From Polycladidibacter hongkongensis (GTDB lineage: Bacteria > Pseudomonadota > Alphaproteobacteria > Rhizobiales > Stappiaceae), in the NCBI RefSeq assembly GCF_001561995.1, contig NZ_LLWC01000009.1, positions 1 to 64,000 of the forward strand: a DNA stretch of 64,000 nucleotides, read 5' to 3'. Position numbers and translations under genes: made by a program. How positions within the stretch are numbered: the stretch's first letter is position 1; each line of letters starts with the position of its first letter. Below are positions 1 to 64,000 of this stretch, piece after piece. The notes below the pieces were generated by a model. It was not told where the DNA came from and made no database searches. It was given only the letters and a program-made list of their open reading frames with translations.

Positions 1-69
1 GGAAGTGAAACGCCCCTGCGCCAATGGTACTTCGTCTTAAGACGCGGGAGAGTAGGGCGCCGCCGGACA
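1..69 (+). rRNA. rrf: 5S ribosomal RNA, 3' part
   Basis: The first ~69 bases match the 3' half of an alphaproteobacterial 5S rRNA: the GGAAGTGAAACGCCC loop segment, the CCAATGGTACTTCGTCTTAAG stem region, GGGAGAGTAGG, and the closing CGCCGCCGGAC strand. The 5' half lies outside the window, so the window opens at the end of an rrn operon. No tRNA follows within 200 bases. The exact 3' end is uncertain by a few bases. Confidence 0.93.
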
Positions 70-273
70 TGATAACCTCACACACACACACTTCAAATTC
101 AAACAAACACATAAAAAACCTCCCAAAATACAAACTAGCTTCATTCAGCAACGCACGTACAAACGGCAGCATGCGCGCATCGTTGTCTAAGTGCGCGCTA
201 AACAGCATCCGCACCCGCGCAGATCACCCGCACGCACAAAACTCCACGACCGCGCATAACACCACGACCAAAA
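70..273 (+). other. A/C-rich, G-poor spacer after 5S rRNA
   Basis: No gene is visible here. The plus strand is strongly depleted in G and rich in A and C for its first ~100 bases, with a short CA repeat at 79-91. A perfect 7-bp inverted repeat (GCGCGCA at 173-179, TGCGCGC at 192-198) has no T-run after it. C-rich, G-poor RNA is the known composition of Rho utilisation sites, so this may be the Rho-dependent end of the rrn transcript. That is inference from composition only. Confidence 0.4.
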
Positions 274-1146
274 TCAAATATTTAACGAGAAAAACTCCAT
301 AAGCGGGGCGTAACCCAATGAACCCTTTCGGCAGACCAAATATTCATGGGCAACCTCTTCACAGCCATCAATCCGAATAGCGCAGAGGCGTTCATCGCAT
401 CCAGCCTCCCGGTCCAGGATAATGGTGAAGCCGAAACCTAGCGCGACAGCTTCCCGCACAGACTCACGTCCGAATATCTCCAGTACAACATTTGGCTTAA
501 AACCTGCTTTTTGGCAGTGTTCAAATGCCAATTGGCGGGTGTAGGAGCCTTTTTCTCGCATGATCATTGGCAACCCAGCTAAGCTGTTAATGCTAAGCGA
601 CGCTTGGCTGGCAATCGGCGCGGTTTTGGGAACAAGGAGCTGAAGGGATTGGATCGCAAACTGTTGGCAGTGGTACTTATTGATAGGCTCACTCAAACCT
701 ATGCTAATGAGATCCAGATGGAAGTCATCAAGCATAGTGAAAAGCCTTGAAGAGTTCGCCTGTTGGAATTCAAGTGGTACGAGTGGTTCAGCGGCGCGAA
801 AGCGCTTTGCAGCACTCAGTACGAGCTGAGGGGCTGTATATCCAATCTTTAACGGCGCAACCGAATTTCCGGTTGCATAGCGGATAGTGTCCAGCATTCT
901 ATTGGTTTCGTTGAGGGTATCACGGGCCACAGCTACGACATGTTCACCGGCGGTTGTGAGCAATAACCTGCGCCCAACACGGCGAAAAATGGGAACTTCA
1001 AATTCTTTTTCAAAGGTTCTTATCAAATTTGTGACAGCTGGTTGGCTAATTCCAAGTGTTCTCGCCGCACTTGTTATTCCGTTGCCATCAACTACCGCAA
1101 CGAAGGCTTGTAGTTGGCGTAATGTCGGCCGATTTGCGCCATTCAT
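274..1146 (-). CDS. LysR-family transcriptional regulator
   Basis: A 290-residue LysR-type regulator. The N-terminal winged helix-turn-helix (about residues 4-65) contains LRQLQAFVAV and the recognition-helix stretch TLGISQPAVTNLIRTFE. The rest is a periplasmic-binding-like effector domain. I chose the ATG at 1146 because GAGAGGG lies 9 bases upstream; an in-frame TTG at 1164 is possible. It is divergent from an Opp-type ABC importer, hydrolase and phnW/phnX relic, and an LTTR-box-like dyad lies between. LysR-type regulators control 2-aminoethylphosphonate genes in several proteobacteria, so a phosphonate-related inducer is plausible. The effector itself is not readable from the sequence. Confidence 0.93.
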   Translation of the reverse strand: MNGANRPTLRQLQAFVAVVDGNGITSAARTLGISQPAVTNLIRTFEKEFEVPIFRRVGRRLLLTTAGEHVVAVARDTLNETNRMLDTIRYATGNSVAPLKIGYTAPQLVLSAAKRFRAAEPLVPLEFQQANSSRLFTMLDDFHLDLISIGLSEPINKYHCQQFAIQSLQLLVPKTAPIASQASLSINSLAGLPMIMREKGSYTRQLAFEHCQKAGFKPNVVLEIFGRESVREAVALGFGFTIILDREAGCDERLCAIRIDGCEEVAHEYLVCRKGSLGYAPLMEFFSLNI

Positions 1147-1175
1147 AAAAATTCGCCCTCTCAACTTAAGGTCAG

Positions 1176-1200
1176 ATTATGAAAATAAATGCTACATAAT
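1176..1200. promoter_or_regulatory. LTTR-box-like dyad
   Basis: ATTATG at 1176-1181 and CATAAT at 1195-1200 form a perfect 6-bp inverted repeat separated by 13 bases. It lies in the divergent intergenic region, about 30 bases from the regulator start and 74 bases from the binding-protein start. Its spacing fits the T-N11-A type of site bound by LysR-type regulators. Binding is inferred from position and symmetry. Confidence 0.5.
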
Positions 1201-1273
1201 ACATGTCACAGGGATTTTGTAATAATTTACTAAAGAAGCGGTTGCAAGCTATTTCGTTAGGAGCATTCCCGCT

Positions 1274-3310
1274 ATGAAGTTATTCGCATCTGCAAGTATT
1301 TTACTCGCCTCAACTGCTGTTGCAGTTGCTTCCCCTTGTTCTGAATTTACCGTAGAAACAGCCGGAAAAATGGCTGGTAAGTATCCTCAGCAATATGAAT
1401 TGCTTGAGTTTCAAGAGGCAACAAATTGTAAAGTCACTTTTAGTCAAAACCCTGAGATTGAAAAGCTTAATGCCCTGATTATCGGCAATAAGGCGCTTGG
1501 AAGCGTTACAGAGCGCTTGCCATCTGAGCCTCTGGTTGTTGCGCCATACGAAGCGGTTGGGGTTTATGGCGGCGTGCTAGATGGCATGTCTAATGCAACA
1601 GAAGCGGGAACATCGGACCTTTTGTCAGTCCGGCACGTTAATCTGGTTCGTTTTGCAGATGATCTTGAGACCATCGTACCAAACATTGCAAAAGACTATA
1701 AGTGGAATGACGATTATACCAAGCTGACGTTCACTCTCCGTAAGGGCCATAAATGGTCTGACGGCGCGCCATTTACCTCTGCCGATATTGTCTTCTGGTA
1801 CGACAATATGACCCGTGATCCTAAAGTGGTGGAGAAGCCGAAGGACATGTGGTCCGCTGGTGGTGAGCCAATTGTTGTCACAGCTGTTGATGCTCAAACC
1901 GTTGAGTTTTCTATGAAGGCACCAAAGCCGGGCTTGCTTTCAGCTTTGGCAACAAACTACGCGCAACCTTTTCAGCCGAAGCACTTCCTCGGCCAGTATC
2001 ACCCGCAAATTAATCCCAAAGCAGATGAGCTGGCGAAGGCGGCCGGTTTTGAGAGCGGCTATGATGTCATCGGCTTTTACTATGGCGGCTCGGACTGGAA
2101 AGATGTGCCATCCCCGCTGCTGAAGGATGCATCCAAGATCGCAAAATTGCCAGCGGCTGTTGTTCCAACGCTAGAAAGTCACGTGGTTGTTGAAGACACA
2201 ACTGAAGGGCGTCGCGTTGTTGCAAACCCTTACTTCCATATGGTCGACACTGCGGGTAACCAGCTGCCATATATCAATGAGATTCGCGAAACCTATGTTC
2301 CGGAAAACGAAGTGCGCGTGCTCAAAATGGTCAATGGTGAGATTGACTACAAATCCCAGTCCGTTTCCCTTCCCGACGCACCAACCCTTTTGGACGGTCA
2401 GGAAAAAGGCAATTACGCGGTAGATCTGCGCCCAACCATTGGTCTAGCATCTTTCGCCTTCAATGTTACTGCAAACGACGAAGAAAAGCGTAGCATTTTT
2501 GCCAATAAAGATTTCCGCTTGGCGATGTCCCACGCCATTAATCGTGGCGAGATCAATTCCGCTGCTTACTTCGACTTAGGTCAGCCAAGCGCCTACACCG
2601 CTTTTGATCCCGCGCCTTCATTTATCACAGATGAGCAGAAAAATTACGCAATTGCGTTTGATGCAGAAAAAGCATCGCGGCTGCTCGATAAGGTCGGCTT
2701 GAAGGATATTGACGGCGATGGCTGGCGTGATTTGCCCTCTGGTAAAAAGCTCACGTTGAATTTGCAGTTCTCCACTCAGGGCTTGCCAACAACAGTGGCC
2801 GAGCTTGTGGCCCAAGACTGGTCAAACGCGGGTATTCAGACAGTCATCAAAGAAGTTACATCTGATGAGTACCGAGCGGCTCAATCGGCTAATGAGCTTG
2901 ATGTGCTTGCTTGGAACAAGGGCCAGCCACTGCCGGTCATTCAGGGTTCAGCAAAAGACTTCGTTCCGCCATATGATGATTTCTTCGGGCTGCGCGTCGG
3001 GATGCCTTGGGTCCAGTATGTAGATACTAATGGCGCGGAAGGCATGGAGCCACCAGTTTGGACCAAAGAACTGGCTGCAAAAATTCAAAAGTGGCAGTCC
3101 CTCGTTCCTGGTACAGACGCTTCAAACAAGTTGGGCCACGAGTTGGTGGCAGATGTTCAGGAGCAATTCCTGATGATTGGCACCGTGAAAGCGCCGGCGC
3201 CAATCTATCATTCCAACAAACTCAAAAACTTCTCTACGCCAAAAACATCATCCTACGATTTTTATCGTGTCTACCCTTACCGCCCTCAACAGTGGTTCCT
3301 AACCAACTAG
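1274..3310 (+). CDS. Opp/Dpp-type ABC transporter substrate-binding protein
   Basis: A 678-residue periplasmic solute-binding protein of family 5 (peptide/opine/nickel-type). A signal peptide is visible (MKLF, then a hydrophobic stretch, likely cut after AVA at residue 19). The family core begins near residue 100 with FADDLETIVPNIAKDY and TFTLRKGHKWSDGAPFTSAD. It is longer than most DppA/OppA proteins (~530-600), with an N-terminal extension. It heads an operon with two permeases, two ATPases and a phosphonate-hydrolase-like enzyme, which argues that the ligand is a small phosphonate or sulfate ester and not a peptide. That ligand is inference. A terminator-like hairpin follows the gene. Confidence 0.92.
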   Translation: MKLFASASILLASTAVAVASPCSEFTVETAGKMAGKYPQQYELLEFQEATNCKVTFSQNPEIEKLNALIIGNKALGSVTERLPSEPLVVAPYEAVGVYGGVLDGMSNATEAGTSDLLSVRHVNLVRFADDLETIVPNIAKDYKWNDDYTKLTFTLRKGHKWSDGAPFTSADIVFWYDNMTRDPKVVEKPKDMWSAGGEPIVVTAVDAQTVEFSMKAPKPGLLSALATNYAQPFQPKHFLGQYHPQINPKADELAKAAGFESGYDVIGFYYGGSDWKDVPSPLLKDASKIAKLPAAVVPTLESHVVVEDTTEGRRVVANPYFHMVDTAGNQLPYINEIRETYVPENEVRVLKMVNGEIDYKSQSVSLPDAPTLLDGQEKGNYAVDLRPTIGLASFAFNVTANDEEKRSIFANKDFRLAMSHAINRGEINSAAYFDLGQPSAYTAFDPAPSFITDEQKNYAIAFDAEKASRLLDKVGLKDIDGDGWRDLPSGKKLTLNLQFSTQGLPTTVAELVAQDWSNAGIQTVIKEVTSDEYRAAQSANELDVLAWNKGQPLPVIQGSAKDFVPPYDDFFGLRVGMPWVQYVDTNGAEGMEPPVWTKELAAKIQKWQSLVPGTDASNKLGHELVADVQEQFLMIGTVKAPAPIYHSNKLKNFSTPKTSSYDFYRVYPYRPQQWFLTN

Positions 3311-3330
3311 TTGCAGGAAACGTAAGACCA

Positions 3331-3359
3331 GTGAGGGCGGTTCATCGCCCTCACTTTTT
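3331..3359 (+). terminator. Intra-operon terminator-like hairpin
   Basis: A perfect 9-bp stem (GTGAGGGCG at 3331-3339, CGCCCTCAC at 3346-3354) with a 6-base loop is followed by five T. It lies between the binding-protein gene and the first permease, only 29 bases before the permease start. It probably acts as a partial terminator or mRNA 3'-end protector, so that the binding protein is made in excess. Confidence 0.75.
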
Positions 3360-3387
3360 GCCTTTAAGGCAGTAGAAAGCAGGCGAA

Positions 3388-4392
3388 ATGGCGTCATTCC
3401 TTAAGTTTATAGCGGTGCGTTTTGCGGCGGCATTTGCCACAATGCTGCTTGTATCGTTTATCGTTTTTACCCTGATGGAGCTCGTGCCCGGGAATTGTGC
3501 CGAGCGCTACATTGCCTACAAAACGACACAGGGTCAGTTGATCACTGAAGCCGACATCCGCGCGGAAGAAGTGCGGATGGGGCTTGACCGTCCCTATATC
3601 GAGCGCTGGGTTAAATGGGTAAGCAGCGCCATTTTCAGGTTTGACTTGGGTGAAAGCTGCCTCTGGCGTGTCGATGTTACCCAACTTATAGGTGACAAGC
3701 TTGGAATTTCGCTTGGGCTTAGTTTCGCAGCATTAATGCTGACCTATGTAATTGCGATCCCCGTCGGCATCCTCTCCGCCAGCATGCGCGACGGTGTTTT
3801 AGACAGCTCTCTACGCGTTGCCAGTTACTTGGGCCTTGCGTTGCCAAACTTCCTCCTTGCCCTTGGTATCATGCTCGTCTCCACCGTCTTCTTTGGAGAT
3901 ACCTTGACGGGGCTGTTCTCGGATGAATACCGGGATGTACCATGGAGTATGGCAAAACTGGGCGACATGCTCTCTCACGCATGGTTGCCAATCCTAATAT
4001 TGGGGTGGTCGGCGACTGCGATCCAGCTGCAAACTGTTCGTGCACTGATGTCAGATGAGCAAGGCAAGCTGTATGTGACAGCGGCAAAAGCACGAGGAAT
4101 TACAGGGATGCGCTTGCTCATGTGCTACCCCGCTCGTCATGCGCTTGGACCAGTCATCAATTCAATCGGCTTCGATCTGAATCGCATCTTCAATGACTTG
4201 CCAATAGTCGCGGCAGTTCTTGCATTGACCGATGCTGGCGCACTGCTACTCGAAGCCTTGGCGAAATCAAATGACCAGCAGCTCGCCGGCGCGATTATTC
4301 TAGCCATGACGGCAACCATCGTCGCCTTGAATTTTCTGACTGATATTCTCCTCGCCTTTATCGACCCACGCGTACGCAAGGGGTTTTTCTAA
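3388..4392 (+). CDS. ABC transporter permease, DppB/OppB type
   Basis: A 334-residue inner-membrane permease. The N-terminal membrane segment (FAAAFATMLLVSFIVFTLMELVPG) is the typical start of OppB/DppB proteins. Several further hydrophobic helices follow. The cytoplasmic EAA-type loop is near residues 228-245 (TAAKARGITGMRLLMCYPAR). AGGCGAA lies just before the ATG. The stop codon overlaps the start of the next permease by one base (TAATG), which indicates translational coupling. It pairs with that permease to form the pore of the importer. Confidence 0.92.
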   Translation: MASFLKFIAVRFAAAFATMLLVSFIVFTLMELVPGNCAERYIAYKTTQGQLITEADIRAEEVRMGLDRPYIERWVKWVSSAIFRFDLGESCLWRVDVTQLIGDKLGISLGLSFAALMLTYVIAIPVGILSASMRDGVLDSSLRVASYLGLALPNFLLALGIMLVSTVFFGDTLTGLFSDEYRDVPWSMAKLGDMLSHAWLPILILGWSATAIQLQTVRALMSDEQGKLYVTAAKARGITGMRLLMCYPARHALGPVINSIGFDLNRIFNDLPIVAAVLALTDAGALLLEALAKSNDQQLAGAIILAMTATIVALNFLTDILLAFIDPRVRKGFF

Positions 4393-5516
4393 TGGCACTA
4401 TTCGCCGCAAAACCGATCAAAAAAGAAGACTACTACACCGCTTCTCAGCTACAGCTTGTATGGGCACGCTTTAAAAAGAAGAAAAGTGCGCTAATCGCCG
4501 CCTTTTGTTTGCTCTTTTTTGTTCTTTCAGGCGTTTTTGCGCCGTTTTTGAGCCCCTACGCCCCAACTGCGGCGGGGCGAAATCAGGATTATACAAATGG
4601 TGCGCCGCAAATCCCGCAGTTTTGCGATGCGAAAGGGTGCTCGGCGCGTCCGTTCATTCACAAGGTCGAAAGGCACCGAGGAGTAGAGACCAACTTTAGA
4701 TGGGTGACCAAGCAAACGGATAAGCGCAACTACATTGTGCTGCTGCCAAAATCGAAGCCCTACACCATGCTAGGTATCCCGCTTTCACATCGCCTTTTTG
4801 GTGTCGAAGAGGGGTTCATTCACCTGTTTGGAACAGACGCAACAGGCAAAGACATTTTCTCCCGCACCTTACATGCAATCGGCATTAGCCTAGCTGTGGG
4901 AACGGTGGGGGTGCTGATATCCTTTGTTCTGGCCTTGGTGATCGGCGGCGTTGCGGGATATTTCGGTGGTTGGGTAGACACTGTGCTGCAAGCGCTAATG
5001 GACACAGTCAAAACAACCCCGACTATTCCGCTATTTATGGCACTGGCAGCATTCATCCCCGATGAATGGTCAGCCGAAGCACGCTTTACATTTATCTCGA
5101 TCATCCTTGGGCTGCTGGGTTGGGGCACATTGGCCCGTAGAATCCGCACTCATGTGTTGGCAGAAAGAAACGCAGATTATGTACTGGCGGCAAAGCTCTG
5201 CGCCGCAAAGCCAGCCCACATTATTATGCGCCACCTTCTGCCCAGCTTTACCAGCTATATAATTGTCGATCTTGTGATCTCGTTTCCATACATGGTTTTG
5301 GCGGAAACATCGCTCAGCTTTATAGGTCTTGGTCTAAAAGATCCGGTCAACTCGCTTGGTGTACTCCTGCAAAATGTCACCAAAGTTGACGTCTTGCTCA
5401 ATTACCAATGGTACTTCATTCCAGTCCCGATTTTTGTAGCGATCGTGCTCGCTTTTGTTTTTGTTGGCGATGGACTGCGCGACGCCGCGGACCCTTACTC
5501 GGAGCATCGCAAATGA
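4392..5516 (+). CDS. ABC transporter permease, DppC/OppC type
   Basis: A 374-residue permease. It has the OppC-like N-terminal TM (FCLLFFVLSGVFAPFLSPYAP), a long periplasmic insert (about residues 60-150), and the GTDATGKDIFSRTLHAIG motif typical of this subfamily. The EAA loop is near residues 268-285 (YVLAAKLCAAKPAHIIMRHL). The C-terminus ends in GDGLRDAADP, the usual DppC tail. It overlaps the upstream permease by one base and the downstream ATPase by four (ATGA), so the five transport genes are one tightly coupled unit. Confidence 0.92.
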   Translation: MALFAAKPIKKEDYYTASQLQLVWARFKKKKSALIAAFCLLFFVLSGVFAPFLSPYAPTAAGRNQDYTNGAPQIPQFCDAKGCSARPFIHKVERHRGVETNFRWVTKQTDKRNYIVLLPKSKPYTMLGIPLSHRLFGVEEGFIHLFGTDATGKDIFSRTLHAIGISLAVGTVGVLISFVLALVIGGVAGYFGGWVDTVLQALMDTVKTTPTIPLFMALAAFIPDEWSAEARFTFISIILGLLGWGTLARRIRTHVLAERNADYVLAAKLCAAKPAHIIMRHLLPSFTSYIIVDLVISFPYMVLAETSLSFIGLGLKDPVNSLGVLLQNVTKVDVLLNYQWYFIPVPIFVAIVLAFVFVGDGLRDAADPYSEHRK

Positions 5517-6547
5517 CCCTGCTTCGCGTGCAAGATTTGCAAATAAAGTTCTCCACTCCCGAAGGCGAAATCACCGCGGTGGATCATGTCTCATTTGAAG
5601 TCAATCCCGGCGAGGTCTTGGGATTGGTCGGGGAAAGCGGGTCAGGGAAATCGGTTACGGCCCGCGCCCTAATGCAACTAAACGCGAGCAATACCACCTA
5701 CGGTGAGAACTCTAAGCTCCTGTTGGAAACACCCGGCGAAAGCGTCGACATTCTTGCGCTTAAGAGCGAGCGGCAAAGGCGCAAGGTTCGCGGGGATCTC
5801 GTTTCGATGATCTTCCAAGAGCCAATGGCAAGCTTTGCACCGGCGCTGACAATCGGAAGCCAGATGTGCGAGCAGTTGAAGCTTCATCGCGGACTGCGGC
5901 GCCCCGAGGCAAAGGACCTGTCAATTCAACTGCTTTCCCGGGTAGGCATATCTGATGCCGCTCGTCGGTTTGACCAATATGCCTTTGAGTTGTCGGGGGG
6001 GATGCGCCAACGAGCTATGATAGCCATGGCTCTTTCGACAAAACCCAGTTTGCTTATCGCAGACGAGCCAACAACGGCGCTGGATGTTACCATTCAGGCG
6101 CAAGTTATTGATTTGATGAAGGAGATAGCACGCGACTTTGGCATGGGTATCATCTTCATTACGCACGATCTGGGAGTCATTGCCCAAACTGCAGACAGAG
6201 TCGCGGTCATGTATCTTGGCAAGATTGTCGAAAGCGGCCCTGTACGCGAGGTGCTTCACAATCCAGCACATCCATACACGCGTGGCCTCATAAATGCCCT
6301 TCCGAAGCTGGAAGACCTTGAGGCTCAGTTGACACCCGTGCCGGGAGATATACCCAGCCCGCTGGAGCGTCCAGCAGGTTGTGTGTTCCATACCCGCTGC
6401 CCTCAGTTTTCAAAAGGAACCTGTGAACACGCAATTCCTCCGCAACATCTGGTCGGGAATGAGCATTTTTCCGCCTGCCATCTTCATGAAGAGGCCCTTG
6501 CCAGTACACTGGCCTCCGCCGAGCATAATCAAGGGGTACCGGCATGA
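5513..6547 (+). CDS. ABC transporter ATP-binding protein, DppD/OppD type
   Basis: A 344-residue ATPase. Walker A is GESGSGKS (about residues 43-50), the signature is [16 protein letters not shown], and Walker B is [12 protein letters not shown], followed by the H-loop THDLG. The C-terminal oligopeptide/dipeptide extension carries [15 protein letters not shown], a four-cysteine region that in DppD/OppD relatives binds an iron-sulfur cluster or metal. The ATG at 5513 overlaps the previous stop by four bases and was chosen over longer in-frame extensions. It forms a heterodimer with the next ATPase. Confidence 0.93.
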
Positions 6548-7566
6548 TTAAGTCTTCCCCCATGGTCACTAAGACCAGCGCGGTCTCGATCAAGAACCTT
6601 ACAGTTCGATTTCCCATCAGCAAATCGATGCTGGGCAAAGCTGAGTACCTAACGGCGGTTAGAGATGTTTCTCTGGAAATCCCACGTGGCAGCTTCTTCG
6701 GCTTGGTAGGAGAATCCGGTTCTGGGAAAACCACACTTGGTCGTGCTACGCTAAAAGCAGCGCCGATTTCGCAAGGCGCGATTACTTTTCGGGATAGAGA
6801 AGACCGAGCCTTCGCGCTGGCCGAGCTGGGCAGCAAGGAAGAGCGATCCTTTCGTCACCGGGCACAACTCATTTTTCAAGACCCCTACGCCGCTTTGAGC
6901 CCGCGCATGACAGTACGCGACATAATTGCCGAACCATTAGAGGTGATGAAGCTTACAAAATCGCGGGCAGAAACAGATGAATTGGTCAGAGAGATTGCAG
7001 CCAAATGTCGACTAAACGTCGAGCATTTGCGCCGCTTTCCCCACGCGTTTTCGGGCGGGCAACGCCAGCGGATTTCCATTGCACGGGCTCTGGTTACCAA
7101 CCCGTCCTACATTGTGGCCGATGAAAGTGTCGCCGCGCTTGATGTCTCGATTCAAGCCGACATCCTTAATCTTTTAAAATCGTTGCAGTGTGATTTGGGG
7201 CTGACTTTTCTGTTCATCAGCCACGACCTTTCCGTTGTTGCTCACACCTGCGATCATGTGGCTGTCATGTATCTTGGGTCCTTGGTTGAGGTTGCCCGTC
7301 CACGCGAACTCTTTGCCTCGCCGCAACACCCCTACACGCAGGCTTTACTATCGGCGATCCCTTCTCTCGATCCAGATCACAAGACCAAACCAATGGCTTT
7401 GCGGGGCGAAATCCCCAGCCCGGTTAACCTGCCATCTGGCTGTAAGTTCCACACGCGCTGTCCGTCGGCGACCGAGCGGTGCCGCTTCGAAGAGCCAGTG
7501 CTGCAAGGTTCAGGTGGACACAAAGTGGCCTGCCATCACGTTGACGCCGCACTTCAAGCAGTTTAG
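6544..7566 (+). CDS. ABC transporter ATP-binding protein, DppF/OppF type
   Basis: A 340-residue ATPase that starts in an ATGA overlap with the previous gene. Walker A is GESGSGKTT, the signature is AFSGGQRQRISIARAL, and Walker B is YIVADESVAALD (Ser where Pro is usual). The H-loop is SHDLS. The C-terminal domain has GCKFHTRCPSATERC, as in its partner. An ATG six codons in (6562) is an alternative start. It is the second nucleotide-binding subunit of the Opp-type importer. Confidence 0.93.
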   Translation: MIKSSPMVTKTSAVSIKNLTVRFPISKSMLGKAEYLTAVRDVSLEIPRGSFFGLVGESGSGKTTLGRATLKAAPISQGAITFRDREDRAFALAELGSKEERSFRHRAQLIFQDPYAALSPRMTVRDIIAEPLEVMKLTKSRAETDELVREIAAKCRLNVEHLRRFPHAFSGGQRQRISIARALVTNPSYIVADESVAALDVSIQADILNLLKSLQCDLGLTFLFISHDLSVVAHTCDHVAVMYLGSLVEVARPRELFASPQHPYTQALLSAIPSLDPDHKTKPMALRGEIPSPVNLPSGCKFHTRCPSATERCRFEEPVLQGSGGHKVACHHVDAALQAV

Positions 7567-7583
7567 TTTCCCGCAGTTGTAGA

Positions 7584-9104
7584 ATGAAAATGAAACAAGA
7601 TTTACCGAATATTCTTTTTATCACCGCTGATCAATGGCGTGGCGATACTGTCGCGTACGCTGGTAACAAGATTGTCAAAACACAGAATATCGACAGCTTG
7701 GCAGCTGAAGGAGTGGCATTCTTGCAGCACTACGCTGCGGCCGCGCCCTGCTCACCAGCGCGGGCCGCTATGTATACTGGTCTCTACCAAATGAACAATC
7801 GCGTCACCACCAATGGTACGCCGCTGGCGGGCAGCTTTGATAACATGGCCCGTGCCGCGCGTCGGGCAGGCTACACTCCGACCCTCTTTGGCTACACAGA
7901 TATCGCGGCTGATCCGCGTGAGCACGCTCCGAATGATCCTGCTGCAAGAACATATGAGGGGGTGCTGCCCGGCTTTGATGTCGGCCAAAGCCTTTTTGAA
8001 AATGCGGCGCCTTGGAAAAACTGGCTACGCAAGCGCGGGCATACGCTAGCAACACTCAAAGACCCTTACTTACTGCCGCCACCAGATGGAGAAGTTGTTC
8101 CAACAAGCGCAGCAGCCTTTGGTGAAGAGGAAACCCAAACAGCGTATCTGGCGGGACGTTTTTTGGATTGGTTTGACGAGCAATGCACAGAGCGACCTTG
8201 GTTTGCGCACCTTTCACTTATTCACCCGCATCCACCCTTCGTTGCGCCTGCCCCATTTAACGATATGTACGCGCCTGATGCCGTACCCCCTTTGAAGGGC
8301 GGAGATGCTGCCGACGAGGTTTTTGATCGGCACCCGCTGGTCAAGCTTCTGCGAGAACAGTCTGATGCGAGCAGCTTTGTGCCCGGCATAGAAGGGAGCG
8401 TCGCGGAGTTTTCAGCCCACGACTTCCAACGGATCAAGGGCGTGTACTACGGCCTTATCTCGGAAGTTGATGCGCAGCTAGGGCACATTTTTGATCACTT
8501 GAAAGCGAGCGGAGCTTGGGAGAACACATTTATTGTGTTCACCTCGGATCATGGGGAGATGATGGGAGACCACGCAATGCTTGGCAAAGGCGGATTTTAT
8601 CCGCAAAGCCAACACGTCCCACTTATCATGAAGCTACCTTATTGCGGGCCACAGCCAGCAACACACGCCAAAACCAGCGCGGTAGATCTGTTCCCAACGC
8701 TACTCGACCTTATGCAGTTAACCCCGGAAAATGACGTGAACGGGCAATCGCTTCTGCCATTCCTCAAGGGTGAAAAGCCGGAAAACTGGCGCGACTCGGT
8801 TATTTGGGAGTTCGATTTCCGCCACCTTCAGCAAAATCTGCAGTTAGAAAAGTGCGTCCTTCCAGAAGATCACCAGTTGATGGTGCGGATGTGCGACAAT
8901 CACCTCTTTGCGTATTCACCATCCCTTCCGCCGGTTCTCTTCGATCTACAGGCCGATCCGGATTGCTGCCGCAATCTTTGGGAGACTGAGGATGGAAAGC
9001 GGATGGCATCGCCTCTTCTTCAAAGTATGCTGCAAGAGCGCATGCGCGCGGCAAATGACACGCTGGTTTCCCAAAACGTTCTGTTCAACAACGCAAACGG
9101 CTAA
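7584..9104 (+). CDS. Formylglycine-dependent hydrolase, phosphonate monoester hydrolase/arylsulfatase-like
   Basis: A 506-residue alkaline-phosphatase-superfamily enzyme. The N-terminal metal site is ITADQWRGD. The CSPAR motif at residues 53-57 (PCSPARAAMYTG) is the CxPxR site whose Cys is converted to formylglycine. HPHPPFVAP and FTSDHGEMMGDHAMLGKG supply further metal and phosphate ligands. From memory, the layout and wording (GLISEVDAQLG, EFDFRH near the C-terminus) follow rhizobial and Burkholderia phosphonate monoester hydrolases more closely than choline sulfatases. There is no signal peptide, so it works in the cytoplasm on imported substrate. The phnW/phnX relic directly downstream supports a phosphonate ester as substrate. 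Sulfate esters remain possible. Confidence 0.82.
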   Translation: MKMKQDLPNILFITADQWRGDTVAYAGNKIVKTQNIDSLAAEGVAFLQHYAAAAPCSPARAAMYTGLYQMNNRVTTNGTPLAGSFDNMARAARRAGYTPTLFGYTDIAADPREHAPNDPAARTYEGVLPGFDVGQSLFENAAPWKNWLRKRGHTLATLKDPYLLPPPDGEVVPTSAAAFGEEETQTAYLAGRFLDWFDEQCTERPWFAHLSLIHPHPPFVAPAPFNDMYAPDAVPPLKGGDAADEVFDRHPLVKLLREQSDASSFVPGIEGSVAEFSAHDFQRIKGVYYGLISEVDAQLGHIFDHLKASGAWENTFIVFTSDHGEMMGDHAMLGKGGFYPQSQHVPLIMKLPYCGPQPATHAKTSAVDLFPTLLDLMQLTPENDVNGQSLLPFLKGEKPENWRDSVIWEFDFRHLQQNLQLEKCVLPEDHQLMVRMCDNHLFAYSPSLPPVLFDLQADPDCCRNLWETEDGKRMASPLLQSMLQERMRAANDTLVSQNVLFNNANG

Positions 9105-9141
9105 AACCCAGTGCAAATTGCACAAACAAGGAGCATGTAAA

Positions 9142-9524
9142 ATGCTACTACCTGCGCCAAAGCTGGGGGAACCCTACCTGCGCACACCCGGGCCCCTTAC
9201 GACTTCAGCAATGGTCAAAGAGGCGATGCTTGGTATCTATCAAACTATGGTCGGTCTAGCGGTTTATCCGCTTTAGGCAATCTTGAAGATTGATGAAACG
9301 GCTCCCGGTATTCAGGAGGGAAAGATCGCCGGTGGTGTTACTGTTGGTGTTGTGTTCTCTGGCAACGCCGTAGGTAAAACTCCAGCTGAGCTTGCTGCCT
9401 TATCAGCAGCAAAGGTTGATGACCTTAGACAACACGCAACCAAGCTACGAAGCGGGAGCGGACTGTAACCGATACGATTGCCGGTCTGCCTGAATTGGTC
9501 GACGAACTGGTAGCTAAACTGTGA
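9142..9524 (+). pseudogene. phnWX: phnW-phnX deletion relic (2-AEP transaminase / phosphonoacetaldehyde hydrolase)
   Basis: A good ribosome site (AAGGAG) precedes the ATG at 9142. The first ~30 codons (LRTPGPLTTSAMVKEAML) are the N-terminus of PhnW. With no frame change the reading continues as YQTMVGLAVYPL, then TAG at 9274-9276, then AILKIDETAPGIQEGKIAGG and VVFSGNAVGKTPAELAAL. These match the C-terminal third of PhnX phosphonatase. Beyond ~9455 the frame shifts: EAGADC and then DTIAGLPELVDELVAKL with TGA at 9522-9524 lie in other frames. So most of phnW and the front of phnX (roughly 1.5 kb, inferred) have been deleted, and the remainder carries one stop and about two frameshifts. Intact versions would convert 2-aminoethylphosphonate to acetaldehyde and phosphate. 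Confidence 0.85.
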
Positions 9525-9816
9525 TGAATACGACCAGTTAACCGTGAATCGTCACCACCTAAAAGGCTCTGGTATTGCCCGCTAAAGCTGCATCGGCAAA
9601 GTGGGCAATAGCTGCCTTGAAAAATTTATTTTGATAACTGAATAAATTCATCATTCATAGTAACTCCGAAATATTACGCAGATGTCAAACTAAGGTGCTG
9701 ATATACTTGGAATAATGATTGAAAATATTTTAGATAAACATTTTTTGACTAAGTAAAGCGATCTTTCTTTCAAATTTAGTTCTTGACTCCGCACCTCTCC
9801 CATTTCAGTCTATGGG
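9525..9816. other. AT-rich spacer with one hairpin
   Basis: No gene is visible. A perfect 8-bp inverted repeat (TATTGCCC at 9573-9580, GGGCAATA at 9603-9610) may close the upstream operon, but it lacks an immediate T-run. From ~9610 to 9790 the sequence is very AT-rich and serves as the upstream region of the sugar-transport operon. Confidence 0.5.
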
Positions 9817-9860
9817 TAATTGATTACAAACAATAAGATAGACAAGTGTAATCGGTTACA
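9817..9860. promoter_or_regulatory. Two LacI-family-like operators upstream of sugar ABC operon
   Basis: GTAATTGATTAC (9817-9828) and TGTAATCGGTTACA (9847-9860) are near-palindromes sharing the pattern GTAAT-YG-RTTACA. Their centres are 31 bp apart, about three helical turns, so one regulator could contact both on the same DNA face. The pattern resembles sugar operators of LacI-type repressors in alphaproteobacteria. They lie 62-105 bases upstream of the binding-protein start. No LacI gene is in the window. Confidence 0.6.
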
Positions 9861-9921
9861 TTTGCGGTGCATCCGGGAAATGTACTGCAAGTATTTTGGG
9901 AGCCCAAGGGAGGATTTGGGA

Positions 9922-11160
9922 ATGAATAAATTTACAAGCGCTATTGCGTCTACTCTTTTGCTTTCGTCTACTTGTGTTGCGGGCGCAGTTGATCTTGAAG
10001 TTACTCACTGGTGGACTTCAGGTGGTGAAGCTGCCGCAGTGAAAGTTATGGCTGATGCTGTCAACAAATCCGGCCATACTTGGGTAGATGGTGCAATCGC
10101 AGGTGGTGGTAATGCGCGCCCAATGATTATCAGCCGTATTTCTGGCGGTGATCCAATGGCCGCGACCCAGCTGAACACTGGCCGGGATGCCGAGGACCTG
10201 ATCAAAGCTGGCCTGATGACAGACCTGACCGATGTGGCCGAAAAAGAAGGCTGGGCAGACATTATCCGCCCCGCAAAGCTTCTTGATGCATGTCGCTATG
10301 AAGGCCGCATCTATTGCGTGCCAGTCAATATCCACTCCTTCCAGTGGATGTGGTTGAACCGCAAAGTGTATGAAGCCAATGGCATGGCAGTTCCAACCAA
10401 CTGGGAAGAGTTTGCTGCTTCTGCGCCGAAGATGAAAGAAGCTGGCGTTACACCACTCGCAGTGGGTGGTGAAACTTGGCAGCTGTCTGGCATGGCAAAC
10501 GTCTTTCAAGTCGCGCTGGGTGGTGTCGAGCTCTACCGTGGTCTGCAGGCTAAAGACGCAAAATTGGCGGCAAGCGCAGAGATGACCAAAGTGTTTGAGG
10601 CTATTGCAGCTGCGCGCGGCATGGTTGACAATGGTTATGTGGGACGCGCATGGAACGATGCAACAGGCATGGTTATTACTGGTAAAGCCGCAGCCCAAAT
10701 TATGGGTGACTGGGCACAGGGGGAATTCTCCGTTGCCAATCAAACCGCCGGCGTAGACTACGACTGCTTGCCGGGCCTCGGTGTTCATCCGGTACTTGAC
10801 ACCGGCGGTGATGCTTTCTTCTTCCCGAAACCTGCAGACGACAATCCTGAGATTGTTGCCGCCCAGAAAGAAATGGCATCTCTGCTAGTTTCAAAAGAAG
10901 TGCAGGTCGACTTCAACCTCAAAAAAGGCTCCTTGCCAGTACGGGGTGACGTTGATCTGGAGAGCGCCAACGCGTGTATGAAAAAAGGTCTGGCTATTCT
11001 GGAGCATGCAGAAAACATTCTGCCTTCCGACGAACAAGCCTTCTCTTCTGATACACAAGGCCAGCTGGAAGACCTCTGGGTTGAGTTCTTCAATGACCCA
11101 AGCCTGAGCGTTGAAGATGCTCAAGCTCGCTTCGTTGAGATCATCGAAATGGCTGACTAA
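9922..11160 (+). CDS. Sugar ABC transporter substrate-binding protein, glucose/mannose type
   Basis: A 412-residue family-1 solute-binding protein. I place the start at the ATG at 9922, behind AGGGAGG, because it yields a clean signal peptide (MNKFTSAIASTLLLSS, likely cut after AGA at residue 22). The mature protein begins VDLEVTHWWTSGGEAAAVKV, which is characteristic of the glucose/mannose group (GtsA-like). The IHSFQWMWLNRKVYEANG segment is also typical. It is followed by two permeases and one MalK-type ATPase. The sugar is not determined by the sequence; glucose, mannose or a related aldose is the best guess. Confidence 0.9.
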   Translation: MNKFTSAIASTLLLSSTCVAGAVDLEVTHWWTSGGEAAAVKVMADAVNKSGHTWVDGAIAGGGNARPMIISRISGGDPMAATQLNTGRDAEDLIKAGLMTDLTDVAEKEGWADIIRPAKLLDACRYEGRIYCVPVNIHSFQWMWLNRKVYEANGMAVPTNWEEFAASAPKMKEAGVTPLAVGGETWQLSGMANVFQVALGGVELYRGLQAKDAKLAASAEMTKVFEAIAAARGMVDNGYVGRAWNDATGMVITGKAAAQIMGDWAQGEFSVANQTAGVDYDCLPGLGVHPVLDTGGDAFFFPKPADDNPEIVAAQKEMASLLVSKEVQVDFNLKKGSLPVRGDVDLESANACMKKGLAILEHAENILPSDEQAFSSDTQGQLEDLWVEFFNDPSLSVEDAQARFVEIIEMAD

Positions 11161-11191
11161 GCCCAAAACAGCCCACAGTGAGGGGAATAAC

Positions 11192-11216
11192 GCAGGTCGA
11201 CCACTGGTCGGCCTGC
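11192..11216 (+). other. Hairpin between sugar-binding protein and permease genes
   Basis: An 11-bp stem with one G-U pair (11192-11202 with 11206-11216, loop ACT) lies between the binding-protein stop and the first permease. There is no T-run, so it is more likely an mRNA 3'-end stabiliser than a full terminator. It would favour excess binding protein, as in malE-malF. Confidence 0.6.
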
Positions 11217-11242
11217 ACGTTTCTTCTAGTCGGAGTACTGAT

Positions 11243-12139
11243 ATGCAAGCGGCCAAGCGTCCCAACCCGCTTTTTAAGAATTTACAAGCAAAAATCGCAG
11301 CAATACCGATGATCGCGGTAACGTTGATCGTCTTCCTCGGGTGCTCAATCTGGACCGTCGTCTATTCATTTACAAAGTCACGCGCACTTCCTCTTGAGGA
11401 GTTTGTTGGCTTTTATCAGTACGAGCGATTATTCAAGACATCGCGATGGCTTATCTCGCTAGAAAACATCGCAATCTACGGTATCTTCTCTCTCATTCTG
11501 ACGTTTGTCATCGGTTTCACACTCGCCGCATTGATTGATCAGAAGATCCGTTTCGAAAACACTTTCCGAACAATCATACTCTATCCTTTCGCGCTTTCCT
11601 TTATCGTCACCGGCGTCGTGTGGCAGTGGATCTTGGATCCGACACTAGGTATCCAGCATTCCATGCAAGCGCTGGGTTGGGAAAGCTTCCAGCTAGACCT
11701 AATCGCGGATCGAGACCTTGTTATTTTTGCTTTGCTGATAGCAGGGTTATGGCAAGGGACCGGCTTTGCTATGGTGCTCATGCTGGCAGGTATCCGCGGT
11801 ATTGATGGGGAAATCTGGAAAGCTTCCCGCATCGATGGTATTCCCACTTGGAAGACCTACCTCTTTGTCGTCATTCCGATGATGCGCGGCGTGATGGTCA
11901 CCACACTGGTGATAATCGCAGCTGGCATCGTGAAACTATATGATCTCGTTGTCGCGATGACCAACGGTGGACCCGGTATCGCCTCGGAAGTCCCGGCAAA
12001 GTACGTCTATGATTTCATGTTCGCGCGCGCCAATCTTGGCCAAGGCCTCGCCGCTTCCACCATTATGCTGACAACAGTTCTGATCATCCTGATCCCTTGG
12101 ATCTACCTTGAGTACGGCAATAAGAAGCAGAAGAGTTAG
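11243..12139 (+). CDS. Sugar ABC transporter permease (MalF-like)
   Basis: A 298-residue inner-membrane permease. The ATG at 11243 has CGGAG upstream and was preferred to in-frame extensions into the previous gene. There are about six membrane segments (for example MIAVTLIVFLGCSIWTVVYS and ALSFIVTGVVWQWILDP). The EAA loop is near residues 190-210 (EIWKASRIDGIPTWKTYLFV). The NGGPGIASEVPAKYVYDFMF motif near the C-terminus is typical of MalF/UgpA-type sugar permeases. It partners with the next gene. Confidence 0.92.
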   Translation: MQAAKRPNPLFKNLQAKIAAIPMIAVTLIVFLGCSIWTVVYSFTKSRALPLEEFVGFYQYERLFKTSRWLISLENIAIYGIFSLILTFVIGFTLAALIDQKIRFENTFRTIILYPFALSFIVTGVVWQWILDPTLGIQHSMQALGWESFQLDLIADRDLVIFALLIAGLWQGTGFAMVLMLAGIRGIDGEIWKASRIDGIPTWKTYLFVVIPMMRGVMVTTLVIIAAGIVKLYDLVVAMTNGGPGIASEVPAKYVYDFMFARANLGQGLAASTIMLTTVLIILIPWIYLEYGNKKQKS

Positions 12140-12150
12140 AGGGGGAGACC

Positions 12151-13089
12151 ATGAGCGTTCTTGCATATGAATCTACGCCAGAAAAAGCGACTGCAAAAAA
12201 AGCTCGCAGTGTAGAGCCATCAGGCTCCCGGCCGACACGCTATTTAGATCCTGGTCGGATTATCCTGTATTCGGTGCTGTTTGTTGCTGCTGTTTATTAC
12301 CTATTGCCACTTTATGTTATGGTGATGACCTCCATGAAGGGGCTGCCTGAAATCCGCATGGGCAACATTTTTTCTCCACCTATGGAAATCACATTCCAGC
12401 ACTGGGTGAAGGCGTGGGATAGCGCTTGCACAGGCCTTTATTGCGAAGGCTTAAAGGTCGGCTTCTGGAATTCTGTGAAAATCACAGTTCCGAGCGTGAT
12501 TATGTCGATCGCCATCGCCTCGGTGAATGGCTACGCCCTCTCTCATTGGCGCTTTAAGGGATCAGAAGTGTTTTTTACCATCCTGATTTTTGGGTCCTTT
12601 ATCCCATATCAGGTTATGCTTTATCCCTTGGTAATTATTACACGTGAGCTCGGCATTTTTGGCTCTCTAAGCGCTGTCGTTTTCGTTCATACAATCTTTG
12701 GGATGCCGATCCTGACGCTGCTGTTTAGGAATTACTTTGCCTCACTGCCACCTGAGCTATTAAGCGCTGCACGAGTTGATGGCGCTGGGTTTTGGGGGAT
12801 CTTCTTCAAGATCTTGATTCCCATGTCCGTTCCAATTTTCATGGTTGCGGTGATTATGCAGATTACCGGTATCTGGAACGACTTCCTCTTTGGCACCATC
12901 TTCGCTGGTATCAAAAACTTCCCGATGACCGTGCAGCTCAACAACATCGTCAACACGACTCAAGGCGTTAAAGAATACAATGTGAATATGGCTTCTACAA
13001 TTTTGACTGGGGCTGTGCCGCTTTGCATCTACGTTCTTTCAGGTAAATATTTTGTGCGTGGCATCGCCGCCGGTGCAGTGAAAGGGTAA
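12151..13089 (+). CDS. Sugar ABC transporter permease (MalG-like)
   Basis: A 312-residue permease whose ATG follows AGGGGGAG. A ~45-residue cytoplasmic tail precedes the first membrane helix (IILYSVLFVAAVYYLLPLYV). The conserved YALSHWRFKGSE and the EAA loop (ELLSAARVDGAGFWGIFFKI) identify the MalG/UgpE class. The insert with ACTGLYCEGLKVGFWNSVKI matches the glucose-type subgroup as I recall it. It lies 11 bases after the MalF-like permease and 4 bases before the ATPase gene. Confidence 0.92.
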   Translation: MSVLAYESTPEKATAKKARSVEPSGSRPTRYLDPGRIILYSVLFVAAVYYLLPLYVMVMTSMKGLPEIRMGNIFSPPMEITFQHWVKAWDSACTGLYCEGLKVGFWNSVKITVPSVIMSIAIASVNGYALSHWRFKGSEVFFTILIFGSFIPYQVMLYPLVIITRELGIFGSLSAVVFVHTIFGMPILTLLFRNYFASLPPELLSAARVDGAGFWGIFFKILIPMSVPIFMVAVIMQITGIWNDFLFGTIFAGIKNFPMTVQLNNIVNTTQGVKEYNVNMASTILTGAVPLCIYVLSGKYFVRGIAAGAVKG

Positions 13090-13093
13090 CCCC

Positions 13094-14179
13094 ATGAACT
13101 CTATTGAAATCAAAAAACTCGGCCTGCGCTTTGGCGAAGTGGAAGTACTAAAAAACCTAAATCTGGATATTCATGACGGTGAATTTCTCGTGCTTCTCGG
13201 CTCCTCCGGCTGTGGCAAGTCAACACTGTTGAATTGCATCGCGGGCCTGCTGGAGCTGAGCGAAGGGCAGATCCATATTAAAGATCGCAATGTTACGTGG
13301 GAAGAACCGAAGGACCGCGGCATCGGCATGGTGTTCCAGTCTTATGCGCTGTATCCGCAAATGTCGGTTCGTGGCAATCTGTCATTCGGACTGAAGAACG
13401 CAGGAGTGCCGAAAGCTGAAATCGAAAAGCGCATCAGCAAGGCCTCCGAGATGTTGCAGATCGAGCAATTGCTAGATCGCAAGCCCGCCGCTCTTTCAGG
13501 TGGTCAACGTCAACGTGTTGCGATTGGCCGCGCATTGGTGCGAGATGCTGAGGTGTTTTTATTTGATGAACCCTTGTCCAACCTTGATGCAAAATTGAGG
13601 ACGGATCTGCGGGTGGAAATCAAGCGGCTGCACCAAAGGCTCGGCAACACCATGATTTATGTGACGCACGACCAGATTGAAGCAATGACGCTTGCTGATC
13701 GCATTGCGGTGATGCGCGGCGGGAAAATCGTTCAGTTAGCTCCGCCAACGGAGCTCTATAATAAGCCGGTCAATAAATATATAGCAGGGTTTATTGGCTC
13801 TCCGGCGATGAACTTCCTCAAAGGTATTTTACACGGTGGAGATCAACCATACTTCATCGTTGAGGATAGCAAGTTTCCATTAAATGGTTATGAGTTTGAC
13901 GGTCCTGTGCCAGAAGAGGCAGAAGCCTATTTGGGCGTGCGCCCAGAACATGTTGTAATTGGTGCTGAGGCGGAGGCAAGTGTTGCTCATCATTCCGTAG
14001 AGGTGGAGGTTGTGGAGCCAATGGGTTCTGACACTCTCGTCTGGACACAGCTTTGCGGTCAGCACTTCCGCGTTCGTGTTGACGGCCAGTCAGAGCTCAA
14101 GGTTGGAGACACGCTCGAGATTGGATTTGATCCATCAAAGGCTTCGCTATTCCACGCGCAAACTGAGGAGCGTCTCTAG
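13094..14179 (+). CDS. Sugar ABC transporter ATP-binding protein (MsmK/UgpC family)
   Basis: A 361-residue ATPase. Walker A is GSSGCGKST (about residues 37-45), the Q-loop is VFQSYALYPQMSVRGN, the signature is LSGGQRQRVAIGRAL, Walker B is VFLFDEPLSNLD, and the H-loop is THDQIEAMTLADRI. The C-terminal ~110 residues form the TOBE/OB-fold regulatory domain of MalK-type subunits (GFIGSPAMNFLKG, LGVRPEHV). It energises the upstream permease pair. It is the last gene of the operon and a hairpin terminator follows. Confidence 0.94.
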   Translation: MNSIEIKKLGLRFGEVEVLKNLNLDIHDGEFLVLLGSSGCGKSTLLNCIAGLLELSEGQIHIKDRNVTWEEPKDRGIGMVFQSYALYPQMSVRGNLSFGLKNAGVPKAEIEKRISKASEMLQIEQLLDRKPAALSGGQRQRVAIGRALVRDAEVFLFDEPLSNLDAKLRTDLRVEIKRLHQRLGNTMIYVTHDQIEAMTLADRIAVMRGGKIVQLAPPTELYNKPVNKYIAGFIGSPAMNFLKGILHGGDQPYFIVEDSKFPLNGYEFDGPVPEEAEAYLGVRPEHVVIGAEAEASVAHHSVEVEVVEPMGSDTLVWTQLCGQHFRVRVDGQSELKVGDTLEIGFDPSKASLFHAQTEERL

Positions 14180-14220
14180 GCAGCGTAACATATCCGCGTA
14201 ACACCTTGAGAAATTAAAAG

Positions 14221-14270
14221 CACTCTCTTGCAATGGGTCTTTATTGAACCTATTTGCAAGGGAGTGTTTT
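14221..14270 (+). terminator. Terminator of sugar ABC operon
   Basis: CACTCTCTTGCAA (14221-14233) pairs with TTGCAAGGGAGTG (14254-14266), 13 bp with one G-U pair, followed by four T. It stands 42 bases after the ATPase stop and just before the EI24-type gene. The short T-run makes it a moderately strong candidate. Confidence 0.65.
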
Positions 14271-14287
14271 ATGCTTTAAGGCCCAAT

Positions 14288-14962
14288 ATGTTTACATTAG
14301 CTCTGCGCGCATTTTCTCAGGTTTTTGAGCCTCACTTTCGTAAGATACTGATACGGTCACTGCTTGCAACTATTGTGGTGCTCATCGCGATGTGGCTGGC
14401 AATCAACGCTGGTGTGCAAGTGCTGTTGAGCAACTTTTCAGATCTGCCTGGGTGGGTTGATTGGGTTGTCGGGGCATTTACCGGAGTTGGGGTCTTTATC
14501 GCGCTCGGCTATCTGCTGGCACCAGTTTGCGCAATTGTTGTTGCGTTTTACCAAGATAGCATCGCAGAAATTGTAGAGCGGGATGATTACCCTGCGCATC
14601 CTGTAGGGCGGCCATTGCCATTTGACCAAGCCTTGCTCTCGGCGCTGCGTTTTGCTGGCATCGTGTTGCTTGCTAACATCGTTGCGCTGCTATTGCTTCT
14701 TGTGCCGGGCGTAAATCTCGTAGCGTTTTTTCTTATCAATGGCTACTTGCTCGGCCGGGAATTCTTCGAGTTCGCCGCGACGCGCTATCTCAAGGTAAAA
14801 GATGCCAAGCTGCTGCGTGAATTCCATAGCAAGCAAGTCTTCACTGCGGGCCTCTTGATCGCCGTTGTGCTCTCGATCCCGATACTAAACCTCATCACCC
14901 CTATTTTTGCTACGATCTACATGGTTCATGTCTACAAGCGCCTGCACGGCAAATCGCTCTAA
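14288..14962 (+). CDS. EI24/CysZ-like integral membrane protein
   Basis: A 224-residue membrane protein of the EI24 domain family, which includes CysZ-type sulfate permeases. I start it at ATG 14288 (AAGG upstream), after the terminator hairpin; a longer reading would run through the hairpin. The helices visible include ILIRSLLATIVVLIAMWLAI, VVGAFTGVGVFIALGYLLAP, ALRFAGIVLLANIVALLLLL and a C-terminal VFTAGLLIAVVLSIPILNL. The NGYLLGREFFEFAATRYL motif is typical of the family. The role is uncertain; sulfate or related anion transport is only a family-level guess. Confidence 0.82.
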   Translation: MFTLALRAFSQVFEPHFRKILIRSLLATIVVLIAMWLAINAGVQVLLSNFSDLPGWVDWVVGAFTGVGVFIALGYLLAPVCAIVVAFYQDSIAEIVERDDYPAHPVGRPLPFDQALLSALRFAGIVLLANIVALLLLLVPGVNLVAFFLINGYLLGREFFEFAATRYLKVKDAKLLREFHSKQVFTAGLLIAVVLSIPILNLITPIFATIYMVHVYKRLHGKSL

Positions 14963-14971
14963 AAAACTCCA

Positions 14972-15454
14972 ATGAGAATAAGCAATCTAGAAGCCTGTCA
15001 GTTGCCTTGGGCCCATCAACTCAACGAACAGCATGCAGCCGAATTGTCGTCACTTTCAGCCGATGGATTTGCACAGTTGGTGGCAACCGCGCACTACGCG
15101 AAGCAAGTCCGACCGCACATGGGCTTCCTGATTGCGTTTGACCATGCGGCGCAGTATGCCTCGCAAAACTATCAATGGTTCAAACAGCGATATGAAACAT
15201 TCCTCTACATTGATCGTGTCGTTGTAGAGGAAAAGGCGAGAGGGCAGGGCGTAGCTACTGCGCTCTACGATGATCTGTTTTCATTTGCGAAGGAACAAGG
15301 ACACAGCTATGTCGTGTGTGAGGTGAACACGATCCCACCTAATCCTGAATCCATGCTGTTTCACCAGCGGCTCGGCTTTAAGCAGATCGGCTTTGCGCAA
15401 CTGAAAGGTGCGGGCAAAGAAGTGGCATATCTCTTGTGGCACTCACAAAACTAG
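14972..15454 (+). CDS. GNAT-family N-acetyltransferase
   Basis: A 160-residue GNAT protein. The acetyl-CoA pyrophosphate-binding loop is in VVEEKARGQGVATALYDDLF (RGQGVA, about residues 87-92). The C-terminal part (MLFHQRLGFKQIG) is the typical beta-alpha end of the fold. Its start is 9 bases after the EI24-type gene, so the two are probably co-transcribed. The substrate is not predictable from sequence. Confidence 0.88.
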   Translation: MRISNLEACQLPWAHQLNEQHAAELSSLSADGFAQLVATAHYAKQVRPHMGFLIAFDHAAQYASQNYQWFKQRYETFLYIDRVVVEEKARGQGVATALYDDLFSFAKEQGHSYVVCEVNTIPPNPESMLFHQRLGFKQIGFAQLKGAGKEVAYLLWHSQN

Positions 15455-15755
15455 AATTACTAAAGCGTAAGGTTCTTGCGATTCTGAAAAAAAACGCAAA
15501 TTCTCACTTTTAAATATGACTATCAAATTCAGGTAAGAGCAGTTTTCCAACATTCGTGTGGCTCGCTCACGACCAAAGTCCTAAGTGAATCTATTTAAAT
15601 AGGCGTTTTCCCATATTTCCTATGCAGAAATCTCTATCTGAATGCTAGGATGCTTTGACGCATTCACTTCTTGAGGCTATGAAAAGCCTAGGAACAACCT
15701 TGGTCACCTTACGTTTACGCGAGCGTAATCTTGTCAAGGGACGGGAGAGATCATC
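15455..15755 (+). promoter_or_regulatory. sdh upstream region with sigma70-type promoter
   Basis: A 301-base gap without a gene. TTGACG (15655-15660) and TATGAA (15678-15683) with a 17-base spacer form a good housekeeping promoter, about 70 bases upstream of sdhC. The rest is AT-rich with no strong palindrome. GGGACGGGAGAG supplies the sdhC ribosome site. Confidence 0.6.
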
Positions 15756-16154
15756 ATGGCGAACGCGAGTAATAAGGCCAACCGGCCGTTATCGCCCCAT
15801 CTTCAAGTTTATAAGCTCATCATCACGATGATGATGTCGATCATCCACCGCATCACCGGCGCTGGCCTCTATTTTGGCACGGTCCTCATGGTCTTTTGGT
15901 TGGCGTGCGCCGCTGCCGGGCCTGAGTGGTATGCGTTTGCCAACGAGGTCTTCGGTTCACTGCTGGGCCGATTGGTACTCTTCGGCTTTACATGGGCGCT
16001 GGTGCACCACATGTTTGGCGGTCTGCGGCACTTCATTTGGGATTTCGGTTATGGCCTTGCCAAAGAAACCTCAACATTCATGGCACGGGCAACGGTTGTT
16101 GCGTCGGTTTCTGTAACAGTGATCCTTTGGATCATCGGTTACATGGTTCGTTAG
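15756..16154 (+). CDS. sdhC: Succinate dehydrogenase cytochrome b556 subunit
   Basis: A 132-residue membrane anchor of complex II. It opens with RPLSPHLQVYK and SIIHRITGAGLYFG, the SdhC signature with the quinone-site Ser and Arg. HHMFGGLRHFIWD carries the heme-ligand His. Three membrane helices are visible. The sdhC-sdhD-sdhA-sdhB order is the usual alphaproteobacterial arrangement. Confidence 0.96.
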   Translation: MANASNKANRPLSPHLQVYKLIITMMMSIIHRITGAGLYFGTVLMVFWLACAAAGPEWYAFANEVFGSLLGRLVLFGFTWALVHHMFGGLRHFIWDFGYGLAKETSTFMARATVVASVSVTVILWIIGYMVR

Positions 16155-16163
16155 GAGTACGTC

Positions 16164-16547
16164 ATGAGCGATATGCGCACCCCTCTATCGAAAGTTCGCG
16201 GTTTAGGTTCAGCTAAGGATGGTACCGGCCATTTCTGGCATCAGCGTGTTTCATCGGTTGCAAACGTGTTTTTGCTGTCCTTCTTCATCATTTTGGTGAT
16301 TTCCCTGCAAGGGGCAGACTACGCAACCTTTATCGATACCATGCAAAATCCGCTTGTTTCTGTATTGATGCTACTGGTTATTCTGGTTGGTTGCTTCCAC
16401 ATGAAACTCGGCATGCAGATCATCATTGAAGATTACGTTCATAATGAAGCAGCAAAAATTTTCGCTGTAATCGGTAATATCTTCTTCTCATCATTCATCG
16501 CGCTTGCTTCTGTTGTTGCAGTGCTGAAAATTAGCTTTGGAGCCTGA
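16164..16547 (+). CDS. sdhD: Succinate dehydrogenase membrane anchor subunit
   Basis: A 127-residue second anchor subunit. A short cytoplasmic N-terminus ([20 protein letters not shown]) with the conserved GTGHFW.QR segment is followed by three helices. [13 protein letters not shown] contains the heme-ligand His and the conserved Asp-Tyr. It starts 9 bases after sdhC and ends 5 bases before sdhA. Confidence 0.96.
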
Positions 16548-16552
16548 TCCAG

Positions 16553-18415
16553 ATGGCTGAACAAACTCAAAAATCAGCAGCGAACATCAATGGCCGCGCC
16601 TATGAGTTTATTGATCACAATTTCGATGTGATTGTCGTTGGTGCCGGTGGTGCCGGGCTGCGTGCCACGCTCGGTATGGCTGAGCAAGGTTTAAAAACCG
16701 CTTGTATCTCAAAGGTTTTCCCAACCCGTTCGCACACTGTTGCTGCACAAGGTGGCATCGCCGCATCCCTGCAAAATATGACGCCAGACTGCTGGCAGTG
16801 GCATATGTACGATACGGTTAAGGGCTCTGACTGGCTCGGTGATACCGATGCAATGGAATACCTTGCTCGTGAAGCGCCAAAGGCGGTATACGAGCTGGAG
16901 CACTACGGTGTGCCGTTTTCCCGTACAGAAGATGGTAAGATCTACCAGCGCCCATTCGGCGGCCACATGCAGAATTATGGTGATGGCCCGCCTGTGCAGC
17001 GCACTTGTGCCGCAGCAGACCGCACCGGCCACGCTATTTTGCACACTCTCTACGGCCAATCCCTGCGCAATAATGCTGAGTTCTTTATCGAGTATTTTGC
17101 GCTGGATCTCATCATGTCTGATGATGGCCAGTGCCAAGGCCTGATCGCTTGGAACCTTGATGACGGCACCATCCATCGCTTCAATGCGAAAATGGTTGTG
17201 CTGGCGACAGGCGGCTACGGTCGTGCCTTCTTCTCGGCGACATCTGCGCATACCTGTACAGGTGATGGCGGCGGTATGGTTGCCCGTGCAGGCCTTGCCC
17301 TGCAGGATATGGAGTTTGTTCAGTTTCACCCAACGGGCATCTATGGCTCGGGCTGTTTGATCACCGAAGGTGCTCGCGGTGAGGGCGGTTATCTGGTTAA
17401 CTCCGAAGGCGAGCGCTTCATGGAGCGCTATGCCCCTTCAGCCAAAGACCTGGCCTCACGCGATGTGGTTTCCCGGTGTATGACCATGGAAATCCGCGAA
17501 GGGCGCGGTGTTGGCAAAAACAAAGATCACATCTTCCTGCATCTTGATCACTTGGATCCAGATCTTTTGGCCGAACGTCTGCCAGGTATCTCGGAATCCG
17601 CGCGCATCTTCGCAGGCGTTGATGTAACAAAAGCACCAATTCCGGTGCTGCCAACCGTTCACTACAACATGGGCGGCATTCCAACAAACTATTGGGGTGA
17701 AGCGCTGAACCCGACCAAAGACGATCCAAACGCAATTGTTCCAGGCTTGATGGCTGTAGGTGAAGCAGGGTGTGCCTCTGTTCATGGTGCGAACCGTCTT
17801 GGCTCGAACTCGCTGATCGACCTTGTTGTATTCGGCCGTGCAGCTGCAATTCGTGCAGGCGAGGTGATTGACCGCGAAGCGGCAATCCCAACGCCTAATG
17901 AGGCTGCAAGCCAGAAGATCATGGAGCGCTTCGATGGCCTTCGCTACGCTGATGGTGCTGTGCCAACGGCCGACCTTCGCCTCAAAATGCAGAAGACCAT
18001 GCAAGAAGACGCTGCCGTATTCCGTACGCAGGAAAGCCTTGAGCAGGGCTGTGAGCGCATGGCCAAAATCTGGGATGAGCAGAAAGACATCAAGGTTACA
18101 GATCGCTCGATGGTTTGGAACTCGGATCTTGTCGAAACACTAGAACTCGGCAACCTGATGGCAAACGCAATCACCACGGTGGTCGGCGCAGAGGCGCGTA
18201 AAGAAAGCCGTGGCGCCCACGCACGCGAGGACTACAAGGATGGTCCTCTGGGTGGTCGTAACGATGATGAATGGCGCAAGCACACCATCTCGCATGTTGA
18301 TGAGAACGGTAAAGTGTCGCTCAGCTATCGTCCGGTGGTTCTTGAGCCGCTTACCACTTTCGATGAAGGTGGAATCGATATGAAAAAGATCGCGCCGAAA
18401 GCGCGCGTCTACTAA
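16553..18415 (+). CDS. sdhA: Succinate dehydrogenase flavoprotein subunit
   Basis: A 620-residue flavoprotein. The FAD dinucleotide-binding motif [14 protein letters not shown] is near residues 27-40. [12 protein letters not shown] carries the His that binds FAD covalently. Substrate-site residues lie in [22 protein letters not shown] and [19 protein letters not shown]. The length is normal for the family. It oxidises succinate to fumarate on the cytoplasmic face of complex II and passes electrons to SdhB. Confidence 0.97.
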
Positions 18416-18474
18416 CAGCCGTAGCGGTGTCAGTCAAGCTGGCGCCGCTGCTGCACCTGCCGGCAACTGGCCTT

Positions 18475-18491
18475 TAGGGTAAAGCACCCTA
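18475..18491 (+). other. Hairpin in sdhA-sdhB spacer
   Basis: The 190-base gap between sdhA and sdhB is unusually long for this operon. It holds TAGGGT/ACCCTA (18475-18480, 18486-18491) with a 5-base loop, and nearby partial dyads around the two CCGGCA motifs. There is no T-run and no gene. It may set the sdhB transcript level or be a processing site. Confidence 0.4.
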
Positions 18492-18605
18492 GGCTTTAGG
18501 GAGAGAGCCCGGCAGTTGGCAACACACACATGGCAGGGGGAAACGCCTGTCTCAAGAAACTTCAAAATGGTGATTTCTTGAAGAGTTAGACGCGGAGCAA
18601 GAAAC

Positions 18606-19388
18606 ATGGTTCAGCTGACGCTACCTAAAAATTCCCGGATGGGAAAAGGCAAGGTCTGGCCTAAGCCGGAAGGCGCGACCAACCTGCGCGAATACCGTAT
18701 CTACCGCTGGTCGCCAGATGATGGCCGTAACCCACGCGTAGACACATACTATGTGGATCAAGATGACTGCGGGCCAATGGTGCTCGATGCGCTGATCTAT
18801 ATTAAAAACAGTGTCGATCCGACACTTACTTTCCGTCGTTCATGCCGTGAAGGTATTTGCGGCTCCTGTGCGATGAATATCGATGGCACCAACACACTGG
18901 CCTGTACCAAGGGCAGTGATGAGGTATCTGGCGAGATCGTGAAGATCTATCCACTGCCTCACATGCCAGTGGTGAAAGATCTGGTGCCGGATTTGACACG
19001 ATTCTACACCCAGCACCGTTCAATCGAGCCATATTTGAAAACATCTACGCCGGCTCCGGAAAAAGAGTGGCTGCAGTCCCGTGAAGACCGGGAGAAGCTT
19101 GACGGGCTTTACGAGTGCATCCTGTGTGCGTGCTGCTCCACATCCTGCCCGAGTTATTGGTGGAACGGTGATCGCTACCTCGGTCCTGCTATCCTGCTGC
19201 AGGCTTACCGCTGGTTGATTGATAGTCGCGATGAAGCCACCGGCGAGCGTCTGGATAATCTGGAAGACCCTTTCCGCCTTTATCGCTGTCACACGATTAT
19301 GAACTGTACCCAAACTTGTCCGAAGGGCTTGAACCCGGCTAAGGCAATTGCGGAGATCAAAAAGATGATGATCGAGCGTCGCGTATAG
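18606..19388 (+). CDS. sdhB: Succinate dehydrogenase iron-sulfur subunit
   Basis: A 260-residue subunit with three Fe-S clusters. The 2Fe-2S ligands are in [12 protein letters not shown] plus the later Cys in TLACTK. The 4Fe-4S and 3Fe-4S ligands are in [16 protein letters not shown] and [17 protein letters not shown]. It carries electrons from SdhA to the quinone site. A strong terminator follows 27 bases after the stop. Confidence 0.97.
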
Positions 19389-19415
19389 GCGGCCCATCCA
19401 TCGTAACGAAAAAAG

Positions 19416-19446
19416 AAGCCGCCCCGGTTAAACGAGGCGGCTTTTT
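19416..19446 (+). terminator. Rho-independent terminator of sdhCDAB
   Basis: AAGCCGCC (19416-19423) pairs with GGCGGCTT (19436-19443), and the T-run extends to 19446. The stem is GC-rich and perfect. Confidence 0.88.
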
Positions 19447-19534
19447 GTTTGCGGTGGCGAAGAGGAGGAGGGCTTCGCCATTCCGCAGCTGCGCCGGATT
19501 TGGGAGGAGGGTACGGCGCAATCTCCAAAACGCT

Positions 19535-20197
19535 CTAATATGTCTCGAACCTGTAGGTCAGCCCCAGCCGTACGATGTCAGCGCTCATATCCTCTTGAAA
19601 ACGCGTTGAGCCAATGTTGTAGGCCTCGTCAGAAAACGCCAGATGCTGATAGTCGAGCCGGATTGCAAGATTCTTGCTAACAAATGCTTCCGCCCCGCCG
19701 CCGATAATCCATCCTACGACCTGCGCATTGTCAGAGTTGGTCCCTAAGGTGGCATTGCGCGCTGTGATGCTTGCAGTCGCGATGCCGACATTTGCGTAAG
19801 CCAACGCAAAGCCATAGGTGATGCCGCCGCGCAGCTTTGCAGCAGCCATAGAATTCATTGAGAGCTCTAATCCGGAAGAGGCGGTGTTGTTGGTATTAGC
19901 GAAGTTTCCCTCCACTTCAACTCCAACAAAGGCATTGCGATAGACATAGTTATAGCCGCCGTAAATGCCGCCAATCCCACCATCAAAGCCGGTATTGCTT
20001 TCAAAGCGGTCATCGCCGGTAACATGCGCATATCCGCCTTGAGCACCAATGTAAAAGCCATCCCACTCGGTCTGGCTCACATCATAAAAGCTGACGCGCT
20101 GCTCGTAGCCCGCGCCAACCTCTTCTTGCGCATAGGCGGGTGCGGCCAATAAACTAAATCCAGCGCTTAAGACTGCGATTAATCGAATTCTATCCAT
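19535..20197 (-). CDS. Outer-membrane beta-barrel protein, Omp25/RopB-like
   Basis: A 220-residue secreted protein. The signal peptide MDRIRLIAVLSAGFSLLAAP ends in AYA-Q (about residue 23). The mature part has alternating hydrophobic strands: WDGFYIGAQGGYAHV, GGIYGGYNYVYRNAFVGVEVEGNF, LRGGITYGFALAYANVGIAT, and the closing ADIVRLGLTYRFETY with a C-terminal aromatic. This is the architecture of the rhizobial Omp25/Omp31/RopB porin-like family. It is transcribed towards sdhB and appears monocistronic. A structural role in the outer membrane is the family-level expectation. Confidence 0.87.
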   Translation of the reverse strand: MDRIRLIAVLSAGFSLLAAPAYAQEEVGAGYEQRVSFYDVSQTEWDGFYIGAQGGYAHVTGDDRFESNTGFDGGIGGIYGGYNYVYRNAFVGVEVEGNFANTNNTASSGLELSMNSMAAAKLRGGITYGFALAYANVGIATASITARNATLGTNSDNAQVVGWIIGGGAEAFVSKNLAIRLDYQHLAFSDEAYNIGSTRFQEDMSADIVRLGLTYRFETY

Positions 20198-20347
20198 GGA
20201 AGCCCCCCATGACTCTGTACTATCGCTTCATGCTAAACATGGAGCGCTCTCCATACGGTTTCGAGGGCCATTTCAATTCAAATCAATTGATAAACACCTA
20301 AAGGCGCATCCGTGAAAAGAAGTTGGAATTAAAGAACAGTGCTACAA

Positions 20348-20947
20348 TTATCGATATTCAATTCCTTTGAGAAGCAGCTGCAAAACTGCCTTGCACTCGT
20401 CCTTTAGTTTTTGGCGATCGTGGTATCCTTGCAGCTGTGGGAAGCGAAACTTTACAGTGGCATCTTGCAGTGCCCGCGCAGTTCGATCAATCGGCACGAT
20501 GTCGAATTCCTCCGCCATAACGCCAGAATGGAGAATAGCCTTCAGTGGTGAGCGAAGGGCACGTAGATGAGTAGAAATCAGCTCTGGTCTCTTGGCAATG
20601 ATGACTTCAAAGCAACTCACCAAGCCGGGGTTATCGCTAAGTAGATCGTAGGAATCTTCAAACTCAGCCATCATCAGGGCCTGAAACCGCATGCTTGGGC
20701 TGGCATTTGGGTCCACTGTGTTTTCTAGTCTTGCAAGGTGCTTGGCCATTTCCGCAGCAACTACAGCGCAACCAAGCTCAAGCTTGTTGCGGTAGAAGTT
20801 GTAGATGTGCGCCATTGATATGCCAGAGTTTTCCGCGATCAGCGCCACAGAACTCTTGCCATAGCCAGACGAAAGAAAGGTCTCTCGCGCTGCCACGAGC
20901 ACATCCGCGGCCCGGCCTCGGGCAGTAAGAGCTTCCTCCAATGACAT
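20348..20947 (-). CDS. TetR/AcrR-family transcriptional regulator
   Basis: A 199-residue regulator. The N-terminal TetR helix-turn-helix runs about residues 10-55 (AARETFLSSGYGKSSVALIA, SGISMAHIYNFYRNKLEL). The C-terminal domain is a generic ligand-binding helical bundle. I chose the ATG at 20947 with GGAAG 5 bases upstream; an in-frame TTG lies 33 bases further out. It is divergent from a carboxymuconolactone-decarboxylase-family gene, and the spacer holds a perfect short palindrome near that gene, so it probably regulates it. Confidence 0.9.
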   Translation of the reverse strand: MSLEEALTARGRAADVLVAARETFLSSGYGKSSVALIAENSGISMAHIYNFYRNKLELGCAVVAAEMAKHLARLENTVDPNASPSMRFQALMMAEFEDSYDLLSDNPGLVSCFEVIIAKRPELISTHLRALRSPLKAILHSGVMAEEFDIVPIDRTARALQDATVKFRFPQLQGYHDRQKLKDECKAVLQLLLKGIEYR

Positions 20948-21084
20948 GGTGCTTCCAATGCAGTTTCTGAAAAATTTCAATAAATTTCAAAGCATGTTGC
21001 GCGCCTAAGAGCAAGGGTGCTCTAAGGTATTCTGGGTATAACCTATGCGTCAACCCAATCTAGCTCAAAGCTTCATCAGATACG

Positions 21085-21101
21085 GGCTATTCCCAATAGC
21101 C
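21085..21101. repeat. Inverted repeat in TetR/CMD spacer
   Basis: GGCTATT (21085-21091) and AATAGCC (21095-21101) form a perfect 7-bp stem with a CCC loop. A second dyad, AGAGCA/TGCTCT, lies at 21008-21023. Neither has a T-run, and their role is unknown. Confidence 0.4.
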
Positions 21102-21127
21102 AGCATCAAAAATTGTGCCTACGAATA

Positions 21128-21141
21128 TTAGTTACAACTAA
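21128..21141. promoter_or_regulatory. Candidate TetR operator
   Basis: TTAGTTACAACTAA is a perfect 6-2-6 palindrome, 17 bases upstream of the ATG at 21159. Its symmetry and place in a divergent TetR spacer make it the best operator candidate. Binding is not shown by the sequence. Confidence 0.5.
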
Positions 21142-21158
21142 AGTATAGGTGATTAACG

Positions 21159-21503
21159 ATGGCAGTTAGAGACTGGAATGATTTTTTAAGGCAAACGGAT
21201 GGTCGACTGAGTGAGCTGCGTCCCGGAATGCCGGGCACCATGAAGGGTTTTGGGGAAATGGCCAAGAGCGCGATCACGCCTGGTGCGCTTGATTCCAAAA
21301 CCAAAGAACTCATGGCCCTAGCTATTGGTATCGCTGCGCGCTGCGATGCATGCCTTGGCTACCACGCAAAGGCAGCCATTAAATACGGTGCGACTCGCGA
21401 AGAGGTAATCGAGACGATTTCTGTTGCGGTCTATATGGGGGGCGGGCCGTCCTTAATGTACGGTGCTGAGGCACTTTCTGCATTTGATGAGCTGTCCAAG
21501 TAA
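21159..21503 (+). CDS. Carboxymuconolactone decarboxylase/AhpD-family protein
   Basis: A 114-residue all-helical protein with the AhpD-type core. The CxxC pair with its flanking His is in RCDACLGYHAKAAIKYGAT (about residues 66-84), typical of peroxidase-reductase-like members of this family. GALDSKTKELMALAIGIAARC precedes it. It probably has thiol-disulfide or peroxide-stress activity, not lactone decarboxylation. It is divergent from the TetR gene that likely controls it. Confidence 0.9.
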   Translation: MAVRDWNDFLRQTDGRLSELRPGMPGTMKGFGEMAKSAITPGALDSKTKELMALAIGIAARCDACLGYHAKAAIKYGATREEVIETISVAVYMGGGPSLMYGAEALSAFDELSK

Positions 21504-21705
21504 AATCAGTGGGATGGCGGGTAAAGTCGGCACTCCCCTTCGGCTTTGCCCACTCATTTAACCGTGGCTGCCTTGCGTCACTCACATAACGAGGGTAAGT
21601 GCATAAAAAACACTTAGCACTCGGGCGAACAGGGTGACCGCATCAACAGCACATAAGGCCGTTTTCCAGCTATCAAAAAGATCGCAGCAAAACGGAAAAG
21701 AAATT

Positions 21706-22470
21706 ATGCAGCATCTGCATGATCTTGAAGACGCGCGCGGGCTTCGGGTTCTTCATGCAGGTGACCCCTCATTGCTGCTGTTAGGAAATCCGAACAGGCT
21801 TGAAAACAATAGAAGCCAGTTTGTTTTTGTCCGCTCAATAGATCACTACTTGTCGCTCTTTCCGCAGGATGGCGATATCGAGTTGGCTGATTGTGATCCA
21901 CTCGATATTTCAGGGCAAGACATCAAGTCGGTAATCATTCAGTGCCTACAAGGCAATACGACATATTTGGATCTGCTTCGTACTCCAATCGCACAGTTAA
22001 AGATCGGCTCCTTCGCCGAGCAACTCGTCGATTTTGCATTGGAGAACGGCGATCCTGTTCGTTTTGCTTCATGGCATTTAAAAAGACTAACCCGCCAGCG
22101 CCGCAGATTTGATGGGGGGGCGAAAGCTGAAATAGTTCCAGAACGTCTCATAGAATTGTTGCGCCCCGCACTTTCTCTGCGCTGGTACTCTCAAAACCGC
22201 TTAACAGGTTTGCCACCGGCAACCTTGCCGCAGCTATTGGAAGATGTTTTTTTACGCCCAGTCCTTAGGGGTGAGATTGACGAACTGCTGCAAAGACAAA
22301 GTGAAGGTAACCTGCGCGATTTGATGAAGATACCTTCCGCTATTGCGGATCTCGTTCTTGCGGAAATTGAGGCAGGACCGGCGATAGAAACCCGCCGCAA
22401 GCGTACGATGACACGCACCGAGCTTGGCAATGCGGATCGCTTCTTTCTAAAGTGGGCAGTAGCGAAGTAG
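21706..22470 (+). CDS. RlaP/YcgL-family nucleotidyltransferase-fold protein, catalytic residues missing
   Basis: A 254-residue protein whose layout matches the RlaP/YcgL (DUF2204-like, Pol-beta superfamily) proteins: FVFVRSIDHYLSL, LDISGQDIKSVIIQCL, YLDLLRTPI, HLKRLTRQ, LRPALSLRWYSQNR. I start at ATG 21706 (GGAAAAG upstream), where family members begin; a GTG at 21634 would add 24 residues. Active members have a GSRAxG...DSDxD catalytic segment. Here the equivalent stretch reads LLLLGNPNRLENNRSQF, so the metal-binding Asp pair is absent. The family assignment is from memory of the motif pattern. If right, this is a pseudoenzyme. The neighbours give no clear partner. Confidence 0.62.
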   Translation: MQHLHDLEDARGLRVLHAGDPSLLLLGNPNRLENNRSQFVFVRSIDHYLSLFPQDGDIELADCDPLDISGQDIKSVIIQCLQGNTTYLDLLRTPIAQLKIGSFAEQLVDFALENGDPVRFASWHLKRLTRQRRRFDGGAKAEIVPERLIELLRPALSLRWYSQNRLTGLPPATLPQLLEDVFLRPVLRGEIDELLQRQSEGNLRDLMKIPSAIADLVLAEIEAGPAIETRRKRTMTRTELGNADRFFLKWAVAK

Positions 22471-22535
22471 ACGCACCTCCTTTGCATTCAGTAACCCCCT
22501 ACATCTTCAAGGGTAGCACTTGTCATCGCATGCCG

Positions 22536-22913
22536 CTATGACCACACCGGCGATGTAAAGATTGCCAGCGCAGCGATGAGCCCAACAGCCCAGCTGGTGC
22601 TGCGCAGCGATGGGCGGTTTGTCCAGTAGCAGAAAATGTAAATCAAACGCATGGCGATATACAAGCCGCAGAGCTGATTGATCCAATAAGGGTCGCCCTG
22701 CTGCCAAAGTGCGACAAGTACGGCGACGGCATAAAAGGGGAAAGCTTCATAGCTGTTTTGGTGTGCCCCCTGTGCGCGGGCTCTGAACCCTTTGCGCCAG
22801 TATTCGGGATCGCGTGGATAAGCATTGTTATAAGAGCGGTTTAGTTTTGCTGGGCCAATTGCAACAAGAGGAAGAAGCGCAGCGATGAGAAGAGACCATA
22901 TAGCAAAAGACAT
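22536..22913 (-). CDS. MAPEG-family membrane protein
   Basis: A 125-residue protein with four membrane helices in the MAPEG pattern. The conserved loop after helix 1 reads KLNRSYNNAYPRDPEYW, followed by RARAQGAHQNSYEAFPFYA, which contains the family's RA..NxxE glutathione-contact residues. It begins MSFAIWSLLIAALLPLVAIG behind GAGGAAT. Bacterial MAPEG proteins of this type are mostly uncharacterised; glutathione-dependent detoxification is possible. It converges on the RlaP-like gene and diverges from the ArsC-like gene. Confidence 0.9.
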   Translation of the reverse strand: MSFAIWSLLIAALLPLVAIGPAKLNRSYNNAYPRDPEYWRKGFRARAQGAHQNSYEAFPFYAVAVLVALWQQGDPYWINQLCGLYIAMRLIYIFCYWTNRPSLRSTSWAVGLIAALAIFTSPVWS

Positions 22914-23145
22914 AAGTTATTCCTCTTCGAAAATGATAGGAGACGTCTCCAGATACCGCAGAAAGACTGCGGTTGCATCCGAATAAAATCAATCCGACAA
23001 ACCTTACATGTAACTTACGGCATCGAAGTGTTTTACCCAAATTGATAATGCGGCTGTCATGTAGTCGCCATTATCATGATGCTATCACGCGTCGAAGAAC
23101 GGCCTTTAAAGACACTTGGCCAGAATTTCTGAGGAGATCAGGCTA
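22914..23145. promoter_or_regulatory. Divergent spacer with two dyads
   Basis: GGAGACGTCTCC (22939-22950) is a perfect 12-bp palindrome 26 bases upstream of the MAPEG start. TGATAATG (23043-23050) and CATTATCA (23069-23076) form a perfect 8-bp inverted repeat with 18 bases between, roughly in the middle of the spacer. Both could be regulator sites for the divergent pair. No regulator gene is adjacent. Confidence 0.4.
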
Positions 23146-23604
23146 ATGCAAAGAACAAATGTCCTGTTTCTGTGTTCAGACAATGCGTATCTATCCCTGT
23201 TGGCCGAAGCCTACTTAAATCAACATGCAAGTGCGGGGTTGCACGCGTTTTCGGCGGGCCCCGCTCCGGCGGGAAAGTTAAGCCCGCAATTGAAAAAGGC
23301 TCTATTTGAAAATGGGCTATCAGATGCAGGGCTAGAACCGAAATCATGGGATATATTCGCACTGCCCCATGCGCCGCAGCCAGACTACGTCATCCAGCTG
23401 CAGCGAGATCCAAGACTCGCACAGCAACCTCAGTGGCTAAGAGCGCCAAAGCAAATGCACTGGCAGATTTCCCTGCCAACATCGCAAATGAGCGCTGGTG
23501 CACGCCGAAAGAAAGCTTTTGACACCCTCGCGGCGGCGATCGATCGAGCGTTAGAGGCTGGCGCCTTTGGACAGGAAAATCCAAAGCTTAAAGCATCTGC
23601 ATGA
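23146..23604 (+). CDS. ArsC/low-molecular-weight phosphatase-like protein, catalytic motifs lost
   Basis: A 152-residue protein with the arsenate reductase/LMW-phosphatase layout. I start at ATG 23146 (GAGGAG nine bases upstream). The P-loop reads LFLCSDNAYLSLLAEA, where active enzymes have CX5R (CTGNSARS). The Cys is kept at residue 10 but the Arg is Leu at residue 16. Further on, DYVIQLQRD replaces the DxVITVCD segment with its resolving Cys, and HWQISLPTS replaces the HWGxxDPA segment with the acid Asp. PHAPQPD and the surrounding spacing keep the family shape. Arsenate reductase or phosphatase activity is therefore unlikely; a binding or scaffold role is more plausible. Confidence 0.75.
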   Translation: MQRTNVLFLCSDNAYLSLLAEAYLNQHASAGLHAFSAGPAPAGKLSPQLKKALFENGLSDAGLEPKSWDIFALPHAPQPDYVIQLQRDPRLAQQPQWLRAPKQMHWQISLPTSQMSAGARRKKAFDTLAAAIDRALEAGAFGQENPKLKASA

Positions 23605-23785
23605 GGAAAAGCGGGTTGGGATGCCCCCCGTTTTTTAGGCAAGTCAATTGCAATTCCCCCCAGAATCTGCAAGTGTTTTTTCAGATTTAACTCGGCATAC
23701 GAGCGCCATTCTTTATTTTCGGGGCAAATTCGGCGTAACCCATGTTTTTCGTGATTGCCTCGCGCAACAGGTGGGAACCGAACCT

Positions 23786-24316
23786 ATGAACTTAAACAGC
23801 AAACTTGTTATCGCAACAGCGCTCGCGCTGCTGACGGCCGGCTGCATGCGCACATCGTACACACGCAGCTATGTCTCGAGCCTTCCGGCCACGCCAGTGC
23901 AGCAGGTTGAAGGCGGTCAGCTTGATCCGGTCGACCCAAATGCACAGCCAGTTGACCAGTCCGCACTTGGTGGTCAGGGCTCTGACCAAGGTGGCACAAC
24001 TGTAATAGCCGCGAATTCCGCAACCGCAGGGACAGGCGCCGTTGGACGTAGCGAGCTTCTGGGTGGTTGGAATGTATCCTCTGGTGCTTCTAGCTGTAAG
24101 CTCTTTATGACGCTGACCACATGGAGCGGGGGGTACCGCGCCAATACACGTGGATGTGATGATGGTAACTTGTCTCGCATCGCAGCATGGAATTTGAATG
24201 GCAATACAGTTGTGCTCAAAGATGCTTCTGGGGGCGACATTGCGACTCTCTCAGGCGGTGGCGCCACTTTCTCCGGTCAGACGTCTTCTGGTGAACCGAT
24301 CTCGTTCCAGCGCTAG
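23786..24316 (+). CDS. omp19: Omp19-like outer-membrane lipoprotein, protease-inhibitor (Inh) family
   Basis: A 176-residue lipoprotein. The signal sequence ends in the lipobox LTAGC (Cys at residue 19). A Pro/Gln/Gly-rich linker (residues ~30-85) follows, then a beta-barrel domain: LLGGWNVSSGASSCKLFMTL, the GYRANTRGC disulfide partner, AAWNLNGNTVVLKDASGGDI, and FSGQTSSGEPISFQR. Length and layout match Brucella Omp19, a lipoprotein that inhibits proteases. I chose ATG 23786 because it gives the lipoprotein signal and the family length; upstream in-frame codons do not. It is monocistronic with its own terminator. Confidence 0.87.
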   Translation: MNLNSKLVIATALALLTAGCMRTSYTRSYVSSLPATPVQQVEGGQLDPVDPNAQPVDQSALGGQGSDQGGTTVIAANSATAGTGAVGRSELLGGWNVSSGASSCKLFMTLTTWSGGYRANTRGCDDGNLSRIAAWNLNGNTVVLKDASGGDIATLSGGGATFSGQTSSGEPISFQR

Positions 24317-24353
24317 TCCAGTCCAGCTCTGCTAGATGCAGCTTTATGTATCC

Positions 24354-24383
24354 GCGCCCCCTTTTGCTTGGGGGCGCTTTTTT
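24354..24383 (+). terminator. Rho-independent terminator after omp19-like gene
   Basis: GCGCCCCC (24354-24361) pairs perfectly with GGGGGCGC (24370-24377), followed by six T. Confidence 0.9.
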
Positions 24384-24443
24384 CTTGCTCTGCAACACTC
24401 GCCTCCGTTATTGCAAGGGCGACAGATTTTCTAGTTTTAGGGA

Positions 24444-25604
24444 ATGCGAATGACTTACATTGTCTCAGGAACTCAATCCGTAATGGCGCGCTATCAAGAG
24501 TTGGTAAGCGCTGCGTCGATAAGCGAGGACGCCGCACAGTTGCAGGTCGTCCGCTTGCTGGATGAGTTGGACGAGGCACTAGCGACGCGGCAGGCCGCCA
24601 GTGAGAGGCAGGGCTTTTTGTCACGTCTTTTTTCTGGGGGAAAGGCGAAGCAAGCCTCCCCAAAAGGGCTCTATATTTGGGGCTCAGTAGGGCGCGGGAA
24701 AACTATGCTGATGGACCTTTTCTTTGAAGGCGCCAGGGAACTAAAAAAGCAGCGCTCACATTTTCATGAGTTCATGGAGGATGTGCATAATCGCGTTTAT
24801 GCGGTGCGGCAGAAAATCAGCAGCGGAGAGCTAAAGGACGGCGACCCCATACTGCCCGTCGCAGATGAGATTGCGAATAATGTAAGCTTGCTGTGCTTTG
24901 ACGAGTTTACGGTAACAGACATTGCAGATGCGATGTTGCTAGGGCGTCTGTTCACGCGCCTCTTTGAGAAAGGCGTGGTGATTGTTGTCACCTCCAACGT
25001 GGTTCCCGATAATCTTTACAAGGACGGACTAAACCGCAATCACATCTTGCCTTTCATCGCTTTGCTTAAAGAGCGGACAACAACGATCTGTCTGGATTCA
25101 CCCACCGATTATCGCCTTGAAAAACTAGGAAAAGCTGAGACCTATATCGCACCGTGCGGCCCGCAAGCGGATGAAAAAATGCAGCAGCTATGGGAAGAGA
25201 TCACGATGGGCCTCCCACTACATCGTGAAGAGCTGCACAATAAAGGGCGCGTGATTCCTGTAATTAAAACCTGTTCTGCAGTAGCGTGGTTTACATTTGA
25301 CGAGTTGTGCGTGCAACCACTCGGTGCATCAGATTACTTACGTATATGCCGAGCCTATCACACGATATTCCTATCAGGCGTACCTGTGCTCAGCAAAAAG
25401 CGCCGCAACGAAGCGAAGCGGTTTATCAATCTAATTGATACGCTTTATGACAATCATCGACAGCTAGTCATATGTGCCGCGGCGGAGCCGACCCAGCTCT
25501 ATATTTCCGAGGGGGGAACCGAGGCCTTTGAGTTTGATCGAACCGCCTCTAGATTGATTGAGATGCGTTCTCGGGAGTACTTACTGAGTCGCAAAGATTT
25601 GTGA
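24444..25604 (+). CDS. zapE: Cell-division ATPase ZapE/AFG1 family
   Basis: A 386-residue AFG1-type AAA-like ATPase. Walker A is GSVGRGKTML (about residues 83-92), Walker B is LLCFDEFTVTD, and VVVTSNVVPDNLYKDGLNR carries the sensor and Arg-finger region. The C-terminal KRRNEAKRFINLIDTLYDN is characteristic. In bacteria ZapE binds the FtsZ ring; in mitochondria its relative handles respiratory-chain quality control. It precedes mdh, a common rhizobial arrangement. The start could be ATG 24444 or the ATG two codons later. Confidence 0.93.
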   Translation: MRMTYIVSGTQSVMARYQELVSAASISEDAAQLQVVRLLDELDEALATRQAASERQGFLSRLFSGGKAKQASPKGLYIWGSVGRGKTMLMDLFFEGARELKKQRSHFHEFMEDVHNRVYAVRQKISSGELKDGDPILPVADEIANNVSLLCFDEFTVTDIADAMLLGRLFTRLFEKGVVIVVTSNVVPDNLYKDGLNRNHILPFIALLKERTTTICLDSPTDYRLEKLGKAETYIAPCGPQADEKMQQLWEEITMGLPLHREELHNKGRVIPVIKTCSAVAWFTFDELCVQPLGASDYLRICRAYHTIFLSGVPVLSKKRRNEAKRFINLIDTLYDNHRQLVICAAAEPTQLYISEGGTEAFEFDRTASRLIEMRSREYLLSRKDL

Positions 25605-25702
25605 AATTGAAAAAAATCAAAATTTTTCAGTTCCGCGAATTGTTCTAAAGTCGACTTTTTGCGAGATATCACCGAAAAATGAACTAATTGGCTGGCTCAA
25701 GG

Positions 25703-25726
25703 CGCATTTTGCTTGCGCAAAATGCG
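25703..25726. promoter_or_regulatory. Perfect palindrome upstream of mdh
   Basis: CGCATTTTGC (25703-25712) and GCAAAATGCG (25717-25726) form a perfect 10-bp inverted repeat with a TTGC loop, 69 bases upstream of mdh. No T-run follows, so it is more likely an operator or leader hairpin than the zapE terminator. It could control the whole mdh-suc block. Confidence 0.5.
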
Positions 25727-25729
25727 TAA

Positions 25730-26758
<1,029 letters not shown>

Positions 26759-26835
26759 GACGACGGCTGAAACCCAACTCTGAAAGGCTGGCGCACCAAT
26801 GTGCCAGCCATCTTCCGTTACAACAGGCAGATCAG

Positions 26836-28035
26836 ATGAACATTCATGAATATCAGGCGAAAGCCGTTTTGAAAGAGTACGGCGCTCCCGTTGCTGAAGG
26901 CGTCGCAATCTTTTCGGCTGACGAAGCTGAAGCCGCAGCAAAATCCCTACCAGGCCCGCTGTGGGTTGTTAAATCGCAGATCCACGCAGGTGGCCGCGGT
27001 AAAGGCAAGTTCAAAGAGCTGCCTGCAGATGCAAAAGGCGGCGTTCGTCTGGCGTTCAACCTTGACGAAGTGACCTCCCACGCAAAAGAAATGCTGGGCA
27101 ACACTCTCGTTACCGCACAGACCGGTGATGCAGGCAAGGTTGTAAACCGTCTCTACATCGAAGATGGCGCTGACATTGATCGCGAACTCTACCTCTCCTT
27201 GCTGGTAGACCGTACCTGTGGTCAGGTTGCTTTTGTTGCTTCCACAGAAGGTGGCATGGATATCGAAGAAGTTGCACACGCAACTCCAGAGAAAATCCTC
27301 ACCCTGCCGATCGATCCGGTTGAAGGCGTAACTGCTGGAAAAGCAAGCACCCTTTGCGATACGCTGAAGCTGGAAGGCGAAGCCCGCGAAGACGGTATGA
27401 AGCTGTTCCCGATCCTCTACAAAGCCTTTGTTGAAAAAGACATGGCTCTGCTGGAGATCAACCCGCTGATCGTCATGGAAAATGGCCGCCTGCGTGTCCT
27501 GGATTCGAAAGTATCCTTCGATGGCAACGCCCTGTTCCGTCATGAAGACATTGTTGCCCTGCGCGACAAAACCGAAGAAGACGCAAAAGAGATTGAAGCT
27601 TCCAAGCACGATCTGGCTTACGTCGCTCTTGATGGTAGCATCGGCTGCATGGTGAATGGTGCTGGCCTTGCCATGGCAACCATGGACATCATCAAGCTGT
27701 ATGGCGCCGAGCCTGCAAACTTCCTCGACGTGGGCGGCGGTGCCACCACCGAGAAAGTAACCGCAGCATTCAAGATCATCACGTCTGATCCAAACGTAAA
27801 AGGCATTCTTGTCAACATCTTCGGCGGCATCATGCGCTGTGATGTGATCGCTGAAGGCGTACTGGCAGCTGTGAAAGAAGTTGGCTTGCAAGTACCACTC
27901 GTTGTTCGTCTTGAAGGTACCAACGTGGAGCTTGGCAAGAAGATCATAAATGAAAGCGGCCTGAATGTAATTCCGGCGGACGACCTCGATGATGCAGCTC
28001 AGAAGATCGTAGCTGCTGTGAAGGAGGCTGCATAA
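26836..28035 (+). CDS. sucC: Succinyl-CoA synthetase beta subunit
   Basis: A 399-residue ATP-grasp subunit. It opens [16 protein letters not shown], with the nucleotide-binding [13 protein letters not shown] near residue 50. [12 protein letters not shown]-type metal residues appear as [12 protein letters not shown]. The C-terminal ligase domain has [13 protein letters not shown] and [15 protein letters not shown]. With SucD it makes succinate, CoA and ATP (or GTP) from succinyl-CoA. Its stop overlaps the sucD start (TAATG). Confidence 0.97.
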
Positions 28036-28949
28036 TGTCTATCATCGTCAATAAAGACACCAAAATTATCGTTCAGGGCCTCACCGGTAAAACCGGCACC
28101 TTCCACACGGAACAGGCTTTGGCATACTACGGCACCCAGATGGTAGCTGGCGTCCACCCGAAAAAAGGTGGCACCAACTGGACTGGCACTGTTGCTGGCG
28201 AAGAAAAGTCTCTGCCAATCTACGCCTCTGTTAAAGAAGCAAAAGAAGCAACTGGCGCAAATGCATCTGTTGTTTACGTGCCGCCTGCAGGCGCTGGCGC
28301 CGCGATCATCGAAGCGATCGAAGCTGAAATCCCGTTCATCGTCTGCATTACCGAGGGTATTCCGGTTGCCGACATGGTGAAGGTGAAAGCTCGCCTAGAG
28401 AAGTCCAATTCTCGCCTGCTTGGACCGAACTGTCCTGGCATTTTGACCCCGGAAGAGTGCAAGATCGGCATTATGCCGGGCTCTATCTTTAAAAAGGGTT
28501 CTGTTGGCATCGTTTCCCGCTCTGGCACGCTCACTTACGAAGCTGTGTTCCAAACCACGCAGGAAGGCCTCGGCCAAACCACTGCTGTTGGTATCGGCGG
28601 CGACCCGGTAAAAGGCACCGAGTTTATCGATGTGCTTGACCAGTTCCTTGATGATCCGGCAACCGAAACCATCATCATGATTGGTGAAATCGGTGGCTCT
28701 GCAGAAGAAGAAGCTGCGGAATGGCTCAAAGAACAGGCTGCCAAAGGCCGCAAGAAGCCAATGGTTGGCTTCATCGCTGGCCGTACAGCCCCTCCAGGCC
28801 GCACCATGGGTCACGCGGGTGCTGTGATATCAGGCGGTAAGGGCGGCGCAGAAGACAAAATCGCAGCGATGGAAGCTGCCGGTATTGCAGTTTCGCCTTC
28901 TCCTGCCAAACTCGGTAAAACACTTGTGGAGCTGCTGGCGAAAGCCTAA
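28035..28949 (+). CDS. sucD: Succinyl-CoA synthetase alpha subunit
   Basis: A 304-residue subunit. The CoA-binding Rossmann domain begins [34 protein letters not shown] and [22 protein letters not shown] are typical of the family. The phospho-His is in [19 protein letters not shown] (about residues 256-274). It is translationally coupled to sucC. A short hairpin with one G-U pair lies at 28970-29002 in the 200-base spacer before sucA. Confidence 0.97.
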
Positions 28950-29149
28950 GTTCTAAGTAATTTTGAATAGGCGGCGTAACCTTCTGTAAAGGCTACACCG
29001 CCCATAAGAAATCTAGGGTAGTGATTCCAGTTGAAGAGTTGCCCTAGTTGTAACGTGGCGAAAGTGGTTTCGTCGCACATTGCAGACCCGGGTTTTGGCA
29101 TCTGCCAGCCCAAAACAAAGAGGCGGGCCAAAAACCCGCTGAAAAGAAG

Positions 29150-32119
29150 ATGGCACGGCAGGACGCGAACAATGTCTTCGCGCTGACGTCGTTCCTTTAC
29201 GGCGCCAACGCTTCCTATATCGAAGAGCTTTATGCTCGGTTTCAGGAAAACCCTAGCTCTGTAGAAGAGCAGTGGCAGGAGTTTTTCAGCTCTCTCCAAG
29301 ACAATCCGCAGGACATTATCAAGGGCGCGCAGGGCGCATCTTGGCAACGTCAGGATTGGCCTGTCAGTGCAAACGGAGAGTTAATCTCCGCGCTCGATGG
29401 CGATTGGCCATCTGAAGCAGCGGTTTCCAAGAAAATCCAGAAAAACGCGCAGTCCAAAGGTCAGAAGCTTTCTGATGTGGATGTGCTGCAGGCAACACGC
29501 GACAGTGTGCGCGCGCTAATGATGATCCGCGCTTATCGTATGCGTGGGCATTTGCATGCCGATCTGGATCCGCTTCGTTTGGCAACACCGGGTGATCACG
29601 AGGAGCTGCATCCAGCGACCTATGGCTTTAAGGAAAGCGATTGGGATCGCAAGATTTTCCTCGACAACGTGTTGGGCATGGAATACGCCAGCATCCGCGA
29701 GATGCTGGAAATCCTGAAGCGCACCTATTGCTCCACTCTCGGTGTGGAATTTATGCATATTTCGGATCCCGCTGCGAAAGCGTGGATTCAGGAACGCATC
29801 GAAGGGCCGGACAAGCAAGTTGCTTTTACCCCGGAAGGGAAGAAAGCGATTTTGAACAAGTTGATCGAGGCAGAAGGCTTTGAGAAGTTTTTGGACGTGA
29901 AGTACACGGGTACCAAGCGTTTTGGCCTTGATGGCGGTGAAGCTCTCATTCCTGCACTTGAGCAGATCATCAAGCGCGGCGGTGCGCTTGGCGTTAAAGA
30001 GATCGTCTTCGGCATGGCCCACCGCGGCCGCTTGAACGTTCTTTCTCAGGTGATGGGGAAACCACACCGCGCGATCTTCCACGAGTTTAAAGGCGGCTCC
30101 TACGCGCCCGATGATGTGGAAGGCTCCGGTGATGTGAAGTACCACCTTGGCGCGTCCTCTGACCGCTCATTTGATGGTAATAACGTGCACCTCTCGCTAA
30201 CGGCGAATCCGTCGCACCTCGAGATTGTGAACCCGGTTGTGCTGGGTAAGGCGCGTGCGAAGCAGGATCAGCTCGGTGATTGGACAGAAACCACCGAGAT
30301 TGACCGAGAAACAGTCTTGCCACTGTTGTTGCACGGCGATGCCGCATTTGCAGGTCAGGGCGTTGTTGCTGAGTGTTTTGGATTGTCCGCGCTTCGCGGT
30401 CACCGTACCGGCGGCTCTATCCATGTAATCATTAACAACCAGATTGGCTTTACTACTAATCCACGCTTCTCGCGTTCTTCTCCATATCCATCTGATGTGG
30501 CAAAGGTTATCGAAGCGCCGATCCTGCACTGTAATGGTGATGACCCGGAAGCTGTGACATTTGCTGCGAAAATTGCAGCGGAGTACCGTCAGAAGTTTGG
30601 TCGTCCGGTGGTGATTGACATCATCTGCTACCGCCGTTTCGGCCACAACGAAGGCGATGAGCCTGCCTTCACGCAGCCGATCATGTACCGCAAAATTCGC
30701 AAGCACGAGACCACTCTGCAAATCTATGCGAACAAGCTGGTAAAAGAGGGTCTGCTCACTGCTGAAGAAGTCGATCAGGCAAAGGCCGATTGGCGCGCCC
30801 ACCTGGACCGTGAGTTCGGCGCTGGCAACGAATTCCGTCCAAATAAAGCTGACTGGCTAGATGGTAAATGGGCTGGCCTGAAAGCTGCAAAAGAAGCCGA
30901 CGAACCGCGCCGTGGTACCACCGGTGTTCCTTTGGCAGAGCTGAAAGAACTCGGTGAGAAGCTTTCCGCGGTGCCTGAGGGCTTTAACGCGCACCGGACC
31001 ATCCGCCGATTTATGGACAATCGCGCCAAAATGATCTCATCAGGTCAGGGCATTGATTGGGCTATGGGTGAAGCACTCGCTTTTGCGGCCTTGGTAAAAG
31101 AGGGCCATCCGGTTCGCCTTTCCGGTCAGGATTGTGAGCGCGGTACCTTCTCACAGCGCCACTCTGTTCTTTATGATCAGGAAGATGAGAACCGCTATAT
31201 TCCGCTCAATCACATTGCAGAAAAGCAGGGTCGCTACGAAGTGATCAACTCCATGCTTTCTGAAGAAGCGGTGCTTGGCTTTGAATATGGCTACTCTTTG
31301 GCCGAGCCAAATGCACTGACCATGTGGGAAGCGCAGTTCGGTGACTTCGCTAACGGCGCGCAGGTTCTGTTCGATCAGTTCATCTCTTCAGGTGAACGTA
31401 AGTGGTTGCGCATGTCAGGCCTCGTTTGTCTGTTGCCGCATGGCTATGAAGGGCAGGGGCCAGAACACTCTTCCGCGCGCCTAGAGCGTTATTTGCAGAT
31501 GTGTGCAGAGGACAACATGCAAGTTGCCAACTGTACAACGCCTGCAAACTACTTCCACATTCTACGTCGGCAGTTGCTGCGTGATATTCGTAAGCCATTG
31601 GTGTTGATGACGCCAAAGTCCTTGCTGCGCCACAAGCGTGCAGTGTCCAATCTGGAAGACTTCGCGGCAAACTCTTCTTTCCACCGCTTGTTGCATGATG
31701 ATGCTGAAACCAAGCCGGGTTCAACTGTCACGTTGAAGAAGGATGAAGAGATCCGTCGCGTGATCCTCTGTTCGGGTAAAGTCTACTACGATCTATTGGA
31801 AGAGCGTGAAAAGCGCGGCATCGAAGATGTTTACATCTTGCGTGTTGAGCAGCTCTATCCATTCCCGACCAAGTCGCTTTGTGTCGAAATGGCGCGCTTC
31901 AAGAATGCGGATGTTGTCTGGTGTCAGGAAGAACCAAAGAACATGGGGTCTTGGTTCTTTGTTCAGCAATACATCGAATGGGTGCTTGAGCATGTTGGTG
32001 CCAAGGTTGATCGTCCGCGCTATGTGGGCCGCCCTGCTGCCGCCGCAACTGCAACCGGCCTGATGAGCAAGCACCTTGCCCAGCTGCAAGCCTTCTTGGA
32101 CGATGCATTCTCCAAATAG
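29150..32119 (+). CDS. sucA: 2-oxoglutarate dehydrogenase E1 component
   Basis: A 989-residue thiamine-diphosphate enzyme of normal length. The N-terminal E2-binding segment reads FLYGANASYIEELYARFQENP. The TPP and substrate regions include FGMAHRGRLNVL, SLTANPSHLEIVNPVVLGKARA, LHGDAAFAGQGVVAE, and GFTTNPRFSRSSPYP. The C-terminal half carries LSGQDCERGTFSQRH and LLPHGYEGQGPEHSSARLER. It decarboxylates 2-oxoglutarate and loads succinyl onto the SucB lipoyl groups. Confidence 0.97.
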   Translation: MARQDANNVFALTSFLYGANASYIEELYARFQENPSSVEEQWQEFFSSLQDNPQDIIKGAQGASWQRQDWPVSANGELISALDGDWPSEAAVSKKIQKNAQSKGQKLSDVDVLQATRDSVRALMMIRAYRMRGHLHADLDPLRLATPGDHEELHPATYGFKESDWDRKIFLDNVLGMEYASIREMLEILKRTYCSTLGVEFMHISDPAAKAWIQERIEGPDKQVAFTPEGKKAILNKLIEAEGFEKFLDVKYTGTKRFGLDGGEALIPALEQIIKRGGALGVKEIVFGMAHRGRLNVLSQVMGKPHRAIFHEFKGGSYAPDDVEGSGDVKYHLGASSDRSFDGNNVHLSLTANPSHLEIVNPVVLGKARAKQDQLGDWTETTEIDRETVLPLLLHGDAAFAGQGVVAECFGLSALRGHRTGGSIHVIINNQIGFTTNPRFSRSSPYPSDVAKVIEAPILHCNGDDPEAVTFAAKIAAEYRQKFGRPVVIDIICYRRFGHNEGDEPAFTQPIMYRKIRKHETTLQIYANKLVKEGLLTAEEVDQAKADWRAHLDREFGAGNEFRPNKADWLDGKWAGLKAAKEADEPRRGTTGVPLAELKELGEKLSAVPEGFNAHRTIRRFMDNRAKMISSGQGIDWAMGEALAFAALVKEGHPVRLSGQDCERGTFSQRHSVLYDQEDENRYIPLNHIAEKQGRYEVINSMLSEEAVLGFEYGYSLAEPNALTMWEAQFGDFANGAQVLFDQFISSGERKWLRMSGLVCLLPHGYEGQGPEHSSARLERYLQMCAEDNMQVANCTTPANYFHILRRQLLRDIRKPLVLMTPKSLLRHKRAVSNLEDFAANSSFHRLLHDDAETKPGSTVTLKKDEEIRRVILCSGKVYYDLLEEREKRGIEDVYILRVEQLYPFPTKSLCVEMARFKNADVVWCQEEPKNMGSWFFVQQYIEWVLEHVGAKVDRPRYVGRPAAAATATGLMSKHLAQLQAFLDDAFSK

Positions 32120-32194
32120 TCAAAGATAGCAACCGCTAGGTTCAACGACTCCTCGTTGTTTCGGGGAGCCACCCAAACTGGAAAGAAATACAAA

Positions 32195-33691
32195 ATGGCA
32201 ACGGAAATCAGAGTACCCACCCTGGGCGAATCCGTGACCGAGGCAACCATTGCGCAGTGGTTTAAAAAGCCGGGTGACGCCGTAAACGCCGACGAGCCGC
32301 TCGTTGAGCTGGAAACCGATAAAGTAACCGTAGAAGTGCCTGCACCCGCTGCTGGCACTCTTGCCGAGGTTGTGGTGAAAGAAGGTGATACCGTAGAAGT
32401 TGGTGCGCTGTTGGGCAGTCTGACAGAAGGCGCTGCCGCCGCTGCTCCTACCGCCGCACCAGCTGCGAAAGCGGAAGCGCCAGCTGCTGAACTTGTTGAA
32501 GTGGTTGTCCCAACCGCTGGTGAAAGCGTGACCGAAGCTGAAGTTGGCGAATGGTCTGTTAAAGTTGGTGACAGTGTTAAAGCCGACGACATTCTTGTTG
32601 AGCTGGAAACAGACAAGGCCGCGCAGGAGGTGCCAAGCCCTGTTGCTGGTAAAATTGTTGAAGTTTTGCAAGCCACCGGCGCCACTGTTAACCCGGGCAT
32701 GGTGCTGTGTAAGATTGCGGCAGGTGAAGGCGCAGCCGCAGCCCCTGTTGCTGCGGCTCCTGCCCCACAAGCAGCTGTTGTTGCTCCTGCTTCTTCCATG
32801 CCAGCGGCTCCTTCTGCTGCCAAAATGATGGCAGAAAAAGGCCTCTCTGCTGATCAAGTTGCCGGTTCTGGGAAGCGCGGTCAGGTGCTGAAAGGCGATG
32901 TGATTGCTGCTGTTGCAGCTGGCGCAACTGCTGCTCCACAAGCTGCCGCCGCTCCTGTTTCTGTTCGTGCACCTTCTGCGCCTGCGGATGAAGCACGCGA
33001 AGAGCGTGTACGCATGACCAAGCTGCGCCAGACTATTGCGCGCCGTCTGAAGGATGCCCAGAACACAGCGGCTATGCTGACCACTTACAACGAAGTGGAC
33101 ATGAAGCCGATCATGGACCTGCGCAAGCAGTACAAAGACATCTTTGAGAAGAAACACGGCGTCAAGCTGGGCTTCATGGGCTTCTTCACCAAAGCGGTTA
33201 CCCACGCTTTGAAAGAAATCCCGGCCGTAAATGCTGAGATCGATGGCACCGACATCATCTATAAGGATTTCGCGCATATTGGTGTGGCAGTTGGGACGCC
33301 TAAAGGCCTCGTTGTGCCGGTTGTCCGCGATGCAGACCAAATGTCCATTGCGGATATCGAAAAAGAAATCGGTAACCTCGGCCGTAAGGGCCGTGATGGC
33401 AAATTGTCTATGGCTGACATGCAGGGCGGCACCTTCACCATTTCCAACGGTGGTGTCTATGGCTCGCTGATGTCCTCGCCAATCCTGAACGCGCCTCAAT
33501 CCGGTATTCTTGGCATGCACAAGATTCAGGAACGCCCGGTTGCAATCAATGGTCAGGTCGTTATCCGCCCAATGATGTATCTGGCGCTGTCCTACGATCA
33601 CCGCATCGTTGACGGCAAAGAGGCTGTAACCTTCCTTGTTCGCGTAAAAGAGAGCCTGGAAGATCCGCAGCGTCTGGTTCTGGATCTTTAA
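32195..33691 (+). CDS. sucB: 2-oxoglutarate dehydrogenase E2 (dihydrolipoyl succinyltransferase), two lipoyl domains
   Basis: A 498-residue E2 protein. I start at ATG 32195 (GGAAAG upstream), the conserved [17 protein letters not shown] end. Two lipoyl domains are visible, each with a lipoylation Lys in ELETDK: residues ~2-77 ([12 protein letters not shown]) and ~103-178 ([12 protein letters not shown]), joined by Ala/Pro-rich linkers. The E1/E3-binding domain lies around [20 protein letters not shown], and the catalytic domain ends with [17 protein letters not shown] (His and Asp). Most bacterial SucB proteins are ~400 residues with one lipoyl domain, so the duplicate is notable. Confidence 0.96.
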
Positions 33692-33701
33692 GAAAGCATC
33701 A

Positions 33702-33726
33702 GTGCCCGGCGCCACGCGTCGGGCAC
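33702..33726 (+). other. Hairpin in sucB-lpdA spacer
   Basis: GTGCCCGGCG (33702-33711) pairs with CGTCGGGCAC (33717-33726), 10 bp with one G-U pair and a 5-base loop. There is no T-run, so it is probably an mRNA stability or processing element within the operon and not a full terminator. Confidence 0.55.
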
Positions 33727-33787
33727 AAACTCTTTAATATCTGGCGCACAATGCGAGCGGCGCCCTTAAGAAGCTATTGAGGATAAA

Positions 33788-35191
33788 ATGTCCTACGATC
33801 TCGTTGTAATCGGTACTGGCCCGGGTGGTTATGTGTGCGCTGTAAAAGCTGCCCAGCTCGGTATGAAAGTTGCCGTTGTTGAAAAACGTAAGAGCCATGG
33901 CGGCACCTGCCTGAATGTTGGTTGCATTCCTTCCAAAGCGCTGCTGCACGCCTCTGAAATGTTTGAGGAAGCCAATCATTCCTTCGAATCTCTCGGCATT
34001 AAAATCGGCAAGCCGAAGGTTGATTGGAAGGGCATGCAGGCCCACAAAGACAAAGTAATTGAAGGCAACACCGCCGGTATCGATTACTTGTTTAAGAAGA
34101 ACAAGATTGACGTCTTCACTGGTACGGGCCGCGTCCTTGCACAAGGCAAGGTCGAAGTTATGGGCGAAGACAAGTCCAGCCAGATTGTCGAGTGCAAGAA
34201 CATCGTCATTGCTACTGGCTCTGATGTGATGCCGCTGCCGGGCATCGAGATTGATGAGAAAACCGTTGTCTCCTCCACTGGCGCACTCGAGCTGGATAAA
34301 GTGCCGGGCCGCCTGTTGGTCGTTGGCGCTGGCGTAATTGGCCTTGAGCTTGGTTCTGTCTACCAGCGTCTTGGCTCTAAGGTTACCGTTGTTGAGTTCA
34401 TGGATAAAATCCTCGGCCCAATGGACGGAGATGTTTCCAAGCAGTTCCAGCGTATGCTGAAAAAACAAGGCATGGAGTTCAAGCTTTCATCCAAAGTAAC
34501 GGGCGTTGGCAAAAAAGGTAAGGCCCTTGAAGTCACCGTAGAACCCGCCGCCGGCGAAGCTGCGGCTGAAACAATGGAAGCTGATGTTGTGCTGGTTGCC
34601 ATTGGCCGCCGTCCTTACACAGAAGGCCTCGGCCTTGCAGAAGCGGGTGTAAAGCTTGATGAGCGTGGCCGTATTGAAACCGATGCCCACTACAAGACAA
34701 ATGTAGATGGTATCTACGCAATCGGCGATGTAATCAAAGGCCCAATGTTGGCGCACAAAGCCGAAGACGAAGGCGTGGCTCTGGCGGAAATCCTTTCCGG
34801 TCAAGCTGGGCATGTGAACTACGAAGTGATCCCGGGCGTCGTTTACACTTCGCCAGAGGTTGCCTCCGTTGGCAAAACCGAGGAAGAGCTAAAAGCTGAG
34901 GGCATTGCCTATAAAGCTGGCAAGTTCCCATTCTCGGCCAATGGCCGCGCGAAAGCGATGCTGAAAGCGGACGGTTTTGTCAAAGTGCTCGCAGACAAAG
35001 AAACTGATCGCGTGCTCGGAGTTCACATCGTGGGCCATGGTGCTGGCGAAATGATCCACGAAGCATGCGTGCTGAAGGAATTCGGCGGTTCTTCGGAAGA
35101 TCTGGGCCGCACCTGCCATGCACACCCGACCATGTCGGAAGCCGTAAAAGAAGCGGCACTGGCAACATTTGCCAAACCAATTCACATGTGA
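33788..35191 (+). CDS. lpdA: Dihydrolipoyl dehydrogenase (E3)
   Basis: A 467-residue flavoprotein. The FAD motif is [19 protein letters not shown], the redox-active disulfide is in [20 protein letters not shown] (Cys ~40 and ~45), and the NAD motif is [40 protein letters not shown] and the C-terminal [15 protein letters not shown] with the catalytic His-Glu complete the enzyme. It re-oxidises the dihydrolipoyl groups of SucB. A terminator follows. Confidence 0.97.
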
Positions 35192-35216
35192 GATTGGTTG
35201 ATACGAATAAAAAGAA

Positions 35217-35241
35217 AAGGGAGCCATTGGCTCCCTTTTTT
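35217..35241 (+). terminator. Rho-independent terminator after lpdA
   Basis: AAGGGAGCC (35217-35225) pairs with GGCTCCCTT (35229-35237) around an ATT loop; the T-run continues to 35241. It closes the TCA block. Confidence 0.92.
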
Positions 35242-35468
35242 CTTGTCCAGCCTTAGAAAAAGTCGCTGCATGCACGGCCCCCTTAAAAGCTTAATGGCGA
35301 ATTACAATGGTCCGAATTCTCTGAATTGCGGTTACTTTTCATTCGCTTAGTTTTAATGCCCAAGGGCAGAAGCGCGCGTACTATGCCTGTATTTAACGAG
35401 CTCTACATCTCGAGCACTCATCAAACTGGAGATCCAACGAAACAATAATAAAATAGAGATCGTAAACC

Positions 35469-36599
35469 TTGCAGAAGCTCCTTATCATCGCAGGCACACG
35501 GCCAGAGTGTATTAAGCTGGCGCCGTTATACCTTGCGGCGAAGCAAAGCCCCCATTTTAAGTGTCGTTTTCTGTCAACCGGACAGCACCGGCAGATGCTG
35601 GATAAAGCTCTTGCCGATTTCGCAATCACACCCGATGATGACTTGGCGCTCATGCGTGCAGGCCAAACACTTGGCTCGCTTAGCGGCGCGCTATTTTCTG
35701 CCCTTGACCAATACTTTGAAAAGCACCAGCCAGACATTGTTGTTGTGCAAGGTGACACGACCACCGCTTTGGTGGGTGGGGTCGCAGCGTTTTACCGAGG
35801 CATCAAAGTGGCGCATGTCGAGGCAGGCTTGCGAACCAATACAATTCACGAACCCTTCCCGGAAGAGTTCAACCGTAGAGTCCTGTCCCTTGTGGCGGAT
35901 TATCATTTCGCTCCAACCACTTTGGCCAGAGATCACCTCTTGCGTGAAGGTGTCTCCGCCAACAACATCACGACATGCGGCAATACCGGTATCGACGCGC
36001 TACTCCTCACAGTGCAAAAGGTTAGAAACAACGAGAGCTTGCTGGCACATCCAATTCAGTTGTTTTTAGAAAGCTTTCCCCAGTATGTGCTGGTTACAGT
36101 GCACCGACGGGAGAATCATGGCGACGGCATAAACAGCATTTGCGCCGCGCTAAAGCAGCTGGCTGAACAGTATCCCCAGCTCGGTTTCATTCTACCGGTT
36201 CATATGAATCCCAACGTCAAAGACGTGGTAGAAAGCAATCTTTCTGGCCTCGGCAATGTCTTACTAACGGGGCCATTGGACTATCAACCCTTTGTCAAAT
36301 TGATGAGTAGCTGCCATTTTCTGCTTACGGATTCAGGTGGAGTGCAGGAAGAAGCGCCCAGCCTGGGCAAGCCCATCCTTGTCCTGCGACATGTAACCGA
36401 GCGACCTGAAGGCATCGCGGCAGGCTGCGCAAAGCTGCTTGGCAATAACACCGAAAACATCGTTTCCGAGGTCAATCATTTGTTGAGTGATATGGGAGCA
36501 TATAAAGCCATGGCACAGGCGAAAAATCCATATGGTGATGGCACTGCTTCCCAGCAGATCTTGCAGGTGCTCGCCAATGGGGATCGTGCTGCCAGTTAG
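35469..36599 (+). CDS. wecB: UDP-N-acetylglucosamine 2-epimerase (non-hydrolysing)
   Basis: A 376-residue enzyme that converts UDP-GlcNAc to UDP-ManNAc for polysaccharide synthesis. Family residues include LLIIAGTRPECIKLAPL at the N-terminus, VVQGDTTTAL, HVEAGLRTNTIHEPFPEEFNR, VTVHRRENHGDG and LLTDSGGVQEEAPSLGKP. The start is a TTG at 35469 with only a weak ribosome site; no better start is in frame. It stands alone, with no glycan genes nearby. It converges with, and overlaps by 4 bases, the next gene. Confidence 0.93.
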   Translation: MQKLLIIAGTRPECIKLAPLYLAAKQSPHFKCRFLSTGQHRQMLDKALADFAITPDDDLALMRAGQTLGSLSGALFSALDQYFEKHQPDIVVVQGDTTTALVGGVAAFYRGIKVAHVEAGLRTNTIHEPFPEEFNRRVLSLVADYHFAPTTLARDHLLREGVSANNITTCGNTGIDALLLTVQKVRNNESLLAHPIQLFLESFPQYVLVTVHRRENHGDGINSICAALKQLAEQYPQLGFILPVHMNPNVKDVVESNLSGLGNVLLTGPLDYQPFVKLMSSCHFLLTDSGGVQEEAPSLGKPILVLRHVTERPEGIAAGCAKLLGNNTENIVSEVNHLLSDMGAYKAMAQAKNPYGDGTASQQILQVLANGDRAAS

Positions 36600-37024
36600 T
36601 CGCGCTCCAGTTTATAGCTGCGATACGCGCTAGGGCGTTTCCCGTCTTCAAAATGCGTGTAAACAGATATCTCTAGGCGGTTGCCAAGAGGCCGCATTGT
36701 TAATTCCTTGCGCGAAAAAAAGCCCGAAAACTCAGCCGTTAACACGCCGTCTGGTCGTCTGTACGCCGATGTCCAGCCCCATTTGCAATCACGCGGCGCG
36801 CAACGTGTAAAGACGCGTGCTTTTAGTTCCACTGGCTTGATGCTGCAATCGACTTCGATTTCTACGCGTGCTGGCTCTTTTGCATCGGCGGCCTTGTTAA
36901 TCCAAGTGCCAGCCTCAAAAGGTGGGCAGGGTGCGGCGTCTACAGGAAGCGTTGCCAATGCCAGAAACATCCCCTGAACCACAGGCACAGCAGCAATGCA
37001 TACGTGTTTGAAAGCAATCCTCAT
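36596..37024 (-). CDS. Small periplasmic protein of unknown function
   Basis: A 142-residue protein. A signal peptide (MRIAFKHVCIAAVPVVQGMF, cut probably after VDA near residue 30) precedes a ~110-residue mature part. It has four Cys (CPPF, EVDCS, RCAPRDCKWGW), and GTWINKAAD at the N-terminus. The CxPRDCxWG segment and the strand-rich remainder recall a family of small uncharacterised secreted beta proteins. I cannot assign a function. It lies between wecB and thiE and appears monocistronic. Confidence 0.7.
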   Translation of the reverse strand: MRIAFKHVCIAAVPVVQGMFLALATLPVDAAPCPPFEAGTWINKAADAKEPARVEIEVDCSIKPVELKARVFTRCAPRDCKWGWTSAYRRPDGVLTAEFSGFFSRKELTMRPLGNRLEISVYTHFEDGKRPSAYRSYKLERD

Positions 37025-37107
37025 CAGCCCCTCACCAGTAACTCCCCTGCGGATCTGCCAAAAGCCTAGCGGATCCGCAGGGAAAAACCAACAATATATA
37101 GGGGGCG

Positions 37108-37740
37108 TTAGAGCTTGCGCACTTTTTCCGCCATTGCGCGTGTCGCTTGCAATGGAGAGGGAGCCGCACAGATAGCAGAAATAACCGCAACGCCTTGCCC
37201 GCCTTTGGCGATGACATCTCTGGCACGCTCGATACTGATCCCGCCAATTCCTACCACTGGTAGGGTGCTTTGTTCGGTCAACTTGGCAAAACCATCAAGC
37301 CCGAGCGCAACAGCATTATCTTTGCTCCCAGTTGCATAACAAGCGCCGATACCTAGATAATCGAGCATGCCCATCGGGGCCTCATCTAGTTGTTCTTGTG
37401 ATGAAACGGAAAGCCCAAGCAACTTTTTGGGCCCCAGCAAGGCGCGTGCCTGAGCCGCCTCCATATCCTCTTGCCCGACATGCAGGCCATCAGCATCTAC
37501 CGCTAACGCCACGTCCAGCCTGTCATTGATGATCAGGGGAACACCAGCAGGGCGAGTTAGATTTAGCAGCGCGTGCGCCAACTCAATCTGTTGACGCGTG
37601 CTGCCAGATTTGTCGCGCAGCTGCACCACACTCGCTCCGCCCTGTACTGCCTCGCCGACAATATCCAGCGGAGAGCGTGACCCGCAATCCTGCGGGCCAA
37701 TCACAAGGTAAACGGAAAGATCAATAGGATTAGCTGACAA
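37108..37740 (-). CDS. thiE: Thiamine-phosphate synthase
   Basis: A 210-residue TIM-barrel enzyme that joins hydroxyethylthiazole phosphate and HMP pyrophosphate. VYLVIGPQDCG opens it; ASVVQLRDKSGSTRQQIELA holds the pyrophosphate-binding region; LIINDRLDVALAVDADGLHVGQEDM and LGIGACYATGSKDN are typical. I place the start at a TTG (37740) because GGGAGG lies 6 bases upstream; longer readings run deep into thiM. The start overlaps the thiM 3' end by 11 bases, so translation is coupled and both genes are under the same riboswitch. Confidence 0.92.
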   Translation of the reverse strand: MSANPIDLSVYLVIGPQDCGSRSPLDIVGEAVQGGASVVQLRDKSGSTRQQIELAHALLNLTRPAGVPLIINDRLDVALAVDADGLHVGQEDMEAAQARALLGPKKLLGLSVSSQEQLDEAPMGMLDYLGIGACYATGSKDNAVALGLDGFAKLTEQSTLPVVGIGGISIERARDVIAKGGQGVAVISAICAAPSPLQATRAMAEKVRKL

Positions 37741-38533
37741 AGCAAGCCTCCCCTTTCTCATGCAAGATGGTTTCATCCAAATGGTAAAGAGCATCTATGA
37801 TGTCGAGTTGCAGGCTTGCCGGGCCGCTGCAATCCTGCGCAGCCACTTCGCCGGCAATGCCAAGATAAAGTAGCGCATAGGCTGCCGCCAACAGCGGGTC
37901 TTTGCACACAGCAAGTGTTGCGCCGGTAAGCGCTGTTGCAGTGCAGCCAAGGCCGGTCACATAAGGCATCATCGCATCACCATTCTTAATGGCTACGGTT
38001 CGCTCCCCATCACAGACAAAATCAGTCGGACCCGAGATTGCAATAACAGCGCCGCTGTTTGCCGCCAATGCTTTTGCACTTGCTAGCGCCTCATCAGAGC
38101 TATTGGTGGAATCTACGCCTTTGCCGCCAACGGCAACACCGGCAAGCGCCATTATTTCAGAGGCATTCCCGCGAATAACCGAAGGCTTATGCTCCAGCAG
38201 TTCTTTGGCCAGTTGGGTGCGGAAGCTCAGCGCGCCAACGGCAACAGGATCAAGCACCCATGGCACGCTAGCTTCCTTTGCCACTGCAACGGCAAGCTTC
38301 ATTGCTTCTGCCTGGGAACGGGAAACAGTGCCCACATTTACCACCAACGCGCCTGATACACGGGCCAACTCCGGTGCCTCTTCATGATCATCCACCATTG
38401 CGGGCGATGCACCAATGGCAAGCAGCGCATTTGCTGTGGTATTGGCCACAACAATATTGGTCATATTGTGAATGAGAGGCGCTGCCTTGCGCAGCTCGGC
38501 AAGGGTTTGACTGGCGTTGTCAATTAAGTTCAT
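37730..38533 (-). CDS. thiM: Hydroxyethylthiazole kinase
   Basis: A 267-residue ribokinase-fold enzyme that salvages the thiazole part of thiamine. LIHNMTNIVVANTTANALLAIGASPAMVDD is split across the conserved N-terminal region, with PWVLDPVAVGA, VIRGNASEIMALAG and the catalytic TGLGCTATAL anion hole. ATG 38533 follows GGAGG. The gene is the first of a two-gene salvage operon (thiM-thiE) preceded by a TPP riboswitch. Confidence 0.95.
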   Translation of the reverse strand: MNLIDNASQTLAELRKAAPLIHNMTNIVVANTTANALLAIGASPAMVDDHEEAPELARVSGALVVNVGTVSRSQAEAMKLAVAVAKEASVPWVLDPVAVGALSFRTQLAKELLEHKPSVIRGNASEIMALAGVAVGGKGVDSTNSSDEALASAKALAANSGAVIAISGPTDFVCDGERTVAIKNGDAMMPYVTGLGCTATALTGATLAVCKDPLLAAAYALLYLGIAGEVAAQDCSGPASLQLDIIDALYHLDETILHEKGEACFVS

Positions 38534-38602
38534 AGTGTCCTCCGCCCATGCGGGGAGCAAGCATCTATCACACCGGCAAGCACAGCCGATGCAGTGTGAG
38601 CG
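38534..38602 (-). promoter_or_regulatory. Expression platform of thiM riboswitch
   Basis: On the minus strand a TCACAC...GTGTGA hairpin (38569-38600) follows the aptamer. After it, GCTCCCC can pair with GGGCGGAGG, which contains the thiM ribosome site just upstream of the ATG. This points to translational control by hiding the ribosome site. No T-run is present, so transcription termination is less likely. Confidence 0.65.
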
Positions 38603-38682
38603 CTCCCTTCGCTGGCATTATCCAGATCAGGTTTTACGAGTATAGTCTCAGCCACTCCCCATCAGGAGGGCACCCCGTGTCA
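38603..38682 (-). ncRNA. TPP riboswitch (THI element) aptamer
   Basis: Reading the minus strand, the conserved pieces occur in order: ACACGGGGTGCC, GTGGCTGAGA, ACCTGATCTGGATAATGCCA and GCGAAGGGAGC. This is the canonical thiamine pyrophosphate aptamer. It lies about 70 bases upstream of thiM. High TPP should turn off thiM and thiE. Confidence 0.96.
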
Positions 38683-38772
38683 CAAAAGCAGGCTAGGCGG
38701 CTTTATAAAAACGTGCAAGCGGTCTATCTCGGAAAGAATCCGCAACGCACATATATCGAGGGAGCGCTTATG

Positions 38773-39717
38773 CTACTTGCGTCGTTGCGCCTTGTCGTAG
38801 ACATCGAGAATCTGCGCGGCATTGACTTCGGTATAAATCTGCGTGGAAGAAAGACTGGCATGCCCAAGCAACTCCTGAATGGAGCGCAGATCTCCGCCGC
38901 CGACAAGCAAGTGCGTCGCAAAAGAATGACGCAGCGCATGCGGTGTCGCTGTATCAGGCAGCCCCAAAGCGCTGCGCAACTTTTGCATGGCAAGCTGGAT
39001 CAAACGTGGGTTTAGTTTGCCGCCGCGAACACCGCGAAATAGGGGGGCATTTGCCTCCAGATGGTGTGGGCATAGCAGAATGTAGTGGTCAACGGCCTCA
39101 CCAACCACGGGCAATAGTGGCACCACACGTTCCTTGTTGCCTTTTCCAAGGATGCGCATGGACTTTGCCGTCGGCAGCGGTGCCTGTTCCCGTGTGAGCG
39201 ATAGCGCTTCAGAAATGCGCAATCCGCAGCCATACAGCAGCGTAAACACTGCTGCGTTGCGCGCGCCGACCCACTCGCTATTCTCAAAGTTCAGGTCTTG
39301 ACTCACCACGGCCCGTGCTTCTTCGATGCCTAGCGGCTTTGGGAGGCTACGCGGCAGTCGCGGTGTCCGAACAGCAGAGGCACCTGCAGCATTTGCCAGC
39401 CCTTGCTGCTCGAGAAACGACAGAAAAGAACGCACACCAGCGAGGTTGCGCGCTAGCGAGCGTGTCTGCGTACCCGCTTGTCTACGCCTTGCGAGAAAGC
39501 CGCGAAAGTCTGCCGGCTTTAGTGTTTCCAAATCTATCAGGCGGACGGGCGCCGCCAAATGCTCGGCAAGAAAGCCGAGAAACTGCCGCGCATCGCGCTC
39601 ATAAGCGATCAATGTGCGATCTGAAAGCCTGCGCTCACTGCCCAAATGCGTAAGCCAATCATCCAGTGCAGCGCCAACATCAGGCCTATGGGTGATGAGA
39701 ACCGTAGATTCACTCAT
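38773..39717 (-). CDS. xerC: Tyrosine recombinase XerC
   Basis: A 314-residue tyrosine recombinase. The N-terminal SAM-like DNA-binding domain is about residues 15-110 (LSDRTLIAYERDARQFLGFL). The catalytic domain keeps all residues: Arg in YGCGLRISEAL, Lys in RILGKGNKERVVPL, HxxR in HALRHSFATHLL, His in LLGHASLSS, and Tyr in TQIYTEV. It resolves chromosome dimers at dif. I start at ATG 39717 (AGGGG upstream), which overlaps the marR stop by 8 bases. The context is chromosomal housekeeping and not a mobile element. Confidence 0.94.
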   Translation of the reverse strand: MSESTVLITHRPDVGAALDDWLTHLGSERRLSDRTLIAYERDARQFLGFLAEHLAAPVRLIDLETLKPADFRGFLARRRQAGTQTRSLARNLAGVRSFLSFLEQQGLANAAGASAVRTPRLPRSLPKPLGIEEARAVVSQDLNFENSEWVGARNAAVFTLLYGCGLRISEALSLTREQAPLPTAKSMRILGKGNKERVVPLLPVVGEAVDHYILLCPHHLEANAPLFRGVRGGKLNPRLIQLAMQKLRSALGLPDTATPHALRHSFATHLLVGGGDLRSIQELLGHASLSSTQIYTEVNAAQILDVYDKAQRRK

Positions 39718-40201
39718 TCCCCTGTGCCTCGACAAGCTTATGTAGCAAACCGGCCAGTTGCCTTTGCTCATCCTCGCTCAGTGCTGTTAGGGCTTGTTGT
39801 TCGTTCGCTAGGTGCAGATCAAACAAATGTTCTATCAAAGCAAGGCCTACATCAGTAAGCGCGACCAGTGTTCCACGACGATCTTCTGGATTAGGTTCGC
39901 GGCGCAGATACCCTGCTTTCTCAAGTCGGTCGAGCCGATTTGTCATTCCGCCCGAGGAAATCATAAGGGTATCGTAAAGCTGCGTTGGCGTTAGTGTGAA
40001 TGGCGCGCCAGCGCGGCGCAATGTTGCCAGCACATCAAATTCACCAGACTTCAGTTTATGCTGGGCAAACAACCTTTCAATTCTGCCACGGACGATGAGC
40101 GTAAATGCTTCACTCAGCAGGCCAATTGTCTCCATCGGCAGCAATTCTGCCTCTGGCTTTTCACGGGTCCATTGTTTGACTGCATTGCTTGCTCGGCTCA
40201 A
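39710..40201 (-). CDS. MarR-family transcriptional regulator
   Basis: A 163-residue winged-helix regulator. The DNA-binding region is about residues 60-115 (TPTQLYDTLMISSGGMTNRLDRLEKAGYLRRE) with the wing PEDRRGTLVALTDVG. It is divergent from an EamA-type exporter gene. The spacer contains two palindromes that flank and overlap a near-consensus promoter for that exporter, which suggests direct repression. It overlaps xerC at its 3' end by 8 bases. Confidence 0.93.
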   Translation of the reverse strand: MSRASNAVKQWTREKPEAELLPMETIGLLSEAFTLIVRGRIERLFAQHKLKSGEFDVLATLRRAGAPFTLTPTQLYDTLMISSGGMTNRLDRLEKAGYLRREPNPEDRRGTLVALTDVGLALIEHLFDLHLANEQQALTALSEDEQRQLAGLLHKLVEAQGNE

Positions 40202-40213
40202 GGTTCACCTATT

Positions 40214-40246
40214 TATCTTGACATTAAGATACTTGATATCTAGATA
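40214..40246 (+). promoter_or_regulatory. Exporter promoter with two overlapping MarR-type operators
   Basis: TTGACA (40218-40223) and TAGATA (40241-40246), spaced 17 bases, form a strong sigma70-type promoter for the EamA gene. TATCTT-6-AAGATA (40214-40231) covers the -35 box, and the perfect TATCTAGATA (40237-40246) covers the -10 box. Centres are 19 bp apart. A regulator bound at either would block RNA polymerase. Confidence 0.68.
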
Positions 40247-40278
40247 GTGCTCTCTGTGAAACATAACGAGATATCAGT

Positions 40279-41229
40279 ATGACCATAAATCAAAACTTGC
40301 ATGCAGCGGGAGAGCCAGCGCCTGCTTTTGCAAGAATAATTCCTTTCGTGCTGTTGCTTTTTGTCGGATCAATGATCGCACTAACTGTCATTCTTGGCAA
40401 AATGACAATTGCAAACGGCATTGATCCTCTCATCACACTCTTTCTGGCAATTACCAGCTCGGGTGCGTTTCTGCTTTTGTTATCGCGTTTGCAACAGGGA
40501 AAGTTACGCCCGGATCGGCGTTTTCTCGAGTATGGTTTCTGCGCAGGCGCATTGTTTGTCCTGCCAAATATGCTGAGCTTTCTTGCAGTCTCACACGTGG
40601 GCGTCGGTTATATTTCCTTCACGCTCGCCTTCCCAATTTTGCTGACCTATGTATTGGCGCTGCTGTTCAAGATCGAGCGTTTTTCTGCGCGCCGTGCCAG
40701 CGCGGTTACGCTGGGGCTAGTAGCAGGCACTATGTTGGTAGCATCAAAAGCAGCGCTCGTCCCACAAAATGCGCAGTGGGCTATAGTTGCTGCCATAGCA
40801 CCTATTCTGATTGCATTTGGAAATATTTATCGGAGTTTGCGCTGGCCGCAAGGTCGTAGCCCTATCTCGCTTGCTGGTGCTATGCTCTTCTTTGGAGGTG
40901 TGCTGATGGCACCACTTGCGCTTCTGCGCTTAGATGCCGGACAGCTCCAAGGCATTGCGACAAAACCAGTGTTGTTCTTGTTTGTGCTCCAGTTTGCAGC
41001 CTATAGCGCGCTCTACCTCGCTTACTTCGCGCTGCAAAAGCTCGCTGGTGCTGTGTATCTCAGCCAAATAGGCTCGGTTGCCGCGCTCGTTGGCACTGTC
41101 ATTGCAGTCGCCGCATTTGGAGAGGCCATGCCAGCGGCGTTTCCCTTTTCAGCTGCAATGGTGGTGATTGCTGTGGCTCTCTTCCAGTCGGCTGGGCAGC
41201 GCCAAGTCCCTAAAAACCCGGTGCGATAA
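40279..41229 (+). CDS. EamA/DMT-superfamily membrane transporter
   Basis: A 316-residue protein with ten predicted membrane helices in two EamA repeats (for example FVLLLFVGSMIALTVILGKM, YISFTLAFPILLTYVLALLF, VLFLFVLQFAAYSALYLAYF). Members of this family export metabolites or amino acids. It is divergent from a MarR gene, with a shared operator-promoter, so it is probably an inducible efflux gene. Its 3' end overlaps the convergent endonuclease gene by 20 bases. Confidence 0.9.
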   Translation: MTINQNLHAAGEPAPAFARIIPFVLLLFVGSMIALTVILGKMTIANGIDPLITLFLAITSSGAFLLLLSRLQQGKLRPDRRFLEYGFCAGALFVLPNMLSFLAVSHVGVGYISFTLAFPILLTYVLALLFKIERFSARRASAVTLGLVAGTMLVASKAALVPQNAQWAIVAAIAPILIAFGNIYRSLRWPQGRSPISLAGAMLFFGGVLMAPLALLRLDAGQLQGIATKPVLFLFVLQFAAYSALYLAYFALQKLAGAVYLSQIGSVAALVGTVIAVAAFGEAMPAAFPFSAAMVVIAVALFQSAGQRQVPKNPVR

Positions 41230-41971
41230 ACGGATTAATATTGCCCTGTAGCTCGAAGATTAAACGGTTTCGGCGCAGCTCTTCCGGCGAAACTGGATCG
41301 GCAGCAGACCAGCTTTCATAAAGAGCAGCTTCAGCATCTGTAAGCGCCAAACCATAAGTTGCGCGCATATAAAGGTAAGCCCTCGCCACCTCGCCGCGCA
41401 CCGCCGCGCGTGGCTCGGCTACATCTGTTGCAAAGTCGACCTCAAAATCACAGGCACCATAACTGCGCTGCTCACCGGCCACTTCGCCAAGTGGCCGGTT
41501 CGACCGATCGCCATTTAGTTCGCCCACGGCGGGAACCAGATTATGCATATCCGCTTCCATTCGCTGGAAGCTGGCATTTACTTTTGCGCAGCAACGACGC
41601 CCCTTGTAGCTACGGCCCGAGCGGCTGACACAGTCATCATGCCCCTCGCGCCAGCAGCTGAGCGGTTGGCCAAAGCGGGAAGCTGGCACAATGTGCTCCC
41701 ACTCTATGCGCTTGCCGCGTTTCTCATTCTTACGTGATTCATAGCCGCACTGCTGAGGTGCAACTTGCTTATCTGAGTCAAAAGCACAAGCACAGTAAAA
41801 GCTGTGGCGCACCGATGCATCGGCATAGACACGCTGTTCAAGTAAGCGCTTTGCACCACTGAAGCTGATCGACTTCTGTTGGGCATAACTGCCGGAGCTG
41901 CTGCCAACAATGGTCAAAGCGAAGAGATAGGCAAGAAGGCGGTAAATATGCTTCAAAACGTGGTCCAGCAT
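41210..41971 (-). CDS. endA: Secreted endonuclease I
   Basis: A 253-residue nuclease of the endonuclease I/Dns family. An N-terminal signal sequence (LLAYLFALTIVGSSSGSYA) directs it to the periplasm or outside. The catalytic core reads RIEWEHIVPASRFGQ with the metal-activating His, then CAKVNASFQRMEADMHNLVPAVGELNGDRSNRP with the conserved Asn. Several Cys suggest disulfides. It degrades DNA, probably for nutrient use or to limit uptake. It has no good ribosome site at ATG 41971; an in-frame TTG five codons later is possible. Confidence 0.9.
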   Translation of the reverse strand: MLDHVLKHIYRLLAYLFALTIVGSSSGSYAQQKSISFSGAKRLLEQRVYADASVRHSFYCACAFDSDKQVAPQQCGYESRKNEKRGKRIEWEHIVPASRFGQPLSCWREGHDDCVSRSGRSYKGRRCCAKVNASFQRMEADMHNLVPAVGELNGDRSNRPLGEVAGEQRSYGACDFEVDFATDVAEPRAAVRGEVARAYLYMRATYGLALTDAEAALYESWSAADPVSPEELRRNRLIFELQGNINPFIAPGF

Positions 41972-42314
41972 GTCATGGGTGTTTTTATCGTTGCCTCCGC
42001 GTTGTGACAGGCCGGCCTTGCGCCAAGCGCAAAGATCCCCACGACGCTGAGCGCACGGAAAACTGATTGGCAGATAACGCAGGAAACTAAAAGAAAATCT
42101 AACGCAAATTCAATATGTCGAATAAATGCGTCAACACATGTCCAGAGCGGGATCACAAATTATTGCTGCTTATCGAAAATAAACGCAATCCAGCCAAAAA
42201 CACGAATCTACAAAAGTTTGCGTCGATCTAAGGAAATATCTATAACTATTTGAAATTAATGATAAAAATGTGAATAAAGTTTCAGTGTGAGGGTGATGTT
42301 ATGAGCATTGCATC
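41972..42314. other. Spacer without visible gene
   Basis: The gap between endA and fsa holds no coding region I can support. It becomes AT-rich after 42080. It should contain the endA promoter. No repeats stand out. Confidence 0.5.
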
Positions 42315-42343
42315 AAAAAAGGCTGACAAAAGCCAGCCTTTTA
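42315..42343 (-). terminator. Rho-independent terminator of fsa
   Basis: On the minus strand AAGGCTG pairs with CAGCCTT (42334-42340 with 42319-42325), followed by six T (A-run 42315-42320 on the plus strand). It is 48 bases after the fsa stop. Confidence 0.88.
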
Positions 42344-42390
42344 GGAGTAAGTAGTTCGACGCTTAAAGCGCTGATTTCTATGTAAAGCGC

Positions 42391-43044
42391 CTAGACGATC
42401 TTTTGTCCAGTTGCAGCCCAATCTTGCATAAAGGCTTCAAGACCTTTGTCTGTCAGCGGGTGCTTCACCAGCCCCTTGAGAGTTGATGGCGGAATTGTTG
42501 CCACATCCGCGCCAACCAGCGCACAATCTTTTACGTGATTTGCGGTGCGGATCGACGCTGCGAGAATTTCGGTGCCAAAGCCATAATTATCAAAGATCTG
42601 ACGGATTTCAGCGATCAGGTCCATGCCTTCGATGTTGATGTCATCCAAGCGGCCGATGAATGGCGAGATGAAAGTTGCCCCGGCTTTTGCTGCCAACAGT
42701 GCCTGGTTTGCGGAGAAGCAAAGCGTCACGTTGGTCTGCACGCCTTTGTCAGCCAGCGCGCGGCAAGCTTTCAAGCCTTCAAACGTAAGTGGCAACTTGA
42801 TGCAGATATTATCGGCAATTTTAATCAGCTCGTCCGCTTCTTTCAGCATCCCTTCGTAGTCCATAGCTACGACTTCAGCGGACACAGGGCCATCCACAAG
42901 AGCGCAAATCTCTGCGATAACCTCTTTCATGTCACGGCCGGACTTTTTAATAAGGGATGGGTTGGTGGTCACCCCATCCAAAAGGCCGGTTGCTGCAAGC
43001 TCTTTGATCTCGGCGGTATCGGCGGTATCAACGAAGAATTTCAT
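42391..43044 (-). CDS. fsa: Fructose-6-phosphate aldolase/transaldolase-like
   Basis: A 217-residue TIM-barrel enzyme of the small transaldolase/FSA group. [29 protein letters not shown] and the Schiff-base Lys in [14 protein letters not shown] are characteristic, as is [19 protein letters not shown]. Members act as fructose-6-phosphate aldolase or transaldolase; sequence alone does not separate the two. AGGAG precedes the ATG. It is divergent from priA, a conserved Rhizobiales arrangement. Confidence 0.93.
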
Positions 43045-43189
43045 CTTGTCGGCTCCTGTTTTTGCTGCCTACACTCTGGAATGGCGCTAGATTTTAGCAC
43101 CCAATTGGTTTTGTTGATCAATGTTTAGCTCAGTACCGCACAATGAGACAGCCCCAAACTGCGGTTGCGCACATAAGGAACACGTGTAG

Positions 43190-45409
43190 ATGGAGCAGGC
43201 AGACATCTTCGAGGTAGAAAACGGCGCAGGCGCGTCGCAACATCGGGCGCAAATTGTGCCGGTAATGGTGCCCGTTGCTGTCGACAAAACCTATTCCTAT
43301 AAGGTGCCTCAAGGCTTTCATCTTGAGCCCGGTACAGTTGTCAAAGTTCCACTAGGTGGACAGTTGGTTATTGGTGCCGTTTGGGAGGGCGAAGCAGATA
43401 CTTCGTTAGACCCGAAAAAACTACGCGAAATCATCCATGTTTATGACTGCCCGCCACTGAGTGAGAACATACGCCGTTTTGTTGATTGGGTTGCGGCATG
43501 GACCCTGAGCCCACCGGGTATGGTACTGCGCATGGTACTTAGGTCTGAAGAAGCTCTTGAGCCAGAAAGACCGGTTCCAGGCGTTCTTTGGGATGGCGAG
43601 AGCGAACCAGATCGTATCACTGCTGCGCGCAAAGCCGTTCTTGAAATCGCTGCGAACCGTATGGGGTGGACAAAGGCCGCGCTCGCAGAAGCCGCTGGCG
43701 TAAGCACCTCTGTTGTCGACGGTTTGCGCAAGCAAGGGGTGCTGCAGGACATTGAAATAGCAAGTAAGCCGCTGCCGGTGCCTGACCCAACGCGGCCGGG
43801 CAAACAGCTAACCGAGCAGCAGCGAGAGGTGTCCAGCATTCTTACACAGCAGATAGGTCAGGGGTTCACGGCCTTCTTGCTAGATGGTGTCACCGGATCT
43901 GGAAAAACCGAGGTGTACTTCGAGGCCATAGCTGAAGCGCTGCGGCAAGGGCAACAGGCCCTTATTCTCTTGCCGGAAATCGCGCTCACTGCCCAACTCT
44001 TGGAACGCTTCGAGGAGCGGTTCGGTACCAAGCCTGCAGAGTGGCACTCAAAAGTGCCAGGTCGTCGCCGAGCGCAGACATGGCGCGGCGTCGCAAGCAG
44101 CGAGGTAAAAGTTGTCATCGGAGCCCGTTCAGCTCTCTTCTTACCATTTAAACAGCTCGGCTTTATTGTGGTTGATGAAGAGCACGATGGCGCCTACAAG
44201 CAAGATGACCGCGTTCCCTATAATGCGCGTGACATGGCAGTTGTCCTTGGCCATATCAGTGCCTTTCCCGTTGTCCTTGCCAGCGCAACGCCGACAGTTG
44301 AATCGCGAATTAATGTCGAAATGGGTCGATATCGACTGCTGAGCCTGCCAGAGCGAGCGTCCGGAGCTGCCCTGCCAACTTTGACAAGCATTGATATGCG
44401 GGTCGATGGGCCAGAGCGCGGCAAGTGGATTGCACCGCAACTTATGACCCGCCTGCGGGAAACATTGGCAAATGGCGATCAGGCCCTGTTGTTCCTAAAC
44501 CGGCGTGGCTATGCCCCTTTAACACTCTGCCGAACATGTGGGCACCGCTTCCACTGCGAAAACTGCTCGGCATGGCTCGTAGAGCACCGCTTTAAAGGCA
44601 AATTGGTCTGTCATCACTGCGGCTATTCACAACCAACACCCCCGGCCTGCCCCGAGTGCGGGCGAGCAGACTCGCTTGTTGCCTGCGGTCCGGGTGTTGA
44701 GCGCGTGGCAGAAGAGGTTATAGATGCCTTTCCAGAGGCGCGGGTGCTCGTTCTATCGTCTGACATGGGCGGCGGAGCCGAGCGCATAGCCAAAGAAATG
44801 AAGCTGGTAGAAGATGGCGAGGTTGATATCGTTATTGGCACGCAACTAGTTGCCAAGGGGCACAACTTCCCTCAGCTGACACTTGTCGGCGTGATTGATG
44901 CGGATCTCGGCCTCGCCAATGGCGATCCGCGAGCTGCAGAGAAAACCTATCAGCTGATGGCGCAGGTTACTGGCCGTGCGGGGCGAATCCACGGCAAGGG
45001 TGTCGGTATTTTGCAAACCTATAATCCAGAACAGCCTGTCATACGTGCATTATTGAGCGGAAACCCAGAATCATTTTACGCCGTAGAAACTGAGTCGAGA
45101 AAAAATGCAGCATTACCGCCATTCGGACGCCTTGCAGCGCTTATTATTTCGGCAGAAGACAGGCTGTGGGCGGAAAAATATTCAAGAGTTCTTGCACAAT
45201 CTGCACCCGCTTGTGAGCAAGTTACAATTCTAGGCCCGGCAGAGGCCGCAATGGCACAAGTGCGTGGTCGCTTCCGTTTTAGATTGTTAGTAATGACCCG
45301 TAGAGCCTTTGATTTGCAAGGGTTTCTGCGTAGCTGGTTGCAATCTGCACCGCCACCAACTCGGGGCTTGCGCGTACAGGTAGATATCGATCCCCAGAGT
45401 TTCTTGTAG
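43190..45409 (+). CDS. priA: Primosomal protein N' (replication restart helicase)
   Basis: A 739-residue superfamily-2 helicase. The N-terminal 3'-DNA-binding domain is about residues 20-120. Walker A is LDGVTGSGKTEVYFEAI, Walker B is FIVVDEEHDGAYKQDD, and SATPTVES is motif III. The zinc-binding Cys cluster is CRTCGHRFHCENC...CHHCGYSQPTPPACPECG. The C-terminal helicase motifs include GTQLVAKGHNFPQLTLVGVID and QVTGRAGR. It reloads the replisome at stalled forks. It lies just upstream of the ATP synthase operon. Confidence 0.96.
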   Translation: MEQADIFEVENGAGASQHRAQIVPVMVPVAVDKTYSYKVPQGFHLEPGTVVKVPLGGQLVIGAVWEGEADTSLDPKKLREIIHVYDCPPLSENIRRFVDWVAAWTLSPPGMVLRMVLRSEEALEPERPVPGVLWDGESEPDRITAARKAVLEIAANRMGWTKAALAEAAGVSTSVVDGLRKQGVLQDIEIASKPLPVPDPTRPGKQLTEQQREVSSILTQQIGQGFTAFLLDGVTGSGKTEVYFEAIAEALRQGQQALILLPEIALTAQLLERFEERFGTKPAEWHSKVPGRRRAQTWRGVASSEVKVVIGARSALFLPFKQLGFIVVDEEHDGAYKQDDRVPYNARDMAVVLGHISAFPVVLASATPTVESRINVEMGRYRLLSLPERASGAALPTLTSIDMRVDGPERGKWIAPQLMTRLRETLANGDQALLFLNRRGYAPLTLCRTCGHRFHCENCSAWLVEHRFKGKLVCHHCGYSQPTPPACPECGRADSLVACGPGVERVAEEVIDAFPEARVLVLSSDMGGGAERIAKEMKLVEDGEVDIVIGTQLVAKGHNFPQLTLVGVIDADLGLANGDPRAAEKTYQLMAQVTGRAGRIHGKGVGILQTYNPEQPVIRALLSGNPESFYAVETESRKNAALPPFGRLAALIISAEDRLWAEKYSRVLAQSAPACEQVTILGPAEAAMAQVRGRFRFRLLVMTRRAFDLQGFLRSWLQSAPPPTRGLRVQVDIDPQSFL

Positions 45410-45622
45410 TCATTTGCTCTTATTTGACGGCTTAACTTGCATGAGGGCGTACTTAGTCCGTATTGCAAGCGTCTTATCGCTGTGCTATGCGGAGCGCGGC
45501 TTTATGGATACAGCTGTTCTGGCTGTGTCTTCCACATTGAATTAGACGCGACTTTTCAGGTCGTTGGGGGTGGGTCAATAGCTTGCCTTGAACACTTGAG
45601 TGCGCCGGAGAGCACGGATCCT

Positions 45623-46183
45623 GTGACTGACAACGTATCTCTCATTTCAGGCGTGGCCTTGCGCTATGCTTCTGCCCTTATCGACCTTGCTGAAGAGCAG
45701 GGCGCTTTGGCTGAAGTTGAGACTGGCCTTAATCAATTAGAAGCTCTTCTTAAGGAGAGTGAAGATCTAGACCGTCTCGTCAAGAGCCCCGTATTCAGCG
45801 CGGAAGTGCAAACAAAAGCCATTTCCGCAATAATGGACAAGGCCGGTATCACTGGCCTGACCGCAAATTTTGTAAAGCTTGTCGCCACTAACCGGCGGCT
45901 CTTTGCGATTGCAAGTATGATTGCCGGTTTCCGTGCGCAGCTCGCTGCGCGTCGCGGTGAAGTTACTGCTGAAGTAACCAGTGCGTCGGAACTATCCGGT
46001 GAGCATATTGCAGCCCTGAAAGAAGCATTGAACGCTTCAACAGGTAAGAACGTGAATATCGCAGCAAAAGTTGATCCATCCTTGATTGGTGGTCTGATCG
46101 TTAAGATCGGCTCCCGCATGGTGGACACATCGCTGCGCACGAAGCTTAACTCTCTTAAGTTCGCGATGAAAGAGGTCGGCTGA
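45623..46183 (+). CDS. atpH: ATP synthase F1 subunit delta
   Basis: A 186-residue peripheral-stalk subunit. The start is a GTG at 45623 (GGAGAG upstream), which gives the conserved [20 protein letters not shown] end; longer in-frame readings lack any family similarity. The C-terminal [20 protein letters not shown] is the delta signature. Its stop overlaps the atpA start (TGATG). It leads the F1 operon atpHAGDC, which is separate from the Fo genes as in other Rhizobiales. Confidence 0.95.
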
Positions 46184-47712
46184 TGGATATTCGGGCCGCG
46201 GAGATTTCCGCCATCCTCAAGGACCAGATCAAAGGCTTCGGCCAGGAGGCTTCTGTCTCCGAAGTTGGTCAGGTTCTTTCTGTAGGCGACGGCATTGCCC
46301 GCGTTTACGGTCTGGACAACGTCCAGGCGGGTGAAATGGTTGAGTTCCCTGGTGGCATCCAGGGGATGGCACTCAACCTTGAAAGTGACAACGTCGGTGT
46401 CGTTATTTTTGGTAGCGATAAAGGCATTGTTGAAGGTGACACAGTAAAGCGTACCGGCAACATCGTAGAGGTGCCAGTTGGTAAAGGCTTGCTCGGTCGT
46501 GTTGTAGACGCGCTCGGTAACCCAATCGACGGCAAAGGCCCGATTGAAGGTTCTGAAATGCGTCGCGTGGACGTGAAGGCTCCAGGCATTTTGCCTCGTA
46601 AGTCTGTTCATGAGCCTATGTCGACAGGCCTTAAGGCCATCGATGCGATGATCCCAATCGGCCGCGGTCAGCGCGAGCTGGTAATTGGTGACCGTCAGAC
46701 CGGTAAAACCGCGATCATCCTCGACACCTTCTTGAACCAGAAGCCGCTGCACGCTTCTAACAACGAGCAAGACAAGATCTATTGTATCTACGTTGCTGTT
46801 GGTCAGAAACGCTCTACAGTTGCTCAGTTCGTTAAGAAATTGGAAGACGCCGGCGCGTTGGAATACTCCATAGTTATCGCCGCAACAGCTTCTGACGCAG
46901 CACCTCTGCAGTACATTGCACCGTTCGTGGGTACCACCATGGGTGAGTTCTTCCGCGACAACGGCATGCATGCTGTGATCGGTTATGATGACCTGTCCAA
47001 ACAGGCCGTTTCTTACCGTCAGATGTCTCTGCTTCTTCGTCGCCCACCAGGGCGTGAAGCATACCCAGGTGACGTGTTCTATCTGCACTCTCGTCTGCTG
47101 GAACGTTCTGCTAAACTGAACGAAGACCACGGTTCCGGTTCTTTGACCGCGCTGCCAGTGATCGAAACCCAGGCAAACGACGTCTCCGCCTACATTCCAA
47201 CCAACGTGATCTCCATCACCGACGGTCAGATCTTCTTGGAAACAGACTTGTTCTTCCAAGGTATCCGCCCAGCTGTGAACGTAGGTCTGTCGGTTTCTCG
47301 CGTTGGTTCTTCCGCGCAGATCAAGGCGATGAAACAAGTAGCAGGCCCAATTAAGGGTGAACTTGCTCAGTACCGCGAAATGGCTGCGTTTGCTCAGTTC
47401 GGTTCCGATCTTGATGCGACCACTCAAAAACTGTTGAATCGTGGCTCCCGCTTGACAGAGTTGCTGAAGCAGCCTCAGTTCTCTCCTTTGAAAACTGAAG
47501 AGCAAGTTGTCGTTATCTTCGCAGGCGTTAACGGCTATCTGGACGACCGTCCAGTAGACCGCGTGCGTGAATTTGAAGATGGCCTGCTGCGCTTTGTGCG
47601 TAATGAACACGCCGATCTTCTCTCTGCTATCTGGGAGAAGAAAGCTCTGGACGCAGACCTGACAGAAAAGCTGAAAGCTGTTCTGGACGCATACGTCAAG
47701 ACCCTCGGTTAA
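46183..47712 (+). CDS. atpA: ATP synthase F1 subunit alpha
   Basis: A 509-residue non-catalytic nucleotide-binding subunit. The P-loop is [14 protein letters not shown] (about residues 170-183). The family signature is [18 protein letters not shown], followed by [18 protein letters not shown] with the arginine that reaches the catalytic site. The length is normal. It forms the alpha3beta3 head with atpD. Confidence 0.98.
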
Positions 47713-47743
47713 TCGAAGCAACGGATAAGGAACGGGGGCGCCC

Positions 47744-48631
47744 ATGGCGAGCCTTAAGGACCTAAAAAACCGCATCGCTTCGGTCAAAGCGACGCAGAAA
47801 ATCACCAAGGCCATGCAAATGGTGGCCGCGGCGAAACTGCGTCGTGCTCAGGAGGCCGCTGAAGCTTCCCGTCCCTATGCTCAGCGCATGGGGACGGTGC
47901 TTGGCAATCTGGCAGCCGGAGTACAAGGTCGAGATGATGCGCCGAAGCTGATGACGGGTACCGGCAAGGAGCAGGTGCACCTGCTCCTCGTTTGCACAGC
48001 AGAGCGTGGTCTCTGCGGTGGCTTCAACTCGTCAATTGTTAAACTAGCGCGTGAGCATGCCAACAAGCTGCTTGCTGAAGGCAAAGATGTAAAAATCATT
48101 ACTGTCGGCAAGAAAGGCTATGATGCTCTCAAGCGCGAGTTTGCACAGCACATTATTGAGAAAATCGAGCTGCGCGGTCTAAAGAACATTGAGTTCAAAG
48201 ACACAAAGGCAGTCGGCGAACTTGTCTTGAAAATGTTCGAAGACGAGAAGTTCGATGTCTGCACATTGTTCTATGCGCAGTTTAAATCAGTGATCAGTCA
48301 GATCCCTACCGCAAAGCAACTTGTTCCAGCGCACTTTGAGGCGCAAGAAGAAGTGGCTGAAGAGGGCGCTGATAACGCACTGTACGAATATGAGCCCGGC
48401 GAGCAGGAGATCCTCGAGACTCTGCTGCCACGCAATATCGCGGTTCAGATCTACAGCGCAATCCTTGAAAACGCTGCCTCTGAGCAGGGCGCGCGTATGT
48501 CCGCAATGGATAACGCGACCCGCAACGCAGGTGAGATGATCGATAAACTGACCCTGAGCTACAACCGCCAGCGTCAGGCCCAGATCACCAAGGAACTGAT
48601 CGAAATTATCTCGGGCGCTGAAGCGCTCTGA
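47744..48631 (+). CDS. atpG: ATP synthase F1 subunit gamma
   Basis: A 295-residue central-stalk subunit. The N-terminal coiled coil is [36 protein letters not shown]-like, and the C-terminal helix reads [19 protein letters not shown] and [20 protein letters not shown], the family signature. It turns inside the alpha3beta3 ring. It lies between atpA and atpD. Confidence 0.97.
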
Positions 48632-48654
48632 CCGATTTGAGACGAGGATGTTAA

Positions 48655-50082
<1,428 letters not shown>

Positions 50083-50147
50083 TCACCAATGCATCTCGGG
50101 CGTGGTGTTCTGCACCCGCCTGATTTGGCGCTAAGAGGATGAGTAAC

Positions 50148-50555
50148 ATGGCTGAAGCATTTCAGTTCGAGCTGGTCTCGCCAGAGCGCCTGCTGTTGTC
50201 GGAAAAAGTGACCTCCGTGGTCCTTCCCGGCGCAGAAGGGGAGTTCGGTGTTGGTGCCGGTCACTCGCCGTTTCTGTCTACCATGCGTCCAGGTGTTGTT
50301 AAGGCACTCAGCGACAATGGGGAAACCTTCGAATACTTCGTAAGGGGCGGTTTTGCTGATGTTTCTGCATCTGGCACAACTGTGTTGGCTGAAGAAGCTA
50401 TTCCTATGAGCGAGATCAACGCAGAGTTTTTGGCTCAGCAGATCAAAAACGCTGAGGAAGATGCTGCAGATGCTAAAACAGATGAAACCCGGCAGAAGGC
50501 GGATCTGGTCGTTTCGCAGCTTCGCGAGGTTGAACAGGCAGTTGCGGCTGCATAG
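50148..50555 (+). CDS. atpC: ATP synthase F1 subunit epsilon
   Basis: A 135-residue subunit. FQFELVSPERLLLSEKVTSVVLPGAEGEFGVGAGHSPF is split over the conserved N-terminal beta domain, and FVRGGFADVSASGTTVLAEEA closes it. The C-terminal helices are short. I chose ATG 50148, nine bases after AAGAGG; an ATG at 50139 abuts the ribosome site and is unlikely. It closes atpHAGDC and is followed by a strong terminator. Confidence 0.95.
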   Translation: MAEAFQFELVSPERLLLSEKVTSVVLPGAEGEFGVGAGHSPFLSTMRPGVVKALSDNGETFEYFVRGGFADVSASGTTVLAEEAIPMSEINAEFLAQQIKNAEEDAADAKTDETRQKADLVVSQLREVEQAVAAA

Positions 50556-50569
50556 GCGTGCAGCAATGT

Positions 50570-50615
50570 ACACAAACAAAAAGGCCTCGCTTTGCGGGGC
50601 CTTTTTTGTTTGTGT
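50570..50615. terminator. Bidirectional terminator after atpC
   Basis: AAGGCCTCGC (50581-50590) pairs with GCGGGGCCTT (50594-50603) around TTT, with one G-U pair. Flanking ACAAACAAAA and TTTTTTGTTTGT extend the symmetry, so A- and T-runs serve both strands. It can stop both atpC transcription and that of the convergent small gene. Confidence 0.9.
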
Positions 50616-50631
50616 GGGGGAGTGTTGGACC

Positions 50632-50841
50632 TTAAGCGGCAATTTGCCGTTTATTCGGCACAAATTTGTTTTGTTCTGCTCGCTTTTTGCGTTGCTCAGG
50701 TGTTTCATACACGATCTTGCGGTGATCTTCGCAGTAAGAACCACCTTCAACGGCTTTGTTGGTGCAGGGGAAGCAGTAGGAGCCACTATCGCCTTCAGTC
50801 CATTTGCATTGACCAGCACGTGGCATCATTGGTGCAGGCAT
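50632..50841 (-). CDS. Small Cys/His protein resembling the GcrA C-terminus
   Basis: A 69-residue protein with a good ribosome site (AAAGGA). CKWTEGDSGSYCFPCTNKA and GGSYCEDHRKIVYETPEQRKKR resemble the C-terminal zinc-like segment of GcrA, the alphaproteobacterial cell-cycle factor that acts with sigma70 at methylated DNA (typically CRWPIGDPG...YCxxHxxxAY). The N-terminal helix-turn-helix of GcrA is absent. Four Cys and one His could bind a metal. A basic tail follows. It is a stand-alone mini-protein; function unknown, with a sigma70 or RNA-polymerase contact possible. The similarity is from memory. Confidence 0.68.
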   Translation of the reverse strand: MPAPMMPRAGQCKWTEGDSGSYCFPCTNKAVEGGSYCEDHRKIVYETPEQRKKRAEQNKFVPNKRQIAA

Positions 50842-51073
50842 TGTTTTTTCCTTTGTCGTCTAAGGATAACGCAATGTGCAAGCAAGCGGCGAAACCGCTG
50901 CGCTTCTGCGAATTCCTTGATAATCCGTGGGGTGTTCAACGTGGAAAATACTTGATGTATGCATCACGTCGACCCGCCTAGACTAAAGCCTGACCTCTGA
51001 AAATTCCAGAGAAAAATTCTACAAATGAAAAAATATTCTTAATCAGAACTTAAGTAGCGCTGTAGAATTGGAT

Positions 51074-52717
51074 CTAATAATCTTTAATCGTCTTCATTGA
51101 ATAGCTGCCAAATGTAGCGCCATATCGGCTAAGTTCTTCCGCATCATCGAGATCAAGGTGCGCACCTTTACCAATTTCGCAGAAGTAAGTGCTTTCTTTA
51201 CTTTTTGAAATCAACTGCTTACCACCAATATCACCTTGTAGCTGGCTAAGCGCAGAAAAGAACCGCGATGACCAAAGGACTGGGTTGCCACGCTTGCCGT
51301 CGCAAGTGGATACACCAATTAGCTGTCCATTTGCTGGATCATAGCCGGAAATTAGGCGGTTAATATCCTCTGCAGTAATCTCTGGCATATCGCCAAGCAG
51401 CAGCACACAGGCATCAGGTTCTGCAATCATGCCTTTTAGTCCTACACGAATCGAAGATGAGATTCCTTCTTGCGCTGCGCTATTTTGATGCAAGATGACA
51501 GGAAGATCGCTCAATATAGTTCGAATCCTTTTGTCTTCATTCCCTGTTACTACGTGCACACTGCGTAAGTCGCTTGCCAAAGCCTGTTCAACGACCAGAC
51601 GAATAATTGCCTTACTATCCTTTTTTGCAAGTAGCTTGTGATGTGCGCCGCTCCTTCGCGAGGCCCCGGCTGCCAAAATGATTCCATCGACTGCCGCACG
51701 TTCGCGATCAACGCTTTCAGCTCTCGCGTTACGGGGCTGAGGTCGGCTAACAATTTCCTTCAAAAGTCCGCCTACACCCATCGCCTGTATGGTTTCAGTA
51801 TTTACGTCAATGTTGCACAGCAGACGATCGAGCACAAAATCGAAGCCGTTCATCTGAACAGAGCGTGCACAGCCTGGCGCGCCAATCACATCCTGTTGGT
51901 TGAGCTTGCCAAGCACAAGGAGATTGCCGGGGTCTACTGGCATACCGTAGTGAACAATCTCACCGCCCGCTGCGCAGATGCCAGCAGGAATGATATCTGT
52001 GATATCACTTGTCGCGCTGACTCCGAAAACAACAATAATGTCCGCCACACGCATCATGTCATCTTTAAGAGCAGCGCTCAGCGCTTCATCATCATGCCGA
52101 CAGGCTTTTACCCCGATGAGTATGGAACCAGAGCGCGCCAAGCGAGCTTCCAGCGCCTTTAGGCTTTTCGTCGTGAGTTTCTCGTTTGCATCTTCAAGCG
52201 CCGTAACCACAAGGGCAACACGTTTTGCATGAAATGGCCACATTTCTACCGCCCCGGAAAAGGCAAGGCGTGCGCGCTCGATTGCGGCGCTAGAAACACC
52301 ATAGCTAATGATCTTAGCTGTAGCGATCATTGTTCCTTCTTCTACGCGTGTGAAGGGCTCTTTGGTAGCAAGCGTAATGGCAGGGTCGACCTGATTGCCA
52401 GAATCTACGCGACCCCTGTTGATTTTCACCAACCCAGCCGTCTGCGCATAGAGGTTGGCGCGCCCTGTAAACGGCTCATTCACGCGTACATGAGCCCCAG
52501 CCGCCGCACGTGCGATCCTCTCTGCCGCGTCATCTTCGTGGACATCATTCGCAGCAAGCCTTGCGGCAACAACCTGCGCAATACCGGCCCGGCGCAACAG
52601 GCTTATATCGCTCGCGCTGAGCACGCGACCCTTTCGCACGCGGCCCTCCGAGGTTTGCAGCGAGTGCGCGAGAATACACCCTTCTGCTTCATCCAGTGCA
52701 ATCGGACCAAACCACAT
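51074..52717 (-). CDS. Molybdopterin-binding / MobA-like nucleotidyltransferase fusion protein
   Basis: A 547-residue two-domain protein. Residues ~1-335 form a molybdopterin-binding (MoeA/MogA-like) unit: ALDEAEGCILAHS, and VVFGVSATSDITDIIPAGI with the GGEIVHYGMPVDPGNLLVLG substrate loop. Residues ~350-547 form an NTP-transferase domain: GIILAAGASRRSG with KLL, VLLLGDMPEITAEDI, GKRGNPVLW. This pairing is known in MocA-type proteins that make molybdopterin cytosine dinucleotide for xanthine-dehydrogenase-type enzymes. It follows the XdhC-family gene by two bases on the same strand, which supports a maturation role. No molybdoenzyme gene is in the window. Confidence 0.88.
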   Translation of the reverse strand: MWFGPIALDEAEGCILAHSLQTSEGRVRKGRVLSASDISLLRRAGIAQVVAARLAANDVHEDDAAERIARAAAGAHVRVNEPFTGRANLYAQTAGLVKINRGRVDSGNQVDPAITLATKEPFTRVEEGTMIATAKIISYGVSSAAIERARLAFSGAVEMWPFHAKRVALVVTALEDANEKLTTKSLKALEARLARSGSILIGVKACRHDDEALSAALKDDMMRVADIIVVFGVSATSDITDIIPAGICAAGGEIVHYGMPVDPGNLLVLGKLNQQDVIGAPGCARSVQMNGFDFVLDRLLCNIDVNTETIQAMGVGGLLKEIVSRPQPRNARAESVDRERAAVDGIILAAGASRRSGAHHKLLAKKDSKAIIRLVVEQALASDLRSVHVVTGNEDKRIRTILSDLPVILHQNSAAQEGISSSIRVGLKGMIAEPDACVLLLGDMPEITAEDINRLISGYDPANGQLIGVSTCDGKRGNPVLWSSRFFSALSQLQGDIGGKQLISKSKESTYFCEIGKGAHLDLDDAEELSRYGATFGSYSMKTIKDY

Positions 52718-52719
52718 CT

Positions 52720-53745
52720 CTACGCCTCCTGTAATGGCTGCTGTCGTAGGCTTGCGATCACTTCCGCAATCACAGCAACTGCAATTTCAGGCGGAGTGGC
52801 AGCACCTATGTCTAGGCCAATAGGGGCTTTTATGCCTGCAATGTTTTTCGCATCAATACCTTTTGCCTGTAATCGATCTTGCCGTTTTGCGTGCGTACGG
52901 CGGCTTCCAAGGGCGCCCACATAAAAACAACCGGCCTTCAATGCAGCTATGAGGGGTAAATCGTCGATCTTGGGATCATGACTAAGGCAAGCCAAGGCGG
53001 TGTATTCATCAAGCTTAAGCGTATCAAGCACGTCTTCCGGCCAAGCTGCCAACAGCTGGCAATCACCAAACCGTGCCGGACTGGCAAATGCACTTCGTGG
53101 ATCGACAACGCTCACGTCAAGTCCAACCGCCTGCGCCATTGGAACCAGCGCTTGTGCAATGTGTACAGCGCCAATGATTACAAGCCGTGGCTCTGGCACA
53201 TGGATTTCAAGAAACTCAAAGGAGCCTGGGAACGCATATCCACTGCGCCCGCTTTTGCAGGCACTGTTAAAGGCTTCTAGCGCCGCGCCGTGCTTGGCTG
53301 CATCATAGAGTGCACGCTGCCCACTCGTAGTATCAATGATAAAGCCGCTTGGTTGTCGCGCGTTCTTTGCAGCTTGATGCGCCGCCAGCATGTCGCGGTG
53401 CTGCCCTGTGCCTAAGGGTTCAATAAAAACGCTGATTTTGCCGCCGCAGGACAGCCCGACTTGCCAAGCTGTTTCATCTTCGACTCCGAAGCTAAGGCGT
53501 CGAGGCTTGCAATCCTCTAAAGCTTCGACGGCCTCTGCCACCACAGCTCCCTCAACGCAACCGCCGGAGACAGAGCCCTCAAAGTTACCATCTCCATCAA
53601 TCACCAGATGCGATCCCACTGGCCGCGGCGCGGAGCCCCAAGTTTCCAGCACGGTCGCAAGTGCAACCTTCCGGCCAGTGATTAGCCAGTTTAAGGCGGT
53701 CCCGAGAGGATCCTGAAAAGAGGGGGGCGTCGATGATTGAGTCAA
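52720..53745 (-). CDS. XdhC/CoxI-family molybdoenzyme maturation protein
   Basis: A 341-residue protein. The N-terminal XdhC_CoxI domain has LATVLETWGSAPRPVGSHLVI and GSVSGGCVEGAVVAEAVEAL. The C-terminal Rossmann-like domain includes LVIIGAVHIAQALVPMAQAVG, VVDPRSAFASPARFG and YVGALGSRRTHAKR. XdhC protects and inserts sulfurated molybdenum cofactor into xanthine-dehydrogenase-type enzymes. The start is a TTG at 53745 with TAGGAG upstream. It forms a two-gene operon with the downstream nucleotidyltransferase. Confidence 0.92.
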   Translation of the reverse strand: MTQSSTPPSFQDPLGTALNWLITGRKVALATVLETWGSAPRPVGSHLVIDGDGNFEGSVSGGCVEGAVVAEAVEALEDCKPRRLSFGVEDETAWQVGLSCGGKISVFIEPLGTGQHRDMLAAHQAAKNARQPSGFIIDTTSGQRALYDAAKHGAALEAFNSACKSGRSGYAFPGSFEFLEIHVPEPRLVIIGAVHIAQALVPMAQAVGLDVSVVDPRSAFASPARFGDCQLLAAWPEDVLDTLKLDEYTALACLSHDPKIDDLPLIAALKAGCFYVGALGSRRTHAKRQDRLQAKGIDAKNIAGIKAPIGLDIGAATPPEIAVAVIAEVIASLRQQPLQEA

Positions 53746-53814
53746 GCCTGGCTCCTAAACCTACGATTAAGCCGTAAGTGTACTTGCCAATTAACCCAAT
53801 ACAACACTTGCAAA

Positions 53815-53847
53815 TAAAAAAAGGGCGTCAGCCGTTAAGCTGACGCC
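53815..53847 (-). terminator. Rho-independent terminator of pckA
   Basis: On the minus strand GGCGTCAGC and GCTGACGCC (53839-53847 and 53824-53832) form a perfect 9-bp stem with a 6-base loop, followed by a run of T. It is about 54 bases after the pckA stop. Confidence 0.93.
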
Positions 53848-53900
53848 AAGTTGCAAGGAACGAAGCTGGAAACCCAGCTTCGAGAGGTAAACTTTAAAAT

Positions 53901-55511
53901 CTACTCCGCAGCGACCTGTTGGAATGGCCCAGCAGCGCAAACATCAGCGTCCACGTATGCAGCGTAGTACGCGAAGTTCTCAGCGAACATGTTTACAAGC
54001 TTAGCGGCTTGCGCATCGTATGCAGAAGGTTCAGCCCATGTGCTACGTGGATCCAGCAGTTTCGCATCTACACCGGCCACTGTGACAGGAACTTCAAAGC
54101 CAAAGTTTTCGTCACGGCGGAAATCGCTTTGCTTCAACTCTCCGCTAAGCGCCGCGCTCAGGAGTGCGCGGGTATCGCCAATTGGCATGCGGTTGCCGGT
54201 GCCATAAGCGCCACCTGTCCAGCCTGTGTTGACCAGCCAGCAATCCACTTCATGTGCCTCAATTAACTTCTTCAACAGACCACCGTAAACAGAGGGGTGC
54301 CGCGGCATAAATGGTGCGCCAAAGCAGGTGGAGAAGGTCGCTTGCGGCTCTGTGACACCGCGCTCTGTGCCGGCAACCTTCGCAGTGTAACCTGAAAGGA
54401 AGTGGTACATCGCTTGGTTTGCGGTGAGCTTCGCAATTGGAGGCAGCACGCCAAACGCATCAGCGGTGAGCATGATGATATTCTTCGGATGACTAGCCCG
54501 GCCACTTGCACTCGCATTAGGAATGTAATTGATCGGATAAGCGCAACGGGTGTTTTCAGTGAGCGAATTGTCATTGAAGTCCGGCTTGCGCTGTTCGTCC
54601 AGCACCACATTTTCCAAGATCGTGCCAAAGCGCTGCGTCGTAGCGTAAATCTCTGGCTCGGCTTTCTCAGAAAGGTTAATTGTCTTGGCGTAACAGCCAC
54701 CTTCGAAGTTGAAGATCCCATTCTCGCCCCAGCCATGCTCATCATCACCGATGAGGATGCGGTTGGGGTCAGCGGAAAGGGTTGTCTTCCCTGTGCCAGA
54801 AAGGCCGAAGAAAACGGCGGTATCACCCTGCGAACCAGTATTTGCAGAACAATGCATCGGCATTGTGTTCGCTTCTGGCAGCAAGAAGTTCAGCATGGTG
54901 AACACAGACTTCTTCATCTCACCTGCATAGGCGGTACCAGCGATAAGCACGATCTTGCGGCTAAAATCACACGCAATCACAGTTTCACTGCGGCAGCCAT
55001 GACGGGCCGGATCTGCCTTGAAGCTCGGCAAATCAAGGATAGTCATATCCGCTGCAAAATCTGCCAGTTCTGCAGATGTTGGGCGCAGCAGCAAGTTGCG
55101 GATAAACAGCGAGTGCCAAGCAAGCTCAGTGTAAACACGTGTTGCTAGGCGGGACCCGGTGTCCGCACCACCGAATAGGTCCTGCGAAAACAGCTCCATG
55201 CCCTTTGCGTGAGTGCGCATGTCTTCAAGCAGCAGATTAAACTGCTGCGGGGTCATGGCGCCTGAATTATCCCACCATACGGCGTTCTCAGTGCGCGCAT
55301 CTTTTACGACAAACTTGTCCTTCGGAGATCTTCCGGTGTGTTCACCAGTATAGGCGACAAGTGCCCCTCCGTCAGCAATTTTGGATTCCCCGCGCTGGAT
55401 AGAATACTCGTAGAGTTGCGCAGGTGACAAGTTGCGATAGAGTGCTTTTAGATCCAGAAGTTCGAGCGCATCTCTTTTGGTTTCGGAAGTGAGTGCTCCC
55501 AGCTCGCTCAT
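53901..55511 (-). CDS. pckA: Phosphoenolpyruvate carboxykinase (ATP)
   Basis: A 536-residue enzyme converting oxaloacetate and ATP to phosphoenolpyruvate. [20 protein letters not shown] opens the catalytic part. [18 protein letters not shown] is the P-loop, [23 protein letters not shown] holds metal residues, and the Lys-His pair lies in [11 protein letters not shown] and [10 protein letters not shown]. It controls gluconeogenesis from TCA intermediates. It is divergent from chvI, the arrangement known in rhizobia. Confidence 0.97.
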
Positions 55512-55965
55512 TTCTCTAATCCTTATCTGCCTATTACTCTTTGGGAAGGTCAGTCTAGTTGGCGTTTATTGCCAAAATACTTTTCTCTGCCTTCTGGGGG
55601 TAAATTAATAGAGGGGGGGGGAGGCGGCAAGAGAGGCAAAATTTTTTAAAACGATTGAAATGTGAATCGAGACCAACTTTCTTTTATTTTCTTTGGCGAA
55701 TAAATTCATTTGCCGGTTAAGGGGCTCCGTAAGGCGGTTCGACCAGCCGCCAGAGGGATTTCTACAAGCCAAAATAGAATCATTTTAAGTTTCAATCCGC
55801 CAACTAAAATTGAATGCCCTAACGGCACTCTTACAAATCTGGTGGTAGCCTCGCCATTGTCAGGCTTTCGCCCCATTTGCTTCGCATTTGCCCTGTTGTT
55901 GTCTTTCCTATATTTCTTAGGATCAAACTTTAGGCGCTTGGCGCGAAACACAAAAGGCAAGCCAT
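55512..55965. promoter_or_regulatory. Divergent pckA-chvI spacer with G9 tract
   Basis: This 454-base gap has no gene I can support. It holds a run of nine G at 55613-55621, about 102 bases upstream of the pckA start, followed by AT-rich sequence. Both pckA and chvI promoters should lie here. A short run of codons on either strand has no family features. Confidence 0.55.
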
Positions 55966-56664
55966 ATGCCAACGATTGCTTTGGTCGATGACGACCGCAA
56001 TATTCTCACCTCGGTCTCCATCGCGATGGAAGCTGAAGGATACCGTGTACAAACTTACACAGACGGTGCCTCTGCGCTGGAAGGCCTTCAGAGTGATCCG
56101 CCTGACTTGGCGATCTTCGATATCAAAATGCCGCGTATGGACGGAATGGAATTGCTGCGCCGCTTGCGTCAGCTGACTGACCTGCCGGTCATCTTCCTTA
56201 CCTCCAAAGACGATGAGATCGATGAGCTGTTCGGTCTGAAAATGGGGGCAGACGATTTCATCCGCAAACCATTCTCCCAGCGTCTGCTTGTCGAGCGCAC
56301 AAAAGCTGTTTTGCGCCGCGCCCAAGCCAAAGATGGCACCGCCGCTGCCACTGATGCGAGCAAAATTCTGGAACGCGGCCTGCTCACCATGGACCGCGAG
56401 CGTCATACTTGTACGTGGATGGGAAAACCGGTGACGCTCACAGTAACAGAATTTCTTATCCTTTATGCTCTGGCGCAGCGCCCGGGTGTCGTGAAAAGCC
56501 GCAATGCGCTTATGGATGCGGCCTATGATGATCAGATCTATGTAGATGACCGGACAATCGACAGCCATATCAAACGCTTGCGTAAAAAGTTCAAGGTGGT
56601 TGATGACGACTTCGATATGATCGAAACGCTCTATGGCGTTGGTTATCGCTTTAAAGAAGGCTAA
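55966..56664 (+). CDS. chvI: Two-component response regulator ChvI
   Basis: A 232-residue OmpR-class regulator. The receiver domain has [21 protein letters not shown] with the acidic pair, the phospho-Asp in [17 protein letters not shown] (about residue 52), and the Lys in IRKPFS. The C-terminal winged helix reads [32 protein letters not shown]. The protein matches ChvI of rhizobia, which controls envelope, acid and host-association genes. Its 3' end overlaps one possible chvG start by 32 bases. Confidence 0.95.
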
Positions 56665-58534
56665 GGGGCTAAACGATCCTTTAGATGTTTCCCAAGGCGA
56701 AAGACGAACAAGCGCAGTGTCCGAAGACGAACCACAAGCAAAAAACGCAGGCAGATCCGCAAGTGCAGAGCAGCAGCCAGAAGCAAAAACCTGGCGCTGG
56801 CTGCGGCGCACGCGCTTGCGTCGTTATGTCTTCGGCCGCTGGGTGGGGTTGCTCGGCACGCATGTGTTCTCCAGCCTGACACGGCGCATTTTGGTTCTCA
56901 ATCTCGTTGGCCTGCTCGTCATGGTCAGCGGTATTTTGTATCTGAACCAGTTTCGCGCCGGGCTTATTGACGCCCGCGTACAGTCGCTGCTCACACAAGG
57001 GGAAATTATCGCCGGTGCGATTGCAGCAAATGCGACGACCGAGAACGACGCGCTCATGGTAGATCCTGAGCAACTGTTGCGCCTTGAAGCGGGCGAAAGC
57101 GTAAGCCCACGCAACGCGATCGGCGCTCTTGATTTTCCCATAAATCCAGAGCTCGTGGGGCCAATTCTACGCCGCCTGATTTCTCCAACACGCACAAGGG
57201 CCCGCATCTATGATCCCGAAGGGGTCATGCTGCTCGATTCCCGCCAGCTGTATTCGTACAATCAGATCTTCCGCTTCGATCTTCCTCCCCCTGATGAAAG
57301 CGAGCGTAATCTCCTTACGCGCTGGGGAGACAAGCTAAAGTTATGGATGCGTCGCGGCGAATACCCTGTTTACAAAGAGCTGGGCCGATCTGAAGGCAGA
57401 GATTACCCCGAAGTTGCCGCCGCGCTTTCCGGCTCTCCCGCATCTGTCGTGCGGCTGTCGAGCAAAGGCGAGATGATTGTATCCGTGGCGGTTCCGGTGC
57501 AGCGTTTCCGCGGCGTGCTTGGCGCATTGCTGTTGTCGACGCAAGGTGGCGATATCGATGATATCGTTGCCGCAGAACGCAGCGCAATCATCAAGGTTTT
57601 TGTTGTTGTTGCCGTGGTTGTCATGGTGATGTCCGTTTTAATGGCGGGCACCATCGCCGGGCCCATGCGCCGCCTCTCGGAAGCGGCAAAGCGCGTGCAA
57701 AATGCGATTAACAGCCGCGAGGAAATCCCGCTCTTCCCGGATAGACGAGATGAAATCGGCGATCTTGCCAGAGCCTTTCGTAATATGACCAAGTCGCTCT
57801 ATGAGCGCATGGATGCCATCGAGAGCTTTGCAGCAGATGTTGCACACGAGCTGAAAAACCCATTAACATCGCTGCGCAGCGCGGTAGAAACCTTGCCGCT
57901 TGCAAAAACCGATGCATCGCGAGAGCGCCTGTTAGAAGTGATCCAGCATGATGTGTGCCGGCTTGATCGCCTTATCACCGATATTTCTGAGGCGTCGCGC
58001 ATCGATGCTGAGATGGCTCGGGCTGAAACCGGCGAAATTGATCTGAAGACTCTCATCACCACATTGGTTGATGTCGCCAATGAGCGTTGCAAACAGGGCG
58101 CAGCCTTTATCCAGCTACAAGTGGATGACGAGTCAAGCGAGAGTGCGTCGTCGTATATGGTGGCAGGTGCAGATACGCGCCTGTCTCAGGTGCTGAACAA
58201 TTTGCTTGATAATGCCCGCTCTTTCTCGCCTCCGGATCGAGTTGTTACCCTGCACCTATCCCGACAAGCAGATCAGGTGGTGTTCACGGTTGAAGATGAG
58301 GGGCCGGGCTTGCGGCCAGATGTGATGGAGCGCGTGTTTGAGCGCTTCTACACAGATCGCCCTGAAAGCGAGGGCTTTGGTAATAACTCGGGGCTGGGCC
58401 TATCCATCTGTAAGCAGATTGTAGAGGCACACCGTGGGACGATTACCGCTTCCAACCGCTATGATGATGATAATCAGAAGCCACTTGGCGCTTGTTTCTC
58501 TGTTAAGCTCCCCGCGCTTAAGGCTGGAGGGTAG
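56633..58534 (+). CDS. chvG: Sensor histidine kinase ChvG/ExoS
   Basis: A membrane sensor kinase of up to 633 residues. A ~80-residue basic cytoplasmic tail precedes TM1 ([20 protein letters not shown]). A periplasmic domain of ~200 residues follows, then TM2 ([20 protein letters not shown]), HAMP, the H-box [19 protein letters not shown], the N-box [15 protein letters not shown], and [16 protein letters not shown]. It phosphorylates ChvI. The start is uncertain: ATG 56633 overlaps chvI and lacks a good ribosome site, and a GTG near 56717 would give ~605 residues, closer to rhizobial ExoS. Confidence 0.93.
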
Positions 58535-58537
58535 CGC

Positions 58538-59041
58538 GTGACCCTTACCTCTGCATCTTCATTAGATGTCGGCACTAAGCAAGCTGAGCATGCAACCACG
58601 CTTGTTTATGGCGGTATAGGTGTGATGATTCGCGGTCCCTCTGGTGCCGGAAAGAGTGGACTGCTCTTTGATTTGATTGATGATGCACATCAATCGGGCG
58701 AATTCTGTGCCCTCGTTTCTGATGATAGAAGCTACCTACGCGAAAGTCATGGGCGGCTGCTTGCTGTTGCGCCCCAAACAATCCGTGGGATGGCTGAGTT
58801 AAGAGGACAGGGAATTCTATTTATTCCAAGTTTAGCACAGGCAGTAATCTCTCTATGCCTCGATTTTAGCTCGATGGAAGACATGGAGCGGTTGCCAGAT
58901 CACTGTGATTTAACTGTAAGCATTCAAGATGTTACCTTGGCTCGCCAACCCGTGCCGCAAAACAATCCCAAAGTCGCCTTGCGTCTTGCTCGCTCCGCAA
59001 TTCGCACCGTTGCCGAACAAGATAAAAATGCGTTAATCTGA
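58538..59041 (+). CDS. hprK: HPr kinase/phosphorylase, short alphaproteobacterial form
   Basis: A 167-residue protein. The P-loop is IRGPSGAGKSGLLFDL (about residues 30-45), and the HprK catalytic segment includes LVSDDRSYLRESHGRLLAV and a C-terminal LPDHCDLTV-type region. It lacks the N-terminal domain of the longer Gram-positive HprK, as is usual in this class. It starts with GTG three bases after chvG. It phosphorylates a Ser on HPr and so links the PTS to the ChvG/ChvI operon. Confidence 0.92.
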   Translation: MTLTSASSLDVGTKQAEHATTLVYGGIGVMIRGPSGAGKSGLLFDLIDDAHQSGEFCALVSDDRSYLRESHGRLLAVAPQTIRGMAELRGQGILFIPSLAQAVISLCLDFSSMEDMERLPDHCDLTVSIQDVTLARQPVPQNNPKVALRLARSAIRTVAEQDKNALI

Positions 59042-59137
59042 ACCTCTGCTTATTTTGCTTGCGTTTCTTCGCCTTGTTTAGGAAAGTAGCGCCGCAGCAA
59101 ACAAGAGAATGAAAAACGCATAAGGTTCTCGTCACGT

Positions 59138-59542
59138 ATGATAGGTCTTGTCCTCGTCACCCATGGCCGTCTGGCCGAAGAATTCAAGGCAGCGCTCGAG
59201 CATGTCGTTGGCCCACAAGAACAAATCGCAACGATTTGCATAGGGCCGGATGATGATATGGAGCAGCGGCGGCAGGACATCGTTTCCTCTGTGTCTGCGG
59301 TTAACACCGGCAAAGGCGTGGTCCTGCTAACCGACATGTTCGGTGGGACGCCCTCCAATCTCGCGATTTCCGTGATGGAAGGTGGTGCAGTAGAGGTGGT
59401 GGCCGGGGTAAACCTGCCAATGCTGATCAAACTGGCGTCCATCCGCTCGGATCTGTCGTTGGCTGACGCGGTAGAACAAGCCCGCACTGCAGGACAAAAA
59501 TACATCTCGGTTGCCAGCCAAGTGCTGTCTGGCCAAGGATAA
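59138..59542 (+). CDS. manX: PTS EIIA component, mannose family
   Basis: A 134-residue EIIA of the mannose type. The phospho-His is His9 in GLVLVTHGRLAEEF. LLTDMFGGTPSNLAISVM and VNLPMLIKLASIR are conserved. No IIB, IIC or IID gene lies nearby, so it is probably a regulatory EIIA of the incomplete rhizobial PTS and not part of a sugar permease. It accepts phosphate from HPr, which is encoded 10 bases downstream. Confidence 0.92.
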   Translation: MIGLVLVTHGRLAEEFKAALEHVVGPQEQIATICIGPDDDMEQRRQDIVSSVSAVNTGKGVVLLTDMFGGTPSNLAISVMEGGAVEVVAGVNLPMLIKLASIRSDLSLADAVEQARTAGQKYISVASQVLSGQG

Positions 59543-59552
59543 GACTGAAGGA

Positions 59553-59828
59553 ATGCCTGTGCTCGAACGTGATCTGACAATCGTCAACCGCCGCGGCTTG
59601 CACGCCCGTGCTTCTGCAAAACTTGTGCGCCTAGTTGAAACCTTTGATGCCGACGTCTCTGTTTCCAAAGATGGCCAAACTGTTGGCGGCACCTCTATAA
59701 TGGGTCTGATGATGCTTGCCGCATCTCCCGGATGCTCCATCAAGGTGAGTGTATGCGGGAATCAGAGCGAGCAAGCTCTTGCCGCGATTTGCGATTTGGT
59801 GGAAGACGGTTTTGGTGAAACGGACTAG
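59553..59828 (+). CDS. ptsH: Phosphocarrier protein HPr
   Basis: A 91-residue HPr. The phospho-His is His17 in VNRRGLHARASAKLV, and the HprK-target Ser is Ser48 in GGTSIMGLMMLAA. ATG 59553 follows GAAGGA. It passes phosphate from enzyme I (encoded elsewhere) to EIIA. The order hprK-EIIA-HPr next to chvG is typical of Rhizobiales. A terminator follows. Confidence 0.95.
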   Translation: MPVLERDLTIVNRRGLHARASAKLVRLVETFDADVSVSKDGQTVGGTSIMGLMMLAASPGCSIKVSVCGNQSEQALAAICDLVEDGFGETD

Positions 59829-59855
59829 GTTTCATTTCGTTAGAATAGACATTTT

Positions 59856-59881
59856 AAGGCGCTTTCTAGCGCCTTTTTTTT
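59856..59881 (+). terminator. Rho-independent terminator after HPr gene
   Basis: AAGGCGCT (59856-59863) pairs with AGCGCCTT (59868-59875) around TTCT, followed by a T-run to 59881. Confidence 0.92.
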
Positions 59882-60062
59882 GTGCCTCCATTGTCAGCGG
59901 GACCAAGCCCCCAACTATTGGCGGGCGATATAAAGATAGCTTTATATCATGTTTGCTATTGCGGCGCGTTTCGGTTTATATACCGGCAGAGCGAAAAGCG
60001 GGTCGGGCATCGCCGCATGGTTCCTCGTTTCTCGCAGCTGCTGCAACCTAAGGGATCTCGTC

Positions 60063-61463
60063 ATGAGCACCACATCCGATTACATCGTCAAAGACATCTC
60101 TCTGGCCGAATGGGGCCGCACCGAGATCGAAATCGCTGAAACCGAAATGCCCGGCCTGATGGCATGCCGCGAAGAGTTTGGCGCCTCCAAACCGCTGAAA
60201 GGCGCACGCATCGCCGGCTCCTTGCATATGACCATTCAAACCGCAGTTTTGATTGAGACACTGGTCGCGCTGGGTGCGGAAGTTCGCTGGGCGTCTTGCA
60301 ATATTTTCTCAACGCAGGATCAGGCCGCTGCTGCCATAGCTGCCGCTGGCATTCCAGTCTTTGCCGAAAAAGGCGAGACCTTGGAAGAGTACTGGTCTTA
60401 CGCTGATAAAATCTTCGACTGGGGCAATGGCGAAACTGCCAATATGATCCTTGATGATGGTGGCGACGCGACCTTGATGATCCTGCTTGGCGCAAAAGCA
60501 GAGAACGACCCTTCAGTTCTTGACAATCCGCAGAACGAAGAGGAAATCGCGCTCTTCAACACAATCAAGGCCCGTCTTGAGCGTGATCCGGGTTTCTTCT
60601 CTAAGGTTAAAGGCAACATCCAAGGCGTTTCTGAGGAAACCACCACTGGTGTGCTGCGCCTTTATGAAATGCAGAAGAATGGTGAGCTGCCTTTCCCGGC
60701 AATCAACGTTAATGATAGCGTGACCAAATCCAAGTTTGATAATCGCTATGGCTGCCGCGAATCCTTGGTTGACGGTATCCGCCGTGGCACGGATGTGATG
60801 ATGGCAGGTAAAGTTGCTGTCGTTGCTGGTTATGGCGATGTGGGCAAAGGCTCCGCTCAATCACTTCAAGGTGCTGGTGCGCGTGTTATTGTCACCGAGA
60901 TCGATCCAATCTGTGCGCTGCAAGCATCCATGGATGGCTATGAGGTCAAAACCATGGAAGAAGCTGTCAAAGAAGGCGACATCTTCGTCACCGCAACAGG
61001 CAACAAAGATGTCATTCGCGCCGACCACATGCGCGACATGAAAGACATGGCAATCGTTTGTAACATTGGTCATTTTGACAATGAGATACAGGTTGCTGCC
61101 CTGCGTAATTACAAATGGCGCAATGTAAAACCTCAAGTGGATATGATCGAGTATCCAGATGGTAAGCGCTTGATCCTTCTCTCCGAAGGTCGCCTTGTAA
61201 ACCTAGGGAACGCAACCGGTCACCCTTCCTTTGTTATGTCGGCGAGCTTCACCAACCAAGTGCTTGCCCAAATCGAGCTCTACAAGAATGGCGACAACTA
61301 CAAAAATGAAGTTTATGTGCTGCCTAAGCAGTTGGACGAAAAGGTCGCACGCCTGCACTTGAAAAAACTTGGCGTGACGCTCACAGAGCTTAGTGACGAC
61401 CAAGCCTCGTACCTCGGCATCGAGAAGAGTGGCCCGTTCAAGGCAGAGCACTATAAATATTAA
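60063..61463 (+). CDS. ahcY: Adenosylhomocysteinase
   Basis: A 466-residue enzyme that splits S-adenosylhomocysteine into adenosine and homocysteine. ATG 60063 follows AAGGGA and gives the normal length. Conserved parts include [44 protein letters not shown] with the catalytic Lys/Asp, the NAD motif [18 protein letters not shown], and the C-terminal [10 protein letters not shown] that contacts NAD of the neighbour subunit. It recycles the methyl cycle. It has its own terminator. Confidence 0.97.
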
Positions 61464-61526
61464 TAGGTCAGCGACGCAGGGTAACTTCAGTAACTAAGGT
61501 TGCCCAGAAAAAACCTAAATATCAAG

Positions 61527-61569
61527 CCGCGGAAATCAGCAGCGCAAGCCCTGAAATCCGCGGTTTTTT
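61527..61569 (+). terminator. Rho-independent terminator after ahcY
   Basis: CCGCGGAAATCAG (61527-61539) pairs with CTGAAATCCGCGG (61551-61563) with a small internal mismatch, followed by six T. Confidence 0.88.
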
Positions 61570-61743
61570 GTTGCCATTTCGCCGTCGATCTGGGGAAACG
61601 CGAGGATAATCGATCAGAAGGCTTTAGCCGCGCATTCAATCACGTTATGGTTAACGCTGAATCAGTCGTATTGTTGGCGGTAGAGCGGCTCGTTCCCGAT
61701 CAGAAGACTGGTCATTATAGCGGCGGAAAATTTGGGGGCATGA

Positions 61744-64000
61744 ATGCCATTGAACCGGCAGGGGCGGGTGCACGCTTGTTGTGCCCAGCTCGTGAGGCTT
61801 CGGCAACAGATATCTACAGGGCAAGCGCTTAAGCGCGTCTGGGTTCTGCTGCTCGCCGCTACTTCTTTGCCAGCCCATGCCGCCGAGACGCAGCCAAGCG
61901 CGGCGCCACTTTTAGTGGTATCCCTTGCGGTGCTGGGCGGCGCGCTGCTCTTTGCTGGTTTGGTCGCAAGATCCAATCTCCGTTTGCGCGCGCAGCTTGC
62001 AAAACAGTCAATGCAGCAGACAAAAGAAGCCCGCTTGCACTCAAGCAGTGTCGATTATCTGCAAAGCCTTCTGGAAACAGAAGATTGCCTTATGCTTGTT
62101 TGGGATCATCCTCAAGCAGCGCCTAAGTTGCTCGGCCATGCAATCCGTAATGCCGAGGTGCCAATAGAGGCACGTCAGATAATAGCCTTTGAAGATTGGT
62201 TGGAAGGCACGTCCGCAGAAGCCTTGCGCGCTTATCTGCGCCATTTACATGGTCATGGTGAGGCGTTCCGTGCGACGCTAACGACACTTGATGGCACCTA
62301 TTTGGAGGCGTTAGGGCGCACCGCTGGCGCAGCACTGGTCTTACGTCTGCGGGATTTGACTGATGACCGCCAGCTTAGTGCTCGCCTACGCGAAAACAAC
62401 GTTTTGTTGCGCCACCAGCAAGCAAGCTTGCGTAACTTACTCGATGCGATGCCCGGCCCCGCTTGGCAGCGCGACCGATACGGAAAGCTTGTTTGGGTTA
62501 ATCAGGCTTATGTTGAGGCCGTTGATGCGCGCACGCGCAAACAAACTCTGGAAGGGGCAACCGAGCTGCTTGATGCAAAGGGCCGGGAACGTCTTAGCCT
62601 TATGCGAGATGCCAGCGGTTTGTTCTCCGCTCCTATGCCCGTCGTTGCCGCTGGGGAGCGTCGCGTATTCGACATCACGGACGTGAGGTCTGAAGATGGT
62701 GCCGCGGGGCTCGCTGTTGATATCAGCGAACTGGAGCGCGTGCAGCAGCAATTACGCCGCACCTTGGAATCGCATCGCCGTACGCTCGATCTTTTGCAAA
62801 CAGCAGTTGCAGTTTTTGGTGCTGACAAACGTCTTCAGTTTTACAATGCAGCGTTCGCCCAATTGTTTGGAATGGAAGAGGCACTACTGCAATCCAGCCC
62901 TGAAGAGGGCGCTTTGCTTGATGCCATGCGGGCCGCACGTAAACTGCCAGAGCAGGCCGACTACCGCCTTTGGCGCGCAAAGCATTTGGAAGCCTATCAA
63001 TCTCTTGAGCCCCAAGAAAACTGGTGGTACCTGCCTGATGGACAGGCGCTACGCGTAATCGTCAGTCCCCACCCGCAGGGTGGCGTCACCTATATCTACG
63101 AGAACGTGACTGAAAGGCTTAATCTGGAAAGCCGCTACAATGCTTTGATGAGTGTACAGGGGGAAACCCTTGAAAATCTGAGTGAGGCAGTCGCAGTGTT
63201 TGGTTCCAATGGTCGCCTGCGCCTCTCTAATCCAGCCTTTGCATCATTGCTACGCTTGAAGGAAACAGACCTAGAGGGCGAGCCGCATATAAGCGCGTTG
63301 GTTTTGCGCGCAAAACCGCATTTCACCAAACCAAATAAGTGGGAACACTTGTCCAGCGGCATTACAGGCCTTGACGATACGCGTACTCACACACAAGGTC
63401 GGATGGAGCGCACGGATGGCGTCGTCACCGATTATGCATTGCTGCCGCTACCCGATGGTGGAACTCTCGTCAATTTTGTTGATGTGACCGCCTCGGTAAA
63501 CATCCAGCGGGCGCTGACCGAAAAGAACGAAGCCTTGCAAAAGGCAGACCAGCTCAAAAACGCATTTATCGAGCATGTGAACTATGAGCTACGTTCACCA
63601 CTTACCAACATTATCGGCTTTTCCCAATTGCTCGCAGACCCGATATTCGGTGCATTGACAAACAAGCAACGTGAATATGTTAGCCATATTGAAAGCTCTT
63701 CTGAGGCGCTGCTCTCAATAATCAATAACATTCTTGATCTGGCGACCCTTGATGCAGGCATCATGAAGCTGGACCTCGATGACGTTGATATCAAGGCAGC
63801 GGTTGATGAGGCGGTCCAAGGGCTGCAAGATCGACTGCTTGAAGGCAATATCCAGATAGAAACAGTGTTCTCGCCCAATCTGGGTTCGATGCGCGCAGAT
63901 GCTCGGCGGATCCGCCAAATCCTGTTTAATCTCTTGTCAAACGCTGTCCGCCACTCTGTTAATGGCAGTAAGGTAGAGATCAGCTGCAAACGCCTCAGCG
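61744..64000 (+). CDS. divL: DivL-type tyrosine pseudo-kinase, 5' part
   Basis: 752 codons are in the window and the frame is still open at its end. ATG 61744 has GGGGG five bases upstream and the codon before it is a stop. Two N-terminal membrane segments (VWVLLLAATSLPAHA and PLLVVSLAVLGGALLFAGLVA) are followed by several PAS-like domains (for example AMPGPAWQRDRYGKLVWVNQ, AVAVFGADKRLQFYNAAFA, AVAVFGSNGRLRLSNPAFA). The dimerisation helix reads FIEHVNYELRSPLTNIIGFSQLL: Tyr614 sits where kinases have the phospho-His, as in Caulobacter DivL. The start of the ATPase domain (RIRQILFNLLSNAVRHS) is present. DivL regulates the cell-cycle kinase CckA. Confidence 0.92.
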   Translation, partial: MPLNRQGRVHACCAQLVRLRQQISTGQALKRVWVLLLAATSLPAHAAETQPSAAPLLVVSLAVLGGALLFAGLVARSNLRLRAQLAKQSMQQTKEARLHSSSVDYLQSLLETEDCLMLVWDHPQAAPKLLGHAIRNAEVPIEARQIIAFEDWLEGTSAEALRAYLRHLHGHGEAFRATLTTLDGTYLEALGRTAGAALVLRLRDLTDDRQLSARLRENNVLLRHQQASLRNLLDAMPGPAWQRDRYGKLVWVNQAYVEAVDARTRKQTLEGATELLDAKGRERLSLMRDASGLFSAPMPVVAAGERRVFDITDVRSEDGAAGLAVDISELERVQQQLRRTLESHRRTLDLLQTAVAVFGADKRLQFYNAAFAQLFGMEEALLQSSPEEGALLDAMRAARKLPEQADYRLWRAKHLEAYQSLEPQENWWYLPDGQALRVIVSPHPQGGVTYIYENVTERLNLESRYNALMSVQGETLENLSEAVAVFGSNGRLRLSNPAFASLLRLKETDLEGEPHISALVLRAKPHFTKPNKWEHLSSGITGLDDTRTHTQGRMERTDGVVTDYALLPLPDGGTLVNFVDVTASVNIQRALTEKNEALQKADQLKNAFIEHVNYELRSPLTNIIGFSQLLADPIFGALTNKQREYVSHIESSSEALLSIINNILDLATLDAGIMKLDLDDVDIKAAVDEAVQGLQDRLLEGNIQIETVFSPNLGSMRADARRIRQILFNLLSNAVRHSVNGSKVEISCKRLS

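Follow-up and report, generated by a model that had tools for sequence, protein, structure and literature searches.

A probable phnW-phnX deletion relic behind an importer and hydrolase operon in Polycladidibacter hongkongensis

The DNA of the marine bacterium Polycladidibacter hongkongensis analysed here (64,000 nucleotides; the window) starts at the first base of contig NZ_LLWC01000009.1, and the left flank of the operon near its beginning is not comparable. The operon comprises genes for an ABC importer and an alkaline-phosphatase-superfamily hydrolase, with a divergent regulator gene in front and a broken region of less than 0.4 kb behind (Table 1). The regulator matched TIGR03339, the aminoethylphosphonate-associated LysR model. 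The importer and hydrolase frames are open, in agreement with the earlier note on this DNA, which had described the transport and hydrolase genes as intact. A promoter and terminator scan of positions 7400-10000 gave one promoter-like and four terminator-like hits against shuffle means of 2.2 and 3.4, respectively, and thus nothing usable.

Table 1. Features of the operon in the window and of the corresponding region (L096) of Pseudovibrio exalbescens M63
Sequence	Feature	Coordinates	Strand	Evidence or remark
Window	LysR-family regulator, phn_lysR type, divergent	274..1164	-	TIGR03339 E 2.3e-61, 207.5 bits, below the cut-off of 341.1; 55% identical to P. exalbescens
Window	Peptide/opine-class ABC substrate-binding protein	1274..3310	+	Family scan; 78% identical to P. 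exalbescens
Window	ABC permease 1	3388..4392	+	Opp-type permease models; 83% identical to P. exalbescens
Window	ABC permease 2	4392..5516	+	Opp-type permease models; 86% identical to P. exalbescens
Window	ABC ATPase 1	5507..6547	+	Open frame, OppD/DppD-type models; region colinear with P. exalbescens
Window	ABC ATPase 2	6544..7566	+	DppF/OppF-type models; 80% identical to P. exalbescens
Window	Alkaline-phosphatase-superfamily hydrolase, PehA/PMH-like	7584..9104	+	Open frame; PF00884 E 2e-49; 65% identical to P. exalbescens
Window	phnW remnant	9142..9234	+	Start codon and about 30 codons; NF010006 E 6.3e-5; alignment to 26 PhnW proteins
Window	Putative deletion junction phnW/phnX, in frame	9228..9240	+	Comparison with P. 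exalbescens
Window	phnX remnant, C-terminal third	9235..9524	+	TIGR01422 family scan; blastn to P. exalbescens phnX
P. exalbescens	GNAT gene	7519-8025		Before the hydrolase gene
P. exalbescens	Hydrolase	8025-9527		
P. exalbescens	HisN/inositol-monophosphatase-like phosphatase	9581-10387		Between hydrolase and phnW
P. exalbescens	phnW	10416-11639 (ORF)		482.6 bits on TIGR02326, over the cut-off
P. exalbescens	phnX	11652-12434		342.7 bits on TIGR01422, over the cut-off

The translated hydrolase carries CSPAR at residues 56-60, an instance of C-x-P-x-R, which we take to be the formylglycine site motif of phosphonate monoester hydrolase (PMH). Its best PDB match was 4uph (E 1.8e-140), named a sulfuric ester hydrolase, followed by 4upk, 2vqr and 2w8s, with 4upk and 2w8s named phosphonate monoester hydrolases. 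The match to the PMH/PehA entries (2vqr, 2w8s and 4upk) is nearly full-length, with E-values from 2.2e-83 to 4.1e-93, whereas the score on the PehA model NF045661 (E 2.1e-119; 399.4 of 900 bits) lies below the curated cut-off; the enzyme is therefore termed PMH-like.

The earlier note had read the region behind the hydrolase gene as about 30 codons of the PhnW N-terminus running on in the same frame into the C-terminal third of PhnX, interrupted by an in-frame TAG at 9274 and by frameshifts after about 9455 and ending in a TGA at 9522. Three-frame translation of 9142-9525 bore this out. Frame 1 opens at an ATG at 9142, preceded by a ribosome-binding-like AAGGAG, and reads MLLPAPKLGEPYLRTPGPLTTSAMVKEAML, next GIYQTMVGLAVYPL, a TAG at 9274-9276, and next AILKIDETAPGIQEG...VVFSGNAVG...DDLRQHATKL, before it is closed again at 9466-9468. 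In frame 2, 9449-9463 encodes EAGAD; in frame 3, 9465-9521 encodes VTDTIAGLPELVDELVAKL and is followed by the TGA at 9522-9524. The phnX remnant is thus interrupted by the TAG and by frame breaks near 9449 and 9464.

Both halves matched the expected families in the family scan, a search that the note had proposed. Positions 9142-9273 gave matches close to the N-terminus of each of three PhnW models: NF010006 (positions 5-26, E 6.3e-5), TIGR02326 (positions 4-26, E 8.7e-4, 18.5 of 400.8 bits) and TIGR03301 (positions 2-19, E 0.0099). Positions 9277-9465 matched the phosphonoacetaldehyde hydrolase model TIGR01422 (positions 176-230 of 251, E 1.1e-11), the next family having an E-value of 0.0092. 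Neither half is a full-length match over a curated cut-off: TIGR02326 covers only positions 4-26, and the PhnX part also lacks an open frame. Neither piece matched a Pfam family.

In the genome-wide search with TIGR01422, the relic, with one internal TAG, reached E 1.3e-13 (positions 161-230 of 251, 51.7 of 220 bits). This value alone is weak proof of PhnX because HAD relatives also match the model. Such relatives were matched in 14 of 14 control genomes at E <= 1e-3, although none at 1e-13, and some HAD genes of congeners had E-values comparable to or better than that of the relic (7.5e-15 and 3.0e-13 are examples); those matches, however, cover the HAD core instead of the C-terminal third. 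We regard as more specific evidence of PhnX the 63-residue family scan, the single PDB match of the relic (3iru, phosphonoacetaldehyde-hydrolase-like, E 2.6e-8) and the blastn match of 9228-9518 to P. exalbescens phnX DNA (E 5e-10). The PhnW assignment, covering some 30 codons with even relative-rate counts, rests on the E-value of 6e-5 and on synteny.

Synteny is provided by P. exalbescens M63, in which LysR, binding protein, two permeases, two ATPases, hydrolase, phnW and phnX are colinear with the window. The gene order is the same up to ATPase 2, and the operon then ends hydrolase-hisN-phnW-phnX. In contrast to the window, its phnW and phnX are intact, and its GNAT and HisN-like genes have no counterpart in the window operon. 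Intact orthologues thus occupy the same place in a relative, as the note had anticipated, with the HisN-like phosphatase gene in between. A 7-kb part of this region was found unchanged in NZ_JAQZAJ010000006.1. Like a phnW-phnX phosphonatase operon, the window has remnants that align with both genes, in the same order as in the relative, and a phn_lysR-type regulator; unlike such an operon, it has lost both genes to the junction and the further lesions.

At the junction, P. exalbescens reads GAGGCCATGCTG on the phnW side and CCGCTCGGCATGTATCAG on the phnX side, and the window reads GAGGCGATGCTTGGTATCTATCAA. GCT is common to both sides in P. exalbescens, and from GCT to GCT the deletion measures 1,596 bp in P. 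exalbescens coordinates, a multiple of three. This suggests possible GCT microhomology at the deletion ends.

The PhnX piece is 64% identical in amino acids to P. exalbescens over 73 codons. Over the columns of both relic pieces, identity to P. exalbescens PhnX is 66%; among 48 other intact PhnX proteins, 38 are closer to P. exalbescens PhnX (up to 82%), one is equal and nine are less similar (down to 33%), all values being rounded. The relic also alters three of the 22 columns conserved at >=95% in 49 PhnX proteins, including an invariant Asp changed to Glu. Real PhnX proteins altered a median of zero such columns in a leave-one-out comparison, with five divergent ones reaching 3-11.

Over the 73 codons, the window shows 17-19 unique amino-acid changes versus 1-3 in P. 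exalbescens, with all six outgroups. The corresponding counts were 12-22 versus 12-25 for permease 1 and 15-22 versus 8-14 for ATPase 2 (four outgroups each), 54-58 versus 25-33 for the binding protein (three outgroups) and 39-46 versus 24-29 for the hydrolase (four outgroups), so differences in these four genes were about twofold at most. Results from the different outgroups are mutually dependent. With a Rhodobacteraceae outgroup (L098), the Tajima test gave a chi2 of 13.8 (p 2e-4) for the PhnX piece. The 19:2 ratio of the PhnX relic stands apart both from 97:71, the pooled count for binding protein, permease 1 and ATPase 2 (Fisher p 0.0036), and from the 45:24 of the hydrolase (p 0.029). 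This excess of changes indicates that phnX decayed on the branch of the window. Relaxed constraint is thus seen in the PhnX half; the PhnW half offers too few codons for a judgement. Codon-position bias in the relic is still strong (0.23, 0.19 and 0.70), and part of its divergence therefore predates the loss or decay. Within phnX, codon positions did not differ significantly between window and P. exalbescens (p 0.26).

The same comparisons bear on the possibility that the whole operon is being lost and that importer and hydrolase are merely younger pseudogenes. In the Tajima test, the hydrolase (45:24, p 0.011) and the binding protein (58:33, p 0.009) were indeed faster in the window (permease 1 and ATPase 2 were not), and the codon-position distribution of the relic was not significantly different from that of the hydrolase on the window branch (p 0.40). 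However, the importer and hydrolase frames have stayed open. Moreover, the ratio of changes at codon positions 1+2 to those at position 3 in the three importer genes on the window branch (165:346) is not higher than on the P. exalbescens branch (123:198) and is below that of the relic (22:20, p 0.011). We therefore consider loss of the whole operon unlikely.

A reading in which a functional small gene was retained after the deletion, either as the 44-codon ORF at 9142-9276 or as the fused frame, is highly improbable. In its favour, the start codon is kept together with a ribosome-binding-like site, the frame continues across the junction, and amino-acid changes are not in excess in the PhnW half. 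Against this, the PhnX half contains a stop, two frame breaks and the 17-19 versus 1-3 unique changes, and the relic reads LRTPGPL where all 26 aligned PhnW proteins have LLTPGPL. The arrangement was moreover found by TIGR01422 in only one of 16 congeneric genomes, that of the window; the note had named conservation in relatives as the sign of a real small gene.

The stop and frame breaks are read from a 38-contig draft assembly and may include base errors. An assembly or base-calling artefact hiding an intact phnW-phnX pair is nevertheless extremely improbable: a misjoin cannot produce the surplus of amino-acid changes seen in the PhnX piece, and profile searches for the missing middle parts turned up nothing in the assembly beyond HAD and aminotransferase relatives, all of them low-scoring and with open frames. 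Likewise, we rejected the idea that the deleted parts had moved elsewhere, as no PhnW or PhnX over the cut-off was detected genome-wide and the other matches were low-scoring HAD hydrolases and aminotransferases.

We conclude that 9142-9524 is very probably a decaying pseudogene, the scar of a deletion in an ancestral phnW-phnX pair. In the ancestral operon, phnW and phnX would have come last, behind the hydrolase gene. A single deletion, roughly 1.6 kb long and perhaps guided by a short GCT match, may have left the first 30 or so codons of phnW and about one third of phnX as an in-frame chimera. This chimera bears a stop and two frame breaks and has lost amino-acid constraint, the order of these lesions being conjectural. 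Neither enzyme can be made, because the bulk of PhnW, presumably with the PLP site, and the N-terminal part of PhnX, which we take to hold the catalytic residues, are gone. Gene loss at this locus is ordinary, though unusually well documented, and provides a clean example of pathway erosion in which the cleavage enzymes have disappeared and the import and ester-hydrolysis genes stay open. For annotation, 9142-9524 should be marked as a pseudogene, and no PhnW/PhnX route should be predicted for the strain.

Among titles and abstract beginnings of the literature on phosphonatase, PMH, C-P lyase, gene loss and Pseudovibrio, no phnW-phnX relic is described, nor is one in the available portions of PMC4744853 and PMC4209062. 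A table in the latter portion lists two Paenibacillus polymyxa strains with phnX and without phnW (PMC4209062).

PhnX over the cut-off was found in two of 16 Pseudovibrio genomes, among which the window genome is counted, and PhnW in the same two (P. exalbescens and G004). The G004 PhnX is 41% identical to that of P. exalbescens, and G004 has no importer match at E <= 1e-60. At that threshold, binding-protein matches in the genus were limited to the window genome, P. exalbescens (78%) and G008 (33%). A neighbour survey kept 80 loci of 101 relatives. None of hydrolase, phnW and phnX was found at the set bit scores in 35 of the 80, but 19 of these 35 do not extend for 9.5 kb on each side. Among the 15 loci with both hydrolase and phnX, phnX comes first in 13; the exceptions are L164 and P. 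exalbescens, which has the hydrolase first, as in the window. This shared order supports the orthology of the two. In five alphaproteobacterial loci, a 52-55% HisN-like relative stands beside a 35-38% hydrolase, with phnW at about 2.5 kb or less in three (L126, L128 and L132) and at about 14 kb in two (L125 and L127).

Importer operons of Roseibium aggregatum (L152:16388-17521) and of the Rhodobacteraceae genome (L098:16719-17876) carry a TIGR03364 FAD oxidoreductase, not phnW, between ATPase and phnX, indicating that this type of importer also occurs with a different entry enzyme. According to the available part of one report, TIGR03364 includes PbfD (PMC10590968). Replacement of PhnW by this enzyme was considered and rejected, since none of the 16 Pseudovibrio genomes has a TIGR03364 match over the cut-off. 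In another genome (G082; L196, 1913-9608), the importer cluster around a 67% binding-protein relative includes a LysR gene and has no hydrolase, phnW or phnX within 18 kb; association with phosphonates is therefore not a strict rule for this importer family. The neighbours of other close importers are mixed (10 proteins, five loci) and give no clear pointer to the importer substrate.

The note had also claimed loss of 2-aminoethylphosphonate cleavage from this operon. This stands for the operon and the PhnW/PhnX route but not clearly for the cell or for 2-aminoethylphosphonate use as a phosphorus source, because another contig of the window genome carries a C-P lyase cluster, with PhnJ over the cut-off, PhnG, PhnH, PhnI, PhnM, PhnN and two ABC ATPases in the phnK and phnL positions. 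In the portion available of a study on Pseudovibrio FO-BEG1 and JE062, both strains have C-P lyase genes and grow on phosphonoacetate as phosphorus source (PMC3806328), and a continuing role of the importer and hydrolase in phosphonate use through C-P lyase is thus plausible. The two may now supply C-P lyase, or be used for a different ester. A tentative proposal, which we hold to be possible rather than probable, is that after the phosphonatase loss selection preserved both as a front end, either to C-P lyase or to the use of a different phosphate or phosphonate ester. If the front-end reading were true, a nutrient pathway would have been rewired by one deletion. The locus thus raises a testable question, namely whether an importer and a PMH-like enzyme can function without PhnW and PhnX, alongside C-P lyase. 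PhnJ is present in 13 of the 16 Pseudovibrio genomes. In G005 (C6:77784-78597), it is split into three overlapping matching pieces, possibly reflecting a broken C-P lyase gene or sequence errors.
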